Positions 1 through 64,000 of a stretch of DNA of 64,000 bases are shown here, piece after piece. A program made the translations under genes and the position numbers. The notes under the pieces were generated by a model. The model was not told the DNA's origin and made no database searches. It worked only from the letters and a program-made list of their open reading frames with translations. The DNA comes from an uncultured Succinivibrio sp. Lineage in GTDB: Bacteria > Pseudomonadota > Gammaproteobacteria > Enterobacterales > Succinivibrionaceae. The first letter of the stretch is position 1; the number at the start of each line of letters is the position of its first letter. The DNA lies in contig CACZXZ010000003.1 in the NCBI GenBank assembly GCA_902785325.1, positions 19,357 through 83,356 on the forward strand, read 5' to 3'.

Positions 1-492
1 TCTGGTGAGTCTATTTGGGATATTAAAAAGTACTACGGTGTAGTCTCAGGTGCCCTTCATCTTGATTATCGTGTCAATGGCTCTGCTATTAACGTAGTGT
101 TGTCAGGTTTCTATGATTCTATTGGTCTATATAACAAACCATCAGATGAGGAGATCATGATTGCAAGACGTTGGCTATCTCTAGCAGGTCTAGCTTCAAA
201 AGAGCACGATTCCTTTAAAGCCTTATCATTTGGTCAACAAAGATTATTACTTATTGTACGCGCTCTAGTTAAGAACCCACCACTATTGATCTTAGATGAG
301 CCTCTACAAGGCTTAGATGGTTATGCTAGAGCTTTGGTAAAATCCTTTATTAGCTATGTAATGCAAAATGGTAAGACTAGTATTCTGTTTGTATCTCACC
401 ATCAAGAGGATTTACCTGAAGGCTTTACTAATAGACTAACCTTTGTACCAGATGGAGATAACTTCAAAGTAGTACAGGAAAAGTTAAACTAA
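1..492 (+). CDS. modF: Molybdate ABC transporter ATP-binding protein ModF, C-terminal part (5' end outside window)
   Basis: The frame is open from base 1, so this is the last 163 codons of a longer gene. It matches the second ATPase half of ModF, a cytoplasmic double-ABC protein linked to molybdate uptake. Visible are GESIWDIKK near the start, the ABC signature as LSFGQQR, Walker B LLILDEPLQGLD and the switch His in FVSHHQED. E. coli ModF is about 490 residues, so roughly the first two thirds lies to the left. The gene converges on proA across a shared terminator. An internal GTG at 97 should not be taken as the start because homology continues upstream of it. Confidence 0.9.
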   Translation, partial: SGESIWDIKKYYGVVSGALHLDYRVNGSAINVVLSGFYDSIGLYNKPSDEEIMIARRWLSLAGLASKEHDSFKALSFGQQRLLLIVRALVKNPPLLILDEPLQGLDGYARALVKSFISYVMQNGKTSILFVSHHQEDLPEGFTNRLTFVPDGDNFKVVQEKLN

Positions 493-497
493 CTCTT

Positions 498-530
498 AAA
501 AATAAAGCTGCTTTTAGCAGCTTTATTTTT
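498..530. terminator. Bidirectional intrinsic terminator between modF and proA
   Basis: A perfect 14-bp stem (AAAAATAAAGCTGC with its complement) encloses the loop TTTTA and is flanked by A and T runs on both sides. It lies between the convergent modF and proA genes and can serve both. Confidence 0.85.
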
Positions 531-549
531 GACTGTACCTATAGCTAGA

Positions 550-1806
550 TTAACGTCTAGTCAAATAGTCACCTTCACATACATATTGATAGGTTGTAAG
601 CTCTTGTAAAGCCATAGGTCCACGAGCGTGAAGTTTCTGTGTAGAAATAGCAACTTCAGCACCTAAACCAAATTGACCACCGTCTGAAAAACGGGTGGAA
701 GCATTTACATAGACACAAGCTGAGCCTGCTGCATGTGTAAAGATTTTAGCGTTTTTAACGCTGTCAGTTAAAATAGCATCAGAGTGAGAGGCATGGTGCA
801 ATCTTAACTGCTCTACTGCTTCATAGACATCAGAAATTACTTTAACGTTCATAGCTAAAGATAAAAACTCTCTGTCTAGATCTTCACTCTTACCCTCTTG
901 TAAATAAGGGTAGTCTTTAAAGTAGTCATAAGCCACACCATGAGCAAAGACAGTAACTTGCTTCTCCTTTAATTTAGGAGTGAGTAACTCAATAAACTTT
1001 TGAGCAATTTTTTCGTGCAACAACAAAGTATCTAAAGAGTTACAAGCTGATGGTTTTTGAGTCTTGGCATTTATGATGATATCCACACAACGATTTAAAT
1101 CAGCACTCTCATCTACAAAGATATGAGAAATACCAAAACCACCAATTATTACAGGGATTGAGGATTCTTTTTGACACATTCTTTGTAGAGCTTCACCACC
1201 ACGTGGAATTAACACATCGATATACTCGTTTAAGGCAAGCATTTTAGCTACATACTCTCTACTAGTATCATCTAAGAAGGTTACCATGTGCTCATCTAGG
1301 CCTAAGTTCTTTAAAGCAGAGCAAATTAGCTTATGCAATACTCTATTGGTATTGATAGCTTCTTTACCACCACGTAAAAAACAAGCATTGCCAGATTTTA
1401 AGCATAAAGCTGCAATATCTACAGTCACGTTAGGACGAGCTTCGTAAATTACGCCTACCACGCCAAATGGAACTGCTCTCTTGTATAAAGTAAGACCATT
1501 TTCTAAAGTTCTGCCGTCATATAACCTATCGGTAGGATCGTCAAGTAAAGCAACCTTTTTAACGCCTTCTACCATTTCTGTAAAACGACTATCGTTTAAG
1601 GTTAAGCGATCTACTAAAGCTTGATTTAACTTATTATCACAAGCTTGTTGTACATCTAGTTTATTAGCAGAAAAGATCTCATCTTTATGCTCTTGCAACA
1701 CCTTTGCAATGTTATTTAAAGCTTCATTCTTTTTAGAAGTTTCTAAAACTGCTAAATCATAAGAAGCGCGTCTACATGCTTTTGCTAATTCAACTATATC
1801 TGTCAT
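550..1806 (-). CDS. proA: Gamma-glutamyl phosphate reductase ProA
   Basis: Second enzyme of proline synthesis: it reduces gamma-glutamyl phosphate to glutamate semialdehyde with NADPH in the cytoplasm. The 418 residues match the usual length (E. coli 417). Family motifs include VIYEARPNVTVD near residues 119-130, LKSGNACFLRGGKEA near 136-150, and PSACNSLDT with the expected catalytic Cys255. The ATG follows the proB stop codon TAA with no intervening base, so the two are co-transcribed and probably translationally coupled. Third gene of frsA-proB-proA. Confidence 0.97.
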   Translation of the reverse strand: MTDIVELAKACRRASYDLAVLETSKKNEALNNIAKVLQEHKDEIFSANKLDVQQACDNKLNQALVDRLTLNDSRFTEMVEGVKKVALLDDPTDRLYDGRTLENGLTLYKRAVPFGVVGVIYEARPNVTVDIAALCLKSGNACFLRGGKEAINTNRVLHKLICSALKNLGLDEHMVTFLDDTSREYVAKMLALNEYIDVLIPRGGEALQRMCQKESSIPVIIGGFGISHIFVDESADLNRCVDIIINAKTQKPSACNSLDTLLLHEKIAQKFIELLTPKLKEKQVTVFAHGVAYDYFKDYPYLQEGKSEDLDREFLSLAMNVKVISDVYEAVEQLRLHHASHSDAILTDSVKNAKIFTHAAGSACVYVNASTRFSDGGQFGLGAEVAISTQKLHARGPMALQELTTYQYVCEGDYLTRR

Positions 1807-2925
1807 TTACTTATCCACTAAAACTAAATCGTCACGATGAACAGCTACATCACCATGGGTAAAACCTAAAATGCTTTCAATATCCTTTGAATCATGCTTG
1901 ATAATTAAGCTTAGTTCTTCAGAAGAATAGCGGGTTAAGCCTCTTGCAATTACCTTTCCATCAAGATCTTTTAACTGCACTGTAGCACCACGTAAGAACT
2001 CTTTTTCAACCCTTACAATACCCTTTGGCAGTAAGGAAGATCCCCTGCTTACAATAGCTTTGACAGCACCTTCATCTAAAACTAAGGAGCCTGCAGCTCT
2101 TGTTGCTGAACTTATCCAAGACTTACGTGCAAGAATTGGAGTTTTAGAAGGTTCAAAAGTGGTACCTACTCCTTTTCCTTGAACTAAATCTAAAATAGCT
2201 AATGGATTTTCACCTGAAGCGATAATCATTTTGACACCAGCCTCTGTTGCAGTTTTAGCTGCTTTAATCTTAGTTGCCATACCACCAGTACCTAGACTAG
2301 TACCAGAGCCACCTGCAATTTCAATAATATGCTCATCAATTTTTTCAACAGTTGTGATTAACTTTGCATTAGGATCTTTTCTAGGATCTGAGCTATACAA
2401 ACCTTTTTGATCGGTCAATAGGATGACTAAATCTGCTTCAACTAAAACACCTGATAAAGCAGCTAAATTGTCATTATCACCAACTTTAATTTCAGATACA
2501 CATACAGCATCATTCTCATTGATGATAGGGATGATTCCCATTTCTAATAAAGCAAATAAGGTATCACGAGCATTTAAGTAGCGGTCGCGATTATCAAGAT
2601 CAGCTCTAGTAATTAGAATTTGACCTACTTTTAAATCATAAATTGAAAACAAAGATTCCCACTGCTCAATGAGTTTAACTTGACCAATAGAAGCTAACAT
2701 CTGCTTGAAGCGTACTTCTTTTGGTAATTGAACATGATTTAAAAATTCACGACCTGCGGCAATAGCACCTGAGGATACTAAGATAACCTCAGCCCCTTGC
2801 TCTTTTAATTTATGTACAGTTCTTACAATTTCAAGCATATGGGCTCTATCTAAATTTTTAGAGCCATTAGTTAAAGTGCTAGAGCCTAATTTGATAACAA
2901 TTCTTTTATTCTTTAAAGAAGACAT
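1807..2925 (-). CDS. proB: Glutamate 5-kinase ProB with PUA domain
   Basis: First enzyme of proline synthesis: it phosphorylates glutamate at the gamma-carboxyl with ATP and is normally feedback-inhibited by proline. The N-terminal amino-acid kinase domain shows IVIKLGSSTL, VSSGAIAAG, NENDAV and GTGGMATKI; a PUA domain fills roughly residues 275-372. Length 372 is close to the E. coli enzyme (367). It starts four bases after the frsA stop and ends directly at the proA start codon. In E. coli, proBA also lie close to frsA, so part of the ancestral neighbourhood is kept. Confidence 0.97.
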   Translation of the reverse strand: MSSLKNKRIVIKLGSSTLTNGSKNLDRAHMLEIVRTVHKLKEQGAEVILVSSGAIAAGREFLNHVQLPKEVRFKQMLASIGQVKLIEQWESLFSIYDLKVGQILITRADLDNRDRYLNARDTLFALLEMGIIPIINENDAVCVSEIKVGDNDNLAALSGVLVEADLVILLTDQKGLYSSDPRKDPNAKLITTVEKIDEHIIEIAGGSGTSLGTGGMATKIKAAKTATEAGVKMIIASGENPLAILDLVQGKGVGTTFEPSKTPILARKSWISSATRAAGSLVLDEGAVKAIVSRGSSLLPKGIVRVEKEFLRGATVQLKDLDGKVIARGLTRYSSEELSLIIKHDSKDIESILGFTHGDVAVHRDDLVLVDK

Positions 2926-2929
2926 CTGT

Positions 2930-4189
2930 CTAAATTCCTAACTTCTCTTCTAAGAAGGAAACGATTTTAAATACTGCATCTTTAGCAAAAGATGCATAGC
3001 CTACATTGTCATGAGTGTACACAGTAAGATCTCTAAAATTATGTTTCATCAAATCAAGATCTGCATTAGAAACATAAGAGTCCTTAATCGCACACAGCAA
3101 GGTGGGGACTGTACATTGATTAGAGTTAGACAAAATGCCTTGCTCTTTTAAGGAGAAAATTTTAAATCGTGGGGTTAGAATATCCCAATTGCTTGCATCT
3201 AAGTTTAGTCGATTACAAAATGAAGATCTTAGACACAAAGGCATGGAATCTAAGTATTCTTTGTCAGAAAAAATTGAATGCACGTAAGGTCTGTTTAAAA
3301 TAATTGCTCTAACCTTATTAGGTTGCAAGATACAGGCTCTAAGACAAGAGGCTGCACCTATATCACCGCCCATAAGAGCGATTCTTTTGGCATCAACATA
3401 AGGCAAACTTGCTAGATGATCAATAGCTTTCTCCACAAAGGCTGAATAATGATCATTTAAGTTTAATTTTTCACAAGCACCGATGCCTGGCATCTCAATT
3501 ACGAACATTGCAATGTTCTTTGGCTTAAAGAAATCGTTATAGATGCGGTAATAATTAGCAATACTATTACCATAGGAGCACACACAAATTACACAAGGTA
3601 ATTGTTTTTCATTCGTAGGTAAATGAAGATAACCTGTAACCTTTTTATTATCTACTAAGAAGGTTTCTTCTCGAAGCTCTAAGGAATTTGGATCAACCTT
3701 ATACATTTCCTTATAGTAACGACGACATAACACATCAGCATTACTTGCCTGAGAATCACCTTTTAAATTTGGGTATGCTGCAATAGCAAAATATCGTGAG
3801 GCCATACGATATTGATGACTTGCTTGTACAAAATCCCCCTTTTCTATTGCATCATGAGCAATTTGAACTCTTCTTTGGGCAATAGTGCAAAACTCGTAAA
3901 TCCAATTACCAGCACCATACTCTTTTACAGTATCTAAACACTCTTGCCTTGAACGAGGATTTTTAGATACACAGATATTAGATAAAGCTAAATCAATATC
4001 TAAAGGATTGCCACCGCCTAGAGTCCAAAGGAAACGGTGAATAGGACGATAAAAATCTTTTTCAAAACCATAAGCAAGATCAACTCTAGATAGTTTTGGC
4101 AGAGGGCACCCACTATTAGATATGACAGAGGTTTCTAAAAAATCAAACCTAGGTTTAAACAATTCTTCACTAAGATTTTCGTAAGTCAT
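2930..4189 (-). CDS. frsA: FrsA-like alpha/beta-hydrolase-fold protein
   Basis: Resembles FrsA (YafA), a cytoplasmic alpha/beta-hydrolase-fold protein linked in E. coli to the fermentation/respiration balance through binding of unphosphorylated EIIA-Glc. The N-terminal half has NLSEELFKPRF and the GNWIYE and AAYPNLKGD motifs; the hydrolase fold starts near residue 185. The nucleophile elbow reads GGDIGA, with Asp276 where hydrolases have Ser; E. coli FrsA also lacks Ser there, so activity is uncertain. Length 419 against 414 in E. coli. An AAGGACGG ribosome site precedes the ATG. It leads a tight unit with proB and proA, transcribed away from the box-rich region to its right. Confidence 0.88.
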   Translation of the reverse strand: MTYENLSEELFKPRFDFLETSVISNSGCPLPKLSRVDLAYGFEKDFYRPIHRFLWTLGGGNPLDIDLALSNICVSKNPRSRQECLDTVKEYGAGNWIYEFCTIAQRRVQIAHDAIEKGDFVQASHQYRMASRYFAIAAYPNLKGDSQASNADVLCRRYYKEMYKVDPNSLELREETFLVDNKKVTGYLHLPTNEKQLPCVICVCSYGNSIANYYRIYNDFFKPKNIAMFVIEMPGIGACEKLNLNDHYSAFVEKAIDHLASLPYVDAKRIALMGGDIGAASCLRACILQPNKVRAIILNRPYVHSIFSDKEYLDSMPLCLRSSFCNRLNLDASNWDILTPRFKIFSLKEQGILSNSNQCTVPTLLCAIKDSYVSNADLDLMKHNFRDLTVYTHDNVGYASFAKDAVFKIVSFLEEKLGI

Positions 4190-4278
4190 CTATCCGTCCT
4201 TAAACAAGTACTTAATTGTACCTAATATTTATAGATTGTGCATAGAATTGCAAAATGCTCTAAGAAATAGCAGATGAG

Positions 4279-5238
4279 TTTTCCACAGGTTAAAAATAGG
4301 AGTTTTCCACAGTTTCCACACTATTCCACAGAGTTTTCCACAGCTATTGTGAAAAAAGTGTAAAAATCATTGTGGGTTTAATACAATTTTTGAAAATGAA
4401 ATGCTAAATTTAAGTTAAAGAAACGTTAATACATCAAAACTCACTAAATTTTAAAAAAGTCAACAAAATTTCTTACTTTATGATCTAAAAGATATTTTTT
4501 AATAAAATTTTCATTTGTTACTATGTTTCGACAAAATTTAAGTAAAATTCTTGTCAATAGATATAATTTATAGGTTGATTTAAGAGCTAAATTGTAAATT
4601 CACCATGGTGAAAAATTTGGGGCATAAAATAACCAATTTAGACTAAATTCCACTATTTTCACAAAAGTTTTCCACAGCTGTGGAAAACTTTTTCCACAGT
4701 CTTACTTTTACAGTTTAAAAACTAATTTAAAACTCTATCTATTTGTTTTTATTATAATTTACTTATATTATTCACTTTCTTTGGATACGTTTTTTGAACT
4801 ATATCTCATCGCAAAAAATTTAATATTTTTATTTTCCACCAAGTTTTCCACAGGTTGTTTAAAACTAAAAAATATCCATTCAAATTTTCAAAAATGAAAG
4901 TTTAGTTATTTAAAGAAATTTTTATACCGTTTATAAGATACTAACATACTGATTTCTTGATATATTTTATTAAATTTTTAACGCTATTAAGTTTGTTTTC
5001 TCCAAAACTTCATTTTACTTAAAGCCGATTTTCTTCAAGAATTACTTTTTTCCACACCTTATTTTCTAAGCTCTGGTGCAAAATTACTTTATCTATTTGA
5101 TTTTACAATAAGTTTTGATAGTCAAGCACTTTTTAAAATTTGTTTTCCACAGAGGCAAAAGGTCCAATTTATCCTAATTATCCACAGTTTTCAACACAAT
5201 CCACAGAGTTTTCCACAGCTGTTGATATTTTTTCCACA
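4279..5238. repeat. Cluster of DnaA-box-like 9-mers
   Basis: TTTTCCACA is present on the plus strand at 4279, 4303, 4334, 4668, 4690, 4844, 5048, 5143, 5209 and 5230, and on the minus strand at 4679-4687. An exact TTATCCACA lies at 5178-5186. Near matches are GTTTCCACA at 4312, TATTCCACA at 4322, TTTTCCACC at 4832, TTTTCAACA at 5188 and CAATCCACA at 5197. Nearly all share one orientation. TTATCCACA is the classical strong DnaA box; TTTTCCACA differs at one position and, as I recall, is the consensus reported for cyanobacterial DnaA. Confidence 0.75.
4663..4692. repeat. 30-bp perfect palindrome made of two convergent DnaA-like boxes
   Basis: The left half AAAAGTTTTCCACAG is followed directly by its exact reverse complement, with no loop. 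Each arm contains a TTTTCCACA box, and a third box starts at 4690. The absence of a spacer favours a protein-binding site over an RNA terminator. Confidence 0.7.
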
Positions 5239-5373
5239 GGGTATATTTTTTTATCCAAAATTTATTTTCTGAAAGTCCTTTTTTGTTCCTATCTAAATTT
5301 TTTCAAATGAAAATTTTGGCTAATTTTGTACATTTTTGTACTTTACTTTTTTTTATCCTGCCTTCTTTAAATT

Positions 5374-5382
5374 TGGTATGAT
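5374..5382 (+). promoter_or_regulatory. Possible extended -10 promoter of murJ
   Basis: TGGTATGAT fits an extended -10 element (TGn followed by a TATAAT-like hexamer) 27 bases upstream of the murJ start. No good -35 hexamer is visible, which extended -10 promoters tolerate. Confidence 0.4.
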
Positions 5383-5408
5383 GTGCAAAAAAATTAAAGG
5401 ATCTGCTC

Positions 5409-6974
5409 GTGAATACCAAACCTAAATCAAGACTCTTGCGCTCTGGCGCTGTAACAGCGTTTGCTACCTTTTTATCAAGAATTCTAGGCATGCTAAGAGA
5501 TATTGCCATAGCTTCTATCTTAGGTGCTTCTTTATCTGCTGACGTTTACTTTTTTGCAAACAGAATTCCTAACTTTTTCCGTCGTCTATTTGCTGAAGGT
5601 GCTTTTTCACAAGCCTTTGTGCCTGTAATGAGTAAAACAAAAGAGTTAAACGATAAAAAGAAACTAGACGATCTTTTAAATAAAACTACAGGTACCTTAG
5701 CTACCATTGTGTTAGGGGTTACTTTAGTTGGTATGTTAGGATCCCCTATTTTTACAGCAATCTTTGGTTGGGGTTGGTTTCAGTCCTATTTAAACGGGGA
5801 CAGTGATAGCATTAAGTTTGTGGAAGCTAGTTATCTTTTAAAAATTACTTTTCCATACCTTTTCTTTATAACCTTAACTGCCATTACTAGTGCTATCTTA
5901 AACGTACATGGTAAGTTTTTAATTCCAGCAATTACCCCTTGTGTCTTAAACATTACCTTAATTACCACTGCTTATCTTGTAGCTCCTTACTTTAAAGATG
6001 CTAACGAGGTTTTAGCTTACGGTATGGTGGTAGGAGGTGTATTGCAACTATTATTGCAAATACCATTTATTATCAAATTAAAGATCTTTATCATTCCAAA
6101 ATTTGATTGGCACCATGAAGGGGTAACTAAGATTAGAAAGCTAATGCTTCCTGCTATTGTAGGTATCAGTGCAAGTCAAATTAACTTAATTGTAAACACA
6201 GCTTTAGCTTCTTTCTTAGCAACAGGAGCCATTTCTTATCTATATTATTCTGACCGTTTACTAGAGTTTCCTATAGGTATTTTTGCAGTTGCTATTTCTA
6301 CTGTGATTTTACCTGCCTTATCTAAAATTGATATTGAGGTAAATAAAGACAAATATGTAAAAACTTTAGAATGGGGTATTAAGTTAGTACTACTTTTAGG
6401 TATCCCATCCATGTGTGGCATTATTGCCTTAAAAGAGCCTATCATCAGAACTATCTTTATGCGTGGTGCTTTTACAAGCGAGCATGTACTTTTATCCTCA
6501 GCATCCCTTTTAGCTTCAATTTCAGGCCTTTGCGCCATCATGCTAGTAAGAGTTTTAGTGCAAGGTTTTGCCGCTATTGAAGATACTAAAACTCCTGTAA
6601 GATGCTCTTTAATAGCAATTTTTTCAAATATAGTGTTTAACTTAATTCTTGTTTGGCCTTTAGATTATGTAGGTTTAGCTTTATCAACAGCTCTAGCTGC
6701 CTTTGTAAATCTGTCACTACTATTCTACTTTTTACACAAAAAGAGCATTTATACCTTATCTTTAAGTACTATTCTTTTCATTGTCAAAGCACTTTTAGCA
6801 GGTGCGCTGATGGGGGTAGTGTTAAAGTATTTAGCCCCTGAATTTGACGCTTGGGTTAAGATGACTACTTTTGAAGCTGCTTGCTATTTAGCTTTGTTTG
6901 TAAGCATTGGCTCTGTAATTTATGCTGCTACTTGCTTGCTCTTAGGTATCAAGCCATCAAGTATCAAAATGTAG
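5409..6974 (+). CDS. murJ: Lipid II flippase MurJ
   Basis: Integral inner-membrane flippase of the MOP superfamily that moves lipid-linked peptidoglycan precursor across the cytoplasmic membrane. Length 521 fits the family (E. coli 511). The N-terminus has ILGMLRDIAIASILGAS and DVYFFANRIPNFFRRLFAEGAFSQAFVPV, hallmark residues of MurJ, followed by about 14 hydrophobic segments. The start is GTG at 5409 with AAAGGA upstream. It reads away from the box-rich intergenic region and appears to be a single-gene unit. Confidence 0.96.
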   Translation: MNTKPKSRLLRSGAVTAFATFLSRILGMLRDIAIASILGASLSADVYFFANRIPNFFRRLFAEGAFSQAFVPVMSKTKELNDKKKLDDLLNKTTGTLATIVLGVTLVGMLGSPIFTAIFGWGWFQSYLNGDSDSIKFVEASYLLKITFPYLFFITLTAITSAILNVHGKFLIPAITPCVLNITLITTAYLVAPYFKDANEVLAYGMVVGGVLQLLLQIPFIIKLKIFIIPKFDWHHEGVTKIRKLMLPAIVGISASQINLIVNTALASFLATGAISYLYYSDRLLEFPIGIFAVAISTVILPALSKIDIEVNKDKYVKTLEWGIKLVLLLGIPSMCGIIALKEPIIRTIFMRGAFTSEHVLLSSASLLASISGLCAIMLVRVLVQGFAAIEDTKTPVRCSLIAIFSNIVFNLILVWPLDYVGLALSTALAAFVNLSLLFYFLHKKSIYTLSLSTILFIVKALLAGALMGVVLKYLAPEFDAWVKMTTFEAACYLALFVSIGSVIYAATCLLLGIKPSSIKM

Positions 6975-7095
6975 ACAACCATTTGATTATTTTAAAAATT
7001 TTGCACCTTCGTGCACAAATATAGTAATAACTCCATGAATTTGTACTACTTTTAACTTATAGTTAGAAAAAAGAAGGCAAACTTGGAGGTAAGCT

Positions 7096-8013
7096 ATGAA
7101 GCAATACAATAATATTCTCGTTGTTGCTGAGCCTAAAAAAGATGTGCAACTAGCTTTAAAAAGAGCCCTTGAGATAACTCGTTATAATCCTAGGGCTACT
7201 ATTACCTATTTTAGAGTTGCTTATGATTATAGCTATGACTTAATTATTTTAAATAAAGTCAAAGAAAAGCTAGTAGTAAGTGATGTCGAGAAAACTTACC
7301 TTGAGCACATGGAAAAGGTGATTAGTGAGTACCGCACCGAAGAGAATTTAGATACTCCTATCATTCCTAAAGTAGTAGAAAGCAAGGATGTAGGTGAGGC
7401 GGTTATTGAGGAAGTAAACTCAGGTAACTATGATTTAATTATCAAAGCTGCTAACAACCACAGTGTGCTAGATTCTATTATCTTTACTCCTATTGATTGG
7501 TACATTCTAAGAAACTCAAAAGTACCTGTAATCATTGCTAAAGAAAATGGCTACGCTGAAGGTAGCAACATCGTGGTATGCGTTGATTTTGCAACCAAAA
7601 ATCATAGTCAATCTAACCTTGCTATGCTTAGAGAGGCTCAAATCCTTGCTAAGTTAATTCATGGTACTATTCATTTAGTAAACTCAGCTCCTGTTTACTT
7701 ACCAAGTATCATGATTGAAATTCCTCACTATTCACCAGCTCTTTACGAGCAAAATATCGTTGATGAGCACAAGAATAGACTTAGAGATTTTGCCTTAAAG
7801 CACCATATTCCACTAGAGCAATGTCATACCAAAGAAGGTATGCCTGATGATGTAATACCAAAAGTATGCTCTCAATTAAAACCTTGCGCAGTCTTTATAG
7901 GATCTGCAGGTCGCAGTGGCATTATGGCAACCTTAATTGGCAATACTTGTGAAGAAATTGTCGATGAAATTGATGCTGATCTATTTGTACTAAGTAGCAA
8001 GGCTATCAACTAA
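7096..8013 (+). CDS. uspE: Tandem universal stress protein UspE
   Basis: Cytoplasmic stress protein of two fused Usp domains (about residues 1-150 and 155-305). Similarity to E. coli UspE (316 aa) is clear in the opening QYNNILVVAEP, in IIFTPIDWYILR and in the C-terminal GSAGRSGIMATLIGNTCEEIVDEIDADLFVLS, which carries the GSxGRxG nucleotide-binding pattern. A strong GGAGG precedes the ATG. The gene stands alone and ends at a 13-bp hairpin. The exact biochemical role of UspE is not settled in the family; it is associated with stress survival and motility control. Confidence 0.9.
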   Translation: MKQYNNILVVAEPKKDVQLALKRALEITRYNPRATITYFRVAYDYSYDLIILNKVKEKLVVSDVEKTYLEHMEKVISEYRTEENLDTPIIPKVVESKDVGEAVIEEVNSGNYDLIIKAANNHSVLDSIIFTPIDWYILRNSKVPVIIAKENGYAEGSNIVVCVDFATKNHSQSNLAMLREAQILAKLIHGTIHLVNSAPVYLPSIMIEIPHYSPALYEQNIVDEHKNRLRDFALKHHIPLEQCHTKEGMPDDVIPKVCSQLKPCAVFIGSAGRSGIMATLIGNTCEEIVDEIDADLFVLSSKAIN

Positions 8014-8036
8014 CCTTACTTAAGGCTTACATATAT

Positions 8037-8076
8037 AGTTGTGCAAATTAAGCTTAAAAGGCAAATTTGCACAACT
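8037..8076 (+). terminator. Probable intrinsic terminator after uspE
   Basis: AGTTGTGCAAATT at 8037-8049 pairs perfectly with AATTTGCACAACT at 8064-8076 across a 14-nt loop and runs into a short T tract. The stem has few GC pairs, so termination strength is uncertain. Confidence 0.6.
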
Positions 8077-8100
8077 TTTGGGAAATTTCTTTTAATTTTT

Positions 8101-8150
8101 TAAATAGCGTTTAAAATTAGCACATTGATTTTATATAAGAGCGCTATTTA
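8101..8150 (+). promoter_or_regulatory. Inverted repeat abutting the AEC transporter start codon
   Basis: TAAATAGCG at 8101-8109 is the exact reverse complement of CGCTATTTA at 8142-8150, and the right arm touches the ATG at 8151. The 32-nt spacing would suit a protein dimer or an RNA hairpin that hides the weak ribosome site. Confidence 0.4.
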
Positions 8151-9086
8151 ATGTCTGCATCCATCATCAATGCCTATACGGTTATTCTAATTTTTGCAAT
8201 TGGCTATTTAGCTAAAAGATTTCGTTTTGTAGAAATTGACACCGCAAGAAAACTCTCTTACATCGTTATGTATGTAACCTTACCTTGCGCTATTTTGTCA
8301 GGCAGCGCAGGCTCAATTGATCTTGAATTAAACCTGTTTTTAATTTTACCTTTAGCGTTTTTAATAAGTTTTGGTTTTCCTTTTTTAGGCTACCTTATCT
8401 TCCATAAAGAACCTAATAAATGCGTGTATGCCATGCTAAATTTAGGTGGCTTTAATATTGGAAACTTTGTGCTGCCTTTTATGCAGAGTGTTTTGACGAC
8501 CAAAAGCTTTATCGCGCTCTGCTTATTTGATGTTATCAATGCGTTTTTCTGTTTTGGTGGTGTTTACTGCATGGCTTTGTGGTTTAACCGTAAAGGCTTT
8601 AAAACCAAAGATACTATCAATATAAAAAAGATCTTAATTGAGTTATCTAAATCTATTACCTCTTATTGTTGCATAATCTCCATTACTTTAAGTGCTTTTT
8701 CCATCAGCATTGATGAGACGATTTTGCATCCATTAAAAGTAATTGGTGGTGCTAATACTTTTCTTTGTATGTTCATTGTTGGTGTAGCTTTAAACTTTGA
8801 GATAAGTTTATCTAAGGTAAGTGCTATTTTACAGATGCTCTTTTTACGCTATGGATTTGCTACAGTTTGTGCGGTTTTATTGTGGTTTACTCTACCTTTT
8901 GACAGTAGCGTAAAATTAGTTTTAGTGGTGATTGTCTTTGCACCAATTACCTCTTTTGCACCTATCACCGCCATCAGAAGCTTACCTCAATTTGCAGAGG
9001 ACAGTGCAAACTTAAACATGATCTCAGTGATGACCTCTGTAGTGATTATCACCTTAATAAATACATTGTCATCTTGTTTTATGTAG
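8151..9086 (+). CDS. AEC (auxin efflux carrier) family transporter
   Basis: Inner-membrane carrier of the AEC family (PF03547), whose bacterial members usually move organic acids such as malate or malonate. The 311 residues contain about ten hydrophobic segments in two halves, with typical AEC features: YLAKRFRFVEIDTARKLSYIVMYVTLPCAILSG near the N-terminus and the NLGGFNIGNFVLPF region after the third segment. The ribosome site is weak. A 9-bp inverted repeat abuts the start codon and may regulate it. The gene converges on bioC. The substrate cannot be read from the sequence. Confidence 0.82.
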   Translation: MSASIINAYTVILIFAIGYLAKRFRFVEIDTARKLSYIVMYVTLPCAILSGSAGSIDLELNLFLILPLAFLISFGFPFLGYLIFHKEPNKCVYAMLNLGGFNIGNFVLPFMQSVLTTKSFIALCLFDVINAFFCFGGVYCMALWFNRKGFKTKDTINIKKILIELSKSITSYCCIISITLSAFSISIDETILHPLKVIGGANTFLCMFIVGVALNFEISLSKVSAILQMLFLRYGFATVCAVLLWFTLPFDSSVKLVLVVIVFAPITSFAPITAIRSLPQFAEDSANLNMISVMTSVVIITLINTLSSCFM

Positions 9087-9112
9087 GAAAAGGAAGCTTT
9101 AGCAGATATAGC

Positions 9113-9865
9113 TTATTTATAAGCCATCACATAGTAGCATTTGTAGGTTAATCTAAGACCTTTTGTGGTGCGGAAGTTTTTCTCATAGTTATCAATAAAC
9201 TGTTGCATTCTGCCCTTTGACCACACTTGTCCTGAAAGGCCTGTAACGCCAGCCTTTTTTAAGGTTTTAAGTAGGCTTTTTACATCCTCAAAATACAAGA
9301 CAAAGGTTCTTGATTTTAAGGTGTAACAAGTAAAGACTTGTTTTAAAATTTCTCTTAATTTAACAGATGATAGATAATCTAAAGAAATACCACTACACTT
9401 TTTGATTTCCTCAAAATTACCTTCTGTGAAAATAGAAAAAGCAAGAACTCCATCAACTGTTAACAGATTCTTTAAAGCTTCAAGACTTTGCTTTAAATTG
9501 TCAAACCACTGAAAACATGCATTAGAGATGATTAAATCAAATTGCTCTTTTTCAGTTATAGGTAGGTGCTCTGCATCGCAGTTTAAATACTCTAAATTTG
9601 GATACGCTTTAAGTCTTTCTTTGCAACAAGCTAACATCTCATCACAGATGTCATTTACCACAAATTTTGAGTAGCACAAACTGTTACAGATATTCTCTGA
9701 CAATAATCCAGTGCCTGCTCCTATCTCTAGGATATTAGTAAAATAAAGATCTTCTAAACTATAGATCAACTCTTGCCCCATAATAGCTTGTACGTTAGCG
9801 CTATTTTCATAGCTAGCACAGGCTTTTGAGAAGCGTTGTTTTATTGAATCTTTACTAATATTCAT
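9113..9865 (-). CDS. bioC: Malonyl-[ACP] O-methyltransferase BioC
   Basis: SAM-dependent methyltransferase that methylates malonyl-ACP to let it prime fatty acid synthesis toward pimelate. The opening KQRFSKACASYENSANVQ is typical of BioC; SAM-binding motif I is ILEIGAGTGLL at residues 45-54, with DAEHLPI and ISNACFQWF further on. Length 250 equals that of E. coli BioC (251). Its start overlaps the end of bioG by 11 bases, so translation is coupled. Last gene of bioF-bioG-bioC; no bioA, bioB or bioD is in the window. Confidence 0.9.
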   Translation of the reverse strand: MNISKDSIKQRFSKACASYENSANVQAIMGQELIYSLEDLYFTNILEIGAGTGLLSENICNSLCYSKFVVNDICDEMLACCKERLKAYPNLEYLNCDAEHLPITEKEQFDLIISNACFQWFDNLKQSLEALKNLLTVDGVLAFSIFTEGNFEEIKKCSGISLDYLSSVKLREILKQVFTCYTLKSRTFVLYFEDVKSLLKTLKKAGVTGLSGQVWSKGRMQQFIDNYEKNFRTTKGLRLTYKCYYVMAYK

Positions 9866-10511
9866 GAGCGACTAAGGCTTTAAAAGTCTCTAAACTATAG
9901 TGAGCAATCTCAGTTTGCTTAACTAAAACGTGGGTATTAGACCAAGACAATAACTGTCTTTTAGGAGCGATTATTTTATCCTTATTTCCAACTATTGCCA
10001 AATCATATTCAAAATTATTTTGCTTTCTCTGTTTAGCAATGGCTTGCAAACTTATAAGCTCACTCTTAAAACTCTCAAGCGCTCTTTGTGGCTTATTTTG
10101 AAGATACTCTTCATAAAGAGAAGTATCAGAGCACATGCGTCTTACAAATTTTAGGTAAGTTTGCTCCGTTAAAGAATCGATTGTTGCCTGCCATAAACTT
10201 GGTGGAATTCCTAAAGTATCATCTATACCTTGGACAGTGCCATTTAGAGCAATCTTTTTAACTAGTTTAGCTGTGTTTGATAGCACTATTGGGGCTATCA
10301 TCACGCCCATAGACCAGGCAATTAAGGTAATTGACTCATACTCTTGATAGAGACTTTCATCAAAGGACAAATCCTGATAATCAAAAACAATGGCAATGTC
10401 GTCTTTAGTTACTGTATTTAAACTTTTAAAAGGATTTTGATCTTGTCCATAACCTAAAAAGATTAAGACTAAGTTTTTGCTGTGTTGTTGCTGTAAAAAA
10501 ATCTGTTGCAT
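9855..10511 (-). CDS. bioG: Pimeloyl-[ACP] methyl ester esterase BioG (DUF452)
   Basis: An alpha/beta-hydrolase of the BioG type, which replaces E. coli BioH by removing the methyl group from pimeloyl-ACP methyl ester. The oxyanion region is LVLIFLGYGQD near residue 14, and the nucleophile elbow is AWSMG with Ser67. A candidate catalytic His is in IAHYSLETF near the C-terminus. The 218-residue length fits the family. Placement between bioF and bioC matches the arrangement in Haemophilus and relatives, which strongly supports the assignment. Confidence 0.88.
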   Translation of the reverse strand: MQQIFLQQQHSKNLVLIFLGYGQDQNPFKSLNTVTKDDIAIVFDYQDLSFDESLYQEYESITLIAWSMGVMIAPIVLSNTAKLVKKIALNGTVQGIDDTLGIPPSLWQATIDSLTEQTYLKFVRRMCSDTSLYEEYLQNKPQRALESFKSELISLQAIAKQRKQNNFEYDLAIVGNKDKIIAPKRQLLSWSNTHVLVKQTEIAHYSLETFKALVAHEY

Positions 10512-10521
10512 AACTTATTTT

Positions 10522-11688
10522 CTAATCAAGCTTTAGGGCTTTAATAGCACTACTAATTTCTTCTACTTGTAAGTCTGATAAACTTGCGGTTATTGATAAT
10601 CTTAATCTTGCACGACCTTTAGGCACTGTAGGATGTCTTATCGGCATCGCATAAATTTTTCTTTGTTTAAAAAATTCATAAGCTAAAAGTGCTTTTTCAT
10701 TAGTAAAGGTAAGTAGTGGAATTATTTGCGAGCAGGACATATTCAAAAGTCCAGCCTCTGTGATCTCTTGGTGTAAATATTCACAAATCTTATTTAACCT
10801 TTGACGTCTGTCCTGACACTTTTGCACATAATCTAACATAAAAGCATTATGCTCAAAGCTTAGTGGAGATAAAGCTGTAGAAAAGATGAGCTCTCTTGTA
10901 ACATTGATAAAATATTCTCTTGCTACCTCATTACAAATAAGAGCAGCACCTTGAGAGCCTAAAGCTTTACCAAAGGTTGTAAGGATAAAATCCACATCTT
11001 TTACATAACCTAAACTTGCACACAATCCTGCGCCATTATCGTTATAAAGCCCAAAGGAGTGAGCCTCATCTACATACAAATAGACTTTGTCAAAACGCTT
11101 TTTGATGGCAACTATCTTTTCTAAATCACACTTGTCGCCATCCATACTAAATATAGCTTCTGTGACCACAATAATTTGATCATACTCTTCATAATATTGA
11201 GTGATAAGCTTTTCTAAATGCTCATAATCATTATGAGCAAATCTCAAGGCTTTACCTTGAGCATTTTGCATGCCGTTGATAATGGAAGCATGAGCTAATT
11301 TGTCAGCTAAAATTAAGGTATCTTTTGTAGCTAAAGCGGCAATAACGCCAGAATTTGCTGCAAAGCCACTATTAAAAAACAAAGCTTTTTTAGAAAATAA
11401 CTGTTCTATTTTGCTTTGCGCTTTTGCATAACTTTCCTGAGCACCTGTAAGTAAAGGAGATCCTGAGGAGCTTAAACGTATAGTTTTAGGGGAAACTGTG
11501 GATAAAAACTCTTCTGTAAGCTTTGTATCGCTTGCTAGGCCTAAATAATCATTTGAAGATAAATTAAGATACTTCTCCCTATCAATATAGATGTAATTAC
11601 CAATCTGCTTTTTACTTACAATAGATCTTAGCTGACCGATACTTTTACGGTCATCTAAAAGAGTTTGCATTTTCTGATATAAATTCAT
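10522..11688 (-). CDS. bioF: 8-amino-7-oxononanoate synthase BioF
   Basis: PLP-dependent enzyme joining pimeloyl-ACP and L-alanine, the first ring-forming precursor step of biotin synthesis. Length 388 (E. coli 384). Seen are NDYLGLA near 46, RLSSSGSPLLTGAQ, DEAHSFGLY with Asp207 and His210 contacting PLP, and TTFGKALGSQGAA with Schiff-base Lys241. First gene of bioF-bioG-bioC, divergent from pepD across 224 bases. I looked for a BirA-type operator there and saw none. An isolated TGTGGATAA (a minus-strand DnaA consensus) at 11497-11505 inside the gene is probably chance. Confidence 0.95.
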   Translation of the reverse strand: MNLYQKMQTLLDDRKSIGQLRSIVSKKQIGNYIYIDREKYLNLSSNDYLGLASDTKLTEEFLSTVSPKTIRLSSSGSPLLTGAQESYAKAQSKIEQLFSKKALFFNSGFAANSGVIAALATKDTLILADKLAHASIINGMQNAQGKALRFAHNDYEHLEKLITQYYEEYDQIIVVTEAIFSMDGDKCDLEKIVAIKKRFDKVYLYVDEAHSFGLYNDNGAGLCASLGYVKDVDFILTTFGKALGSQGAALICNEVAREYFINVTRELIFSTALSPLSFEHNAFMLDYVQKCQDRRQRLNKICEYLHQEITEAGLLNMSCSQIIPLLTFTNEKALLAYEFFKQRKIYAMPIRHPTVPKGRARLRLSITASLSDLQVEEISSAIKALKLD

Positions 11689-11912
11689 AATAGTATCTTT
11701 AATGGCAAATAAATGCTGATTTTAACAGAATACCAGGCTTTAGAAAAAGCGTTCTTTACAAAGGCTGTGAATTAAAAATTAGAAAGCACACAAAAAAGTG
11801 CACAAAAAAATAGCGATAAGTATAAAAATTTGCACTAATAGAATGTATAATAATCAAATTTCTTTATCAAAAGATTATAATAAAGTCAAACATATTTAAA
11901 AAAGGTTAAAAA

Positions 11913-13367
11913 GTGATCACAGCTATTTCAAATCTAGAGCCTAAGTCTTTGTGGAACATTTTCGAGGAGATTACTAATATTCCTCGCCCATCCGATCATG
12001 AAGAAAAAATTGCAGACTTTATTATCAATTTTGCTAAAACCCACAATTTAAAGTGGGAGCAAGATGCTATTGGCAATGTCATTGTAGATATTGAAGCAAC
12101 CGAAGATAAAAAGCATAGTCCTTGCGTGATTTTGCAAGGTCACATGGATATGGTAGCTGTTGTTGAAAATGGCTATGAACATGATTTTTTAAACGCACCA
12201 ATTGAAGCTTATGTTGATAACGGCAAAATTAGAGCAAAGCATACTACCTTAGGTGCTGATAACGGTATTGCCATTGCTATGATGCTCTCTTTAGTAAAAG
12301 AGCAAAACTTATCCCATGGTCCTTTAAGATTTATCTTCACAGTCTGTGAAGAAACCTCTATGAAGGGAGCTTTAAACCTTGATAAAAAATATTTACAAGG
12401 TGATTATCTAATCAATCTAGATTCAGAGGATAACGGTTATTTATTTGTAGCTTGCGCAGGCTCTGCTGATATCAACCTCAAATTCAATTATGAAGCAGTT
12501 AAAACAGAAAACACTAAAGCTATAACCTTTAATTTAACTGGTTTTAAAGGTGGTCACTCTGGTGCTGATATCCACTTAGGTAGAGCTAACGCTATTAAGC
12601 TACTTGCTGCAATTTTGAATAATCTAAGTGACAACTTTGATTTCTTTATTCAAGACATACAAGGTGGTACTGTAAGAAACTCAATTCCAGCTAAAGCAAG
12701 TGTTACTGTTGCTGTAGATGTAAATCAATTTGATGAGTTTAAAAATGCTTTTAAACAGCAATTTGACAAGCAACGCAAGATTTATGAAGATACAGATCCT
12801 GCTTTAGACTACACTACTGCTTCTGCAACTGTTACAGAGGCTTTAGCTACAAGTCAAACTCTAGATTTAATTCATCTATTACAAGCTTTACCTGATGGTG
12901 TAGCTAAGATTTCTCCAATTTACGAAGGTAACATTATTCAAACCTCAATTAACACAGGTGTAGTAACTACCGAGAAAAACTGTGTAAATATCTGTTTATT
13001 ACCTCGTTCTTTATCCAACCTTGAGTTAGAAGAAATGATTAACAAAGTAGTAGCTTTATGTGATCTTGTAGAAGAAGATCTTGAAGTTGAAGTTTCAAAT
13101 CAACATCAAGCATGGTGTTCACCAAAAGAAAACAAACTTATAGATGTATTAACAAAAACCTATAAACAAGAAACTTCTCAAGAGTTAAAAATTACTGCTT
13201 TACATGCAGGGGTTGAATGCGCTCAATTTGCAGCTTTAAACCCACAATTACAGTTAGTATCCATTGGTCCTACTATTGAGCATCCACATTCTATTGAGGA
13301 ATCATTAGATATCAAAGGCACCAAAGAAATTTATTCAACCTTAGTTCGCGCTTTAGCGATGCTTTAA
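11913..13367 (+). CDS. pepD: Aminoacyl-histidine dipeptidase PepD (peptidase M20C)
   Basis: Cytoplasmic zinc dipeptidase with broad specificity (Xaa-His dipeptidase, carnosinase). Length 484 (E. coli 485). Metal and catalytic residues are in place: QGHMDM with His77 and Asp79, GADNGIA with bridging Asp116, and VCEETSMKG with catalytic Glu146 and metal Glu147. The lid motif GGHSGADI and the late His in TIEHPHS are also present. The GTG start has AAAGGTT upstream and aligns with the family N-terminus. The MalZ-like gene follows after 17 bases and is probably co-transcribed. Confidence 0.96.
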   Translation: MITAISNLEPKSLWNIFEEITNIPRPSDHEEKIADFIINFAKTHNLKWEQDAIGNVIVDIEATEDKKHSPCVILQGHMDMVAVVENGYEHDFLNAPIEAYVDNGKIRAKHTTLGADNGIAIAMMLSLVKEQNLSHGPLRFIFTVCEETSMKGALNLDKKYLQGDYLINLDSEDNGYLFVACAGSADINLKFNYEAVKTENTKAITFNLTGFKGGHSGADIHLGRANAIKLLAAILNNLSDNFDFFIQDIQGGTVRNSIPAKASVTVAVDVNQFDEFKNAFKQQFDKQRKIYEDTDPALDYTTASATVTEALATSQTLDLIHLLQALPDGVAKISPIYEGNIIQTSINTGVVTTEKNCVNICLLPRSLSNLELEEMINKVVALCDLVEEDLEVEVSNQHQAWCSPKENKLIDVLTKTYKQETSQELKITALHAGVECAQFAALNPQLQLVSIGPTIEHPHSIEESLDIKGTKEIYSTLVRALAML

Positions 13368-13384
13368 TTACAGGAAGGTAAATT

Positions 13385-15445
13385 ATGCGTCAGAACACTA
13401 GTTCTCCACGAGCTTCACTTCCATTTCAATGCTTTCATACTTGTACTGCACCTAATTTAGCATCCAAGGTTGCAGTATTATTTGTAAGAGGCGCAAATCA
13501 TAATAGATTGAAGATCTCCATTGCTACCTTTAGTGAAAATGAAGATCACACTACTCCAATGCATTACACTGGCTCTTGCTCTGGCATTCACCGCTTTGAA
13601 GCACCATTGACTGCAGATAAAAGCCAAAACTTACTCACCTATTACTTTAAAATTGCCTTAAAAGACGAGAATGACAATATCGTTGATGTGGTATGGTACA
13701 GCTCTTTAGGTATGTCTAGAGAAACCCCACTAAGACAGCATTGCTATGCTATTGAATTGTTCAATCCTCATCCTCAATGGGCAATTGATTCTATTTTCTA
13801 TCAGATTTATCCAGATAAGTTTGCCTCCTCCCGTGGCTACTTCACTGTAGATGGTAATAAAGTAGCAACTGATGGTCCTATCAAGAACAAGGAATTTGAG
13901 TTTGCTAACATTGACGATACCCACTGCGGGGGTGATCTTGATGGTGTAGCAACTATGCTACCTTACATCAGAAGCTTAGGTTGTGACTCTATCTATTTAA
14001 GTCCTATTTTCAAAGCATCTACTGTGCATAAGTTCGATACTGAAGACTATGATATGGTAGATCCTCACTTTGGTGGTAATGGTGCCTTAAAGAGACTTAG
14101 AACTGTAGCTCTAGGCTATGAGATGAAGATCATTTTACATGGTACTTTTAACCATACAGGTGACTCTCATCCTTGGTTTGACCGTCAAGAACGTACTGGT
14201 AAAGGTGCTTTAAGACATAAAGACTCCCCTTATCGTGAGATGTATACCTTTACCTCAGAAGGTGAACCTTATATCTCAGATGGTAAGGCAAATTATCCAA
14301 AACTTGACTATTCAAGCTATTTGACTCGTCATGCAATTTTTGAAGGCGAAAACAGTATCATCAAAAAGTGGCTTCGTGCACCATACGGCATTGATGGCTG
14401 GGTAATTGATGATGCCTCACAAGTAGGTGATGATGGTAAAGCTAAAAACAATCTAGAAAGATTGTCAGCTATGTGTCAATCTGCAAGAAACAGCCACTTA
14501 GATTGTTTAATGCTAGGTCAATTTGGATCCGATCCACGATATGCAATCTGCTCTGAAGGTAACGTAGATGGCACTATCAACTACACAGGTTTTATAAGCC
14601 CAATTAGAGCTTTCTTTGGTGGTGTAAACTTGCATGGAGATCCAACTCCTTACACAGGTGACGATTTAAGACGTGCTTGTGAGGAATTCTCAGTTGGTGT
14701 CTCCCAACAAGTTAAATTGTGCCTTGTAAATCAATTAGACAATTGTAAGATTTCTCGTTTCTACGACATTATTGGCGCTGATAAATATCTATACTTAGCA
14801 GCCCTTGCTTGTCTATTTACTTGGCGTGGTATTCCTTGTGTATACCAAGGTGATGAACTTGGTGATGTAATTGATAAATACCAAGTAGGTCCTCGTGGCT
14901 TAATTCCATTTACCGCCATGAAAGACAGACATGTAAGCGTAAACTCTAATGATGTACAAAATGTCATCACCGAGCTTAGCCAAATTCGTCGCAACAATCC
15001 ATCCTTCTCAAAAGGATCAATGCTCTTTGTTTGCGCTGGTGGCTCTTATTTTGGCTTTATCAGATTATACGAAAATCGCTTCAGCATTGTTTTTGTTAAT
15101 GCTTCAAAGCAACAGGTAAAAGTAGAGCAAGGCTCAATGCTCTTCCCTCTTTTAGCTGCTATCTATATGCCTGATGATTGTGGTAACGACGATACTCAGG
15201 ATTCTGGTGAGGACTTGTTAATTCCTCTATCAGGAAGAAACGTGCGTCGTGTAGATCATGGTGAAGGTCTTGAAGGTTTATACGCAATGCTTGCTCGTGA
15301 AACCATCAAAGTTCACTGCTATGGTGCTACAAGAAGCTCTAAAGAATTTGAAGAAAAATTCTTAAAAGAGCTATCAAATGGTAAAACCATTACCATTCCG
15401 CCACGTAGTACTGTTATCGTAAGCAATCAAAAGAAAAAAGCTTAA
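13385..15445 (+). CDS. MalZ-like GH13 family protein with degenerate active site (likely pseudoenzyme)
   Basis: The scaffold is that of maltodextrin glucosidase MalZ (GH13): an N-terminal beta domain over about residues 1-125, then WAIDSIFYQIYPDKF, GGDLDGV, YLSPIFKAS, TEDYDMVDPHFGG, FNHTGDSHPWF, and late IPCVYQGDE. Catalytic positions are changed. Region I DGxFNH is HGTFNH (His252), the Arg of RxD in region II is Val340, the acid/base Glu of region III is Gln379 (LGQF), and the HD pair of region IV is Cys454-Lys455. Only nucleophile Asp342 remains. At 686 residues it is longer than E. coli MalZ (605), with a charged tail. The ORF is intact, has a good AGGAAGG site and follows pepD. Hydrolysis looks unlikely; a binding or regulatory role is possible but unknown. 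Confidence 0.82.
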   Translation: MRQNTSSPRASLPFQCFHTCTAPNLASKVAVLFVRGANHNRLKISIATFSENEDHTTPMHYTGSCSGIHRFEAPLTADKSQNLLTYYFKIALKDENDNIVDVVWYSSLGMSRETPLRQHCYAIELFNPHPQWAIDSIFYQIYPDKFASSRGYFTVDGNKVATDGPIKNKEFEFANIDDTHCGGDLDGVATMLPYIRSLGCDSIYLSPIFKASTVHKFDTEDYDMVDPHFGGNGALKRLRTVALGYEMKIILHGTFNHTGDSHPWFDRQERTGKGALRHKDSPYREMYTFTSEGEPYISDGKANYPKLDYSSYLTRHAIFEGENSIIKKWLRAPYGIDGWVIDDASQVGDDGKAKNNLERLSAMCQSARNSHLDCLMLGQFGSDPRYAICSEGNVDGTINYTGFISPIRAFFGGVNLHGDPTPYTGDDLRRACEEFSVGVSQQVKLCLVNQLDNCKISRFYDIIGADKYLYLAALACLFTWRGIPCVYQGDELGDVIDKYQVGPRGLIPFTAMKDRHVSVNSNDVQNVITELSQIRRNNPSFSKGSMLFVCAGGSYFGFIRLYENRFSIVFVNASKQQVKVEQGSMLFPLLAAIYMPDDCGNDDTQDSGEDLLIPLSGRNVRRVDHGEGLEGLYAMLARETIKVHCYGATRSSKEFEEKFLKELSNGKTITIPPRSTVIVSNQKKKA

Positions 15446-15451
15446 ATTCTT

Positions 15452-15477
15452 AATACCTAGCCAAATGGCTAGGTATT
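15452..15477 (+). terminator. Intrinsic terminator after the MalZ-like gene
   Basis: A perfect 11-bp stem, AATACCTAGCC with GGCTAGGTATT, encloses an AAAT loop and is followed by TGTT. It closes the pepD-malZ-like unit. Confidence 0.75.
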
Positions 15478-15635
15478 TGTTATCAATTCCTTTAAAAGCA
15501 AACCTTCCTTTTCTACCATAATTTGCTATATTGAACACTTACAAGGAAACCGATAAGTAGTAAACTAGTGGACAATAAAAAAGCTACAGTTAATAAAGCT
15601 TACAATAAATATAAAGATTTCATTTGGTGGATTGA

Positions 15636-17063
15636 ATGTACCTCAATAAACGACGTGACAATTTATTAAGATATGCTTTAACCATATTAGGAGTATTTAG
15701 CGTAATTGTTGCTTTATACCTTTCCTACGGTCTTTATTTTAACGAATGGCACTATACTTTCAGACTCTCCTCTTTTAAAGTATATTTACTTATTCTCTGT
15801 GGACTTAGCGTTTTCTTAAATATGTTCACAGGCTTTAATATGTCCTTTTTATCAAGAGGCTACTTTAAAGAAGGCTTAGTCGTTTGCCAAAATACCCTGA
15901 TAATGCTCTGTGGACTTATCCTTATTCTATTCTGGATGCACAGCCTATTTGACTCTCGTCGTCTAGTTGTTTTCTTGTTCTGTGCTTTCTATGCTATTTT
16001 TGATTTAGGCTTACGCCTGTGCTTTAGATACTTCTTATTGCATATCTACTTTAAAAGTAAATTCTCTAACAATTTACTTTTAATCACCGACTTAAATCAA
16101 AGTGAAAAAGTCATCGAAAAACTTACTCAAAGCAATGAGTGGTCCCGTAAGATCTGTGGCGTGGTCTTATTTGACGACAACGACACTAAAAATGTGGGTG
16201 AGCATGAGGTAGTATGCACTTTAGATAAGCTATTAGCTTATGTAAGTAGCCATAGTGTAGATGAGATCTTTATCTGCACTAACAATATGGATTTTGATAG
16301 CACCTTTAAAGAAACTTTAGCTAAGATTGAAGAAACAGGAATTAAACTTTCCTTTAAAATCAAAGACGATTTCTTTGATTTTATTCCTCACTCTTTCTCA
16401 AAGATTGACAAAATTGGTGACTACTATTGTGTCTCTATTAGTAGAAATTACTTCTCCTACAGAAACATCATTGTAAAGCATGTAATGGACTTTGTTGGTG
16501 GTTTAGTAGGTTGTATGATTTTTGCTGTCGCTTTTTGTATCCTAGGACCTATCATCAAGTTAGATTCAAAAGGACCTATTCTGTTTAAACAACAGCGTGT
16601 AGGTCGTAATGGTAGGATCTTTACCTGCTATAAATTCAGATCTATGCGTCAAGATGCTGAGGAGCTTAAAGCTGCCTTAATGAAAAAGAATGAAATGCAT
16701 GGTTTGATGTTCAAAATGGAAGATGATCCTCGCATCACCAAAATAGGCAAATTCATTAGAAAAACTAGCCTTGATGAATTACCTCAATTTATCAATGTAT
16801 TAAAAGGTGATATGAGTTTAGTGGGTACCCGCCCACCTACTGTAGATGAGTATCAACAGTATGAACCAAAACAAAAGGCTAGAATTTCAATGACACCTGG
16901 ACTTACTGGCTTGTGGCAAGTAAGTGGTAGAAGCAATATTAAAAACTTTGATGATGTAATTAGATTAGATATGCTTTATATCGACAATTGGTCTATTCTT
17001 TTAGATATCAAAATCATTTTACTTACTATCAAGGTAGTGCTATTTGGCAGTGGTGCTAAGTAG
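15636..17063 (+). CDS. Polyprenyl-phosphate glycosylphosphotransferase (WcaJ/WbaP-like)
   Basis: Membrane enzyme that starts exopolysaccharide or glycan repeat synthesis by moving a sugar-1-phosphate onto undecaprenyl phosphate. Four hydrophobic segments lie in about residues 12-145, followed by a Rossmann-like domain, a re-entrant hydrophobic helix near 285-310, and the bacterial sugar-transferase domain: FKQQRVGRNGRIFTCYKFRSM, DPRITKIGKFIRKTSLDELPQ and GDMSLVGTRPP. Length 475 (E. coli WcaJ 464). GGTGG precedes the ATG. No other glycosyltransferase, flippase or polymerase gene is in the window, so the pathway is unidentified. Confidence 0.9.
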   Translation: MYLNKRRDNLLRYALTILGVFSVIVALYLSYGLYFNEWHYTFRLSSFKVYLLILCGLSVFLNMFTGFNMSFLSRGYFKEGLVVCQNTLIMLCGLILILFWMHSLFDSRRLVVFLFCAFYAIFDLGLRLCFRYFLLHIYFKSKFSNNLLLITDLNQSEKVIEKLTQSNEWSRKICGVVLFDDNDTKNVGEHEVVCTLDKLLAYVSSHSVDEIFICTNNMDFDSTFKETLAKIEETGIKLSFKIKDDFFDFIPHSFSKIDKIGDYYCVSISRNYFSYRNIIVKHVMDFVGGLVGCMIFAVAFCILGPIIKLDSKGPILFKQQRVGRNGRIFTCYKFRSMRQDAEELKAALMKKNEMHGLMFKMEDDPRITKIGKFIRKTSLDELPQFINVLKGDMSLVGTRPPTVDEYQQYEPKQKARISMTPGLTGLWQVSGRSNIKNFDDVIRLDMLYIDNWSILLDIKIILLTIKVVLFGSGAK

Positions 17064-17078
17064 CTTTAAAAGCATAAC

Positions 17079-17106
17079 AAAAGGTCGTGCAATGCACGAC
17101 CTTTTT
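17079..17106. terminator. Bidirectional terminator between the glycosylphosphotransferase and the His/Pro-rich gene
   Basis: AAAAGGTCGTGC pairs with GCACGACCTTTT around a 3-nt loop, with T runs after the stem on the plus strand. It lies between convergent genes and can serve both. Confidence 0.85.
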
Positions 17107-17108
17107 GT

Positions 17109-17435
17109 TTACCAATGATGATGAGGTCTTCTAGGCCCTCCATGTCCAAAATGTCTTGGTGGAGGTGGTGGTGGAGCATCAAAATGAGGTGGGCGATGCT
17201 CAGCGTAATGATGAGGTCTTGGAGGCTCTGGTGGATTGAAATGGTGACCGCCTCTTGGAGCAGGTGGTGCTCTGTGACCATCTGTAGATTGTCTCATAGA
17301 AAATGAGGTGCCATGATCTTCAAAGAAGAAACCAAAGCTCTCTGCCTTACAAACAGAACTTAAAGATACTAGTGAACATACAAAAGCAACAGAAATAACT
17401 CTTAGAGTATTCTTAGCTTGTACATATACATACAT
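17109..17435 (-). CDS. Small exported His/Pro-rich protein, possible metal binder
   Basis: A 108-residue protein with an N-terminal hydrophobic stretch (VISVAFVCSLVSLSSV) ending at CKAES, a plausible signal-peptidase I site after KA. The mature part is dominated by Pro, His, Gly and Arg: about 13 His, including HH, HHY and a terminal HHHW, plus runs of Pro. Such tails often bind nickel, copper or zinc, but the function is unknown to me. The start lies in an 11-bp inverted repeat only 12 bases after the Lon-domain gene, so it may be a downstream member of that unit. The opposite strand also has a short ORF, which I regard as a shadow. Confidence 0.6.
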   Translation of the reverse strand: MYVYVQAKNTLRVISVAFVCSLVSLSSVCKAESFGFFFEDHGTSFSMRQSTDGHRAPPAPRGGHHFNPPEPPRPHHYAEHRPPHFDAPPPPPPRHFGHGGPRRPHHHW

Positions 17436-17448
17436 TGTGTATGTATAT
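17424..17448 (-). repeat. Alternating purine-pyrimidine inverted repeat over the stop/start junction
   Basis: ATATACATACA at 17424-17434 pairs perfectly with TGTATGTATAT at 17438-17448 around TTG. It spans the start codon of the His/Pro-rich gene and reaches the stop codon of the Lon-domain gene, so in RNA it would hide that start. Confidence 0.6.
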
Positions 17449-19022
17449 TACCACAAGTGCCACCAAGGTTTGAGGTTCTTGACAGCTCCAATAGCATCTA
17501 AGCGGTCGCAGATTTTACCACTAATAGAAGTGTTATCATCAGGCTCCCCCCATTGAGTCTTTAATAAGACTTTAGCAGCTCCTGTCACGTGGCCTACAGC
17601 GTAGATATGGAATCTATGTTCTTTAATAGCTTTTAAGACACTAGGTCTTAACACTAATTGATTTACACAACTTGCAGGAATGATGACACCTTGAGTACCT
17701 GTAAGACCATGTAAGCGACAGATCTTAAAAAAGCCTTCAATCTTTTCGTTAACACCACCTACAGGTTGTACATCACCGAATTGATCTACAGCACCTGTAA
17801 CTGCTAAATCCTGCCTTATAGGTAAGTCTGCTAAACTTGAAATTACGGCGCATAAACCTGTTAGAGAGGCAGAATCACCATCAATTTCAGAATATGATTG
17901 CTCAAATACTAAACTTGCACTTACAGGTAAGGGTTGCTCAGAGCCAAACTCATCTGATAAAAAGCCATTGATAATCATCATAGCTTTAGCATGGATTTGA
18001 CCTGCAAGCTCTGCTTTTCTTTCAATATCAACAACATCACCATCACCGCCAGCTCTTAATGTTGCTGTAATTCTTACAGGCTCTCCATACTCATAGGAAG
18101 TACCTGTGGTTTCAATCACACTAAGACCGTTGATTTGACCTACCACCTCACCTTGAGTTAGTAAAAGGATTTGATTGTCGCGGTGATTGCGAAGTTCAGA
18201 TTCAGCAAGATAGTTAACTCTAAAATCCTGAGCACCTAAAGCTTTTAAGACATCATACTCTTTTACAATTTCACCTTTTGAAAAATCACAAGCTTCTAAG
18301 ACTAACTGCCTTAATCTAATCTCAGGAAGACCAAGCCAACGTCTATCACCACTTTGACGACAACACCAAGAGCATAAAAGTCTTACTGCTGCTTTATCAA
18401 AAGGTTTTAAGTCAAAACGCTTAGCATAATAAGCTACAAGAGAGGCAACAGTATTTAGAGCACCTTTTACAGGAAACTCAAGGACAATGTCTGCTCTTAA
18501 GATATTATCAAGAGTTGGCCAAATTAAATTTAAGGCAGCACAATCCTGAGCATCGCCACATAGAATAAGCTTTAAGTCTTTGTTTTGAGCAAGACATGCG
18601 TCAATCATACCAAGCCATTTAGGATGATCTAAAAGGTGGGTACTTGGCATTACTACAATACCAGAGCGCGTAAATACACCTTCATTTTGCTCATCCCCAA
18701 AGCACTCAAACTTATTAGGAGCATAAGCTACCGTAGGTTCAATATTAGCGATGTCTTTTAATAATTCTAAGGTAAGATCAATAGTATCTACATTAGAGCT
18801 ACCACTTATCATTAAAAGATTATTATTAGCATTGCGAATAAGGGCTTTTACAGCATTTTTAGCACGCAACTGCATACTAGAAAAAGAACGAGGCTTAACC
18901 TCACTAGTATCTTTAAAATCTACTTCATCAAAAATAGTAATCAGATCTTGATACTCTAGTTCAATTACAGCATCTTGAGCCTGCTTAGCCTCAAGATTAT
19001 CTTCAGTAAAAACGTACTTCAA
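17448..19022 (-). CDS. Lon-protease-domain protein, YcbZ/LonH-like
   Basis: Carries the C-terminal Lon peptidase domain (S16) with the Ser-Lys dyad: EIDGDSAS with Ser384 and GGVNEKIEGFF with Lys427, plus GAVDQFGDVQPVGG. The N-terminal part corresponds to the AAA-like region of E. coli YcbZ (LonH, about 586 aa), but the P-loop position reads MISGSSNVDT with no GK[ST], so ATP hydrolysis is doubtful. Length 524. It follows tamB by 14 bases on the same strand and precedes the small His/Pro-rich gene. Substrate unknown; the dyad suggests it is still a peptidase. Confidence 0.85.
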   Translation of the reverse strand: MKYVFTEDNLEAKQAQDAVIELEYQDLITIFDEVDFKDTSEVKPRSFSSMQLRAKNAVKALIRNANNNLLMISGSSNVDTIDLTLELLKDIANIEPTVAYAPNKFECFGDEQNEGVFTRSGIVVMPSTHLLDHPKWLGMIDACLAQNKDLKLILCGDAQDCAALNLIWPTLDNILRADIVLEFPVKGALNTVASLVAYYAKRFDLKPFDKAAVRLLCSWCCRQSGDRRWLGLPEIRLRQLVLEACDFSKGEIVKEYDVLKALGAQDFRVNYLAESELRNHRDNQILLLTQGEVVGQINGLSVIETTGTSYEYGEPVRITATLRAGGDGDVVDIERKAELAGQIHAKAMMIINGFLSDEFGSEQPLPVSASLVFEQSYSEIDGDSASLTGLCAVISSLADLPIRQDLAVTGAVDQFGDVQPVGGVNEKIEGFFKICRLHGLTGTQGVIIPASCVNQLVLRPSVLKAIKEHRFHIYAVGHVTGAAKVLLKTQWGEPDDNTSISGKICDRLDAIGAVKNLKPWWHLW

Positions 19023-19036
19023 TTATTTGTCCTGTG

Positions 19037-22000
19037 TTAATCCATATCAAAACTGTAAATCAAATCTACAGATTGATCTAAAGATGAAACTAATTCTACA
19101 TAAAGTCTACGCAATAATTCATAACGTAACTTAAACTCATTAACAGAGTTAAACACGCCGTAGCCATAAGATAGACGGATTTTATTAGTTAAATAAGTTT
19201 GAAGTTCAACTTGAGTATCATCGCCATTACCAGATGATCCTAATTGAACTCCATCCATTCCAAACACGCCTACAATAGAATTTAATAATCCTGTGGTGGT
19301 ACCTAAACCTAGGGTCATCAATAGCTGAGAGCTTGAGTTATCAGAATTGTTGTTTTGGACATTCTTCTCAAGTCCATGACCATATAAAAGGTAGGAAACA
19401 ATTTCATTCTCACTCATAGTAGGTTTTGAAAACAAGGTAATTTGTGGCTTTTTAGCAGTACCATATACTTGTACACCTGCCACGACGTTATTCTCAACAG
19501 TGGAAGGATCAACTACTACCTCAGCCTCTAATTGAGGGGCATCTAAGCTACCTACAAAGTTAGCATTTGCTTTATTAACAATAAATTTATGACCATATAA
19601 ATCTACTCGACCATGCTCTAAATACAACTTGCCTAAACCTTGAATTTGATTTTGGGTAGAGCTTTTTTGAATATTTAGAAAGCCTTTAGCATCTGCCTTT
19701 AAGCCCATAGCATTAACTTTTAACTCATCGCCTAAGCTTACTTTAACATCAATTTCTAAGTCATTGTTAAGCTCTTGACTCTTAAGATTAGTTAATACCT
19801 GTCTTAAATTAGTTTGCTCATCAACAAAGATTTCATCCTCACTTGGTGTGACCCCACTGTTACCAAAGGAATTAAATTTAATTAAGCCTTTAGGAATACT
19901 AATGTTACCTTTGATTTTTAGGTGATCATCAAGTTCTGCATTAGTATTAACATTTACCATAGCCTCACCAAAGCTTAGTAAAAACAGATGTAAATTCTGA
20001 GCATTAAAATTCAAATTGCCATAAGCTTTATCGGTCCAATCAAGAGAGCCGTTTAAATAAGCTTTAGTTTCATTGATGGTAAAACTACCCTTTAAATCTC
20101 CAACAGAACCTTTGGCGTTTACGATAAACTCAAAATCGTCCACAGAGCCTACGTTATAGCGAGGCTGAGCATCGCCTTTTAACTTTACGTCACCAAAGAT
20201 TAAAGGTTTTTCTAAACTACCACTAACACTTAAGTTAGCATTAGCCACTCCATTTAAAGAGTTTACAGAGCCTGTAACTTTTGAGAATAAATCTAACGCT
20301 AAATTATTAAGCCTTAAATTACCTTTAAGAGCCTTAGTAGAGGTAGGATCACTTACCTCAAGATTTAAAGCTAATTGACCTTTGTCTCTTGCTAAAGCTA
20401 CCTCTAATTGAGAGCTTAAAAGTTTCTCGTTGGCATTTAGTTTTAAATAAACTTTTTTGTATGGTAAAAAGACATTTGATATAAATAAACGACCTTGAGT
20501 TGCACTAAGCTCGCCATTTATATTAGGAGTGCCTGCTACATATTCAATATGTGAGTTTAAGGACAACTTACCACTTAATTTTGAGTGGTTTGGTAAGTAC
20601 TTTTCACAAGTAGATAAATCTAAATTGTCTAAAACTAAATCGGTTTTAATCCCCTTTGGAACTAAGGTGGTGTTATTAAAATTGATGGTTGCAAAACCAT
20701 CTGATAAGGAGACTTTACTTATATCACCTTGTTGTTCTTTAAAATCATATTTAACCTTTACAGGCTCAGATAAGGTAATAGGATCAAGTACATTACTTAC
20801 AAGCATTAAGTTTGATAAAGTGCCTTGATAAACAGAAGTTTTCTCATCAAAACCACCTTGAGCGCCTAAATACGAGCCTGTAGCACTACCACAAGATAAA
20901 GTTAATTGATGATTGTTTAGAGTACCTGAAATATCAATGGTACATTTGCGATAAGCTTTTATACCTTTTTTAATGCGAATTAAATCGGTAATTACGGTAT
21001 TTGCAAACTTATGTTTATCAAGATCATAACTTGAATCTATCACAAGTTTTGATACATAAAAATCGTCATAAGAAATTCTGTCAGAGTTGCCACGGACTCT
21101 AATTAATGGCTTATCTAAGGCGCCACTTACAGCTAAATTTCCTTTAAAAGAACCTTTTAACTTAGGCATTAAGGCTGATAAATCCTCAAGATTTATGTTA
21201 CCTTTGATACTAGTCTTAGTGCCTAAATTACCTTTAATGTGGATATTATTAGCAACTTGACTAAAGTCTAGAGTATCTATGCTAAAACCTTTTACTCTAT
21301 CGCCAGATAAATTCTTAATCTTTATGGAAGTAGGCTCACCATATAGGAAAAAGTCACTGTTTAAATTGTCTACCTTAAAATTGATTACATCCTCTTTTGG
21401 CAAATAGGTAAATTGCAACTTACTATCAAAATCAAGGGAGCCTTTTAGGGCTGGTAAAAGCTCATTAGCATCCTCACAATTTAAACTTGCCCTACCTTCA
21501 AAATTTAAATCCTCGCTATAGTTTAGTTGACCTTCTGCTTTAGCTTTAAATTCGCGATTACCTAAAAAGCCTACTAAACTTACGCTTTTAAACTCTGCTC
21601 TATCAAAATTAAAATTAGTATCTACTTTTACCTTTAAATCAGAAAAGCCATGACCATAAAAGTTGTGGGTTAACAAAAGGTGGAGATCTTCAAATAAGGC
21701 ACCTTCAATTGACAAATCTATATCTGTAGCTACTAATTTGTCTTTGTTAGCCTCAAGTAGCATCGACTTAGTAATGGATTTGTGTTTTCTTGCCACAGTA
21801 GCTTTTTTAAACTGCTCTTCTACATACTTTAAGCTATCTAAAATAGATTCAGTATTAGGATAAGCTTGTCTAAGCTCGTTTTCTTTTGAAGTTATAGTGT
21901 CTAAAAATGGGTAAATTAAGCTTTTAGCTTTGATATATAAGCTACAAGGCATCTCATTAGACAATGGATTTATTCTAGCTTTTAAATTAACACTTTGTGG

Positions 22001-23011
22001 GTAGGTGGTTTTAGCACTTAAATTTAAGTTAGTTAAATTACCATACAGTCTAAAATTACCCGTTAAATCATACAAAGCTTGCTGATAATGAGTTTTGTTA
22101 TAGTGGGTTTTAGCGCCTTGCCCTTGTACATAAAAATCAAGATTGAAATAATCTACAAAGTCCATAGTGCCCTTTAAGTTAAAAGAGCCTAATCTATGGG
22201 TAATATCAATAGAATTTACAGTAAGTAAGGTACGATGCCAATACACCTTTAAGTTAGCATCAAAAAAGCCTGTAGAGTAACCATCCATGTAGTACTTTGC
22301 ATGCTTTAAGTTAAGATTTTTAAAAGCAACATCTAAAGGCAAATCCACTGTTGGAAGTTTTTCAATAGCACCGTTACCACTATCAAAAGTTAAGATCCTA
22401 GGTAGATTATTAGGCTCTGATTCAGTTGATTGATACTTTAAATGAACATTTGGTGAGTTAATTACACCATTGGTGATTTGAGCAAAATCGTCATAAGCTT
22501 CTAAAGCTAAATCAGCGCTATCTACTCTTACATCTACAATACTTGAAAGGTAGGCAAAATCTTTTAACTTTAGTTGCTTAATAAAAATGTGGGTTAAAAA
22601 ATCTAAACGAAACTCACTGTCGTCAGTATCGTCATCATCAGTTGCACTTTCACTATCAATAAGCTCCACTTCAAGCTTTGTAGCATCTAGCTTATCAATA
22701 ACAAAGGCGCCTTTAGCTATGTAATCGATAACATTGTAATTAAGCTCAAGCTTATCGGCTCTTACAATTACGGTATCAATTACATTAACTTCAAAATAGT
22801 TTTTGGTTTCAAATCCATGTAATACATCACCACGGTCAAACTTAGCAGTGATTTTTACATAGTCACTCAAGTAATTATTAACGTTGTTAACTAAGAAGAC
22901 TAAACCACTGTTGGTAGCTAAAAGATAATATAAAGCAGCAAATAGAGGTAAAACTACCACTATTGACAGTAGCATAAATAACTTTAAGGACCGCTTTAAT
23001 ATCTTTTTCAT
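19037..23011 (-). CDS. tamB: Translocation and assembly module protein TamB
   Basis: Very large periplasm-spanning protein (1324 aa; E. coli 1259) of the AsmA/TamB group, which works with TamA in outer-membrane protein insertion and is implicated in phospholipid transport. It has an N-terminal transmembrane anchor (about residues 10-33), a long beta-rich body with repeated short GxxxL/N-type strands, and the conserved C-terminal DUF490 region ending in LRYELLRRLYVELVSSLDQSVDLIYSFDMD. The start follows the tamA stop by two bases, the standard tamAB arrangement. Confidence 0.95.
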   Translation of the reverse strand: MKKILKRSLKLFMLLSIVVVLPLFAALYYLLATNSGLVFLVNNVNNYLSDYVKITAKFDRGDVLHGFETKNYFEVNVIDTVIVRADKLELNYNVIDYIAKGAFVIDKLDATKLEVELIDSESATDDDDTDDSEFRLDFLTHIFIKQLKLKDFAYLSSIVDVRVDSADLALEAYDDFAQITNGVINSPNVHLKYQSTESEPNNLPRILTFDSGNGAIEKLPTVDLPLDVAFKNLNLKHAKYYMDGYSTGFFDANLKVYWHRTLLTVNSIDITHRLGSFNLKGTMDFVDYFNLDFYVQGQGAKTHYNKTHYQQALYDLTGNFRLYGNLTNLNLSAKTTYPQSVNLKARINPLSNEMPCSLYIKAKSLIYPFLDTITSKENELRQAYPNTESILDSLKYVEEQFKKATVARKHKSITKSMLLEANKDKLVATDIDLSIEGALFEDLHLLLTHNFYGHGFSDLKVKVDTNFNFDRAEFKSVSLVGFLGNREFKAKAEGQLNYSEDLNFEGRASLNCEDANELLPALKGSLDFDSKLQFTYLPKEDVINFKVDNLNSDFFLYGEPTSIKIKNLSGDRVKGFSIDTLDFSQVANNIHIKGNLGTKTSIKGNINLEDLSALMPKLKGSFKGNLAVSGALDKPLIRVRGNSDRISYDDFYVSKLVIDSSYDLDKHKFANTVITDLIRIKKGIKAYRKCTIDISGTLNNHQLTLSCGSATGSYLGAQGGFDEKTSVYQGTLSNLMLVSNVLDPITLSEPVKVKYDFKEQQGDISKVSLSDGFATINFNNTTLVPKGIKTDLVLDNLDLSTCEKYLPNHSKLSGKLSLNSHIEYVAGTPNINGELSATQGRLFISNVFLPYKKVYLKLNANEKLLSSQLEVALARDKGQLALNLEVSDPTSTKALKGNLRLNNLALDLFSKVTGSVNSLNGVANANLSVSGSLEKPLIFGDVKLKGDAQPRYNVGSVDDFEFIVNAKGSVGDLKGSFTINETKAYLNGSLDWTDKAYGNLNFNAQNLHLFLLSFGEAMVNVNTNAELDDHLKIKGNISIPKGLIKFNSFGNSGVTPSEDEIFVDEQTNLRQVLTNLKSQELNNDLEIDVKVSLGDELKVNAMGLKADAKGFLNIQKSSTQNQIQGLGKLYLEHGRVDLYGHKFIVNKANANFVGSLDAPQLEAEVVVDPSTVENNVVAGVQVYGTAKKPQITLFSKPTMSENEIVSYLLYGHGLEKNVQNNNSDNSSSQLLMTLGLGTTTGLLNSIVGVFGMDGVQLGSSGNGDDTQVELQTYLTNKIRLSYGYGVFNSVNEFKLRYELLRRLYVELVSSLDQSVDLIYSFDMD

Positions 23012-23013
23012 CT

Positions 23014-24834
23014 TTAGAACTCAGGACCAAAGGACAAATGCAATTTAATTTGCCTATCATCCCCATCATGATCTATACCATAGGCAATATCTAGTTTAAA
23101 AATACCATAGTCTGACAAATATCTAAAACCAATACCTGGACCTAATAAAATATTTCTATCTTTTTTGTAATCGTCAGTACAAATAGCTGAATCTAAAAAT
23201 ACCGCGCCACGGGCATTAGTGATCCCTATAGGGAAGTTTAATTCAGCTGTAGTTGCAGTCAAATAACGACCACCTTTTAGTTTTCCGTTCTTTAAAGGAG
23301 CTTTATCTTTATAAGAAAAACCACGTAAAGTCTTCTCACCACCTGCAAAAAAGCGCATAGAAGGTGGAACTTTTAGAGCATCTGAGCCAATGGTAGCTCC
23401 TTGATATAGTTTATAGATAAAGCGAGTGTTTTCACTTGGTGATAACACACCTCTGATATCTAACTGACTGTGCCAAAAGTTCAAATCGGTAATGGCTGAG
23501 GTGGCAAATTTATTGTCAAAAGTAATGCTATAGCCTGTTTTAGGATCCATACCACCTGTGGTAGAACGACGGGATAATTGCAAGCCTAACATTAGGTTTG
23601 TGGTAAAGTCATCCTCTAAACCTTGAGTGTAATCCTCATATTCGGCAGCTAAATAGTAATCCCTTCTCCACTTGCCTAGCATATTTGCAACATAATGGAA
23701 GGAGGCATGGGATAAATCTGACAAAGTATCGTTGTAGTCAGTATGAATTTGAGCAGCCTTAATATAGAAATAATCTAAATTTGGATTTTTATGTGGGATT
23801 TTATAAATTGCTTGGGCATCCTGTTTAACGCTTGATACTCTAAGGTAAGAGTTAAAAGAATGACCACTCTCATTTATTAAAGGCTTATCCCAACCTAAAA
23901 TACCACGAATTTGCTCATCTGTAGAATAACCTAAACCTACTCTAAATAAGTTATTAGAATTTCTTGCAAGATTTACTTTAACAGGTACTTTATTATCCTT
24001 TCTATCCTCAACTAAAGCACGAACGTCTACTGCTTTATAAAACTTTGTCAAAGACAAAGAACTTGAGAATTTTTCTAAAGTTTTTGAGGAAAAATCCTGC
24101 CCTTCTGTAAAGTTAATTAAAGAATTAGATGGCTTTAGTAAGTTTTTAGTCTCATCATCAGCAATAATTTGACCAAAGTGATAGCGTTTTTTAGTATCTA
24201 ATAATAAAGTAATGTCAGCTGCATTTTGCTCTTGATAAACTAAAATTCTAGCTACGCTAAAGGAGGCATCAAAGAAACCTAACTCAATGGCTTTATTTAA
24301 CAGATCTTCTTTTAACTCTTTATAAGCACCATGATCTAACAATTTATAGGATTTGATGTTAGATGCTTTAATAATATCGTAAAAGGCTTGGTAGTCTGAA
24401 CCTTGACCTATGATATCAATCTGCGCATTACGAATATACAAAGGTTTACCAACATCAATATCCGCTACCACCTCATTTGCTAATTTGTCGTCTGCTTTTG
24501 GGTAAGTAAGCTTCACACTTGGATGATAGTAGCCATAGGCATGCAAAGCAGTTTGGATATTCTCTTTTATTTCACGGTCGTATAGCCTTGCTCTCTTTTT
24601 AGAAATAGTAGGTAAAGAAGCGATATAAGCATTGACATTGTTTAACACCACATCTTTATTTATACCTTTAACCGTCACTTTGACAGGATCATCAATGGTG
24701 TTTTTGACTTTAATAGGTTTATTGTCAGAACTGCAGGAGGTAGTAAACAAAACCATACCCATAAGTACTACTAAAACTTTAGGTTTTAGTTTTACCTTAT
24801 TTTTCAGAATGTTATGTTTGTTTTGTGGGTACAT
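23014..24834 (-). CDS. tamA: Outer-membrane translocation and assembly module protein TamA, possibly lipidated
   Basis: Omp85-family outer-membrane protein that pairs with TamB. POTRA-like domains occupy about residues 50-300, and the C-terminal barrel contains the lid-lock motif as RFFAGGEKTLRGFSYKD, with the final strand ending in LHLSFGPEF. Length 606 (E. coli 577). The N-terminus ends its hydrophobic stretch in LFTTSCSSD, with Cys34 where a lipobox Cys would be. The -3 Thr is atypical, so lipidation is an inference. It leads a tamA-tamB-lon-like unit. Its ribosome site is weak. A perfect -10 TATAAT lies on the minus strand at 24872-24877. Confidence 0.93.
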   Translation of the reverse strand: MYPQNKHNILKNKVKLKPKVLVVLMGMVLFTTSCSSDNKPIKVKNTIDDPVKVTVKGINKDVVLNNVNAYIASLPTISKKRARLYDREIKENIQTALHAYGYYHPSVKLTYPKADDKLANEVVADIDVGKPLYIRNAQIDIIGQGSDYQAFYDIIKASNIKSYKLLDHGAYKELKEDLLNKAIELGFFDASFSVARILVYQEQNAADITLLLDTKKRYHFGQIIADDETKNLLKPSNSLINFTEGQDFSSKTLEKFSSSLSLTKFYKAVDVRALVEDRKDNKVPVKVNLARNSNNLFRVGLGYSTDEQIRGILGWDKPLINESGHSFNSYLRVSSVKQDAQAIYKIPHKNPNLDYFYIKAAQIHTDYNDTLSDLSHASFHYVANMLGKWRRDYYLAAEYEDYTQGLEDDFTTNLMLGLQLSRRSTTGGMDPKTGYSITFDNKFATSAITDLNFWHSQLDIRGVLSPSENTRFIYKLYQGATIGSDALKVPPSMRFFAGGEKTLRGFSYKDKAPLKNGKLKGGRYLTATTAELNFPIGITNARGAVFLDSAICTDDYKKDRNILLGPGIGFRYLSDYGIFKLDIAYGIDHDGDDRQIKLHLSFGPEF

Positions 24835-25143
24835 TGTTAAGCTTTTGTTTCTATCTAAAATGTCTAGTTAGATTATACAAAACAAAGAGCGAGTTTTTAA
24901 GTCAAAACAACGATTTAAAAACGATTTTTTGATGTTAGTTAGGATAAAAAAATCTTATTTTTAAACAAGATAAAATTTAGCTTATAAAGCCTATTTAGGA
25001 TTAAAAAATGCCTAGTATATTTAACTTGAAAAAAATCAATATTCGTATAAAATATTGCAGACTAAGATCACTAAATCAATAAAAAATTTGAAACACCTGA
25101 TCTGCGTCAATTTGTGTACTCAATTACAAGTTTGGGGGTCTTT
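24835..25143. promoter_or_regulatory. Divergent promoter region between tamA and carA
   Basis: This AT-rich spacer holds a minus-strand TATAAT at 24872-24877 for tamA. For carA it holds TTGAAA (25026-25031), a 16-base spacer and TAAAAT (25048-25053). The carA transcript would then begin near 25060 with a leader of about 84 bases. I saw no clear ArgR or PurR operator and no further gene. Confidence 0.45.
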
Positions 25144-26283
25144 GTGGTCGCATCCGCAATTTTGGCTCTTGCCGATGGTACTGTATTCAAAGGTAAAGCT
25201 TTTGGTGCAGAGAAAACAACCACCGTTGGTGAGGTCGTCTTTAATACTTCTATGACCGGTTATCAAGAAATCCTAACCGATCCTTCATATGCTAGTCAAA
25301 TCGTTACATTAACTTATCCACATATTGGTAACTACGGTACTAATGATGAGGATGTTGAGTCATCAGATATCTTTGCGATGGGTTTAATCGTAAGAGATCT
25401 ATCACTTGTAGCATCTAACTTCCGTAATACCCAATCCTTAAGTGATTTTCTAGCTAAGTACAATAAGCCTGGTATCTACGGTATCGATACTCGTATGCTT
25501 ACAAGGATCTTACGTGAGAAGGGAGCTCAAAACGCTTGCCTATCAACTGATCCTAATATGACTGAGGAAAAGGCTTTAGAATTAGCCCGCCAATTCCCTG
25601 GCATCAAAGGCATGGATTTAGCAAAAGTAGTAAGCACCAAGGAAATTTACACTTGGACTGAAGGTACTTGGGAACTAGGTCAAGGATACGTAAACAAGAG
25701 CCGTACCGAATTTAACGTTGTAGCTTATGATTTTGGTATCAAGCGCAACATCCTAAGAATTTTAGCTTCACTAGGTTGCAAAGTAACAGTTGTACCTGCA
25801 ATGACCCCTGCAAGTGAAGTTATCAAAATGAATCCAGATGGAATTTTCTTATCAAATGGTCCAGGTGATCCTGAGCCTTGTACCTATGCACAAGAAGCTA
25901 TAAAGGAATTTATTAACCACAAGATCCCTCTATTTGGCATTTGCTTAGGTCATCAATTACTATCTTTAGCATCTGGTGCTAAGACCATTAAGATGAAGTG
26001 TGGTCACCACGGTGCTAACCATCCTGTAAGAGATTTACAAACAGGTGTTGTTTACATCACCTCACAAAACCATGGTTTCTGTGTAGATGAGAACACTCTA
26101 CCTGAGAATTTAAAAGCTACTCACAAATCATTATTTGATGGCACTTTACAAGGTGTTGAGCGCACTGACGTACCAGCCTTTAGTTTCCAAGGTCACCCAG
26201 AGGCAAGTCCAGGTCCTCATGATCCTATGGCTTTATTTAAGCACTTTATTGAACTAATGCGCACATATCGTCAAAAGGACTAA
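25144..26283 (+). CDS. carA: Carbamoyl-phosphate synthase small (glutaminase) subunit CarA
   Basis: Hydrolyses glutamine to feed ammonia to CarB, supplying carbamoyl phosphate for arginine and pyrimidines. I place the start at GTG 25144, not GTG 25114: the former has a GGGGG Shine-Dalgarno five to six bases upstream, and the resulting opening [16 protein letters not shown] lines up with the E. coli MIKSALLVLEDG start, giving 379 aa (E. coli 382). The class I amidotransferase domain has GICLGHQ with nucleophile Cys267 and a late [11 protein letters not shown] carrying His and Glu. The stop precedes carB by four bases. Confidence 0.95.
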
Positions 26284-26287
26284 TACT

Positions 26288-29200
26288 ATGCCAAAGCGTA
26301 CAGACATAAAAAAGATTTTAATTTTAGGTGCAGGTCCTATCGTAATCGGACAGGCATGTGAATTCGACTATTCTGGAACCCAGGCTTGTAGAGCTCTTCG
26401 TGAGGAAGGCTATGAGGTTATCCTTGTAAACTCTAACCCTGCTACCATCATGACAGATCCTGATGTTGCAGATGTTACCTACATTGAACCAATTCACTGG
26501 AAAGTAGTTGAAAACATCATCGCTAAAGAGCGTCCTGATGTAGTACTTCCAACCATGGGTGGTCAGACAGCTTTAAACTGCGCTTTAGATCTAGAAAAGC
26601 ACGGTGTATTAGCAAAATACAACGTTGAAATGATCGGTGCTAAAGCTGATGCTATTGATAAAGCAGAAAACCGTGAGCGCTTTGATAAGGCCATGAAGAA
26701 GATTGGTCTTGAGTGTCCACGTGCTGGTATTGCACACAGCATGGATGAGGCTTGGGAAGTTCAAAAACAAGTTGGTTTCCCATGTATTATTCGTCCATCC
26801 TTCACCATGGGTGGTACTGGTGGTGGTATTGCCTATAACCCAGAAGAGTTTACCGAAATTTGTAACAAGGGTTTAGAGTTATCTCCAACCCACGAGCTTC
26901 TAATCGATGAATCTTTAATCGGTTGGAAAGAGTACGAAATGGAAGTAGTTCGTGATAGAAAAGATAATTGCATTATCGTATGTTCTATCGAGAACTTAGA
27001 TCCTATGGGTATCCACACTGGTGACTCTATCACTGTAGCTCCAGCTCAAACCCTAACCGATAAAGAATACCAAATTATGCGTGATGCTGCGATGGCAGTA
27101 CTACGTGAAATTGGTGTTGAAACTGGTGGTTCTAACGTACAGTTTGGTATTAACCCAGATAATGGCCGTATGGTTATTATCGAGATGAACCCACGTGTAT
27201 CTCGTTCTTCAGCTTTAGCTTCAAAAGCAACTGGTTTCCCTATTGCTAAGATTGCAGCTAAACTTGCTGTAGGTTACACCCTAGATGAACTTGGCAATGA
27301 CATTACTGGTGATAAGACTCCAGCTTCTTTCGAGCCAAGCTTAGACTATGTAGTAACTAAGATCCCTCGTTTCAACTTTGAGAAGTTCCCAAATTCTGAT
27401 GACCGTTTAACTACCCAGATGAAGTCTGTAGGTGAGGTAATGGCTATCGGTAGAACTTTTGAAGAATCTTTACAAAAAGCTTTACGTGGCTTAGAGACTG
27501 GTAAGTTAGGTTTCGATCCTCGTTTAGACATGAAGCACCCAGATGCTCGTCAAAAACTATTACACGAGCTTGAAAACGCTGGTGCTCACAGAATTTGGTA
27601 CCTAGGTGATGCCTTTAGACTTGGCATGACTGTAGATGAGGTATTTGATTACACCAAGATTGACAGATGGTTCTTATCTCAAATTAAAGAGATCATCGAT
27701 ATTGAATTGTCTTTATCAGGTAAGACCTTAAAGTCTATCGACGCCGAGCAAATGCGCGATCTAAAAGCACGCGGTTTCTCTGATGCAAGACTTGCAAGCT
27801 TACTTAAGACTACTGAAGATGAAGTTCGTAAGCGTCGTTGGTTATTTGAAGTATTCCCAACTTACAAGCGCGTAGATACTTGCGCTGCTGAGTTTGCTAC
27901 TTCTACAGCTTATATGTACTCTACTTATGAGCAAGAGTGTGAAGCTAGACCTACTGATAAGAAGAAAGTTATCGTACTAGGTGGTGGTCCTAACAGAATC
28001 GGTCAAGGTATCGAATTTGACTATTGCTGCGTACACGCTTCTATGGCATTACGTGAAGACGGTTTTGAATCTATCATGGTTAACTGCAACCCTGAGACTG
28101 TTTCAACCGACTATGATATTTCCGATAGACTATATTTTGAGCCTGTAACTTTAGAAGATGTGCTTGAAATTGCTCGTATCGAAAAACCAGTTGGCGTAAT
28201 CGTTCAGTTCGGTGGTCAAACCCCATTGAAACTTGCTAAGAAGTTAGAGCAAGAAGGTGTACCTATCATTGGTACTTCACCAGATGATATCGATAGAGCT
28301 GAAGATCGTAAGCTATTCCAGGAAGTTGTAAATAAATTACAATTACTACAACCTAAGAATGGTACTGCAACCTCTCTAGCTCAAGCTATTAGCGTAGCTA
28401 ACGAAATTGGCTATCCTCTAGTAGTTCGTCCATCTTACGTTTTAGGTGGTCGTGCTATGGAAGTAGTTTACGGTGAGGACGATTTAATTCACTACTTTGC
28501 TGAAGCTGTTAAAGTATCCAATAAATCTCCAGTGCTTCTAGATAAGTTCCTAGATCACGCAACCGAAATTGACGTGGATGCTGTTGCTGATGGTACCGAT
28601 GTAGTAATCGGCGGTATCATGGAGCACATTGAGGAGTGTGGTGTTCACTCAGGTGACGCAAGCTGCGTATTACCACCATACCACTTAACTCAGGATATGA
28701 TTGACAGAATCACTAAGATCTCAAAGGAGCTAGCTATTGCTCTAAATGTTAAGGGTCTTATGAACGTTCAATTAGCAATCCGTCAAGATAAGATTTATCT
28801 AATTGAGGTAAACCCTCGTGCTGCACGTACAGTTCCATTTGTATCTAAGGCTACAGGTTTACCACTAGCTAAGATTGCAGCCCGCGTAATGACTGGCAAG
28901 ACCTTAAAAGAGCAAGGTGTAACTCATGAGGTTATTCCACCATATTACTCAGTTAAGGAAGTAGTATTACCATTTGCTAAGTTCCCAGGCTCTGATCCTT
29001 TATTAGGACCAGAAATGAGATCAACTGGTGAGGCTATGGGTACAGCTACTACCTTCCCTGAGGCATATGCAAAGGCTCAATTAGCTGCTAAGTCTCCAAT
29101 TCAAAGAGAAGGTACAATTCTTTTATCTATTAAGAAGTCAGATCAAGACAGATTACCAAAACTTGGTAAGCTCTTAAAAGAAGCTGGCTTTAAGATGGAA

Positions 29201-29521
29201 GGTACAAGAGGTACTGCTGCTGTATTAAAGGCTGCAGGTATTGAATGTGAGACTGTAAATAAGGTATACGAAGGCAGACCTAACCTATTAGACTTTATTA
29301 AGTCTGGTAGATATAGCTGGGTAATCAACACCACTGAAGGTCGTCAATCTGTTGAGGATTCACGCTCTTTACGTCGTAGTTGCTTACGCTATAACATTTG
29401 TTATACCACAACTTTAAATGCTGCTCTTGCAAGTATTGAGGCTCACGGTGCAGATGAATATGCATCTGTAAGCTCACTACAAGAGTTACATAAGAAAGTT
29501 AACGAGAAGTATCACAAGTAA
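26288..29521 (+). CDS. carB: Carbamoyl-phosphate synthase large subunit CarB
   Basis: Makes carbamoyl phosphate from bicarbonate, ammonia delivered by CarA and two ATP. Length 1077 (E. coli 1073). The two ATP-grasp halves are visible as paired motifs: [19 protein letters not shown] at the N-terminus and [19 protein letters not shown] near residue 560; [11 protein letters not shown] and [13 protein letters not shown]; and [18 protein letters not shown] with [18 protein letters not shown]. The C-terminal MGS-like allosteric domain runs from about residue 935. It is in one operon with carA and ends at a strong terminator. Confidence 0.98.
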
Positions 29522-29536
29522 ACTTGTGAGTTCTTA

Positions 29537-29564
29537 AAAAAAGGCACCTTATGGTGCCTTTTTT
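29537..29564 (+). terminator. Intrinsic terminator after carB
   Basis: A 12-bp stem AAAAAAGGCACC/GGTGCCTTTTTT around TTAT, with its T run continuing after one G. Confidence 0.9.
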
Positions 29565-29686
29565 GTTTTTTGAGCACCAAAACAAAGAATTTTTTGCAAA
29601 AATAGCATTTTCTCAATGATTTGAGCGCATCTTAAAAAAATTAACCTATACTGTAAGTAGAACCTAAGCAAAATAAGGAGTTTTAG

Positions 29687-30187
29687 ATGATAAAGATTAG
29701 AAAAGCTACGTTTCAAGATATTGCTACATTAAAAGAGTTAGCTTTAAATCTTGTACCTAACTCTTTTAAAGGCGTGCTAAATACCTCACAAATTGACTTC
29801 ATGTTAGATAAGTACTACTCCCAACAAGCACTTCAAGATGCTTTAAATCAAGGTAAAGAGTATTTTATTGCAACTCTAGATGGAGAGGATGTAGGTGTAG
29901 TATCTGTAATCGAGCATGGTCCTGATTTATTCTTAATGCAAAAGATCTATGTACAGAGCAATGCTCAAGGTAAAGGCGTGGGAACAAAGCTCTTTGAGCA
30001 TTTAGTTGAATATGTTCAGCAAAAGCACCCAGGTGAATGTACGATTGAGCTTTTAATCAATAAGCACAACCCAGGACTTGAGTTTTACACTAAACGTGGA
30101 ATGCAAAAGATTAGAGATACAGGTTTGGACATGGGAGATTTCTTTATTAACGAGGAAGTGTACTCACTAAAAGTGAACACAAAATAA
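29687..30187 (+). CDS. GNAT family N-acetyltransferase
   Basis: A 166-residue single-domain GNAT acetyltransferase. Motif A, which binds the acetyl-CoA pyrophosphate, is YVQSNAQGKGVGTKLFEHL near residues 91-109; the downstream strand-helix pair ends in NPGLEFYTKRGMQKIRDTG, the usual motif B. AAGGAG precedes the ATG, and TATACT at 29647-29652 could be its -10. It sits alone between carB and glnA. The substrate (amino group of a small molecule or protein) cannot be deduced. Confidence 0.85.
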   Translation: MIKIRKATFQDIATLKELALNLVPNSFKGVLNTSQIDFMLDKYYSQQALQDALNQGKEYFIATLDGEDVGVVSVIEHGPDLFLMQKIYVQSNAQGKGVGTKLFEHLVEYVQQKHPGECTIELLINKHNPGLEFYTKRGMQKIRDTGLDMGDFFINEEVYSLKVNTK

Positions 30188-30575
30188 ATAGCTTTAATTA
30201 AAAGTTCACCAAAAATACACATTTTCAATTTCTAGTAAGCTCTAAAAGTGTGCAACGTATCAATTTAAGTTTTAAAAAGATATTTTGCACATTTTTTTCT
30301 TTTATATCAGTAAGTTAAATTCATTTTTATAATTTTCAAAAAACGCACCAACTAAAGTTACCCTCTCAATAAACTTACCTAAATTTAGATATCTTATTGA
30401 TTTTAAAAAGTTAAATTTATTCGCACCAATTTAACACATATAGTAAAATGTAATGTGTAGTTTTAGTGCTACTCAAAATTTGCTTTGACATAAGTCACTA
30501 ATAACACGACAATCATCGTAGTTAAAACAAATCGGGTACGAAGTACTCATTCATTGAATAATTAGGAGCACCTAA
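30188..30575 (+). promoter_or_regulatory. Upstream region of glnA with a sigma-70-type promoter
   Basis: These 388 AT-rich bases hold no gene. TTGACA at 30485-30490, a 17-base spacer and GACAAT at 30508-30513 form a plausible vegetative promoter. I saw no TGGCAC-N5-TTGC sigma-54 element and no clear NtrC dyad, though E. coli glnA uses them. The stretch 30210-30420 is low-complexity A/T sequence. Confidence 0.45.
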
Positions 30576-31985
30576 ATGGATTTTTCTTCAGTAAGTAAAC
30601 TCATCAAAGATAATGACGTTATTTTTGCTGACTTAAGATTTACAGATACAAAAGGTAAAGAGCAGCACATTACTCTTCCTATTTCATGCATCGATGAGAA
30701 GTTCTTCGAGCAGGGTAAGATGTTTGATGGTTCATCAATTGCTGGCTGGCGTGGTATTGACAAGTCAGACATGATCTTAATGCCAGACATTGACACTGTT
30801 ATGTTAGATCCATTCTATGCAGATCCAACCATCATCGTACGTTGCGATATTTTAGAGCCTGTAACTCTAACTGGTTACGACCGTGATCCACGTTCAGTTG
30901 CAAAGCGTGCTGAAGAGTACTTAAAGTCAACTGGTATTGGTGATAAAGCATTCTTTGGTCCAGAGCCAGAGTTCTTCTTATTCGATGATGTTCGTTTCAA
31001 GTCTGATATTTCAGGCTCATTTGTAGCTATCGATGATATTGAAGCAGCATGGAACTCAGCAACTGAGTACGAAGGTGGTAACAAAGGTTACCGTCCAGCT
31101 GTTAAGGGTGGTTACTTCCCAGTTCCTCCTGTAGATTCTTCACAGGACATCCGTTCAGCTATGTGTAAGGTAATGGCTCAGATGGGTCTAGTACTAGAGG
31201 CTCACCACCACGAAGTTGCTACAGCTGGTCAAAACGAGATTGCAACTGAGTTCAACAGCTTAACTAAGAAAGCTGATGAAGTTCAGATTTACAAGTATGT
31301 TGTTCAAAACGTAGCAAACCAATATGGTAAGACTGCTACCTTCATGCCAAAGCCAATTTACGGAGACAACGGTTCAGGTATGCACTGCCACCAGTCAATT
31401 GGTAAAGATGGTAAGAATATCTTTGCTGGTAACCTATATGGCGGTCTATCTCAAGAAGCTTTATGGTACATTGGTGGTATCATCAAGCATGCTAAGGCAT
31501 TGAATGCTTTCACAAACCCTTCAACTAACTCATACAAGAGACTAGTTCCAGGCTTTGAGGCTCCTTTAATGTTAGCTTACTCAGCTGCTAACCGTTCAGC
31601 TTCAATTCGTATTCCATACGCATTAAATCCTAAGACAGCTCACATCGAGGTTCGTTTCCCTGATTGTACAGCTAACCCATACTTAGCTTTCGCAGCTATG
31701 TTAATGGCAGGTCTTGATGGTATCTTAAACAAGCTTGATCCAGGTGAGGCTATGGATAAGAACCTATACGACTTACCACCTGAGGAAGCAGCTAATATCC
31801 CACAAGTTTGTGGCTCATTAGATGAGGCTTTAAAGGCATTAAAGGCTGATCACGACTTCTTAACCGCTGGTGGCGTATTCAGTGATGACATGATTAACGC
31901 TTACATCGAGCTTAAGGCAGCTGAGGATACAAGAGTTCGTTCAACTCCACATCCTGCTGAGTTTGAGTTGTACTACAGCTTATAA
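30576..31985 (+). CDS. glnA: Type I glutamine synthetase GlnA
   Basis: Condenses glutamate and ammonia to glutamine with ATP; dodecameric cytoplasmic enzyme. Exactly 469 residues, like E. coli. Signatures include [43 protein letters not shown] and RIPYALNP. The adenylylation loop NLYDLPPEE is present with Tyr398, so the enzyme is of the beta subclass and probably controlled by GlnE; that gene is not in this window. AGGAG precedes the ATG. No glnL-glnG pair follows, unlike in enterobacteria; gltBD follow instead. Confidence 0.98.
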
Positions 31986-32045
31986 CAAAAAATTATAAAT
32001 AGGGTTAAAAAGTCTTAGATTTCAAAGGCTTAACCATAATAAAAT

Positions 32046-32076
32046 AGGGCCCTAAGTTAACTTAAGGGCCCTTTTT
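32046..32076 (+). terminator. Intrinsic terminator between glnA and gltB
   Basis: AGGGCCCT repeats as an inverted pair around AAGTTAACTTA, closing into a stem with one bulged A, followed by TTTTT. It separates glnA from gltB, so gltBD needs its own promoter or readthrough. Confidence 0.8.
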
Positions 32077-32109
32077 GTATCTATACCACTCGCAAAAGGT
32101 AATTAAAAT

Positions 32110-35100
32110 ATGACTAATTCTGGCTTATACAGAAGTGAATATGAACACGATGCTTGCGGTGTCGGTTTCATAGCTCACATCAAGGGAAAGAAGAGTCACA
32201 GCATCGTAAGTCAAGGTTTGGAGGTTCTAAAGAACTTGACTCACCGTGGCGCTGTTGGAGCTGATCCTCTACAAGGCGATGGTGCTGGCATTCTAATTCA
32301 AATTCCTGATCAAATCCTACGTGATGACATGATGACTCAAGGGGTAAAACTACCACCACCAGGTGAATACGGTGTGGGTATGATTTTCCTACCAAGAGAA
32401 GAAGCTTCTCGTCATGCTTGCCAAGAAGAAATTGAACGCGCTATTTTAGCTGAAGGTCAAATTATTCTAGGCTGGAGAGACGTACCACTAAATGAAGCAA
32501 TTCCAATGTCTCCTGTCGTACGTGAAAAAGAGCCTGTAATTAGACAGATTTTTGTGGGGCACTCCCCTGATTTATTAGTAACTGATGCTCTAGAGAGAAA
32601 GCTATACATCATCAGAAAGAAGTGCTCTATTGCCATTGCTAACTTAAAATTAAAGCACTGCAAGGAATTTTATATTCCATCTTTCTCAGCTCGTACCATT
32701 GTTTACAAGGGCCAGCTTTTAGCAAGCCAAGTTGGTGAATACTACAAGGATTTAACTGATTCTCGTTGTGTTAGTGCTATTGCCCTAATCCACCAGCGTT
32801 TCTCAACTAATACTTTCCCACAGTGGTCACTTGCTCACCCATTTAGAATGATTGCCCACAACGGTGAAATTAACACCTTACGTGGTAACTTCAACTGGAT
32901 TAAGGCTCGTGAAAAGAAGATCTCCTCTCCTGTATTTGGAAATGATCTTGAAAAATTGTGGCCTTTAATCTTCCAAGGACAGTCTGATTCAGCTTCCTTT
33001 GATAACGTTTTTGAGTTATTAACTCTATCTGGCTACTCTTTAGCTCAAGCTGCCATGATGATGATCCCATCAGCTTGGGAAAAAGATACCTTAATGGATC
33101 CTAAGTTAAAGGCTTTCTATGAATACTATGCAGCTATGATGGAGCCATGGGATGGTCCTGCAGCTGTAGCCTTTACTGATGGTAGACAAATCGGTGCTAC
33201 CTTAGACAGAAACGGTTTACGTCCTGCACGTTATATCGTAACTAAAGACGATTTAGTAATCTTAGCCTCTGAAGAAGGTACCCTAAAGATTGATGAAAGC
33301 AGAATTGCTCGTCACTGGAGATTAGAGCCTGGCAGAATGCTTTTAATCGATACTGAGCAAGGTCGTATCATTTCTGATAGCGAAATTAAGAATTCTCTTG
33401 CAACCTCTCGTCCATATCAAGAGTGGGTTGATAAGGTTCGCATTAGATTAACCGATATTAAGACAGAGCCTCAGGCTGTAGGTTTAAATCTAACTACTAA
33501 AGCTTTAATGGGTGTATTTGGTTATACTCGTGAAGACGTTGAGCGTTTAATTAAGCCAAAGGCAATTAACGGTCAAGAGCCTGTACTATCTATGGGTAAT
33601 GATGCACCTTTAGCTGTATTGTCAAACCAGCCAAAGAGCTTATATGATTACTTTAGACAATTATTTGCTCAGGTTACAAACCCTGCTATCGATCCTATCA
33701 GAGAGGAGATGGTAACCTCCCTAGTTTCCTTCATTGGTCCTAGACCTGATCTTCTAAACATCATGGATAATAACCCTCCAATTCGTTTAGAGGTACAACA
33801 GCCAATTCTAGATGCTGTTGAAATGGAGAAGATTAGAAATATCAGCAAATATACTGATAACAAGTTTAGATCAAAGCAACTTGATATCACCTATCCTCTC
33901 TCCTGGGGTAAAGATGGTATCGAAGCTAGATTAGCTTCTATTAGAGCTGCTGCTATTGATGCTGTAAAGACAGGTCACAACATTCTTATCATTTCAGATA
34001 GAAATGTAGCAGCCGACAGACTTGCAATTCCAGCTTTACTTGCAACCTCAGCTGTTCACCTATGCTTAGTTGAAAACGGACTTAGAACCAGCACAGGCTT
34101 AGTTGTTGAAACAGGCTCTGCTCGTACCGTACATCAATTTGCTCTATTAGGTGGTTATGGTGCTGAAGCTATTCACCCTTATGTAGCATTACAAGTTGTA
34201 GCTGAATTAGCTCCAGATGCTCAATCAGTTAAGACTTATCAAGATAACTACATCCACGCTATCGATAAAGGTCTATACAAGACCATGGCTAAGATGGGTA
34301 TTTGTACCTATATGTCTTATATCGGTGCTCAGATCTTTGAGGCAGTGGGTTTATCACAAGAATTTGTAGATAAGTACTTTACTAATACCCCAAGCCCTAT
34401 TGAAGGTGTAGGTCTATTTGATATTGCACAAGAAGCTGTAAAGACTCACAAAGATGCCTTTAAGAAGATTGCGCTTCAAGATCCTTCTCTTGCCCAAGGT
34501 GGCGATTTGAACTGGAGATATGATGGCGAGCAGCACATGTGGACTCCTGATGCAGTAGTTCACTTACAACGTGCTGTAAGAGCTGGCTCTTATGAGGAAT
34601 ATCAAAAGTACGCTAAGATCATTAACGATCAATCAAAACGCTTGATGACCATTCGTGGTTTATTCAAGTTCAAGAAGACCACTCCTATTGATATTAGCAA
34701 GGTAGAATCTGAAGAATCTATCATTCACCGTTTTGCTTGCTCTGCTATGTCTATGGGTGCTATCTCTACAGAAGCCCATACTACTATGGCTATTGCTATG
34801 AATAGACTAGGTGCTATGAGTAACAGTGGTGAAGGTGGTGAAGATCCTCGTCGTGATGGTGTAATCACTAAAGAAACTTCAACTAAGGCTATTTTAGGTG
34901 ATGATGTTGTAGTTGATATTCCATTACACAAAGGTGATTCTCTACGTTCTCGCACTAAGCAGGTAGCCTCAGGTAGATTTGGTGTAACCACAGATTATCT
35001 TGCAACTGCTGATTTAATTCAGATTAAGCTTGCCCAAGGTGCAAAGCCTGGTGAAGGTGGTCAATTACCAGGTCACAAGGTATCAAAGTACATTGGTAAG

Positions 35101-36702
35101 TTACGTCACTCACTACCTGGTATTGGTTTGATTTCTCCTCCACCACACCACGATATTTACTCTATCGAGGATTTAGCACAGCTAATCTTTGATTTGAAGC
35201 TTGCTAATACTAGTGCAGATATTTCTGTAAAACTAGTATCAGAAGTAGGTATCGGCACAGTGGCAGCAGGTGTTGCTAAGTGTAAGGCTGATCATATCGT
35301 AATCTCAGGTCACGATGGTGGTACAGGTGCAGCTCCAGCATCTTCTGTAAAACATGCAGGTTCAGCATGGGAAATTGGTCTTGCTGATGTTCAACAAACT
35401 TTGGTGATGAACAAGCTACGTTCTCGTGTAACCTTACAAGTTGACGGTCAGATTAAGACTGGTCGTGATGTTGTCATCGGTGCTTTATTAGGTGCTGACG
35501 AGTTTGGTTTTGGTACCGCTCCACTAGTATGTATGGGTTGTACCATCATGCGTAAGTGCCAAAAGAACACTTGCCCAACTGGTATTGCAACTCAAGATCC
35601 TGAGCTACGTAAGCAGTTTATCGGTACCCCAGAGCAACTTGAAAACTACTTCCATTATGTAGCAAGAGAAGTTCGTGAATTGATGGCTTCTTTAGGTATT
35701 GCAAAATTTGATGACTTAATCGGTCACAGTGAGCTACTTGAAAAGATATCTGATAGCGAATTTGAAAAAGCTCGTAACTTAAGCTTTGAGAAGATCTTCT
35801 TTAAAGATCCTGCTTTCAAAGACGAAATTGCACACCATGCTATTAAACAACAGCATGAGATTGATAAAGCTTTAGATAAGCAGTTTGAAGCTAAGATTAA
35901 GGAAGCTATTAAGAACAATACTCCTGTAACCTTTGAAACTCCTGTAGTAAACGTAAACCGCTCTGTAGGTACTTACTCTTCAGGTGTGGTAGCTAAAGCT
36001 GTAGCAGGTAAGAAACTTGATGATAACTTTATTACTATCAACCTAACAGGTACTGCAGGTCAATCCTTTGGTGCTTTCTTAGAGAAAGGTATTACTTTAA
36101 ACCTATCAGGTCTTGCTAACGACTACGTAGGTAAAGGTATGTCAGGTGGTATTATCGCTATCCACAAGAGTGCACTATTTGATGGTGATCCTCAGGATAA
36201 CATCATTGCAGGTAACACTTGCTTATACGGTGCAACCTCAGGTCTTGCTCTCTTCTCAGGTGTAGCAGGCGAGCGTTTTGCCGTACGTAACTCTGGTGCC
36301 GATGCAGTAGCTGAAGGCTGTGGTGATCACGGTTGTGAATACATGACTGGTGGTACTGTAGTTATCTTAGGTAAGACTGGTAGAAACTTTGCAGCTGGTA
36401 TGTCAGGTGGTATGGCTTATGTATACGATAAAGACAATACCTTTAAAAACCATATCAGCAAGGGCTCTTTCTATGTAAGCAATGTAGTTAAAGCCTCAAA
36501 AGCCGATTTGTCCATCCCACTTCACAAGAATATGAGCGATGAGGAAGTCTTAAAAGACTTATTAACTAAGCATCTAAATGCAACAGGAAGTGATGTTGCC
36601 CGTAAGATCTTAGAGAATTTCGATGTTGAAATACATCACTTCGTCAAGGTATTCCCAGTTGAATACTTCAATGCACTAAAAGCTATGAAGGAGGCACATT
36701 AA
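32110..36702 (+). CDS. gltB: Glutamate synthase (NADPH) large subunit GltB
   Basis: Large subunit of GOGAT: it transfers the amide of glutamine to 2-oxoglutarate through a tunnel. 1530 residues (E. coli 1486). The class II amidotransferase domain begins after a short propeptide at Cys16 in EHDACGVGF. FMN-binding synthase motifs include SGHDGGTGAAPASS, and the 3Fe-4S cluster Cys lie in VCMGCTIMRKCQKNTCPTG. The C-terminal GXGXG beta-helix has repeated GG and GM turns. The last codons contain an AAGGAGG that serves gltD one base downstream. Confidence 0.97.
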   Translation: MTNSGLYRSEYEHDACGVGFIAHIKGKKSHSIVSQGLEVLKNLTHRGAVGADPLQGDGAGILIQIPDQILRDDMMTQGVKLPPPGEYGVGMIFLPREEASRHACQEEIERAILAEGQIILGWRDVPLNEAIPMSPVVREKEPVIRQIFVGHSPDLLVTDALERKLYIIRKKCSIAIANLKLKHCKEFYIPSFSARTIVYKGQLLASQVGEYYKDLTDSRCVSAIALIHQRFSTNTFPQWSLAHPFRMIAHNGEINTLRGNFNWIKAREKKISSPVFGNDLEKLWPLIFQGQSDSASFDNVFELLTLSGYSLAQAAMMMIPSAWEKDTLMDPKLKAFYEYYAAMMEPWDGPAAVAFTDGRQIGATLDRNGLRPARYIVTKDDLVILASEEGTLKIDESRIARHWRLEPGRMLLIDTEQGRIISDSEIKNSLATSRPYQEWVDKVRIRLTDIKTEPQAVGLNLTTKALMGVFGYTREDVERLIKPKAINGQEPVLSMGNDAPLAVLSNQPKSLYDYFRQLFAQVTNPAIDPIREEMVTSLVSFIGPRPDLLNIMDNNPPIRLEVQQPILDAVEMEKIRNISKYTDNKFRSKQLDITYPLSWGKDGIEARLASIRAAAIDAVKTGHNILIISDRNVAADRLAIPALLATSAVHLCLVENGLRTSTGLVVETGSARTVHQFALLGGYGAEAIHPYVALQVVAELAPDAQSVKTYQDNYIHAIDKGLYKTMAKMGICTYMSYIGAQIFEAVGLSQEFVDKYFTNTPSPIEGVGLFDIAQEAVKTHKDAFKKIALQDPSLAQGGDLNWRYDGEQHMWTPDAVVHLQRAVRAGSYEEYQKYAKIINDQSKRLMTIRGLFKFKKTTPIDISKVESEESIIHRFACSAMSMGAISTEAHTTMAIAMNRLGAMSNSGEGGEDPRRDGVITKETSTKAILGDDVVVDIPLHKGDSLRSRTKQVASGRFGVTTDYLATADLIQIKLAQGAKPGEGGQLPGHKVSKYIGKLRHSLPGIGLISPPPHHDIYSIEDLAQLIFDLKLANTSADISVKLVSEVGIGTVAAGVAKCKADHIVISGHDGGTGAAPASSVKHAGSAWEIGLADVQQTLVMNKLRSRVTLQVDGQIKTGRDVVIGALLGADEFGFGTAPLVCMGCTIMRKCQKNTCPTGIATQDPELRKQFIGTPEQLENYFHYVAREVRELMASLGIAKFDDLIGHSELLEKISDSEFEKARNLSFEKIFFKDPAFKDEIAHHAIKQQHEIDKALDKQFEAKIKEAIKNNTPVTFETPVVNVNRSVGTYSSGVVAKAVAGKKLDDNFITINLTGTAGQSFGAFLEKGITLNLSGLANDYVGKGMSGGIIAIHKSALFDGDPQDNIIAGNTCLYGATSGLALFSGVAGERFAVRNSGADAVAEGCGDHGCEYMTGGTVVILGKTGRNFAAGMSGGMAYVYDKDNTFKNHISKGSFYVSNVVKASKADLSIPLHKNMSDEEVLKDLLTKHLNATGSDVARKILENFDVEIHHFVKVFPVEYFNALKAMKEAH

Positions 36703-36703
36703 A

Positions 36704-38155
36704 ATGGGCTTTACAAGAGGATTTATCGAATTTGAGCGCATTGAACAGCCTCATGTTAGTGTAGAAGAGCGTGTTAAGAGCTTTTGCGAAATCTACGGCA
36801 CTTTAACTGACGAGCAAGCTAAAATTCAGGCTGGTCGTTGCATGGATTGTGGTATTCCATTCTGCATGCATGAGTGCCCACTACACAACGATTCCCCTGA
36901 CTTTAATGAGTTTGTAAGTGAAGATCAGATGAGCAAAGCTTACAACGTATTGTCAGCTACTAATAACTTCCCTGAAATCACAGGTCGTATCTGCCCTGCT
37001 TTATGTGAAGAAGGTTGTACCTTAGGTATTCACAGAAAGGCAGTAGGTATTAAGTCTGTAGAAAGAAAAATTGCTGAGTACGCTTTTGAACATGGTTTAG
37101 TAAAACCTATTGTTAACAAAAATCGTACTGGCAAGAAGGTTTGCGTGGTAGGCTCAGGTCCTGCAGCTTTGGCTGCTGCTCAACAATTAAATCGTTTTGG
37201 TCACGATGTTACCGTGCTTGAAAAGATGAACAAGATTGGTGGTTTGTTACGTTATGGTATTCCAGACTTCAAACTACCAAAGGAAATTCTCGACAGAAGA
37301 ATTTCTCAATTAGAGCAAGAAGGTATCACCTTTAAGACTAAGACCATTGTTGGTGCTATTAAGGAATTAGAGCATGGTGTTCACAACGACTCTTTAACTG
37401 AAGTTCGCGGTGAACAGTTATTAAAAGACTATGATGCTATTGTGTTAGCACCAGGTTCTGAAAGCCCTCGTGATCTAAAACTTCCAGGTCGTTCCTTGTC
37501 TGGAATTTACTTTGCCTTAGACTTTTTGATTGCTCAAAACCGCGAAAACAACGGTGATTGCCCAAATCCAATCGATGTAAAAGGCAAAAACGTGGTAGTA
37601 ATCGGTGGTGGTGAAACTGCCTCTGATTGTATCGGTGTATCCATTCGTAAGGGTGCTGCAAGCGTAGTTCAATTAGACTACCACGACGAGTTACCTGAGA
37701 GTGTGGATTTAACCTTAGCATGGCCTGAGTGGAGAAAGATTAAGCGTACCTCAACCTCTCATGAGGAAGGTTGCACTCGTTTATTCTCAACTAATACCAC
37801 AGCTTTTGAAGGTAAGGACAAGCTAGAAGCTGTACTTACTCAAAAGGTAAAGTGGGGTGAAGGTCGTCAATTTGATGGCATTGCAGGTACTGAAAGCAAG
37901 ATTAAAGCTGATGTAGTTTTAATTGCAATGGGTTACTCACATCCATCAAGTGCTCTTATCAAAGAGTTTAACCTTGAAACTGATAAGCGTGGCAACATCA
38001 AAGCTGATACACAAGGTGCTAAAGCTTATCAAACCTCATGTGAAAAAGTCTTTGCCGCAGGTGACGGTCGTAAAGGTCAGTCTTTAGTGGTATACGCTAT
38101 TGCTGAAGGTCGTCAATGCGCTAAAGCAGTAGATGATTTCTTAAACAGAGAATAA
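36704..38155 (+). CDS. gltD: Glutamate synthase small subunit GltD
   Basis: Flavoprotein that passes electrons from NADPH to GltB. Length 483 (E. coli 472). The N-terminal iron-sulfur Cys clusters are AGRCMDCGIPFCMHECPLHN and CPALCEEGC; the FAD site is VVGSGPAALAAAQQL near residue 146; the NADPH site is VVIGGGETASDC; and the second FAD contact is FAAGDGRKGQSLVV. It begins one base after gltB with a strong ribosome site inside gltB, so the two are coupled and produced together. Confidence 0.97.
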   Translation: MGFTRGFIEFERIEQPHVSVEERVKSFCEIYGTLTDEQAKIQAGRCMDCGIPFCMHECPLHNDSPDFNEFVSEDQMSKAYNVLSATNNFPEITGRICPALCEEGCTLGIHRKAVGIKSVERKIAEYAFEHGLVKPIVNKNRTGKKVCVVGSGPAALAAAQQLNRFGHDVTVLEKMNKIGGLLRYGIPDFKLPKEILDRRISQLEQEGITFKTKTIVGAIKELEHGVHNDSLTEVRGEQLLKDYDAIVLAPGSESPRDLKLPGRSLSGIYFALDFLIAQNRENNGDCPNPIDVKGKNVVVIGGGETASDCIGVSIRKGAASVVQLDYHDELPESVDLTLAWPEWRKIKRTSTSHEEGCTRLFSTNTTAFEGKDKLEAVLTQKVKWGEGRQFDGIAGTESKIKADVVLIAMGYSHPSSALIKEFNLETDKRGNIKADTQGAKAYQTSCEKVFAAGDGRKGQSLVVYAIAEGRQCAKAVDDFLNRE

Positions 38156-38185
38156 TCTACTAAATCTATTTGCCTGTTGGTAGTT

Positions 38186-38216
38186 GCCTTCTGTAGTAAT
38201 ACAGAAGGCTTTTTTT
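38186..38216 (+). terminator. Intrinsic terminator after gltD
   Basis: GCCTTCTGTA pairs with TACAGAAGGC around GTAA, followed by seven T. Confidence 0.92.
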
Positions 38217-38602
38217 ACCCTGATCACTTTATTTTGCTTAAATTATCTTTAGTACACTGAATTATTTTAGTGCAATTAACATTTTTTTTAAGTTTGTAAA
38301 AATAATCACCTCAAATGTTAACTTTTTGATTTTAAAAAACTTAATTTTCTTAAAGCAGTTTAACTAGCACTAATAAAGAGCAGAATTTGAAGCGTTTTTT
38401 ATAAAAATTTACACATTTTATCTTATTGTTTTATCGAATATTTTTTCATTAGAGAGAAGTTTTAAAAATTACTTTGCACCATAATTTAGCTTTTTATGCA
38501 CCATTTAGGAGCTATTTTAAAGATCTATTGCATGGCATTTTTAAGCAAGGTAAATTGTCACAAATTCAAAATAATTTTATCAACAGGTAAAGGAGACATT
38601 AA
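38217..38602 (+). promoter_or_regulatory. AT-rich upstream region of gdhA
   Basis: No gene is visible. TTGCAT at 38528-38533, a 17-base spacer and TAAATT at 38551-38556 could be a promoter; the ribosome site is AAAGGAGA just before the ATG. The remainder is A/T-rich with no repeats I could define. Confidence 0.35.
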
Positions 38603-39955
<1,353 letters not shown>

Positions 39956-39981
39956 TAAATTAGCTCCTAATTAAATTTTTG

Positions 39982-40016
39982 AAAAGCCTTAGACTATAAT
40001 TAGTTTAAGGCTTTTT
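39982..40016 (+). terminator. Intrinsic terminator after gdhA
   Basis: AAAAGCCTTA pairs with TAAGGCTTTT, extended by an inner ACTA/TAGT pairing around TAAT, followed by TTTTT. Confidence 0.85.
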
Positions 40017-40032
40017 GTTTTAGAGGTGCTCT

Positions 40033-40344
40033 ATGAAAAAGTGTTTAGTAGCTTGTTTAATGGCTTTAAGTTTTAGTGCTCTAGCAGGGACTGGTAATGT
40101 TGATAACTGTACTTTTAATGGCATTAAGCTTTATGGCAAAGTACAAATAGTAAATTCCTTTCCAGATATTAAAGTAAAGGTAGTAAACTCATTTCCCGAT
40201 CTAAAGGTTCAAAAAGTAAATTCCTTTGCAGACAGCTGTGGCAAATGGCAAATTGTTGATTCCTTCCCTGACTTTAAAGTTAAGTTTGTAGAATCCTTTC
40301 CTGATATTGAAATTAAGTATGTTAATTCTTTTCCTGGTCAGTAG
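40033..40344 (+). CDS. Small exported protein with SFPD repeats
   Basis: A 103-residue protein. MKKCLVACLMALSFSALA is a clear signal peptide with cleavage after ALA. The mature chain holds six units of about 11 residues, each of the form K-V-(K/Q)-x-V-(N/D/E)-S-F-P-D-(I/L/F): IVNSFPDI, VVNSFPDL, KVNSFADS, IVDSFPDF, FVESFPDI and YVNSFPG. The third unit has lost its Pro and is followed by a Cys; another Cys is near the mature N-terminus, so a disulfide is possible. The alternating pattern suggests stacked beta strands. I recall similar SFPD-repeat proteins annotated as hypothetical in other proteobacteria. Role unknown. Confidence 0.72.
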   Translation: MKKCLVACLMALSFSALAGTGNVDNCTFNGIKLYGKVQIVNSFPDIKVKVVNSFPDLKVQKVNSFADSCGKWQIVDSFPDFKVKFVESFPDIEIKYVNSFPGQ

Positions 40345-40367
40345 CTATTTAGCCAAGGTTTAAAGTC

Positions 40368-41642
40368 ATGCTAACTTTTAATAGAGCTTTATTTAACACT
40401 CTTGTACAAGCAAAGAATTTATTTAAAGTTGTCCTTGTGACTGGTCCTAGAAACTCTGGAAAAAAGAGCTTACTTAAAGCTATTTTTCAAGATGTAAAAG
40501 GCTCTACTTTAAACTATGTTTCACTAGAAGATCCAGAGGAGCGTTACTTTGCAATCCATGATCCAAGCGGTTTTATAAAAGAGCACAAACCTCCACTTTT
40601 AATTGCAGAAATTGAGTATGCTCCTGTACTGTGATCCTGTATAAAAAAGGCTATTGCTAACAGTGATAAGATGGGACAATTTTTCCTTACAAGCACAATT
40701 GATTGTAAACACCTCTCAAGTCAAATTGAGCTAAGTTTTAATGGAAGCTTAGGCGTTTTTACCTTATTAAGTCTTAGTAATAGCGAAATTTATGGCACCA
40801 AAGCTCAAAGCTTTAATACCGATACCAATTCTTTAATTAAAAGACTTAAAGATTGTAAAAAACAAACTGTAATAGATATCTTTGAGAGGATTGTTAAAGG
40901 ATCTTGTCCTAAAATTTTTAATCAAACTAAAGATTTTGACAACACTTGCTATTACCAAGCATACGTTAATGCGTATCTTCAAAGAGAGATTAGATTTTTT
41001 CTAAAAGTAAAAGATGAGCTTTAATTTTATCGTTTTCTAAAGCTTGTAGCCACATACAGCGCAAAACCAGTTATCATAGATGAGCTAGCTATTAAAGCAG
41101 AGATATCAACTGCTACAGCTAAAAGATGGCTTAACTATTTAGTTGCAACTCACCTTATTGCTCTAGTACCTTCTTTTAATACACAAAAGTTAAAAGGTAA
41201 AAATAAAGCCTCTTATCTTTACTTTTTAGATACCGCTCTTTTGTGTTTCTTACTAAAACTACAAGATCCAATCTCTCTTCTTGATGGTCCAATGGCTAAT
41301 GCTGTGTTTGAAACCTATGTATTCTCTGAAATTTATAAAAGCTGTATAAATCAAGGAAAAGAGCCTATATTCTCTTATTTCAAAACTAAAAGACAAAGTA
41401 GTGCAACCTTACTTATTTATCAAGAAGATTGTATCCATCCAATACAAATAAAGCTTACAGCAAGTCCATTCAGAGAATACAAAGACAAGTCAAATTTCTT
41501 AGTTTCTATAGAAGAACTTAAACAACTGAGTGAGCATTCAAATTTAGAAATAAATATCGCTCAAGGAGCCGTAATCTGCATGTGTGAAGATGTGCTTCCT
41601 ATAGATCACAAAAACAACTTTGTGCCTGTATGGCTTATTTAA
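40368..41642 (+). pseudogene. Broken AAA ATPase (AAA_14/DUF4143-type), two in-frame stop codons
   Basis: One continuous frame of 425 codons, the normal length for this family, is interrupted only by TGA at 40632-40634 and TAA at 41022-41024; there is no frameshift. Three pieces result (88, 117 and 133 codons from ATG). Together they show the AAA_14 N-terminus, an inter-stop LTSTIDCKHLS, the winged-helix-like region (FYRFLKLVATYSAKPVIIDELA) and the DUF4143 C-terminus (YFLDTALLCFL). Walker A is altered to GPRNSGKKS and Walker B to LLIAEIEYAP (Asp replaced by Ala), consistent with lost function. It begins 23 bases after the SFPD-repeat gene. Confidence 0.85.
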
Positions 41643-41675
41643 AATAAGCTATTCCTCAATCAGCTATCCTCTATT

Positions 41676-41701
41676 TTTATGGCAAAAGCTTTTGCCATAA
41701 A
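41676..41701. repeat. 26-bp perfect palindrome after the AAA pseudogene
   Basis: The half TTTATGGCAAAAG is followed directly by its reverse complement. With four bases as a loop it could act as a terminator, but no T run follows; an operator upstream of dcuB is an alternative. Confidence 0.55.
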
Positions 41702-41889
41702 TTGTCCAAGATATACCTTTCTCTTTTGTTATCAACAAGCTATTTGTAATTCAGTTTTTGCATATTGTGAGTTTTCTTACAAATTGTATATTTTATTTGA
41801 AAGTTAACGCATTTTTGCACATTAGTTTTTTTACAAATACCGATTAACACCTAATATTCATAATAGGTTCAATGAAATAAGGAGCATAT

Positions 41890-43221
41890 ATGCTAATTCC
41901 TGAGTTTATATTCCTTTTAGTCATGCTGTATATAGGCAGTAGATATGGTGGTATCGGATTAGGTGTTATTTCTGGTATCGGTCTTTTAATTGAAGTATTC
42001 ATTTTAAGAATGCCTCCAGCATCCCCTCCTGTACAGGTAATGCTAATCATCATAGCAGTAGTATGCTGTGCTGCTATCTTAGAAGCTGCAGGTGGACTTA
42101 AATATATGCTCCAAATTGCAGAGAGATTTTTGCGCAAAAATCCTAAGCGTATTACTTTCTTTGGACCTATGGTCACCTGGCTTTTAAGTATCATGCTAGG
42201 TACAGGCCATGCAGTTTATTCAATCATGCCTATTATTGGCGATATTGCTATTAAAAACCAAATTCGCCCTGAAAGACCAATGGCAGCAGCATCCGTCTCC
42301 TCACAATTAGCTTTAACAGGCTCCCCAATCAGTGCTGTGGTAGCTTGCTACTTAGGTAAGGATGTGTTGTCCCTACCAGGTCTTGAGAATTTAAATCTTT
42401 TAGATATTCTTTTAGTTACAACTCCTGCTACTTTTTTAGGTGTAATAGCTTTATGTATCTTCTCAAACTTTAGAGGTAAAGAGCTTAAGGACGATGTAGA
42501 GTATCAAAAGAAACTTCAAGATCCAGCCTTTAGAGCTGAAATTGAAAGCTCCTCAAAAACTACCTTAAACGAGGTTTTACCATTTAGCGCAAAACTTTCT
42601 GTATACCTCTTCTTATTAGCATTGGTAACTATCGTTGCTATTGCTATCTTCCCTGAGGTTAGAACCATTGGCGCTGGTAAACCTATCAGCATGGGTGTGA
42701 TCATTCAGATGATGATGTTAGGCTTTGGTGGCGTAATTCTCATTGTATGTAAGACACCTGTAAAACTAGTACCAAACGGAGTGGTATTTAAATCAGGTAT
42801 GACAGCTTGTATTGCTATCTTTGGTATTGCTTGGATGTCTGATACCTACTTTAGCTATGCTATGCCTGAATTTAAGGCTGCCATTACTGGTATGGTAAAT
42901 GAGTATCCATGGACCTTTGCATTTGCGCTCTTTGCTGTATCTGTTGTTGTAAATTCACAGGCAGCTACTGCAAAAATCTTACTACCAGTTGCTGTAGCTA
43001 TCGGTCTTCCAGGACCAGTATTGATAGGTTTAATGCCAGCAACCTATGCTTACTTCTTTATTCCAAATTATCCATCTGATATTGCAACCGTAAACTTCGA
43101 TATCTCTGGTACCACAAAGATTGGTAAGTACTACTTCAACCACTCCTTTATGGCACCTGGTTTAATTGGTGTGGTAGTAGCCTGCTGTATAGGTTTACTA
43201 CTTGCTCAATTAACTATTTAA
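41890..43221 (+). CDS. dcuB: Anaerobic C4-dicarboxylate transporter DcuB
   Basis: Inner-membrane antiporter for fumarate/succinate exchange in fumarate respiration. Length 443 (E. coli DcuB 446), with about a dozen hydrophobic segments. DcuB-specific stretches include LQIAERFLRKNPKRIT, LGTGHAVYSIMPIIGDIAIKNQIRPERPMAAAS (GTGHxVY is the DcuB version) and the C-terminal NYPSDIATVNFDISGTTKIGKYYFNHSF. AAGGAG precedes the ATG. It is monocistronic here and not next to fumarase or fumarate reductase. It supports a succinate-producing anaerobic lifestyle. Confidence 0.94.
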   Translation: MLIPEFIFLLVMLYIGSRYGGIGLGVISGIGLLIEVFILRMPPASPPVQVMLIIIAVVCCAAILEAAGGLKYMLQIAERFLRKNPKRITFFGPMVTWLLSIMLGTGHAVYSIMPIIGDIAIKNQIRPERPMAAASVSSQLALTGSPISAVVACYLGKDVLSLPGLENLNLLDILLVTTPATFLGVIALCIFSNFRGKELKDDVEYQKKLQDPAFRAEIESSSKTTLNEVLPFSAKLSVYLFLLALVTIVAIAIFPEVRTIGAGKPISMGVIIQMMMLGFGGVILIVCKTPVKLVPNGVVFKSGMTACIAIFGIAWMSDTYFSYAMPEFKAAITGMVNEYPWTFAFALFAVSVVVNSQAATAKILLPVAVAIGLPGPVLIGLMPATYAYFFIPNYPSDIATVNFDISGTTKIGKYYFNHSFMAPGLIGVVVACCIGLLLAQLTI

Positions 43222-43234
43222 TTTTCCGTTTTGC

Positions 43235-43262
43235 AAAACAGCACCTTTAAGGTGCTGTTTTT
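43235..43262 (+). terminator. Intrinsic terminator after dcuB
   Basis: An 11-bp stem AAAACAGCACC/GGTGCTGTTTT around TTTAA, with the T run. Confidence 0.9.
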
Positions 43263-43388
43263 CTATAATCGTTATCCATCAACGCTTTTTAGCAAATTCT
43301 TTATTAGATCCTCTCCACAAAATTATCAACTTTTCCTACAAAAACAAATATTTGACCTACAATGAAAGTATAGAACTAAGGAGTTGTT

Positions 43389-44144
43389 ATGGAGTTTTCA
43401 TCAAAATTTGCTTTAGTCACTGGTGCTAGTCGTGGAATTGGCAAAGCTATTGCAAAAGCTTTGTGTGATAATGGCGCCTTTGTTTACCTAGTCTCAAGAG
43501 ATGCAAAAACTTTATCTCAATCTGCAATGGATATTGATCCTACTGGTAAACGCGTAAAGGCTATTCCTTGTGATATAACTTCTAATACCAATATAAAAGA
43601 GTTATTCAAGCGTATTGAAGCTGATGAGGTGTACTTAGATATCTTAGTAAATGCAGCTGGCATTGCTCCAGCAAGTTGCGCTGAAGATACTCCTTATGAC
43701 GAGTGGAAAGATACTCTAAACACTAATCTTGGGGCGGTATTTAGCTTGTGCCAAAACGCCTTTTTATCTATGAAACACAATTGTGGTGGCAAAATCATCA
43801 ACATAGCTTCTATCTTAGGTAATTACGGAGCCTCAGGACTTAGTGCTTATTGTGCTTCAAAAGGTGGCGTTATTGCTTTAACTAAGCAATTAGCAACCGA
43901 GTGGGCTCGCTATAACATCAATGTAAATGCTATCGCTCCAGGTTACATCCTAACGGATATGACTAAAGGACTGCAAAACGATCCAATCTTAAATCAGAAA
44001 GTAATTAACAGAACACCACTTGGACGTTTTGGAAAAGTTGAGGATGTAGCAAACACAGCTTTATTCTTAGCTTGCAACAGTTCAGATTTTATTACAGGTG
44101 CAGTTATTCCTGTAGATGGAGGTATGAGCGCAACTTTAGTTTAA
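43389..44144 (+). CDS. Short-chain dehydrogenase/reductase (FabG-like)
   Basis: Classical SDR of 251 residues. The cofactor turn is TGASRGIG at 11-18, NAAG follows near 88, and the catalytic residues are Ser141, Tyr154 and Lys158 in SAYCASK. The C-terminus PVDGGMSATLV is typical. Residue Arg37 after the second strand (LVSRDAK) favours NADP(H). It resembles both 3-oxoacyl-ACP reductases and gluconate 5-dehydrogenase-type enzymes; no fatty acid genes are nearby, so the substrate is open. AAGGAG precedes the ATG. Confidence 0.85.
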   Translation: MEFSSKFALVTGASRGIGKAIAKALCDNGAFVYLVSRDAKTLSQSAMDIDPTGKRVKAIPCDITSNTNIKELFKRIEADEVYLDILVNAAGIAPASCAEDTPYDEWKDTLNTNLGAVFSLCQNAFLSMKHNCGGKIINIASILGNYGASGLSAYCASKGGVIALTKQLATEWARYNINVNAIAPGYILTDMTKGLQNDPILNQKVINRTPLGRFGKVEDVANTALFLACNSSDFITGAVIPVDGGMSATLV

Positions 44145-44165
44145 AAGTTTAAAATCGTAATTTAC

Positions 44166-44199
44166 AGATCACACCGTTTATCGATGTGATCTTTTTTTT
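44166..44199 (+). terminator. Intrinsic terminator after the SDR gene
   Basis: AGATCACA pairs with TGTGATCT around an 11-nt loop, followed by a run of eight T. It lies between the SDR and convergent dapB; the T run serves the plus strand. Confidence 0.85.
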
Positions 44200-44203
44200 A
44201 ATT

Positions 44204-44977
44204 TTATTCTTTTAAGCCTAATACTTCATTCATATCGTATAAGCCAGGCTTTTTATTCTCAAGCCATAAAGCAGCTCTAAATGCGCCACGAGCAAAGGTC
44301 TGTCTTGAAGTTGCGATGTGAGATAACTCTACTCTCTCACCTTCAGAGCAGAACATAGCAGTATGCTCACCTACAATATCACCACCACGAATTGAGGAGA
44401 AACCAATTGAGCCGTAGATACGCTCACCTGTGATACCGTCACGACCTGATACCATAACATCTTTTAAATTAACATTACGGCCAGCAGCAGCTGCCTCACC
44501 AATAGCAAGAGCAGTACCTGATGGAGCATCTACCTTATAGCGGTGATGGGCTTCAACAATCTCAATATCTGCATCAGCCATGATCTTTGAGGTCTTTTTC
44601 ACAAGATTTAATAGAATATTTACGCCTACAGAGAAGTTAGCAGCAAATACGATAGCAATCTTTTTAGAGTACTCTTTGATCTTATCTTTTTGCTCATAAT
44701 CAAAGCCTGTAGTACCTAATACTACCTTGCATTGATGCTCTTTAGCGTACTCTAAAACGCTTAATGAGCACTCAGGGCGTGAGAAATCAATGAAAAGATC
44801 TGGAGCTTGGGATAATTTTGAAGGCTCATCCACTACTTCAATGTTGCAACCTGATGGCAATGAATCTGTACTTTTATCAATACCACATACAATCTTTGCA
44901 CCATCTAAACCAAGACAGCAATCCCAAAGAGCATGTCCCATGCGGCCACCGATTCCTACGATGCCAACTTTTAGCAT
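44204..44977 (-). CDS. dapB: 4-hydroxy-tetrahydrodipicolinate reductase DapB
   Basis: NAD(P)H-dependent reductase of the diaminopimelate/lysine pathway. Length 257 (E. coli 273). The N-terminal dinucleotide motif is VGIVGIGGRMG; FSVGVN follows near residue 115; and the catalytic and substrate motif is EAHHRYKVDAPSGTA with His144, His145 and Lys148. It starts one base after the GNAT stop, placing it last in a nadK-recN-GNAT-dapB run. Confidence 0.96.
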   Translation of the reverse strand: MLKVGIVGIGGRMGHALWDCCLGLDGAKIVCGIDKSTDSLPSGCNIEVVDEPSKLSQAPDLFIDFSRPECSLSVLEYAKEHQCKVVLGTTGFDYEQKDKIKEYSKKIAIVFAANFSVGVNILLNLVKKTSKIMADADIEIVEAHHRYKVDAPSGTALAIGEAAAAGRNVNLKDVMVSGRDGITGERIYGSIGFSSIRGGDIVGEHTAMFCSEGERVELSHIATSRQTFARGAFRAALWLENKKPGLYDMNEVLGLKE

Positions 44978-44978
44978 T

Positions 44979-45461
44979 TTATAACTCCTTTTTCATTACA
45001 AATAAGTGCTCTAATTTTACACTTACTTTGTGAAAAAGTAACGACTCATAGAAGGTGATTGCACCATTATTTAACACTTCAACTTCAACTTCGATTTGTC
45101 TGCCACCTTTTAGCTCAACCATCTCGATTGCAGTTGATAATAATAATTTACCCACCCCATGGCGCATAAAGATAGGATCGACATATAAAGCTAGAATTTT
45201 GCCATCCTCTATAGCCTCTTTAAAAGTTAAAAAGCCACAGATTGCTTTTGCTTCATAAACAAGGATGGTTTTAAAGAGATCGCTTTTTAAGCGATCTTTC
45301 CAAAGCTTAGTAAATTGAGGGTGAGTTAAAGTAAAAGGCTCTTTACGGTGCTCATAATGCGAGGAAGAAAGCTCAATGCGAGCAATAGTTGCAGCATCAT
45401 CTACCGTAGCCCAACGCACGCCTACCTGCAAATTGTGTTTTAAAGTGATTTTTTTACTCAT
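44979..45461 (-). CDS. GNAT family N-acetyltransferase
   Basis: A 160-residue GNAT protein. The acetyl-CoA-binding motif A is ILALYVDPIFMRHGVGKLLLSTAI near residues 90-113, with Arg-His-Gly-Val-Gly in the pyrophosphate loop; NNGAITFYESLLFHKV is motif B. It begins directly after the recN stop codon and ends one base before dapB, so it is firmly in that operon. The RimI-like opening VRWATVDDAATIARIE does not identify a substrate. Confidence 0.82.
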   Translation of the reverse strand: MSKKITLKHNLQVGVRWATVDDAATIARIELSSSHYEHRKEPFTLTHPQFTKLWKDRLKSDLFKTILVYEAKAICGFLTFKEAIEDGKILALYVDPIFMRHGVGKLLLSTAIEMVELKGGRQIEVEVEVLNNGAITFYESLLFHKVSVKLEHLFVMKKEL

Positions 45462-47132
45462 TTACAAGGCACTTTCTTTTAATAAAGCTCTTGCACTATC
45501 TTTTGTAGCTGCTGTTACTACATTACCACCCATCATTCTTGACAGTTCAGTAATTCTACCTTCCTCATCTAAAGCTTTAACGTGGGATTGAGCTTCATTA
45601 TCAGCTTGCTCTTTAGTTACTAAGAACTGATGATGAGCACAAGCTGCAACTTGAGGTAAATGAGTTACAGTAATAACTTGTACATTTTTACCTAATTTAC
45701 GTAACAAGGCTCCTACAGCACTTGCAGTACGTCCTGAAATACCTGTATCCACCTCATCAAAAACTAAGGTATTAGTATCATTTGCAAAGGAGGTTAGAAC
45801 TTCAATTGCTAAAGCAAGTCTTGACAATTCACCACCTGAGGCAACAGTTCCAAGCTCTAAAGGCTCTTGACCTAAATTTGCTGAGAATAAAAAGGTGACG
45901 TTGTCACGACCATTTTTACGAGGACGGCAAGTAGTATCAAACTCTACTTGAACTTTAAAGACACCATTTTCTAAAGCTAAAGTTTTAATACTTTCTGTTA
46001 CTTCCTTTGACATTAACTTAGCAGTTTCAATTCTCTTTTTAGATAACTCTAAAGCTTTTTGCTCATAGTCATCACGATACTGTTTTACAAGACTTGTAAG
46101 CTTTGCAATTTGCTCTTTTAAAGATAAGAAATGCTCTAAATCTTTTTCTAATTTGTCTTTGATTTTATAAAGTTCATTTGGTTGTACATTAAAGCGTCTT
46201 GAAAGCTCATGACATTTTGCTAACTTTTCTGACAACTCGTCAACTAAGGCTGGATTTGCTTTTAAACTTAAAGAATCTAGTTTTTCTCTTGCAGCATCTA
46301 AAAGAGTGGCTGCATTTGATAAATCGTCAATAATAGGATTGATACTGTCTTTAGCAAAGATTGCAACTTTTGACAAATCACTAATTCTTGAGCTTAAGAT
46401 ATCAATAATATTGTGCTCGTCATTTTCAAGCACTCCTTGAGCAAGGGCTATTGCATCCTGAGCCTGGCTTTGATGCATTAGCGCATCATAATCACGATTG
46501 ATAGTCTCGTAATCCCCTTCTTTAAGATCTAAAGCATTTAAAGCCTCTAGCTCAAACTTTAAGGTTTTAAAATTTGAAGCTCCTGCTACCTGCTCATCGG
46601 ACAATTGCTGTAATAAAGTACGATTTGAATTGTATTTATCAAAAGCTTCATTAACGCTATCAACTTCTTTTTTTAACTTACCAAAAGCATCAACTAGTGC
46701 TAATTGATTGCTCTTATCAATAAGTTTAATGCTTGCATGCTGACCATGGATAGCAATCAAGCTTTGAGTAAGCTCTTTTAGATTAGCTAAAGTGCAAGGA
46801 GTATCATTGATATAAGCTTTAGTTTTGCCATCTTTTAAAATCACACGGCGGATAACTAGAGATTTATCCTCCTCTAAAAGCTCATGGGCTTTTAAAAAGG
46901 CTAAAGCTTTTTCATTATGCTCAATGTTAAAGCTTGCGCACAACTCTGCTTTATCGCAATTAGTGCGAACCATGTTAGCATCTGCTCTACCACCTAAAAT
47001 TAAAGATAAAGCATCTACGGTTAGGGATTTACCTGCACCTGTTTCACCAGTGATACAGGTCATGCCACTTTGAAAATCTAAAGTATTCTTATGGCTTAAA
47101 GCAAAGTCTTTTACTAATAATTGCTCTAACAT
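45462..47132 (-). CDS. recN: DNA repair protein RecN
   Basis: SMC-like ATPase acting in double-strand break repair. I choose ATG at 47132: it has AGGAGAG eight bases upstream and gives MLEQLLVKDFALSH, matching the family start and 556 residues (E. coli 553). A TTG ten codons earlier at 47162 would overlap nadK and has poor context. Walker A is ITGETGAGKSLTVDAL, a coiled-coil middle spans about 150-360, and the signature ASGGELSRLALA with Walker B TLVFDEVDTGISG lies near the C-terminus. It is between nadK and a GNAT gene on the same strand. Confidence 0.95.
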   Translation of the reverse strand: MLEQLLVKDFALSHKNTLDFQSGMTCITGETGAGKSLTVDALSLILGGRADANMVRTNCDKAELCASFNIEHNEKALAFLKAHELLEEDKSLVIRRVILKDGKTKAYINDTPCTLANLKELTQSLIAIHGQHASIKLIDKSNQLALVDAFGKLKKEVDSVNEAFDKYNSNRTLLQQLSDEQVAGASNFKTLKFELEALNALDLKEGDYETINRDYDALMHQSQAQDAIALAQGVLENDEHNIIDILSSRISDLSKVAIFAKDSINPIIDDLSNAATLLDAAREKLDSLSLKANPALVDELSEKLAKCHELSRRFNVQPNELYKIKDKLEKDLEHFLSLKEQIAKLTSLVKQYRDDYEQKALELSKKRIETAKLMSKEVTESIKTLALENGVFKVQVEFDTTCRPRKNGRDNVTFLFSANLGQEPLELGTVASGGELSRLALAIEVLTSFANDTNTLVFDEVDTGISGRTASAVGALLRKLGKNVQVITVTHLPQVAACAHHQFLVTKEQADNEAQSHVKALDEEGRITELSRMMGGNVVTAATKDSARALLKESAL

Positions 47133-47140
47133 ACACTCTC

Positions 47141-48058
47141 CTAGACTAGACTTTGACCCCAACAGAGTTTTTGGCGTAATAAACTATAATAGTCATAGCC
47201 TTGTGGATGAATTAGGGTTAATGGAATATGATGCTGTCTAATCAATACTGAGCAATTAGTATCAGCTCTTAAAGTTACCTGACCATCGCAGTTAATCGCA
47301 ATAAGCTCTGCTAAATCGTCAGGGCACTCAAAATCAATTTTAACCTCTGATTTTCCAGGAATAATAATAGGTGAACTATTTAAAGATTGTGGGAACATTG
47401 GCACAAGTGCAAGCACATCAAGATGAGGCTCAATAATAGGGCCTCCTGCTGATAAAGAATAAGCTGTAGATCCTGTAGGGGTGTTTACGATAATACCATC
47501 GCCACGCAAAGTATACATGTAGTTGTCACCAATACTTACCTTAAACACCATCATGTGAGCCATAGTGCCAGAGTGAATAACGGTTTCGTTAGTTGCTAAA
47601 GATTGACCTATAAGCTCGCCTACGCCGTCCTTAGAGTCTCTTGAGACTCTAACATCAATCATTTTGCGCTCTTCAAGAGTGTAGTAGCCTTTAACAATAT
47701 TCTTTAAACTCTCATCTAAATTAGAAGGACTTACATCAGTAAGTAAGCCTAAGTGACCTGAGTTGATACCTAATACAGGAACTTTTAAATCTACTAAGGT
47801 TCTAGCTGCACCTAATAATGATCCGTCACCACCTACAACAATAATTAAATCAAGATCTCTCATTTGACGTCTTGAGATAGATGGTATTTCAGGAATATTA
47901 AAACCTACAGAGGTGTTAGCATCAAGGTAAACATCAACACCAAGTGCTTTTAATTTATCTGCTATCAGACGAATAGTATCCGACATAGGTCTTTTATAAA
48001 CTTTAGATACAATGACAGCGGATTTAATTTCCTTTTGTTTTGGTAAACTTGATGTCAC
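47141..48058 (-). CDS. nadK: NAD kinase NadK
   Basis: Phosphorylates NAD to NADP with ATP in the cytoplasm. Length 305 (E. coli 292). The GGDG motif is IIVVGGDGSLLGAAR with Asp78; NSGHLGLLTDV and the second family motif NTPTGSTAYSLSAGGPI are intact. It precedes recN by eight bases, as in many gammaproteobacteria. The AAA-ATPase/nuclease gene lies 26 bases upstream on the same strand, so readthrough from it is possible. Confidence 0.96.
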   Translation of the reverse strand: MTSSLPKQKEIKSAVIVSKVYKRPMSDTIRLIADKLKALGVDVYLDANTSVGFNIPEIPSISRRQMRDLDLIIVVGGDGSLLGAARTLVDLKVPVLGINSGHLGLLTDVSPSNLDESLKNIVKGYYTLEERKMIDVRVSRDSKDGVGELIGQSLATNETVIHSGTMAHMMVFKVSIGDNYMYTLRGDGIIVNTPTGSTAYSLSAGGPIIEPHLDVLALVPMFPQSLNSSPIIIPGKSEVKIDFECPDDLAELIAINCDGQVTLRADTNCSVLIRQHHIPLTLIHPQGYDYYSLLRQKLCWGQSLV

Positions 48059-48084
48059 AAATGCTCCTAGAATTTAAAATACTT

Positions 48085-49965
48085 TTATAAAATCTCTTCT
48101 AAAGTTAATTCATCATAAGTATACATGATGACGTACTTGTGAAGATCTTTAATAGTTTTAAGTTTATCGTCAGTTTGGTAGAACTTGATTTGCTCTTTGG
48201 CATCATTAAGTAGCTTTGCTCTTACTTTCTCTTTAGTATCCAAACTTGAGTTCTCATTGCGCTGATATTTAAACTCAAATAAGTAACTTGGACCACCTTC
48301 TTTATTGATAGCCACTAAATCTGCTCTTTTGTGTCTTCCTACTGTGGATTTTAATAGGTCGTAAACACAGTCTGATACCATGACATTATTATGTTTAATT
48401 ACATATTCACGGATTAACTCAAAACAATTGGTCTTTAAAGCGATAATGGCATAAATCCCCATTACAATTACAGCTTCACTCTCATGGGTAATATCAGACT
48501 TTACTAAAGCACCTTTTAGGACACTAAAGGCTTGGATAAGACCTGACAAATCATTTCTCTTACCCATCAGTAAGACATCAGTATTTGAATCAATATACAA
48601 GGACCAATCTACTCTTGCTCTTTCAACTAAGTATTTGGCAAATAAGACTCTAAAATAAGAGTTAGGAACTTTTAAGTAAAGGCTACCATCATAGTAGTCA
48701 CCTAACTGCTCTTTAGCATCCTCAGCATTCATTATGGTTAAAAAACCTAAGTAGAATAATAAAGCTAAACCGTCACCATAACTTAGACTATTATCAACTC
48801 TGTCTAACTTGATGTTATCAGGAATAGTAAATGGTATTGGTGCTTCTTTTACGATAGCTTCAATGATTTTTTTACGTGACTCTTCATGGATTAAATTTAA
48901 GTAACCACTAAGCTTACTAAAGTCTATATCCATATTTGATGAGACTGATAATTTAGGTAGATTATCTCCATCTTTCCTTAAGGAATTTACAATATTTAAG
49001 CACAAGGTAGAGTTATAGACTTTATACAAACCTTTGTTTGCAAATCGATAACCGTTAAACCACTCCTTCATCTTAGTTTGTAAAGTATCAGGAGCAAAAC
49101 GGCATTTAGTAAAGTCTACGGTCTCATGTAGTAACTCTAGTACTTCAGAATCTGTAAAGCCAGCAAGCTCATTTAGGATAGGTTCTTGGGAGATTTTACT
49201 TGAGACAAAGCCTGATATCATAGTATCCATGGTAATTGGCAGAATACCTGTGATAAAGACTCTTTCAATAATTCCTAATTGATTATAGCGACGAATATTT
49301 GAGTAGAAGGCGCCAATTTCACTTTGCTTGTTAACAAGTTCAATAAAAGCTTTTTCATCTCTACTTAAGATGTCATTTGTAAAGTTGTCATATTCGTCGA
49401 TGATGAACATGAGTTTAAATGATTGAGTTAGTCTTGCATTAAAGGAGGATAAAAAGTTTGAAAGCACTACTGCACCACTATAGAATTGTTCAGTATTGTC
49501 TTGATAATAATCATGAACAGTAGCTGTTAAATCCTCATCCTCTTGCAAAGAGAGCTTTTTAAACTTTGAAGGAATTAAATTTGGATAGCGTTTGTAAAAA
49601 TCAACTACACCTTCAATTACTTTTTGTCTAAACTCTTCAAGAATTTGAGCTGATGGCTTACTTGAATCAACACCACTAAACTCAAATCTAACTACACCAT
49701 AAGAACTCTTATTAGGGGTGGTATTTTCATGGATAAAGGTACCTTCAAAAAGCTTATCAAATAAGTCTTTTTGAGCGATATCGTAGTAATAATAGAGTAT
49801 TTCAGTAAACAGAGTTTTACCAAATCTACGAGGTCTTAAAAATAAAGAGACATATGACTCTAAGCTCTCATAGGCTTTGATAAACTTTGTTTTATCAATA
49901 TAAAGAAGATTTCTTGATCTTATCAATTTAAAATCTGATACTGAATTGGGTATATTTTTTAGCAT
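48085..49965 (-). CDS. AAA-ATPase-like / PD-(D/E)XK nuclease-like protein
   Basis: A 626-residue protein with the PF09820-type AAA-ATPase-like domain at the N-terminus and a PD-(D/E)XK-like (PF08011-type) domain at the C-terminus. The opening YIDKTKFIKAYE and LFLRPRRFGKTLF (P-loop variant without the first Gly) are characteristic; Walker B is LMFIIDEYDNF. The nuclease-like end has RADLVAINK and YLFEFKYQ, giving the Asp and Glu-x-Lys. AAGGAT precedes the ATG. Such genes are multicopy in gut anaerobes and of unproven function. A distant paralogue is at 62126-63793. Confidence 0.85.
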   Translation of the reverse strand: MLKNIPNSVSDFKLIRSRNLLYIDKTKFIKAYESLESYVSLFLRPRRFGKTLFTEILYYYYDIAQKDLFDKLFEGTFIHENTTPNKSSYGVVRFEFSGVDSSKPSAQILEEFRQKVIEGVVDFYKRYPNLIPSKFKKLSLQEDEDLTATVHDYYQDNTEQFYSGAVVLSNFLSSFNARLTQSFKLMFIIDEYDNFTNDILSRDEKAFIELVNKQSEIGAFYSNIRRYNQLGIIERVFITGILPITMDTMISGFVSSKISQEPILNELAGFTDSEVLELLHETVDFTKCRFAPDTLQTKMKEWFNGYRFANKGLYKVYNSTLCLNIVNSLRKDGDNLPKLSVSSNMDIDFSKLSGYLNLIHEESRKKIIEAIVKEAPIPFTIPDNIKLDRVDNSLSYGDGLALLFYLGFLTIMNAEDAKEQLGDYYDGSLYLKVPNSYFRVLFAKYLVERARVDWSLYIDSNTDVLLMGKRNDLSGLIQAFSVLKGALVKSDITHESEAVIVMGIYAIIALKTNCFELIREYVIKHNNVMVSDCVYDLLKSTVGRHKRADLVAINKEGGPSYLFEFKYQRNENSSLDTKEKVRAKLLNDAKEQIKFYQTDDKLKTIKDLHKYVIMYTYDELTLEEIL

Positions 49966-50153
49966 CTAATATCCTTGATATTGATAAAGTATTCTCTTTT
50001 TTAAGAGCCATTTACTCTGAATGATCCGCTTTTTGCAACTGTGACCGACGCTTAACTCTTTTCTATATTATAAGGTATATAGCTAAAACAAAATACGATA
50101 TTTAGCGATAATTGAAAAGATTAGGATAATTTTATGTAGTTTTTGGAGGAATT

Positions 50154-50185
50154 AAAAATCTCCTAAAATTGCTTCTAGGAGATTT
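50154..50185 (-). terminator. Intrinsic terminator after rbfA
   Basis: AAATCTCCTA pairs with TAGGAGATTT around a 10-nt loop; on the minus strand the stem is followed by a T run. It ends the rimP-nusA-infB-rbfA transcript. Confidence 0.82.
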
Positions 50186-50190
50186 ATATT

Positions 50191-50547
50191 TTAGTCTTTG
50201 TTTAAGCCTTTTCTAATCAGCTCATCAAGTTTCATACTTTCCTTGATGAGAGAGTCATACTTAAACTCAAGATTTGGCATATATCTTAGATTTAGCCTTG
50301 CAGCAAGAGTTGATCTAATAAAGCCTTTAGAGTTATTTAAGCCCTTCATTGCCTCATCAATCTCGTCTTGCTTGTCAGAAAGAAAAGATATATATACTCG
50401 AGCATTACGCAAATCAGGTGACACATCAACTTCGGTCACTGTAGCGTTTTTTACTCGAGGATCTTTTAATTCGTGTTGCAACACATCAGCAATCTCACGA
50501 AGCACTGCTGCTGCAACACGTTCATTTCTACCGTAACTTCTTGGCAT
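50191..50547 (-). CDS. rbfA: 30S ribosome-binding factor RbfA
   Basis: Small KH-fold protein needed for 16S rRNA 5'-end maturation and cold adaptation. Length 118 (E. coli 133). RNERVAAAVLREIADVLQHELKDPRV at the N-terminus, VTEVDVSPDLRNARVYISF and RYMPNLEFKYD are family signatures. It lies eight bases after infB, the standard gammaproteobacterial order, and is the last gene before a terminator; truB and rpsO do not follow here. Confidence 0.95.
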   Translation of the reverse strand: MPRSYGRNERVAAAVLREIADVLQHELKDPRVKNATVTEVDVSPDLRNARVYISFLSDKQDEIDEAMKGLNNSKGFIRSTLAARLNLRYMPNLEFKYDSLIKESMKLDELIRKGLNKD

Positions 50548-50555
50548 AATTTCCT

Positions 50556-53084
50556 TTAATCTAAAGTACGTGCAACTTCAACCTTCTCAAAGCACTCGAT
50601 GCGGTCCCCCACACGAACGTCTTGATAGTTCTTAACACAAATACCGCACTCGGTATTCTGTTTAACTTCAGATACGTCATCCTTGAAGCGACGAAGTGAA
50701 TCTAACTCACCTTCAAAGATTACGGTGTTATCACGAAGCACACGGATTGGAGCTGAACGTTTAACCATACCTTCAACCACCATACAGCCAGCAATTGCGC
50801 CGTACTTAGGATGACGGAATACATCACGAACCTCAGCGTAACCAATAAAGTTTTCACGGACTTCTTTCTTAAGTAAGCCTGACATAGCTTTCTTAACATC
50901 GTCGATTAAGTCGTAAATAACGCTGTAGTAGTGAAGATCAACGGATTCAGAATCGATTACTTGACGAGCAGGACCATCAGCACGAACGTTAAAGCCAATT
51001 ACCACTGCGTTATCAGCAGCTGCTAAGGTTGCATCGTTAGCGGTAATACCACCTACACCAGAGCCAATGATCTTAACTTGTACTTCCTCATTACCAAGTT
51101 TTAGTAAAGCATCAGAAATAGCTTCTACAGAGCCTTGAGTATCAGCCTTAAGCACAACCTTTAACTCTGAAGCATTGCTCTCCTTGAACATAGATGCTAA
51201 TTGAGCTTTCTTTTGCTTTGCAATCTTAAGTTCACGGAACTTACCTTGTCTAAATAAGGCAACTTCACGAGCCTTACGCTCATCTGCTACAGCAGTTACC
51301 TCATCACCAGCTGAAGGTACGCCTGATAAACCGAATACCTCAACAGGAATTGAAGGACCAGCTTCAGTTAACTCTTTACCGTTCTCGTTACGCATTGAAC
51401 GAACACGACCATACTGAAGACCACATAGGATGGTATCGCCCTTATGTAGGGTACCAGAGCGAACTAACACAGTAGCTACAGGACCACGACCTTTATCAAG
51501 ACGGGACTCAATAGTTACACCTTCAGCCATGCCGTCGCGTACAGCTTTAAGCTCTAGCACTTCAGCTTGTAGAGTAATAGCTTCTAATAGGTCATCAACA
51601 CCCATACCAGTCTTAGCGGATACTTCCACGAATTGGTTTTCACCACCCATAGACTCAGGAATAACAGAGTGTTGCATTAACTCGTTGATTACACGCTGTG
51701 GATCTGCACCTGGTTTATCCATCTTGTTGATAGCAACAATCATAGGAACTTTAGCAGCTTGAGCGTGCTGAATAGCTTCTAGAGTCTGAGGCATTACACC
51801 GTCATCAGCTGCCACTACTAAAACTACGATATCAGTACACTGAGCACCACGAGCACGCATTGCAGTAAACGCTGCGTGACCTGGAGTATCTAAGAAAGTA
51901 ATACCGTCGTTTCTAGTTTGAACGTGGTAAGCACCGATTCTTTGAGTAATACCACCAGCTTCGCCTACAGCTACCTTTGACTTACGAATGTAGTCAAGTA
52001 AAGAGGTCTTACCATGATCAACGTGACCCATGATGGTAACTACAGGAGCACGAGGTAAAGCCTCTGCTTTAGTAGTTCTATCTTTTAATAACTCGTCTTC
52101 AAGCTCGTTTTCTTTACGTAAGATAACCTTGTGGCCCATTTCCTCAGCTACTAATTGAGCTGTAGATTGATCAAGCACCTGATTGATAGTTACCATTTCA
52201 CCTAATTTCATTAAGGTCTTGATAACTTCAGTTGCTTTAACAGCCATCTTTTGAGCAAGCTCAGCTACAGTTACTGTCTCACCGATTTCTACATCACGGT
52301 TTACAGGAACTGCTGGACGATTAAAGCCGTGTTGCTGTTGGTTTAGCTTAGCTGCACCTTTAACAGACTTACCACCTTTACCGCCTTTTTGACGACGGTT
52401 TTGTGGCATTTGCTCACCTTCATCAAAGCGCTTACCACCGCGTCTTTCCACACCGCTTCTATCACGGTGACGACCACGATTCTCAGCTTCACGCTCTTGA
52501 CGAGCTTCAGCTTCACGAACGTATTGTGAGGTTGAAGAATCATCGTCATCTTGTTCATGAGAACGAGCTTCTTCTTCAGCTGCCCATCTAGCTTCATTTT
52601 CTTCAGCAAGTTTTCTTGCCTGCTCAGCTAGACGCTTAGCCTCTTCTTCACTCTTACGCTTTTGTTGCTCTTCTTGAGCACGACGTAACTCTTCAGTTGC
52701 CTTATCCTCTTCTTTATCTTTGTGAGGAGCAACCTTAACTTGAGCCTTAGCCTTTTGCTCAGCTGCAGCCTTTGCCTTAGCTTCTTCTTGAGCTTTAGCC
52801 TTTGCTTGAGCCTCTGCTTTTGCTTTCTCTTCAGCTTCTTTTCTAGCCTTTTCTTGAGCTTCTGCTCTAGCTTTTGCTTCTTGAGCTTCTTTTTCTTTAG
52901 CTAAAGCTTCTTGTTCAAGCTGTGCCTTACGCTCTTTAGGATCAATTAAGACTTTCTTCTTACGAACTTCAACTTGAACTTTCTTTTGACCACCAGCATT
53001 GTTCAAAGTTAAAGTAGAAGGAGACTTCTTCTTTAATGACATGCGCTTTGGTGCGTTGTTTAAATTCTCTTCATTACTCATCAA
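50556..53084 (-). CDS. infB: Translation initiation factor IF-2
   Basis: GTPase that positions fMet-tRNA on the 30S subunit. Length 842 (E. coli 890). The N-terminus (about residues 45-260) is highly charged and Ala/Lys/Glu-rich, as expected for enterobacterial-type IF2. The G domain begins with [12 protein letters not shown], then [15 protein letters not shown] and [11 protein letters not shown]-terminal beta barrels follow. Long mirror ORFs opposite the repetitive N-terminus are composition artefacts. It sits 11 bases after nusA and 8 before rbfA. Confidence 0.97.
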
Positions 53085-53095
53085 AGTCTCCTTAA

Positions 53096-54583
53096 TTAAG
53101 CCTGAGGCTCCTTAAACCAGCACTCGTTACGAGCTGCCATGATAATTTCGCCTGCTTTCTTAGCATCTAAGCCTTCAATATCAGTGATATCATCGGTAGC
53201 TTGCTCAGCTAAATCATCAGCAGTCTTAATACCATGATCAATTAACTTGTTAGCTAAAGCTTCATCAATACCATCTAAAGCGGTAAGTTGTGATAAAGCT
53301 TGATTACGCTCTGATTTTTCTTTGTCGTCTACAGCCTTACGTGCAATTTCTTGTAAAGTTGCTGCTGTCTCTTCATCCATACCATCAATTTCTAGTAATT
53401 CAGAAGGATCAACATAAGCTACTTCATCGATAGTTGTAAAGCCAGCATCAGCTAAAGCTGTTGCAAACTCTTCATCAACGTTTAGTAATTCCACGAACTG
53501 ATTGATGATCTTGCCAACTTCAGCTTGAATATTTGATTCAAGATCTTTTTCAGTCATTACCTTAAGATCCCAACCAATTAGTTGTGATGCTAGACGAACA
53601 TTTTGACCATTCTTACCAATTGCTAAAGCTAAGTTTTCCTCTGCTACAGCAATAGAGATTGAGTGCTCATCTTCGTTGATGATGATTCTTGAAACCTCAG
53701 CAGGCTCCATAGCATTAGTTACGTATTGAGCTAAATTCTCATCGTATAACACCACGTCAATCTTTTCGCCTGATAGCTCATTGGATACTGCTGTTACACG
53801 AGCACCACGCATACCAATACATGCACCACGAGGATCGATTCTTCTATCCTTTGAACGAACAGAGATCTTAGCTCTTGAACCAGGATCACGAGCAGCGCCC
53901 ATAATCTCGATGATGTCCTCACCAATCTCAGGAACTTCAATTCTGAATAATTCTTTTAAGAACTCAGGTGATGTACGTGAGCAAATGATTTGTGGACCAC
54001 GATTTGACTCAGTCTTGATCTCTTGTAATAAAACTTTAATACGATCACCACGACCATAAGACTCAAATGGGATAAACTGATCACGCTTTAACACAGCTTC
54101 AGCATTATTACCTAAGTCTAAAACCATAATGTCGTGAGTTTGTTTCTTTACAGTAGCATTTACCACGTGACCTACATGTTGACGTTGCTCTGAAACTACT
54201 TGTTCACGCTCAGCATCTTTAACTTTCTGAGATAGAACTTGCTTAGCAGTTTGAATGGTAATTCTGTCAAACTCTACAGATGGAATTTGTTCTTCAACAA
54301 TATCACCTGCGCTAATGCCAGGATGCTCAACAGAAGCTGCTGCTAAGGAGATCTCTTGAGCTGGTTTCTCAAGTGGACCATCAGTATCTACAACTACCCA
54401 ACGACGGAAAGTATCGTAAGAACCTTCCTTATGATCAATTTGAACACGAACTAAAATATCTACAGGATATTTTTTCTTAGTAGCTGTAGCTAATGCTTGC
54501 TCTAATGCCTCAAATATTTTATCTCTAGGGATAGCGCGTTCATTTGATAACGCCTCGGCAATGGCAATAATCTCTTTACCCAT
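53096..54583 (-). CDS. nusA: Transcription termination/antitermination protein NusA
   Basis: RNA-polymerase-binding elongation factor. Length 495, the same as E. coli. It has the N-terminal polymerase-binding domain (residues 1-125), S1 domain ([21 protein letters not shown]), KH domains ([12 protein letters not shown] and [15 protein letters not shown]), and two acidic C-terminal repeats ([20 protein letters not shown] and [20 protein letters not shown]), the latter typical of gammaproteobacteria. It starts five bases after rimP. NusA acts on terminators such as the one in the leader of this operon, so autoregulation is plausible. Confidence 0.97.
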
Positions 54584-54588
54584 TTTTA

Positions 54589-55101
54589 TTAAGACCTCTT
54601 AGTTGATGCGCTTTTAGGAGCTTTTTTGTTGTTTGAAGGAAATTCTGGTACTACACGAGCAACAGAGATATTTGTAAAAGCAACTTCCATAAGATCAGAA
54701 ATCTTATCTTGAATTTTTAACAAACCATCATCTGTAACTTCAGTCAATAAGCCTTGAAGCTTATGTCTGCCTTGTGTAGGAATTCTAAGTTCAGCTTTAA
54801 TTTGTGAACCTACGTATTTTTTAGCTTGCTCAAGTGTGAACAAGATCCTGTCTAGACCTGGTGAAGATACTTCTAGCATATACTTAGGACCTATTAAATC
54901 GGCTGCATCTAAGGCAGGAGAAATAACATCCATTAACTCTCCACACTTATCTGCACTTACACCCTCATCAGAATCAACAAATACTTGTAAAGTAGCATGA
55001 TCATTACCGCCATGGAATCTAATTCCCCATACGCTAAGATCAAAGGATTCTACTAAAGGTGCTACAAGTTCTAATACTTTCTCTTCGATAGTTCCGGCCA
55101 T
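54589..55101 (-). CDS. rimP: Ribosome maturation factor RimP
   Basis: Needed for 30S subunit maturation. Length 170 (E. coli about 150), with a basic C-terminal extension (NNKKAPKSASTKRS). The family motif SPGLDRIL is present in MLEVSSPGLDRILFTLEQAKKYVG, with LQVFVDSDEGVSADKCGELMDVISPALD upstream of it. First gene of rimP-nusA-infB-rbfA; it is preceded by a promoter and multi-hairpin leader ending in a terminator 21 bases before the ATG. Confidence 0.95.
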   Translation of the reverse strand: MAGTIEEKVLELVAPLVESFDLSVWGIRFHGGNDHATLQVFVDSDEGVSADKCGELMDVISPALDAADLIGPKYMLEVSSPGLDRILFTLEQAKKYVGSQIKAELRIPTQGRHKLQGLLTEVTDDGLLKIQDKISDLMEVAFTNISVARVVPEFPSNNKKAPKSASTKRS

Positions 55102-55122
55102 CAGTACCTCTTATTCAACTAT

Positions 55123-55151
55123 AAAAAAAGGACCTCACTTAGGGTCCCTTT
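55123..55151 (-). terminator. Intrinsic terminator within the rimP leader
   Basis: On the minus strand AAAGGGACC pairs with GGTCCTTT with one bulged base around an 8-nt loop, followed by a run of seven T. It ends 21 bases before the rimP ATG. Confidence 0.75.
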
Positions 55152-55239
55152 CTCTTGAAGTTCCACTATATCTAGCATCTTACAATGCTAGGTTCAAGCT
55201 CACACTTGAACAGGCTTGAAAGTGAAAACACTTTCAAGC
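55123..55239 (-). promoter_or_regulatory. Structured leader with four hairpins upstream of rimP (candidate transcription attenuator)
   Basis: Read on the minus strand from the predicted start near 55239: hairpin A at 55214-55239 (GCTTGAAAGTG, TTTT loop), B at 55192-55211 (GTTCAAG/CTTGAAC), C at 55172-55191 (CTAGCAT/ATGCTAG), and a terminator at 55123-55151. TTCAAG occurs three times (A 3' arm, B 5' arm and just before the terminator at 55154-55160) and CTTGAA twice, so alternative pairings are possible. Position and architecture recall the rimP-leader attenuator reported in gammaproteobacteria, but I cannot test that family model here. Confidence 0.7.
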
Positions 55240-55245
55240 GACATA

Positions 55246-55274
55246 TTTATATCAAATATAGCGATAAAAATCAA
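55246..55274 (-). promoter_or_regulatory. Promoter of the rimP-nusA-infB-rbfA operon
   Basis: On the minus strand TTGATT (55269-55274) and TATAAA (55246-55251) are separated by exactly 17 bases. The predicted start near 55239 coincides with the first base of leader hairpin A. The -35 overlaps the stop codon of the upstream TerC/CBS gene. Confidence 0.6.
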
Positions 55275-56887
55275 CTATTTTTGATTTTGGTTAACTTTAG
55301 AACATTGATACCAGTCTTGTCAGCACTAGACACTTCTATGATCCATTGATCAAGAGTAATTCTATCGCCATTTTTAGGTACTCGCTGTAATCTATCTAGC
55401 ACGTAACCAGCTATAGTCTGATAGTGCTCGGTTGGCTCAATCTCAAGACCTGTAGTTCTTTGAACATCCGATAGAATAGTATCACCATCTACACGGTATA
55501 CTTGATTGTCCTTATCCATGGCTTGAACCTCAGGAATTTCGGTCTTATTAGGCATTTGACCTGTAATTTCCTCTAAGATATCGTGGATGGTAACAATACC
55601 CTCAAAGCAACCAAACTCATCAATTACAAAGGCAAAGTAGCGTTTAGTTTGTTTAAACTGCTCTAATACACTTAGTACATTGATACTTTGAGGAATGTAA
55701 ATAGGCTCTTTTACCTCAGCTTCAAGCTCTAAAGGATCTTGCTCTGGGTGGGTGATATACTGCTCTAAGACTTTAGCTCTTAAGATGTAACCTATAGGTT
55801 GATCTTTATGACCATGTTTATAGGCAATCAATCTAGTCTTATTAGTTTTTAACACCTTCTCAATGATAGCTTCTTTAGAGCCATCAATTTTTAGCATCTC
55901 AAGATCTAGTCTTGCAGTCATCACAGCTTTAATTGGAAGAGTTGATAATTCTAAGACTCTAGATACCATCTCCTTTTCCTGTTGATTAAACACATAAGCA
56001 CTAGGTCTTGATACGATAGCCTCTTGTAATGAGTGCATATCGGTGTTTTTAGAACCTAATAATCTTAAAACTAAACTTGCAGCCACCTGTCTTGATTGCA
56101 TGTTCTTAGATGGGTTTAGTTTAAGAATATTCTTTCTTGAAACTTGATTAAAGATCTCAATGAGTAAGCTAAAGCCAATAGCTGAATATAGATATCCTTT
56201 AGGTACTTCTAAGTGGAAGGCTTCCATAATCAAGCTAAAGCCGATTAAAAGCAAGAAACCTAAACACAAGATCACAACCGTTGGGTGTCTATAGACAAAC
56301 TCACTGATAAATCCTGAGGCCCACATTAGTAACAACATAGCAATGCTTACAGCAAAGATCATAATAAAGGCATGATTAGTCATACCTACAGCTGTAATAA
56401 TGGCATCACCTGAGAAGAGGACATCTAAGATCATAATCTGAGTGGTGGCAACAAAAAAGGATTGACCTGCAGCCTTTGAAACTGACACAGTTTCATCTCC
56501 ACTGTCACCTTCAAGCTTAGAATGAAGCTCTTCTGTAGCCTTATAAATTAAGAAAGCACCACCTAGGAACATCATAATGTCACGAACCGTAACATTAAAA
56601 TCAAAGATGCTAAACAAAGGATTATTCATTGCCATTACGTAGGCTGCAAACATCATTAGAATAACTCTAATAACTAATGCACCACCTAAACCAATGTAAC
56701 GGGCAGCCTTTGCTTCTCTTGCAGGAAGTCTTGCTGACAAGATAGCGATAAATAATAAATTATCGATACCTAGTACGATTTGAATTGCGGTTAAAGTAAG
56801 TAAACCTATCCATGCTGTAGGATCAGTAAGCCATACTAAATCAAACAATAATGCATGGGAATTTGCCAGAGCCTGTTCTACATCCAT
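55271..56887 (-). CDS. yoaE: TerC family membrane protein with CBS pair and CorC/HlyC domain (YoaE-like)
   Basis: Integral membrane protein of 538 residues like E. coli YoaE (518). The N-terminal TerC domain (residues 1-250) has about seven hydrophobic segments with the acidic motifs QIVLGIDNLLFIAIL and LDVLFSGDAIITAVG that mark possible metal-ion transport. A CBS pair spans about 310-440, with DEFGCFEGIVTIHDILEEITG, and a CorC/HlyC-like domain ends the protein. TerC members are linked to manganese export or metal loading of exported enzymes; the specific role here is inferred. Transcribed toward rimP. Confidence 0.9.
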   Translation of the reverse strand: MDVEQALANSHALLFDLVWLTDPTAWIGLLTLTAIQIVLGIDNLLFIAILSARLPAREAKAARYIGLGGALVIRVILMMFAAYVMAMNNPLFSIFDFNVTVRDIMMFLGGAFLIYKATEELHSKLEGDSGDETVSVSKAAGQSFFVATTQIMILDVLFSGDAIITAVGMTNHAFIMIFAVSIAMLLLMWASGFISEFVYRHPTVVILCLGFLLLIGFSLIMEAFHLEVPKGYLYSAIGFSLLIEIFNQVSRKNILKLNPSKNMQSRQVAASLVLRLLGSKNTDMHSLQEAIVSRPSAYVFNQQEKEMVSRVLELSTLPIKAVMTARLDLEMLKIDGSKEAIIEKVLKTNKTRLIAYKHGHKDQPIGYILRAKVLEQYITHPEQDPLELEAEVKEPIYIPQSINVLSVLEQFKQTKRYFAFVIDEFGCFEGIVTIHDILEEITGQMPNKTEIPEVQAMDKDNQVYRVDGDTILSDVQRTTGLEIEPTEHYQTIAGYVLDRLQRVPKNGDRITLDQWIIEVSSADKTGINVLKLTKIKNS

Positions 56888-57360
56888 GATTGAAAGGCTC
56901 CCTTATAGGAAAATGAAAAAAAAAGAATATCGAAAATATAGGAGAACTTAGTTTTCGGGTCTGCGTTCATTTGTTTTGTTGTTATTACTCTCTATTAAAA
57001 AACACCATTACATTCTATAAGAAAATTTACTGCATTGCATAATGCTTGCTTAAATATGTGAATTTTGCACTATACATGTTAATTATAAGTTAAGGTTGCT
57101 TTAAAAAACTGTAAATACAATCTTCTTAAAGCTATCAAAAATTGCGGGGGGCCTATCGCCATTTTTGAACTTTTTTCAAAATTCAGCTCCTTATAAATCA
57201 ACAAGTTAAGGATTTTGTTTTAGTTATCTCTCCCTTTTTGCCACTTAACTTTAGTACTTTTAAAAATTGCCATGATAATAAGCAGGCTTTTAGGTTGTTA
57301 GTACATTAGCAATCTTAAGTAGGTTCATATTTTTAACCTATACTTTATAAGGGAGGAGAT
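56888..57360. other. Intergenic region between the TerC/CBS gene and the Rpn gene
   Basis: No gene is visible in these 473 bases. A hairpin-like element with an unusual run of six G lies at 57137-57166 (AAAAAT...GCG against CGC...ATTTTT with one mismatch). Upstream of the Rpn gene, TATACT at 57339-57344 could be a -10, followed by a strong GGGAGGAG ribosome site. The rest is A/T-rich. Confidence 0.5.
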
Positions 57361-58245
57361 TTGACAAAAGAAGAACAACAAAAGTTTTTTGGTATCAACA
57401 ATGATGTCGTATTTAAATTAGTTTTTTGCCAACAGTATTTTGCCAAGAAATTCATTGAAAAGATCTTAAATCAAAAGATAGGTAATATTACCTATATTGA
57501 TTCTGAGAAGGAATTTCTTGAAACTATCGGTAATATCGATAATAAAGGAGTTAGGTTCGACATTTACGTTGAAGATGACCTTGGCAACCGCTTTGACATC
57601 GAGATGCAAAACTATCAAAAGAAGGATGACAATTTAACCTATCGAATGCGCTACTACATGCATATGATGGATGTAAATCATTTAAATAAAGGTCAAAACT
57701 ACATTAATTTTCCTCATCTTTACACTATTGCAATCTGCAATTTTAAAGTGTATAGAAAAAGTAGAAGAGTTTACCTTTTTGATAGTTTTGAGCGTTATGA
57801 AAAAGACTTAGAGCAGGACATACAAATGACTAATGTCTATGTAAGCACGAAGAACAAAATAGGCAATATTTATGTTGATCCTGAACTTAATTCTTTTTTA
57901 GAATATATCAAAGACAACACGCGTATTGATTGTGAATTCGTGAAAGAAATTGACGAAGAAGTTAAAAGAATCAACCTAAATCCGGAGAAGAAAAAGGCTA
58001 TGTTAACTTATGAAATAGATAGAAACCTTTTTAGAGCTGAATGTGAGGCTAAAGGCAGAGCTGAAGGAAAAGCTGAAGGTAAAGCTGAAGGTAAAGCTGA
58101 AGGTAAAGCTGAAAACCTAGAGAACATCGTTGTAACAGCTTTAAAGGAAAAATGTTCTTTAGAGTTTTTATCTAAGATCACTCAAACTTCTGTCAAGAAG
58201 ATCAAGGCTATTGCTAAGAAGCATAAGATTGAAATTGACGAATAA
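57361..58245 (+). CDS. Rpn family recombination-promoting nuclease / PD-(D/E)XK transposase-like protein
   Basis: A 294-residue member of the Rpn/PF12784 group. The nuclease core is VRFDIYVED with Asp67 and FDIEMQN with Glu81-x-Gln83, preceded by NDVVFKLVFCQQ. A linker of KAEG repeats (about residues 230-251), encoded by a 12-bp tandem repeat, joins it to a C-terminal helical domain, as is typical of the family. The start is TTG behind a strong GGGAGGAG. E. coli relatives (RpnA-E) are DNA endonucleases that promote RecA-independent recombination. No terminal repeats flank it, so mobility is not shown. Confidence 0.88.
   Translation: MTKEEQQKFFGINNDVVFKLVFCQQYFAKKFIEKILNQKIGNITYIDSEKEFLETIGNIDNKGVRFDIYVEDDLGNRFDIEMQNYQKKDDNLTYRMRYYMHMMDVNHLNKGQNYINFPHLYTIAICNFKVYRKSRRVYLFDSFERYEKDLEQDIQMTNVYVSTKNKIGNIYVDPELNSFLEYIKDNTRIDCEFVKEIDEEVKRINLNPEKKKAMLTYEIDRNLFRAECEAKGRAEGKAEGKAEGKAEGKAENLENIVVTALKEKCSLEFLSKITQTSVKKIKAIAKKHKIEIDE
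58069..58113 (+). repeat. 12-bp tandem repeat inside the Rpn gene
   Basis: AAAGCTGAAGGT is repeated three full times plus nine bases without mismatch, preceded by an imperfect copy. It encodes KAEG units, keeps the frame and is likely length-variable between strains. Confidence 0.9.
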
Positions 58246-58295
58246 GTAGGTTTTCACCTTAAGCTAACTTTACAAAAGCACAGACTTACGTTTTA

Positions 58296-58330
58296 AAAAT
58301 CTCAGCTAATTAGCTGAGATTTTGCTTTTT
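58296..58330. terminator. Bidirectional terminator between the Rpn gene and rluB
   Basis: A perfect 14-bp palindrome half (AAAATCTCAGCTAA) sits next to its complement; T runs follow on the plus strand (GCTTTTT) and on the minus strand. It serves convergent genes. Confidence 0.8.
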
Positions 58331-58338
58331 AGAAAAGA

Positions 58339-59385
58339 TTATCTACCAAAAGGTTTTCTTGAACTTCTATTGATAGTCTTTGATTTAGGTCTTCTGCTAT
58401 AGGAGTTTTTACCAAAGCTTGAGGATCTAGTATTACCATCAGATCCTACAAAACTTTTACCTGCTCTTTGGGATTTTGCAAAAGGCTTTTTATCGCCTAC
58501 TTTACTACCTTTATTTACAGGATTTGCAAATTTACCATTTTTTGAAGGAGCATTTGTCTTTTGCTCTTGAGCCTTAGGCTTTACGCTTTGCTTTTTAGTC
58601 CCCTTTGTGCCCTGAGCACTCATTGGCTCTGGAATTTTATCAAGAGGCTCTAACTTAACGCTTTTACGTAACTTGTTGACCTCAGATAAAGTAAGCTCTC
58701 TGTACTGACCAGACTTTAAATTAGGATCTAAATCAATTCCAGCATACTTAATTCTAATCAAACGGCTAACTTTAAGACCAACAGCTTCCCAAAGGCGTCT
58801 AACCTCGCGTTTTCTACCCTCTTTTAAGCTTACATGGTACCAAGCATTACGACCTTCACCACCTACGTATACCACACGGTTAAAACGAGCTTTACCATCC
58901 TCAAGCATCACACCTTGAGTTAAAGCATCAATTTGATCTTCTGATACTTCACCGTAAATTCTAGCTGCGTAAATTCTTTCAACTTCATATTTAGGATGCA
59001 TTAAAGCATTAGCAAGCTCACCGTCTGTAGTGAACAAGAGTAAGCCTGAGGTATTGATATCTAATCTACCAATATAAATCCATCTACCCTGAGGTGGCTT
59101 TGGAATATGATCAAATACGGTTGGACGATTCTCTGGATCAGATAAAGTAGTAAGCTCACCTTCAGGTTTGTGATACATCAACACTCTGCAAGATACTTGA
59201 TTAGTATCAGGTGATAACACTACCTTACCATCAATTTTTACAGTAATTTCATTAGCTTCAAAACGGTCACCTACATTTGCGGTTTTACCGTTAACAACTA
59301 CTCTGCCATCCTCAATCATTTGCTCTAAAGCTCTGCGAGAGGCAATTCCAGCACGGGATAAAATCTTTTGTAACTTCTCAGTCAT
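58339..59385 (-). CDS. rluB: 23S rRNA pseudouridine(2605) synthase RluB
   Basis: RsuA/RluB-type pseudouridine synthase. An N-terminal S4 RNA-binding domain (EKLQKILSRAGIASRRALEQMIEDGRV) is followed by the catalytic domain with GRLDINTSGLLLFTTDGELAN (Asp109), EGRKREVRRLWEAVG and SRLIRIKYAGI. Length 348 against 291 in E. coli; the difference is a basic, low-complexity tail after about residue 245, probably disordered and RNA-binding. Choice of RluB over RluE/RluF rests on the S4 domain and the GGEG...WYHVSLKEG region. Confidence 0.92.
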   Translation of the reverse strand: MTEKLQKILSRAGIASRRALEQMIEDGRVVVNGKTANVGDRFEANEITVKIDGKVVLSPDTNQVSCRVLMYHKPEGELTTLSDPENRPTVFDHIPKPPQGRWIYIGRLDINTSGLLLFTTDGELANALMHPKYEVERIYAARIYGEVSEDQIDALTQGVMLEDGKARFNRVVYVGGEGRNAWYHVSLKEGRKREVRRLWEAVGLKVSRLIRIKYAGIDLDPNLKSGQYRELTLSEVNKLRKSVKLEPLDKIPEPMSAQGTKGTKKQSVKPKAQEQKTNAPSKNGKFANPVNKGSKVGDKKPFAKSQRAGKSFVGSDGNTRSSSFGKNSYSRRPKSKTINRSSRKPFGR

Positions 59386-59514
59386 ATAAATATCAAAATC
59401 AAAAAATTAAAATGAGCGCCTATTTTATCATGAACCGCGTTAACTTCATCTAATGCTTAGAAAATTCTCAAAAATCAATTAGAATACACTTAAAGTAAAC
59501 TTTGGTGACAAAAA

Positions 59515-59808
59515 ATGGATAGCTCAAACGAAAATGTAACTGTTACCTGTACGATTTTAGGTGAAAATTTTAATTTAAGGTGTGAGAAAAATCAAAAGCT
59601 CAAACTTGAACAAGCGATTGCAACTTTGCAAGAAAAAGCTAAAGAGCTGTTAAGAGACTCCCCTACCCTAACTCCTACACAGGCGGCTATATTAGTAGCA
59701 CTTGATACTGAGCACAGATTAGCTAAATACTTAGATAATCAAACTCCGTTTCAAAAAGATGCTAAAAAACTAATCGATAAAATTAAAGGTAAATTACAAA
59801 AAGTTTAA
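59515..59808 (+). CDS. zapA: Cell division protein ZapA
   Basis: Small cytoplasmic protein that cross-links FtsZ filaments at the division ring. The 97 residues match the family (E. coli 109): VTCTILGENFNLRCEKNQKLKLEQAIATLQEKA forms the globular head, and the remainder is a helical coiled coil. It is one base upstream of the 5-formyltetrahydrofolate cyclo-ligase gene. In enterobacteria the 6S RNA gene (ssrS) separates the two; here there is no room for it. Confidence 0.85.
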   Translation: MDSSNENVTVTCTILGENFNLRCEKNQKLKLEQAIATLQEKAKELLRDSPTLTPTQAAILVALDTEHRLAKYLDNQTPFQKDAKKLIDKIKGKLQKV

Positions 59809-59809
59809 T

Positions 59810-60412
59810 ATGTCAGATCAAGTAAGTCTAAAAGAATTTAGAAATTCTATTCGCCAACAAATTCTAAAAACTCGCCGTGCTATAAGTGAGGACGAGGCTT
59901 TTAAAGCAGGCCTTAAAGTTACAGAAACTTTAAGACAAGAAGCTTTCTTTAAACAGGATCAGCGTTTGGTTGTAGGCTCTTATTTAAGCTTATTTGGAGA
60001 GTTATCAACTAAACCTATCAATGATTATCTTATGGAGCAGCATTACCTAGCTCTACCTTACATGAATATTCATGAGCGTGGTTTAATGGACTTTTACTCT
60101 TATAACAAAGGCGAGCCTTTAATTGAAAACCGCTATCATATCCTAGAGCCTGTAAATAATATTGAAAACTTAATCTCCCCTGACAAATTTGATGCGCTGA
60201 TAGTACCCCTTGTAGCTTTTGATAAGAAAGGCAACCGTATGGGCATGGGTGGTGGTTATTATGACAGAATGCTCAAAAAGGTCTCTGCAACCTGCAAGAT
60301 TATAGGTGTAGCTTATGATTTTCAGAAGGTAGATAAACTACCTGTAGAGAGTTGGGATATGCCTCTTGATGAAGTGATAACCCCAACAAGAAGTTTCATT
60401 TTCAGTGAATAG
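59810..60412 (+). CDS. fau: 5-formyltetrahydrofolate cyclo-ligase
   Basis: Converts 5-formyl-THF to 5,10-methenyl-THF with ATP. Length 200 (E. coli YgfA/Fau 182). The N-terminal RQQILKTRRAIS carries the basic ATP-contact region, and the C-terminal signature is PLVAFDKKGNRMGMGGGYYDRML. The start codon comes one base after the zapA stop, so the two are almost certainly co-translated. It ends at a bidirectional terminator shared with secG. Confidence 0.93.
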   Translation: MSDQVSLKEFRNSIRQQILKTRRAISEDEAFKAGLKVTETLRQEAFFKQDQRLVVGSYLSLFGELSTKPINDYLMEQHYLALPYMNIHERGLMDFYSYNKGEPLIENRYHILEPVNNIENLISPDKFDALIVPLVAFDKKGNRMGMGGGYYDRMLKKVSATCKIIGVAYDFQKVDKLPVESWDMPLDEVITPTRSFIFSE

Positions 60413-60415
60413 AAT

Positions 60416-60445
60416 GTTAAAAAGCTCCAAAGGGAGCTTTTTAAC
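60416..60445. terminator. Bidirectional terminator between fau and secG
   Basis: A 13-bp stem, GTTAAAAAGCTCC with its complement, around AAAG; T and A runs on the two sides suit both convergent genes. Confidence 0.85.
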
Positions 60446-60466
60446 TAACTATAGGTAATTTTTTAA

Positions 60467-60847
60467 TTACTTAGTAGCAGGAGCATCAGTCTTGCTTTCT
60501 GTTACAGCAGGAGCATCTGTATTTACTACAGGAGCATCTGTGTTAACCACAGGAGCCTCACTTGCTTGCTCTGAAGTCTCTTCAATATTAGAGAAGTTAG
60601 ATACTTGCTCGTGTTGTGACTTTTGTAGGTAACCTAATAATAGGCAAATACCAAAGAAAACAAATATTAAGAACCAAGTAGATCTTGTTAAGAAGTTACC
60701 AGAGCCTACTGATCCAAATACGGTGTTAGAAGCACCGGCACCAAAAGATGCACCCATACCAGCACCTTTTCCTTGCTGGAGAAGGATTAGAGCTATCATA
60801 GCGACAGCTACTAAAAGTAAAACTACAATTGCAATTTGAAACAACAT
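60467..60847 (-). CDS. secG: Preprotein translocase subunit SecG
   Basis: Inner-membrane partner of SecYE. Two hydrophobic segments (about residues 5-23 and 57-76) flank the conserved LLQQGKGAGMGASFGAGASNTVFGSVGSGNFLTR. I prefer ATG at 60847 because MLFQIAIVV aligns with the E. coli start; a GTG four codons upstream at 60859 is possible but its ribosome site is too close. The tail after residue 95 is acidic, Ala/Thr-rich, with two APVVNTD repeats. Minus-strand TTGAAA (60915-60920), 17 bases and TATCAT (60892-60897) form a good promoter. Confidence 0.92.
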   Translation of the reverse strand: MLFQIAIVVLLLVAVAMIALILLQQGKGAGMGASFGAGASNTVFGSVGSGNFLTRSTWFLIFVFFGICLLLGYLQKSQHEQVSNFSNIEETSEQASEAPVVNTDAPVVNTDAPAVTESKTDAPATK

Positions 60848-60891
60848 AATACTAAACACGCCCTAAATTTTGCGTATACAAAGATTATGAA

Positions 60892-60920
60892 ATGATACTA
60901 ATAAAACAGTTATTTTTCAA
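60892..60920 (-). promoter_or_regulatory. Promoter of secG
   Basis: Minus-strand TTGAAA at 60915-60920 and TATCAT at 60892-60897 are spaced 17 bases apart, placing transcription start near 60885. Confidence 0.55.
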
Positions 60921-61440
60921 GGTATTTTTGCACTTAATAGAGCATTAAGACTGCTATATTGCTAGGACTATAAGTTTTTGTTTTAAATGGAGATGCTTTA
61001 GAGAAAGTAAGATGAGATTTAGAACCTGCCACATTAAAAGTGGCAGGTTCGATTAAATTAGTAAGCTACTTATGTAACAAGTACAGAAAGGAGAGTAAAT
61101 ACATCAGCACCTGAGCGTTTAGAAAACTTAGCTTTGGCTAAAAGAGAACGAACTCCAATGTAGGTAAAAAGTGACTCAAAAGAAATTGCCCTATTGCATG
61201 AAGATGAATTTTTGTTTATCATAATACTGTGTATAATTTGGTTTAACTTATTGATTTACAACATAATTATACCATTTTATACACATCTATTCAACAAAAA
61301 CTCGCCTCAAAACAGCATTCTTAAGCCATTTTTACAGTGTATTTACATACCACTTAAGACTTCATAATCAAAAATCATATTTTAAAGAGCAAAGTCGGTG
61401 CTTGACCGCTTATTTTTAACGTTTTAACTCAATTTTTGAA
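60921..61440. other. Intergenic region with a GC-rich hairpin and apparent gene debris
   Basis: No intact gene is visible. A GC-rich hairpin, GAACCTGCCAC with its complement, lies at 61022-61050 but lacks a T run. After an AGAAAGGAGAG ribosome-site-like sequence at about 61085-61095, a short open stretch ending in a stop near 61162 has no start codon. From 61200 to 61430 the sequence is A/T-rich. The N-terminal part expected for the LacI-type gene at 61441 is absent. Confidence 0.5.
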
Positions 61441-62043
61441 ATGCAAAAGTTGAGTTACTTACAAGAAAAGAAATTCCCTTTTATTACTTTTGGTCAAACT
61501 GAGTTATCAACACCACATGCTTTTGCTGATATTGATAACTACGATTTAGGCTACCGTGGTGCTACCTATCTTTATAGCCATGGCTGCAAAAACATCGTCA
61601 TGACAGCATCTTCAGTTGACTACACCTATACTAACCATAAGTACTTTGGCGTTAAAAGAGCTTCTATGGAATACGGAATTGATTTTGATAGAGAAAAACA
61701 GACTATCTATGATTATCAAATCTCAAGTAACTATAGAAAGTACTTCTTTGAGCTTTTCAAGAAAGATAAACACCCAGACGGAGTGTTCTGCGGTTCTGAG
61801 ATCTCATCTTTAGGTTGTCTTGCTGCTTTAAATGATCTTGGAATTAAGGTAAATCAAGATGTGTTTGTAATTAACATTGAGACTTGTGATCTTCCAAGCT
61901 TCTACTTACCACCAATTCCAGGATTAAGACAAAACTTCCACTCTATTGGTACAGTACTATCTAAGTACTTAGTAAAACTTATTGAAGGTGAAGATGCTAA
62001 GAAATTGCAATATATTGAAAAAGCAACTTTCTACGCAAGATAA
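61441..62043 (+). pseudogene. N-terminally truncated LacI-family transcriptional regulator
   Basis: The 200 codons match only the second half of a LacI/GalR regulator: LSYLQEKKFPFITFGQTELSTPHAFADIDNYDLGYRGATYLYSHGCKNIVMT is the usual start of the second sugar-binding lobe, and PDGVFCGSEISSLGCLAALNDLGIKV is the conserved lower region. About 130 residues, including the helix-turn-helix, are missing. The frame is closed by a stop at 61417-61419 and what precedes it is unrelated. It cannot bind DNA as a LacI repressor. No ribosome site is evident at 61441. Confidence 0.78.
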
Positions 62044-62075
62044 GCTTTAATACCTAAAGCTTATCTCTCTACGCA

Positions 62076-62103
62076 CCAAGGTCAAGTTAACACTTTACCT
62101 TGG
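62076..62103. repeat. Inverted repeat downstream of the truncated LacI gene
   Basis: CCAAGGT at 62076-62082 pairs with ACCTTGG at 62097-62103 around 14 bases. It lies between convergent frames but has no T run, so its role as a terminator is uncertain. Confidence 0.4.
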
Positions 62104-62125
62104 AGGTAGTAGTACTAAACTGTAC

Positions 62126-63793
62126 CTAGCATTCTTTAAAAGCAACAAGCTTCTTCTCATTTGCATCATAGACTACAGCTATTCTCAATCTCTCTTTAGT
62201 GCAATCAAAGGATTGACCATAGTCTCTTGTTAGAATTTGGTTTACAGCCTCTTCAAGTTTATCTTGAACTAATTTTGAATCTTTAGTGAATTTAAATTCT
62301 ACTACGATTATTTTGTCAGCAAGTTCAATTATTAAATCTGGTCTACCTGCACTCTCAAACACTTCCCTATAGCAAAGTATATTTGCGCCTAACAAAAAGG
62401 TTTGAATAATGTTTTTAACTGAATATTCATCTTCAAAATTATACACAGCATCTTTTCTTGGTATCTTAGCTAATATTTCATTAAACTTTTCTGTAAGTTC
62501 AATTCCTGATGCTTTAGATAGGAACTCTGACAATTTTCCATTTAACTGAGTAAAAAATTGTCCAAAGATATTTGTTGATGCAAGTCTAGCAAGAGAACTT
62601 CTTAACTCATTATTTGGAATTGATAAATAAGCAGCATTCTCTAAATCATGCCCCTTAGTTAGAGATAAATATCCTGTTTGCGCCATGAGCACATTTATAT
62701 CCATTTTCTTGAATGACGCTGGATATACGAAATCTTCAATTGAAATAACTATTTGTTTATTATTGAATATACTGAAATCTTCCAAATGATTCTGAAGATA
62801 CTTAATAAGAATTGTAGGTGTACCTCCATTTTCAAACCAATAGTTTCCAAATTTAATTTTTAGTTTATTGCTTGCTTCAATAAAGAAATTGTTAATTGAC
62901 CAAGTTGAAAAAACTGATTTTATTCCATACTCGTCATAACATATATTGTCATAATTTAAAGCAAGTGTATTTAAAAGACTTTCTTTATAGTTTTTATAAG
63001 TAGAGGGATCAATATTAGAGATGTCACACTTATGCAACTTTGCTATAGTAATGTCTATATAGTCTTTAAAATAAAATTCTATTTCTTCCCTTGTGTATCC
63101 AACTAAGGTAGATAGATTATTGTCATAGGAAACATCTTTAATATTGCTTCCAGCAGAAAAAATAGAAACATCTTTAAATCTTGTAACACCTGTTACAAGC
63201 ATAAAGATGACATTATCTGAGATCTTTGACTCTTTTATTTTTGAATACAATCCTCTAATTTCAAGTCTAAATGACTCAAATAACTTTTCATTATCAATTA
63301 AGTTATTTAAAGGAGCATCATATTCATCTATAAGTAAAACAAAACCAGCTGGATACTTTTTAATAAGTTTTAATACAAAATCAGAAAATGTTTGACCTAT
63401 GTTAATTCGGAATTTTGTTGTATTAAGTTCAAACTGCTCATCATAATCATTTAACTGAGCTAAAAACAACTCTCTAAACTGACTAATTGATTCAGATACA
63501 AATGCAGAAAAATCTAAGCGTACAACAGGATAAGTTGAATAATTCCATCTAGGTGTCCCATCGTTATTTTGTCCTGCAATATAAGAATCTTTAAAGTAAG
63601 GATCTACACCATAAGTAAATAATGTTTCTACAATGTCAATTGTAAGGGATTTACCAAATCTTCTAGGTCTTGAGAAGAATGAATATCTATAGGTATCTAT
63701 TAGATATTTTATTTCTTTTGTTTTATCAACATAAACGTAATTTTCGTTGATAATAGGTTTAATACCACTTATGCCGATAGGGATCTTCTTCAT
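62126..63793 (-). CDS. AAA-ATPase-like / PD-(D/E)XK nuclease-like protein
   Basis: A 555-residue protein of the same PF09820/PF08011-type architecture as the gene at 48085, but clearly divergent. It opens MKKIPIGISGIKPIINENYVYVDKT, with the P-loop variant FFSRPRRFGKSLT near residue 39 and Walker B GFVLLIDEYDAPLNNL. The C-terminal nuclease-like core is GRPDLIIELADKIIVVEFKF, with Asp and Glu-x-Lys. Function is unproven; these genes are often multicopy. It sits beside a truncated regulator, consistent with an accessory segment. Confidence 0.85.
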   Translation of the reverse strand: MKKIPIGISGIKPIINENYVYVDKTKEIKYLIDTYRYSFFSRPRRFGKSLTIDIVETLFTYGVDPYFKDSYIAGQNNDGTPRWNYSTYPVVRLDFSAFVSESISQFRELFLAQLNDYDEQFELNTTKFRINIGQTFSDFVLKLIKKYPAGFVLLIDEYDAPLNNLIDNEKLFESFRLEIRGLYSKIKESKISDNVIFMLVTGVTRFKDVSIFSAGSNIKDVSYDNNLSTLVGYTREEIEFYFKDYIDITIAKLHKCDISNIDPSTYKNYKESLLNTLALNYDNICYDEYGIKSVFSTWSINNFFIEASNKLKIKFGNYWFENGGTPTILIKYLQNHLEDFSIFNNKQIVISIEDFVYPASFKKMDINVLMAQTGYLSLTKGHDLENAAYLSIPNNELRSSLARLASTNIFGQFFTQLNGKLSEFLSKASGIELTEKFNEILAKIPRKDAVYNFEDEYSVKNIIQTFLLGANILCYREVFESAGRPDLIIELADKIIVVEFKFTKDSKLVQDKLEEAVNQILTRDYGQSFDCTKERLRIAVVYDANEKKLVAFKEC

Positions 63794-64000
63794 AGCTTAC
63801 TCTGCATTAAAAATACATTTTCAGATGAGACACAAGCATATTATAAGTCATATTAGATGATTTATAAAATAACTAGAAATTGGTGAATAATTGAAAGAAA
63901 TAAACATCATGAGCGGGATTTAGTATGTTCCGTTCACCAAGGCTATATGAAAGCATGATCTCAGTTGGTTAAGAGGTGAGTTAGAAAAGATCTTCTATAC
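63794..64000. other. Right-hand end of window, no recognisable gene
   Basis: The first part is the upstream region of the AAA-ATPase/nuclease gene. The last 100 bases contain only short open frames ended by stops and nothing I recognise; a gene may begin beyond the edge. Confidence 0.4.

Follow-up and report, generated by a model that had tools for sequence, protein, structure and literature searches.

An array of DnaA boxes upstream of murJ

The window (the whole stretch of DNA analysed, 64 kb in length; bases 19357-83356 of contig C3 in a draft genome of 2,279,682 bases and 101 contigs) contains an AT-rich, non-coding interval that separates a gene for an frsA-like esterase from murJ, the gene for the lipid II flippase (Table 1). 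Both genes read away from the interval, as the first-pass annotation had described. The five neighbours scanned with Pfam are ABC-type, ProB, FrsA-like, MurJ and Usp proteins, and proA, recognized from its translation, adjoins proB. Rfam and tRNA scans of the 64-kb window returned no matches.

All 11 copies of TTTTCCACA in the window fall inside the interval, ten on the plus strand and one on the minus strand (4679). None of 100 shuffles of the window reached 11 copies (mean 0.85, maximum 5). The related 9-mer TTATCCACA occurs once in the array, at 5178, with two further copies in the window at 11497 and 25314. These counts match those first reported for the interval, as do the spacings of 31 bp (4303-4334 and 5178-5209) and 21 bp (5209-5230) and the scarcity of GATC, of which the interval has one (4482).

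The clustering is equally apparent on the scale of the genome, where a count of the 9-mers had been proposed as a check. By hand count, the draft holds 75 TTWTCCACA sites (45 TTTTCCACA and 30 TTATCCACA), and 12 of these lie within the 960 bp of the array, where an even distribution would place ~0.03. The one other group within 1 kb anywhere in the draft consists of just three sites, beside mnmG. Same-strand pairs of TTWTCCACA no more than 30 bp apart number six in the array and one beside mnmG, with none elsewhere in the genome; a reversed control pattern gave no same-strand pairs within 30 bp in the whole genome. A further word, TTTTCCACAG, has 15 genomic copies, ten of them in the array.

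Table 1. Window coordinates of the array, its elements and the flanking genes
Feature	Position	Strand	Basis
frsA-like esterase gene, left flank	2930..4189	-	Pfam PF06500, 246.7 bits
DnaA-box array: 11 TTTTCCACA + 1 TTATCCACA, AT-rich, non-coding	4279..5238	.	Counts; conserved upstream of murJ in relatives
Left end module, boxes 4279, 4303, 4334	4279..4342	+	Sequence; 7-species alignment
Conserved non-box word TTTTCATTT	4508..4516	+	Top-scoring 9-column stretch, 7-species alignment
Middle element: head-to-head pair 4668 (+)/4679 (-), then 4690 (+)	4668..4698	.	Sequence; alignment
Single conserved box	4844..4852	+	TTTTCCACA or TTTCCCACA in 7/7 aligned species
Single box, not conserved	5048..5056	+	Exact solely in the window's species among 7
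Right end module, boxes 5143, 5178 (TTATCCACA), 5209	5143..5217	+	Sequence; alignment
Last box, not conserved	5230..5238	+	Exact in 1/7 aligned species
murJ (lipid II flippase), right flank	5409..6974	+	Pfam PF03023, 423.4 bits; TIGR01695, 409.9 bits

Architecture of the array

Eleven of the 12 boxes lie on the plus strand. The two end modules look like copies of one another: each has strong boxes interspersed with weaker sites that share the CCACA core, and in each a 31-bp step leads from the second to the third strong box. In the left module, the two weaker sites (4313 and 4322) lie between boxes 4303 and 4334, and the cores step by 9, 10 and 12 bp; in the right module, the weaker sites lie between boxes 5178 and 5209. 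The word TCCACAGAG is conserved in both modules, at 4325 and 5200. In the middle element, the head-to-head boxes are separated by two bases, with their starts 11 bp apart.

A terminator-like hairpin can be formed at 4677-4700 of the window from the minus-strand box at 4679 and the box at 4690 (one found, 0.3 expected from shuffles). It is probably a by-product of the inverted boxes.

Conservation in related genomes

A murJ match was present in 58 of 60 genomes, our own included, and the best 30 loci were compared. Sites (TTWTCCACA plus TTTCCCACA) were counted over a maximum of 1.5 kb upstream of murJ (0.7 kb in G033), and five or more were taken as an array. Comparison of related genomes had been suggested at the outset, and it shows that the array recurs: among the best 30 of 58 loci, it is present in 15 of the 18 from the genus (own included) and in three of the 12 from other genera (G020, G021 and G029). 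The same-genus exceptions, G006, G007 and G018, have two, two and one sites at murJ, respectively. The relatives that carry names are metagenome-assembled genomes, an uncultured Succinatimonas sp. and two Aeromonadales bacteria, which we take to be rumen or gut bacteria; a taxonomy look-up places Succinatimonas in the Succinivibrionaceae, Aeromonadales.

The left neighbours (frsA-like, proB and proA) are kept in all eight other same-genus loci that were laid out and in G014, with one or two extra open frames between frsA and the array in G002, G008 and G013. G020 and G021 have other genes on the left, which leaves murJ as the constant neighbour of the array.

An alignment of seven species (G000, the genome of the window, with G001, G002, G009, G012, G014 and G015) reveals that conservation is concentrated in the boxes: 71% of columns inside boxes agree in at least six of seven species, compared with 25% outside. 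Nine of the 12 boxes hold their position, the exceptions being 4690, 5048 and 5230. All three boxes of the left module do so, with one-base variants at 4303 in two of seven species. In the middle element, box 4668 is found in all seven (with T or C at base 4) and the minus-strand box is TTTTCCACA in six, whereas box 4690 is exact in just two.

The word TTAWCWTATTG, which was taken from some of the arrays on which it was then scored, occurs 34 times on the plus strand and twice on the minus strand across 18 upstream regions, where 8.1 would be expected for the two strands together. It is absent, at up to one mismatch, from the window's own array.

Location of the replication origin

The first-pass annotation had offered two identities for the interval, a replication origin or a DnaA-titration locus of the datA type, and had counted against the former that dnaA, dnaN and gidA were not nearby. 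All three are on another contig, C9, where recF, gyrB and rnpA are also near dnaA (dnaN, recF, gyrB, rnpA and mnmG, i.e., gidA, were named by reading their translations). An intergenic region of 0.73 kb on C9 (53645-54376) is bordered on one side by mnmG, followed by rsmG-, parA/parB- and atp-type genes, and on the other by an efp-type gene (ParB excepted, these names again come from translations). The start of dnaA is ~13 kb away. GC skew accumulated along C9 in bins of 5 kb reaches its minimum at 55 kb, beside the mnmG region, and rises afterwards.

The closed genome of G014 (same genus; 3,468,545 bases) gives the same picture. Its skew, sampled in 37 windows that measure 20 kb each and together cover 21% of the genome (35 of them enter the cumulative sum), has a minimum near mnmG (1.946 Mb) and a maximum near 0.2-0.3 Mb. 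The array lies at 3.083 Mb, 1.14 Mb from mnmG or ~0.64 of the replichore, and the sampled windows on both sides of it have positive skew. The sampled windows contain 12 copies of TTTCCCACA, nine of them in the array. Thus, the skew minimum is away from the array, which adjoins neither mnmG nor dnaA; GC skew and gene context both point to the mnmG region, and identity of the array with oriC was rejected. An E. coli-type oriC sits upstream of mnmG, and the origin half of the earlier claim is not supported.

By reading, the DNA upstream of mnmG in G014 (L059) contains two similar origin-like repeat stretches separated by ~1 kb, which may represent an oriC that is duplicated or in two parts.

Base 4 of the boxes and residue 463 of DnaA

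The direct boxes switch base 4 jointly between species, being either TTTTCCACA or TTTCCCACA. In the alignment they are TTTTCCACA in G000, G002 and G015, TTTCCCACA in G014, G009 and G012 (with single-base variants), and mixed in G001. We scanned all 14 genomes that have at least five direct boxes and a readable DnaA helix. Three are T-box genomes, with T:C ratios at base 4 of 10:0 (G000), 7:0 (G002) and 8:0 (G015). The other 11 are C-box genomes: 0:7 in G004 and G020, 0:8 in G011, G012, G014 and G029, 0:9 in G009, 0:6 in G021, 1:7 in G010, 2:6 in G001 and 1:4 in G013.

Of the 451 DnaA columns without gaps, four distinguish the two groups. Residue 463 is the sole one in the DNA-binding domain, the others being residues 37, 58 and 62. 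It is Thr, Ala or Ser in the three T-box species, and among the 11 C-box species it is Glu in ten and Gln in one (G013). When G013 is left out, six of 452 columns separate the groups and only residue 463 is also invariant in the C group. Residue 463 had been picked by eye from the recognition helices before the full column scan. Two control proteins also have separating columns (MurJ 3 of 355, MnmG 1 of 628), so kinship alone yields a few. On a tree of MurJ and MnmG (27 rows; 13 labelled, without G013), box type needs at least two changes, and label shuffles reached the observed change count in 79 and 88 of 500 trials. With so few forced changes, the strength of the association lies in which column is found rather than in the number of events.

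When aligned to the E. coli domain-IV chain 1j1v, residue 463 falls on the His of DHTTVLH, which is His439 of E. coli DnaA. The E. coli residues that contact the box are R399, H434, T435 and H439, and two sources report H439 as base-contacting (PMC5043019, PMC7561715). In contrast to the E. coli protein, this position here has Glu (once Gln) where base 4 is C, and Thr, Ala or Ser where it is T. It would be chemically sensible for a carboxylate to recognize cytosine through its amino group. Literature searches on DnaA H439 and on initiator-box coevolution found no report of such a pairing.

Among the genomes outside the scan, those with fewer than five direct sites have T:C ratios of 0:1 (G006, Asp), 1:2 (G017, Glu), 1:1 (G030, Glu) and 1:0 (G018, Thr), and those without a readable DnaA helix have ratios of 1:3 (G005), 0:2 (G007), 0:9 (G008) and 1:4 (G016). 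Box types are mixed in G001, G013 and G017. Boxes at oriC depart from the code in several species: near the origin, the Glu-type species G004, G010, G011 and G014 retain TTTTCCACA alongside a single TTTCCCACA, and Ser-type G015 has one TTTCCCACA there. The minus-strand middle box of the array stays TTTTCCACA in Glu-type species as well. A Glu that prefers C but tolerates T would fit these cases.

DnaA diverges more than its neighbours do; between G000 and G014 its identity is 62%, compared with 91% for MnmG and 76% for MurJ. Unusual DnaA frames occur in several genomes. Two are giant, with 2669 residues in G062 (C21; L200:805-8814) and 2892 in G032 (C2; L201:1350-10028). Both end in the ATPase and helix-turn-helix domains of DnaA, preceded by ~2,300-2,500 residues without a Pfam match at E 0.01, and the G062 frame starts with a DnaA N-terminal match. 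In the same genus, the DnaA frames of G019, G061, G063, G064, G065 and G066 have 1155-2270 residues and that of G067 has 545. G014 carries a DnaA paralogue of 339 residues (L180:2642-3661; C1:1.915 Mb) that has the ATPase domain and no helix-turn-helix match, as well as a DnaA-like C-terminal frame of 253 residues directly behind an IS605 OrfB/TnpB-type gene (L179:759-2809; C1:3.23 Mb).

The same 9-mers at origins and across the family

In two relatives the array 9-mers are also found on the oriC side. G026, from another genus, has no site at murJ, and 17 TTTCCCACA and two TTWTCCACA in the 1.5 kb upstream of mnmG. G020 has ten TTWYCCACA in 2.6 kb next to efp in addition to its murJ array. Two TTTCCCACA copies no more than 30 bp apart are found in six of 13 sampled genomes of the family and in none of 184 from the other families of the order.

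Species with at least five murJ sites and a readable helix have DHSS where E. coli DnaA has DHTT. The helix reads DHTS in G019, G063 and G066, and DH[ST]T in G023, G024, G025, G027 and G028, which have at most one TTTYCCACA-type pair per genome. Against a simple link between helix and pairs, G032 and G062 have DHSS without any pair. These comparisons across the family are all confounded with kinship.

In G026 (C137; L127:7190-7807), tandem TTTCCCACA units ~34 bp apart, with a longer period of ~169 bp, lie between two open frames.

Candidate partner proteins and comparison with known loci

The genome of the window encodes an Hda-like protein (183.9 bits, cut-off 194.8), IHF-alpha (126.8 bits, cut-off 111) and an IHF-beta-like protein (106.3 bits, cut-off 115). 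No SeqA was found in the draft genome. The IHF consensus TAANNNNTTGATW has no exact match in the window's array and eight one-mismatch matches (3.6 expected; one of 60 shuffles as high), and none of 13 other arrays exceeded shuffles at the 5% level.

The array resembles E. coli datA in being a non-coding cluster of DnaA boxes outside oriC with nearly all of its boxes in one direction; the essential boxes of datA likewise share one direction (PMC5742627). There are several differences. For datA, two consensus boxes and four with one misfit are described (PMC5835720), whereas here 12 near-identical boxes occupy 960 bp. The flanks are frsA-like and murJ rather than glyVXY and queG, that is, tRNA-Gly genes and queG. 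Unlike datA, which is near oriC, the array lies well along the replichore in G014. It also lacks a clear IHF site, and base 4 of its boxes varies between species.

Clusters of DnaA boxes outside oriC are reported to restrain untimely initiation in Bacillus subtilis and Streptomyces coelicolor (PMC5742627, PMC13220808). Those clusters share the position outside oriC, but here there is one large array, with repeated end modules and adjoining murJ. B. subtilis, moreover, is described as being without Hda and IHF, whereas Hda-like and IHF-type proteins are encoded in the genome of the array. Literature searches gave nothing on DnaA boxes together with mviN, nor on such an array under Succinivibrio oriC.

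Proposed function and alternatives

DnaA very probably binds the array, as suggested by the agreement of box base 4 with a recognition-helix residue and by the same 9-mers at oriC. What follows from binding is less certain. The one-way modules resemble datA, and DARS cores differ from the array in order and spacing, which together favour titration or inactivation of ATP-DnaA as the outcome. We therefore read the array, with a probability of roughly 0.6, as a chromosomal DnaA-binding regulatory locus outside oriC, acting by datA-like titration or inactivation. Its initiator-box code would be a naturally altered one. The titration half of the earlier proposal thus survives as the best-supported reading, given the conserved sites, the recognition-helix residue and the 9-mers on the oriC side in two relatives.

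Under the datA-like reading, DnaA would load head-to-tail on both one-way end modules, where strong boxes and the weaker sites between them are 9-12 bp apart, and further molecules would occupy the isolated boxes and the two head-to-head boxes in the middle. The array would then hold many DnaA molecules and possibly promote hydrolysis of DnaA-bound ATP within the oligomer. Passage of the fork would double the array, lowering free ATP-DnaA and restraining re-initiation, a mode of action like that of datA in E. coli or of the B. subtilis clusters.

Two live rivals have to be weighed, neither of which we think likely. DnaA on the array could regulate murJ (or frsA) and thereby couple the building of the cell wall to the replication cycle; the linkage to murJ that persists in G020 and G021 despite different left neighbours would agree with this. 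This seems unlikely: 12 boxes over 1 kb appear to exceed what a promoter needs, promoter-like matches are at the level of chance (5 found, 6.0 expected), and G026 lacks murJ sites yet has 19 upstream of mnmG. The other rival, which we also doubt, is reactivation of the DARS type, in which the head-to-head pair would join two ADP-DnaA molecules, release ADP and raise ATP-DnaA. DARS1 and DARS2 of E. coli share such a pair, and boxes I and II, which lie head to head, are reported to be essential in DARS (PMC10380432); the pair in the middle of the array is conserved. Nevertheless, in the E. coli core, box I is opposed to boxes II and III (PMC5742627), and the starts in K-12 DARS1 and DARS2, read from K-12 DNA, are 14 and 12 bp apart, whereas the order here is +/-/+ with steps of 11 and 11 bp. 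Moreover, the third box is exact in few of the aligned species, and the direction shared by 11 of the 12 boxes is a property of the essential boxes of datA.

Binding by a protein other than DnaA, either MraZ or a plasmid-type Rep acting on iterons, is improbable. MraZ binds GTGG-type direct repeats near cell-wall genes. The array has direct repeats at ~10-bp steps, murJ is a cell-wall gene and the genome has mraZ, but the 0.6 kb around the mraZ start contains no TTTYCCACA, and an MraZ array was rejected because the repeat is absent before mraZ in the 0.6 kb covered. A literature search on MraZ repeats found nothing. No Rep is present among the five Pfam-scanned neighbours, and both variants are at odds with the presence of the same 9-mers at oriC in relatives and with the covariation of DnaA residue 463 and the boxes. 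Finally, AT-richness, many boxes and divergent flanks would suit a chromosomal or second origin, but this is highly improbable with the skew turning at mnmG in both G000 and G014, positive skew on both sides of the G014 array, and dnaA and mnmG on another contig.

Possible initiator-site co-evolution

Beyond the datA-like reading of the locus itself, the covariation of box and residue may reflect a natural, reversible change of the initiator's DNA code across the family, a proposal that we make tentatively and whose chances we put slightly short of even. Glu (once Gln) at the His439 position would be matched by C at base 4. Whenever that residue was lost, in at least two lineages, all direct boxes of the remote locus would have changed to T in concert, the oriC boxes being largely spared. 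On this view the array would preserve a history of initiator and sites evolving together, and would also be a regulator that follows changes in the initiator more closely than oriC does.

Work on remote loci that bind DnaA covers few bacteria, and this array can be traced through a family. It is far denser than datA, and its base changes together with one DnaA residue. It therefore bears on how the specificity of an initiator can shift without killing the cell, and on whether remote sites change before oriC.
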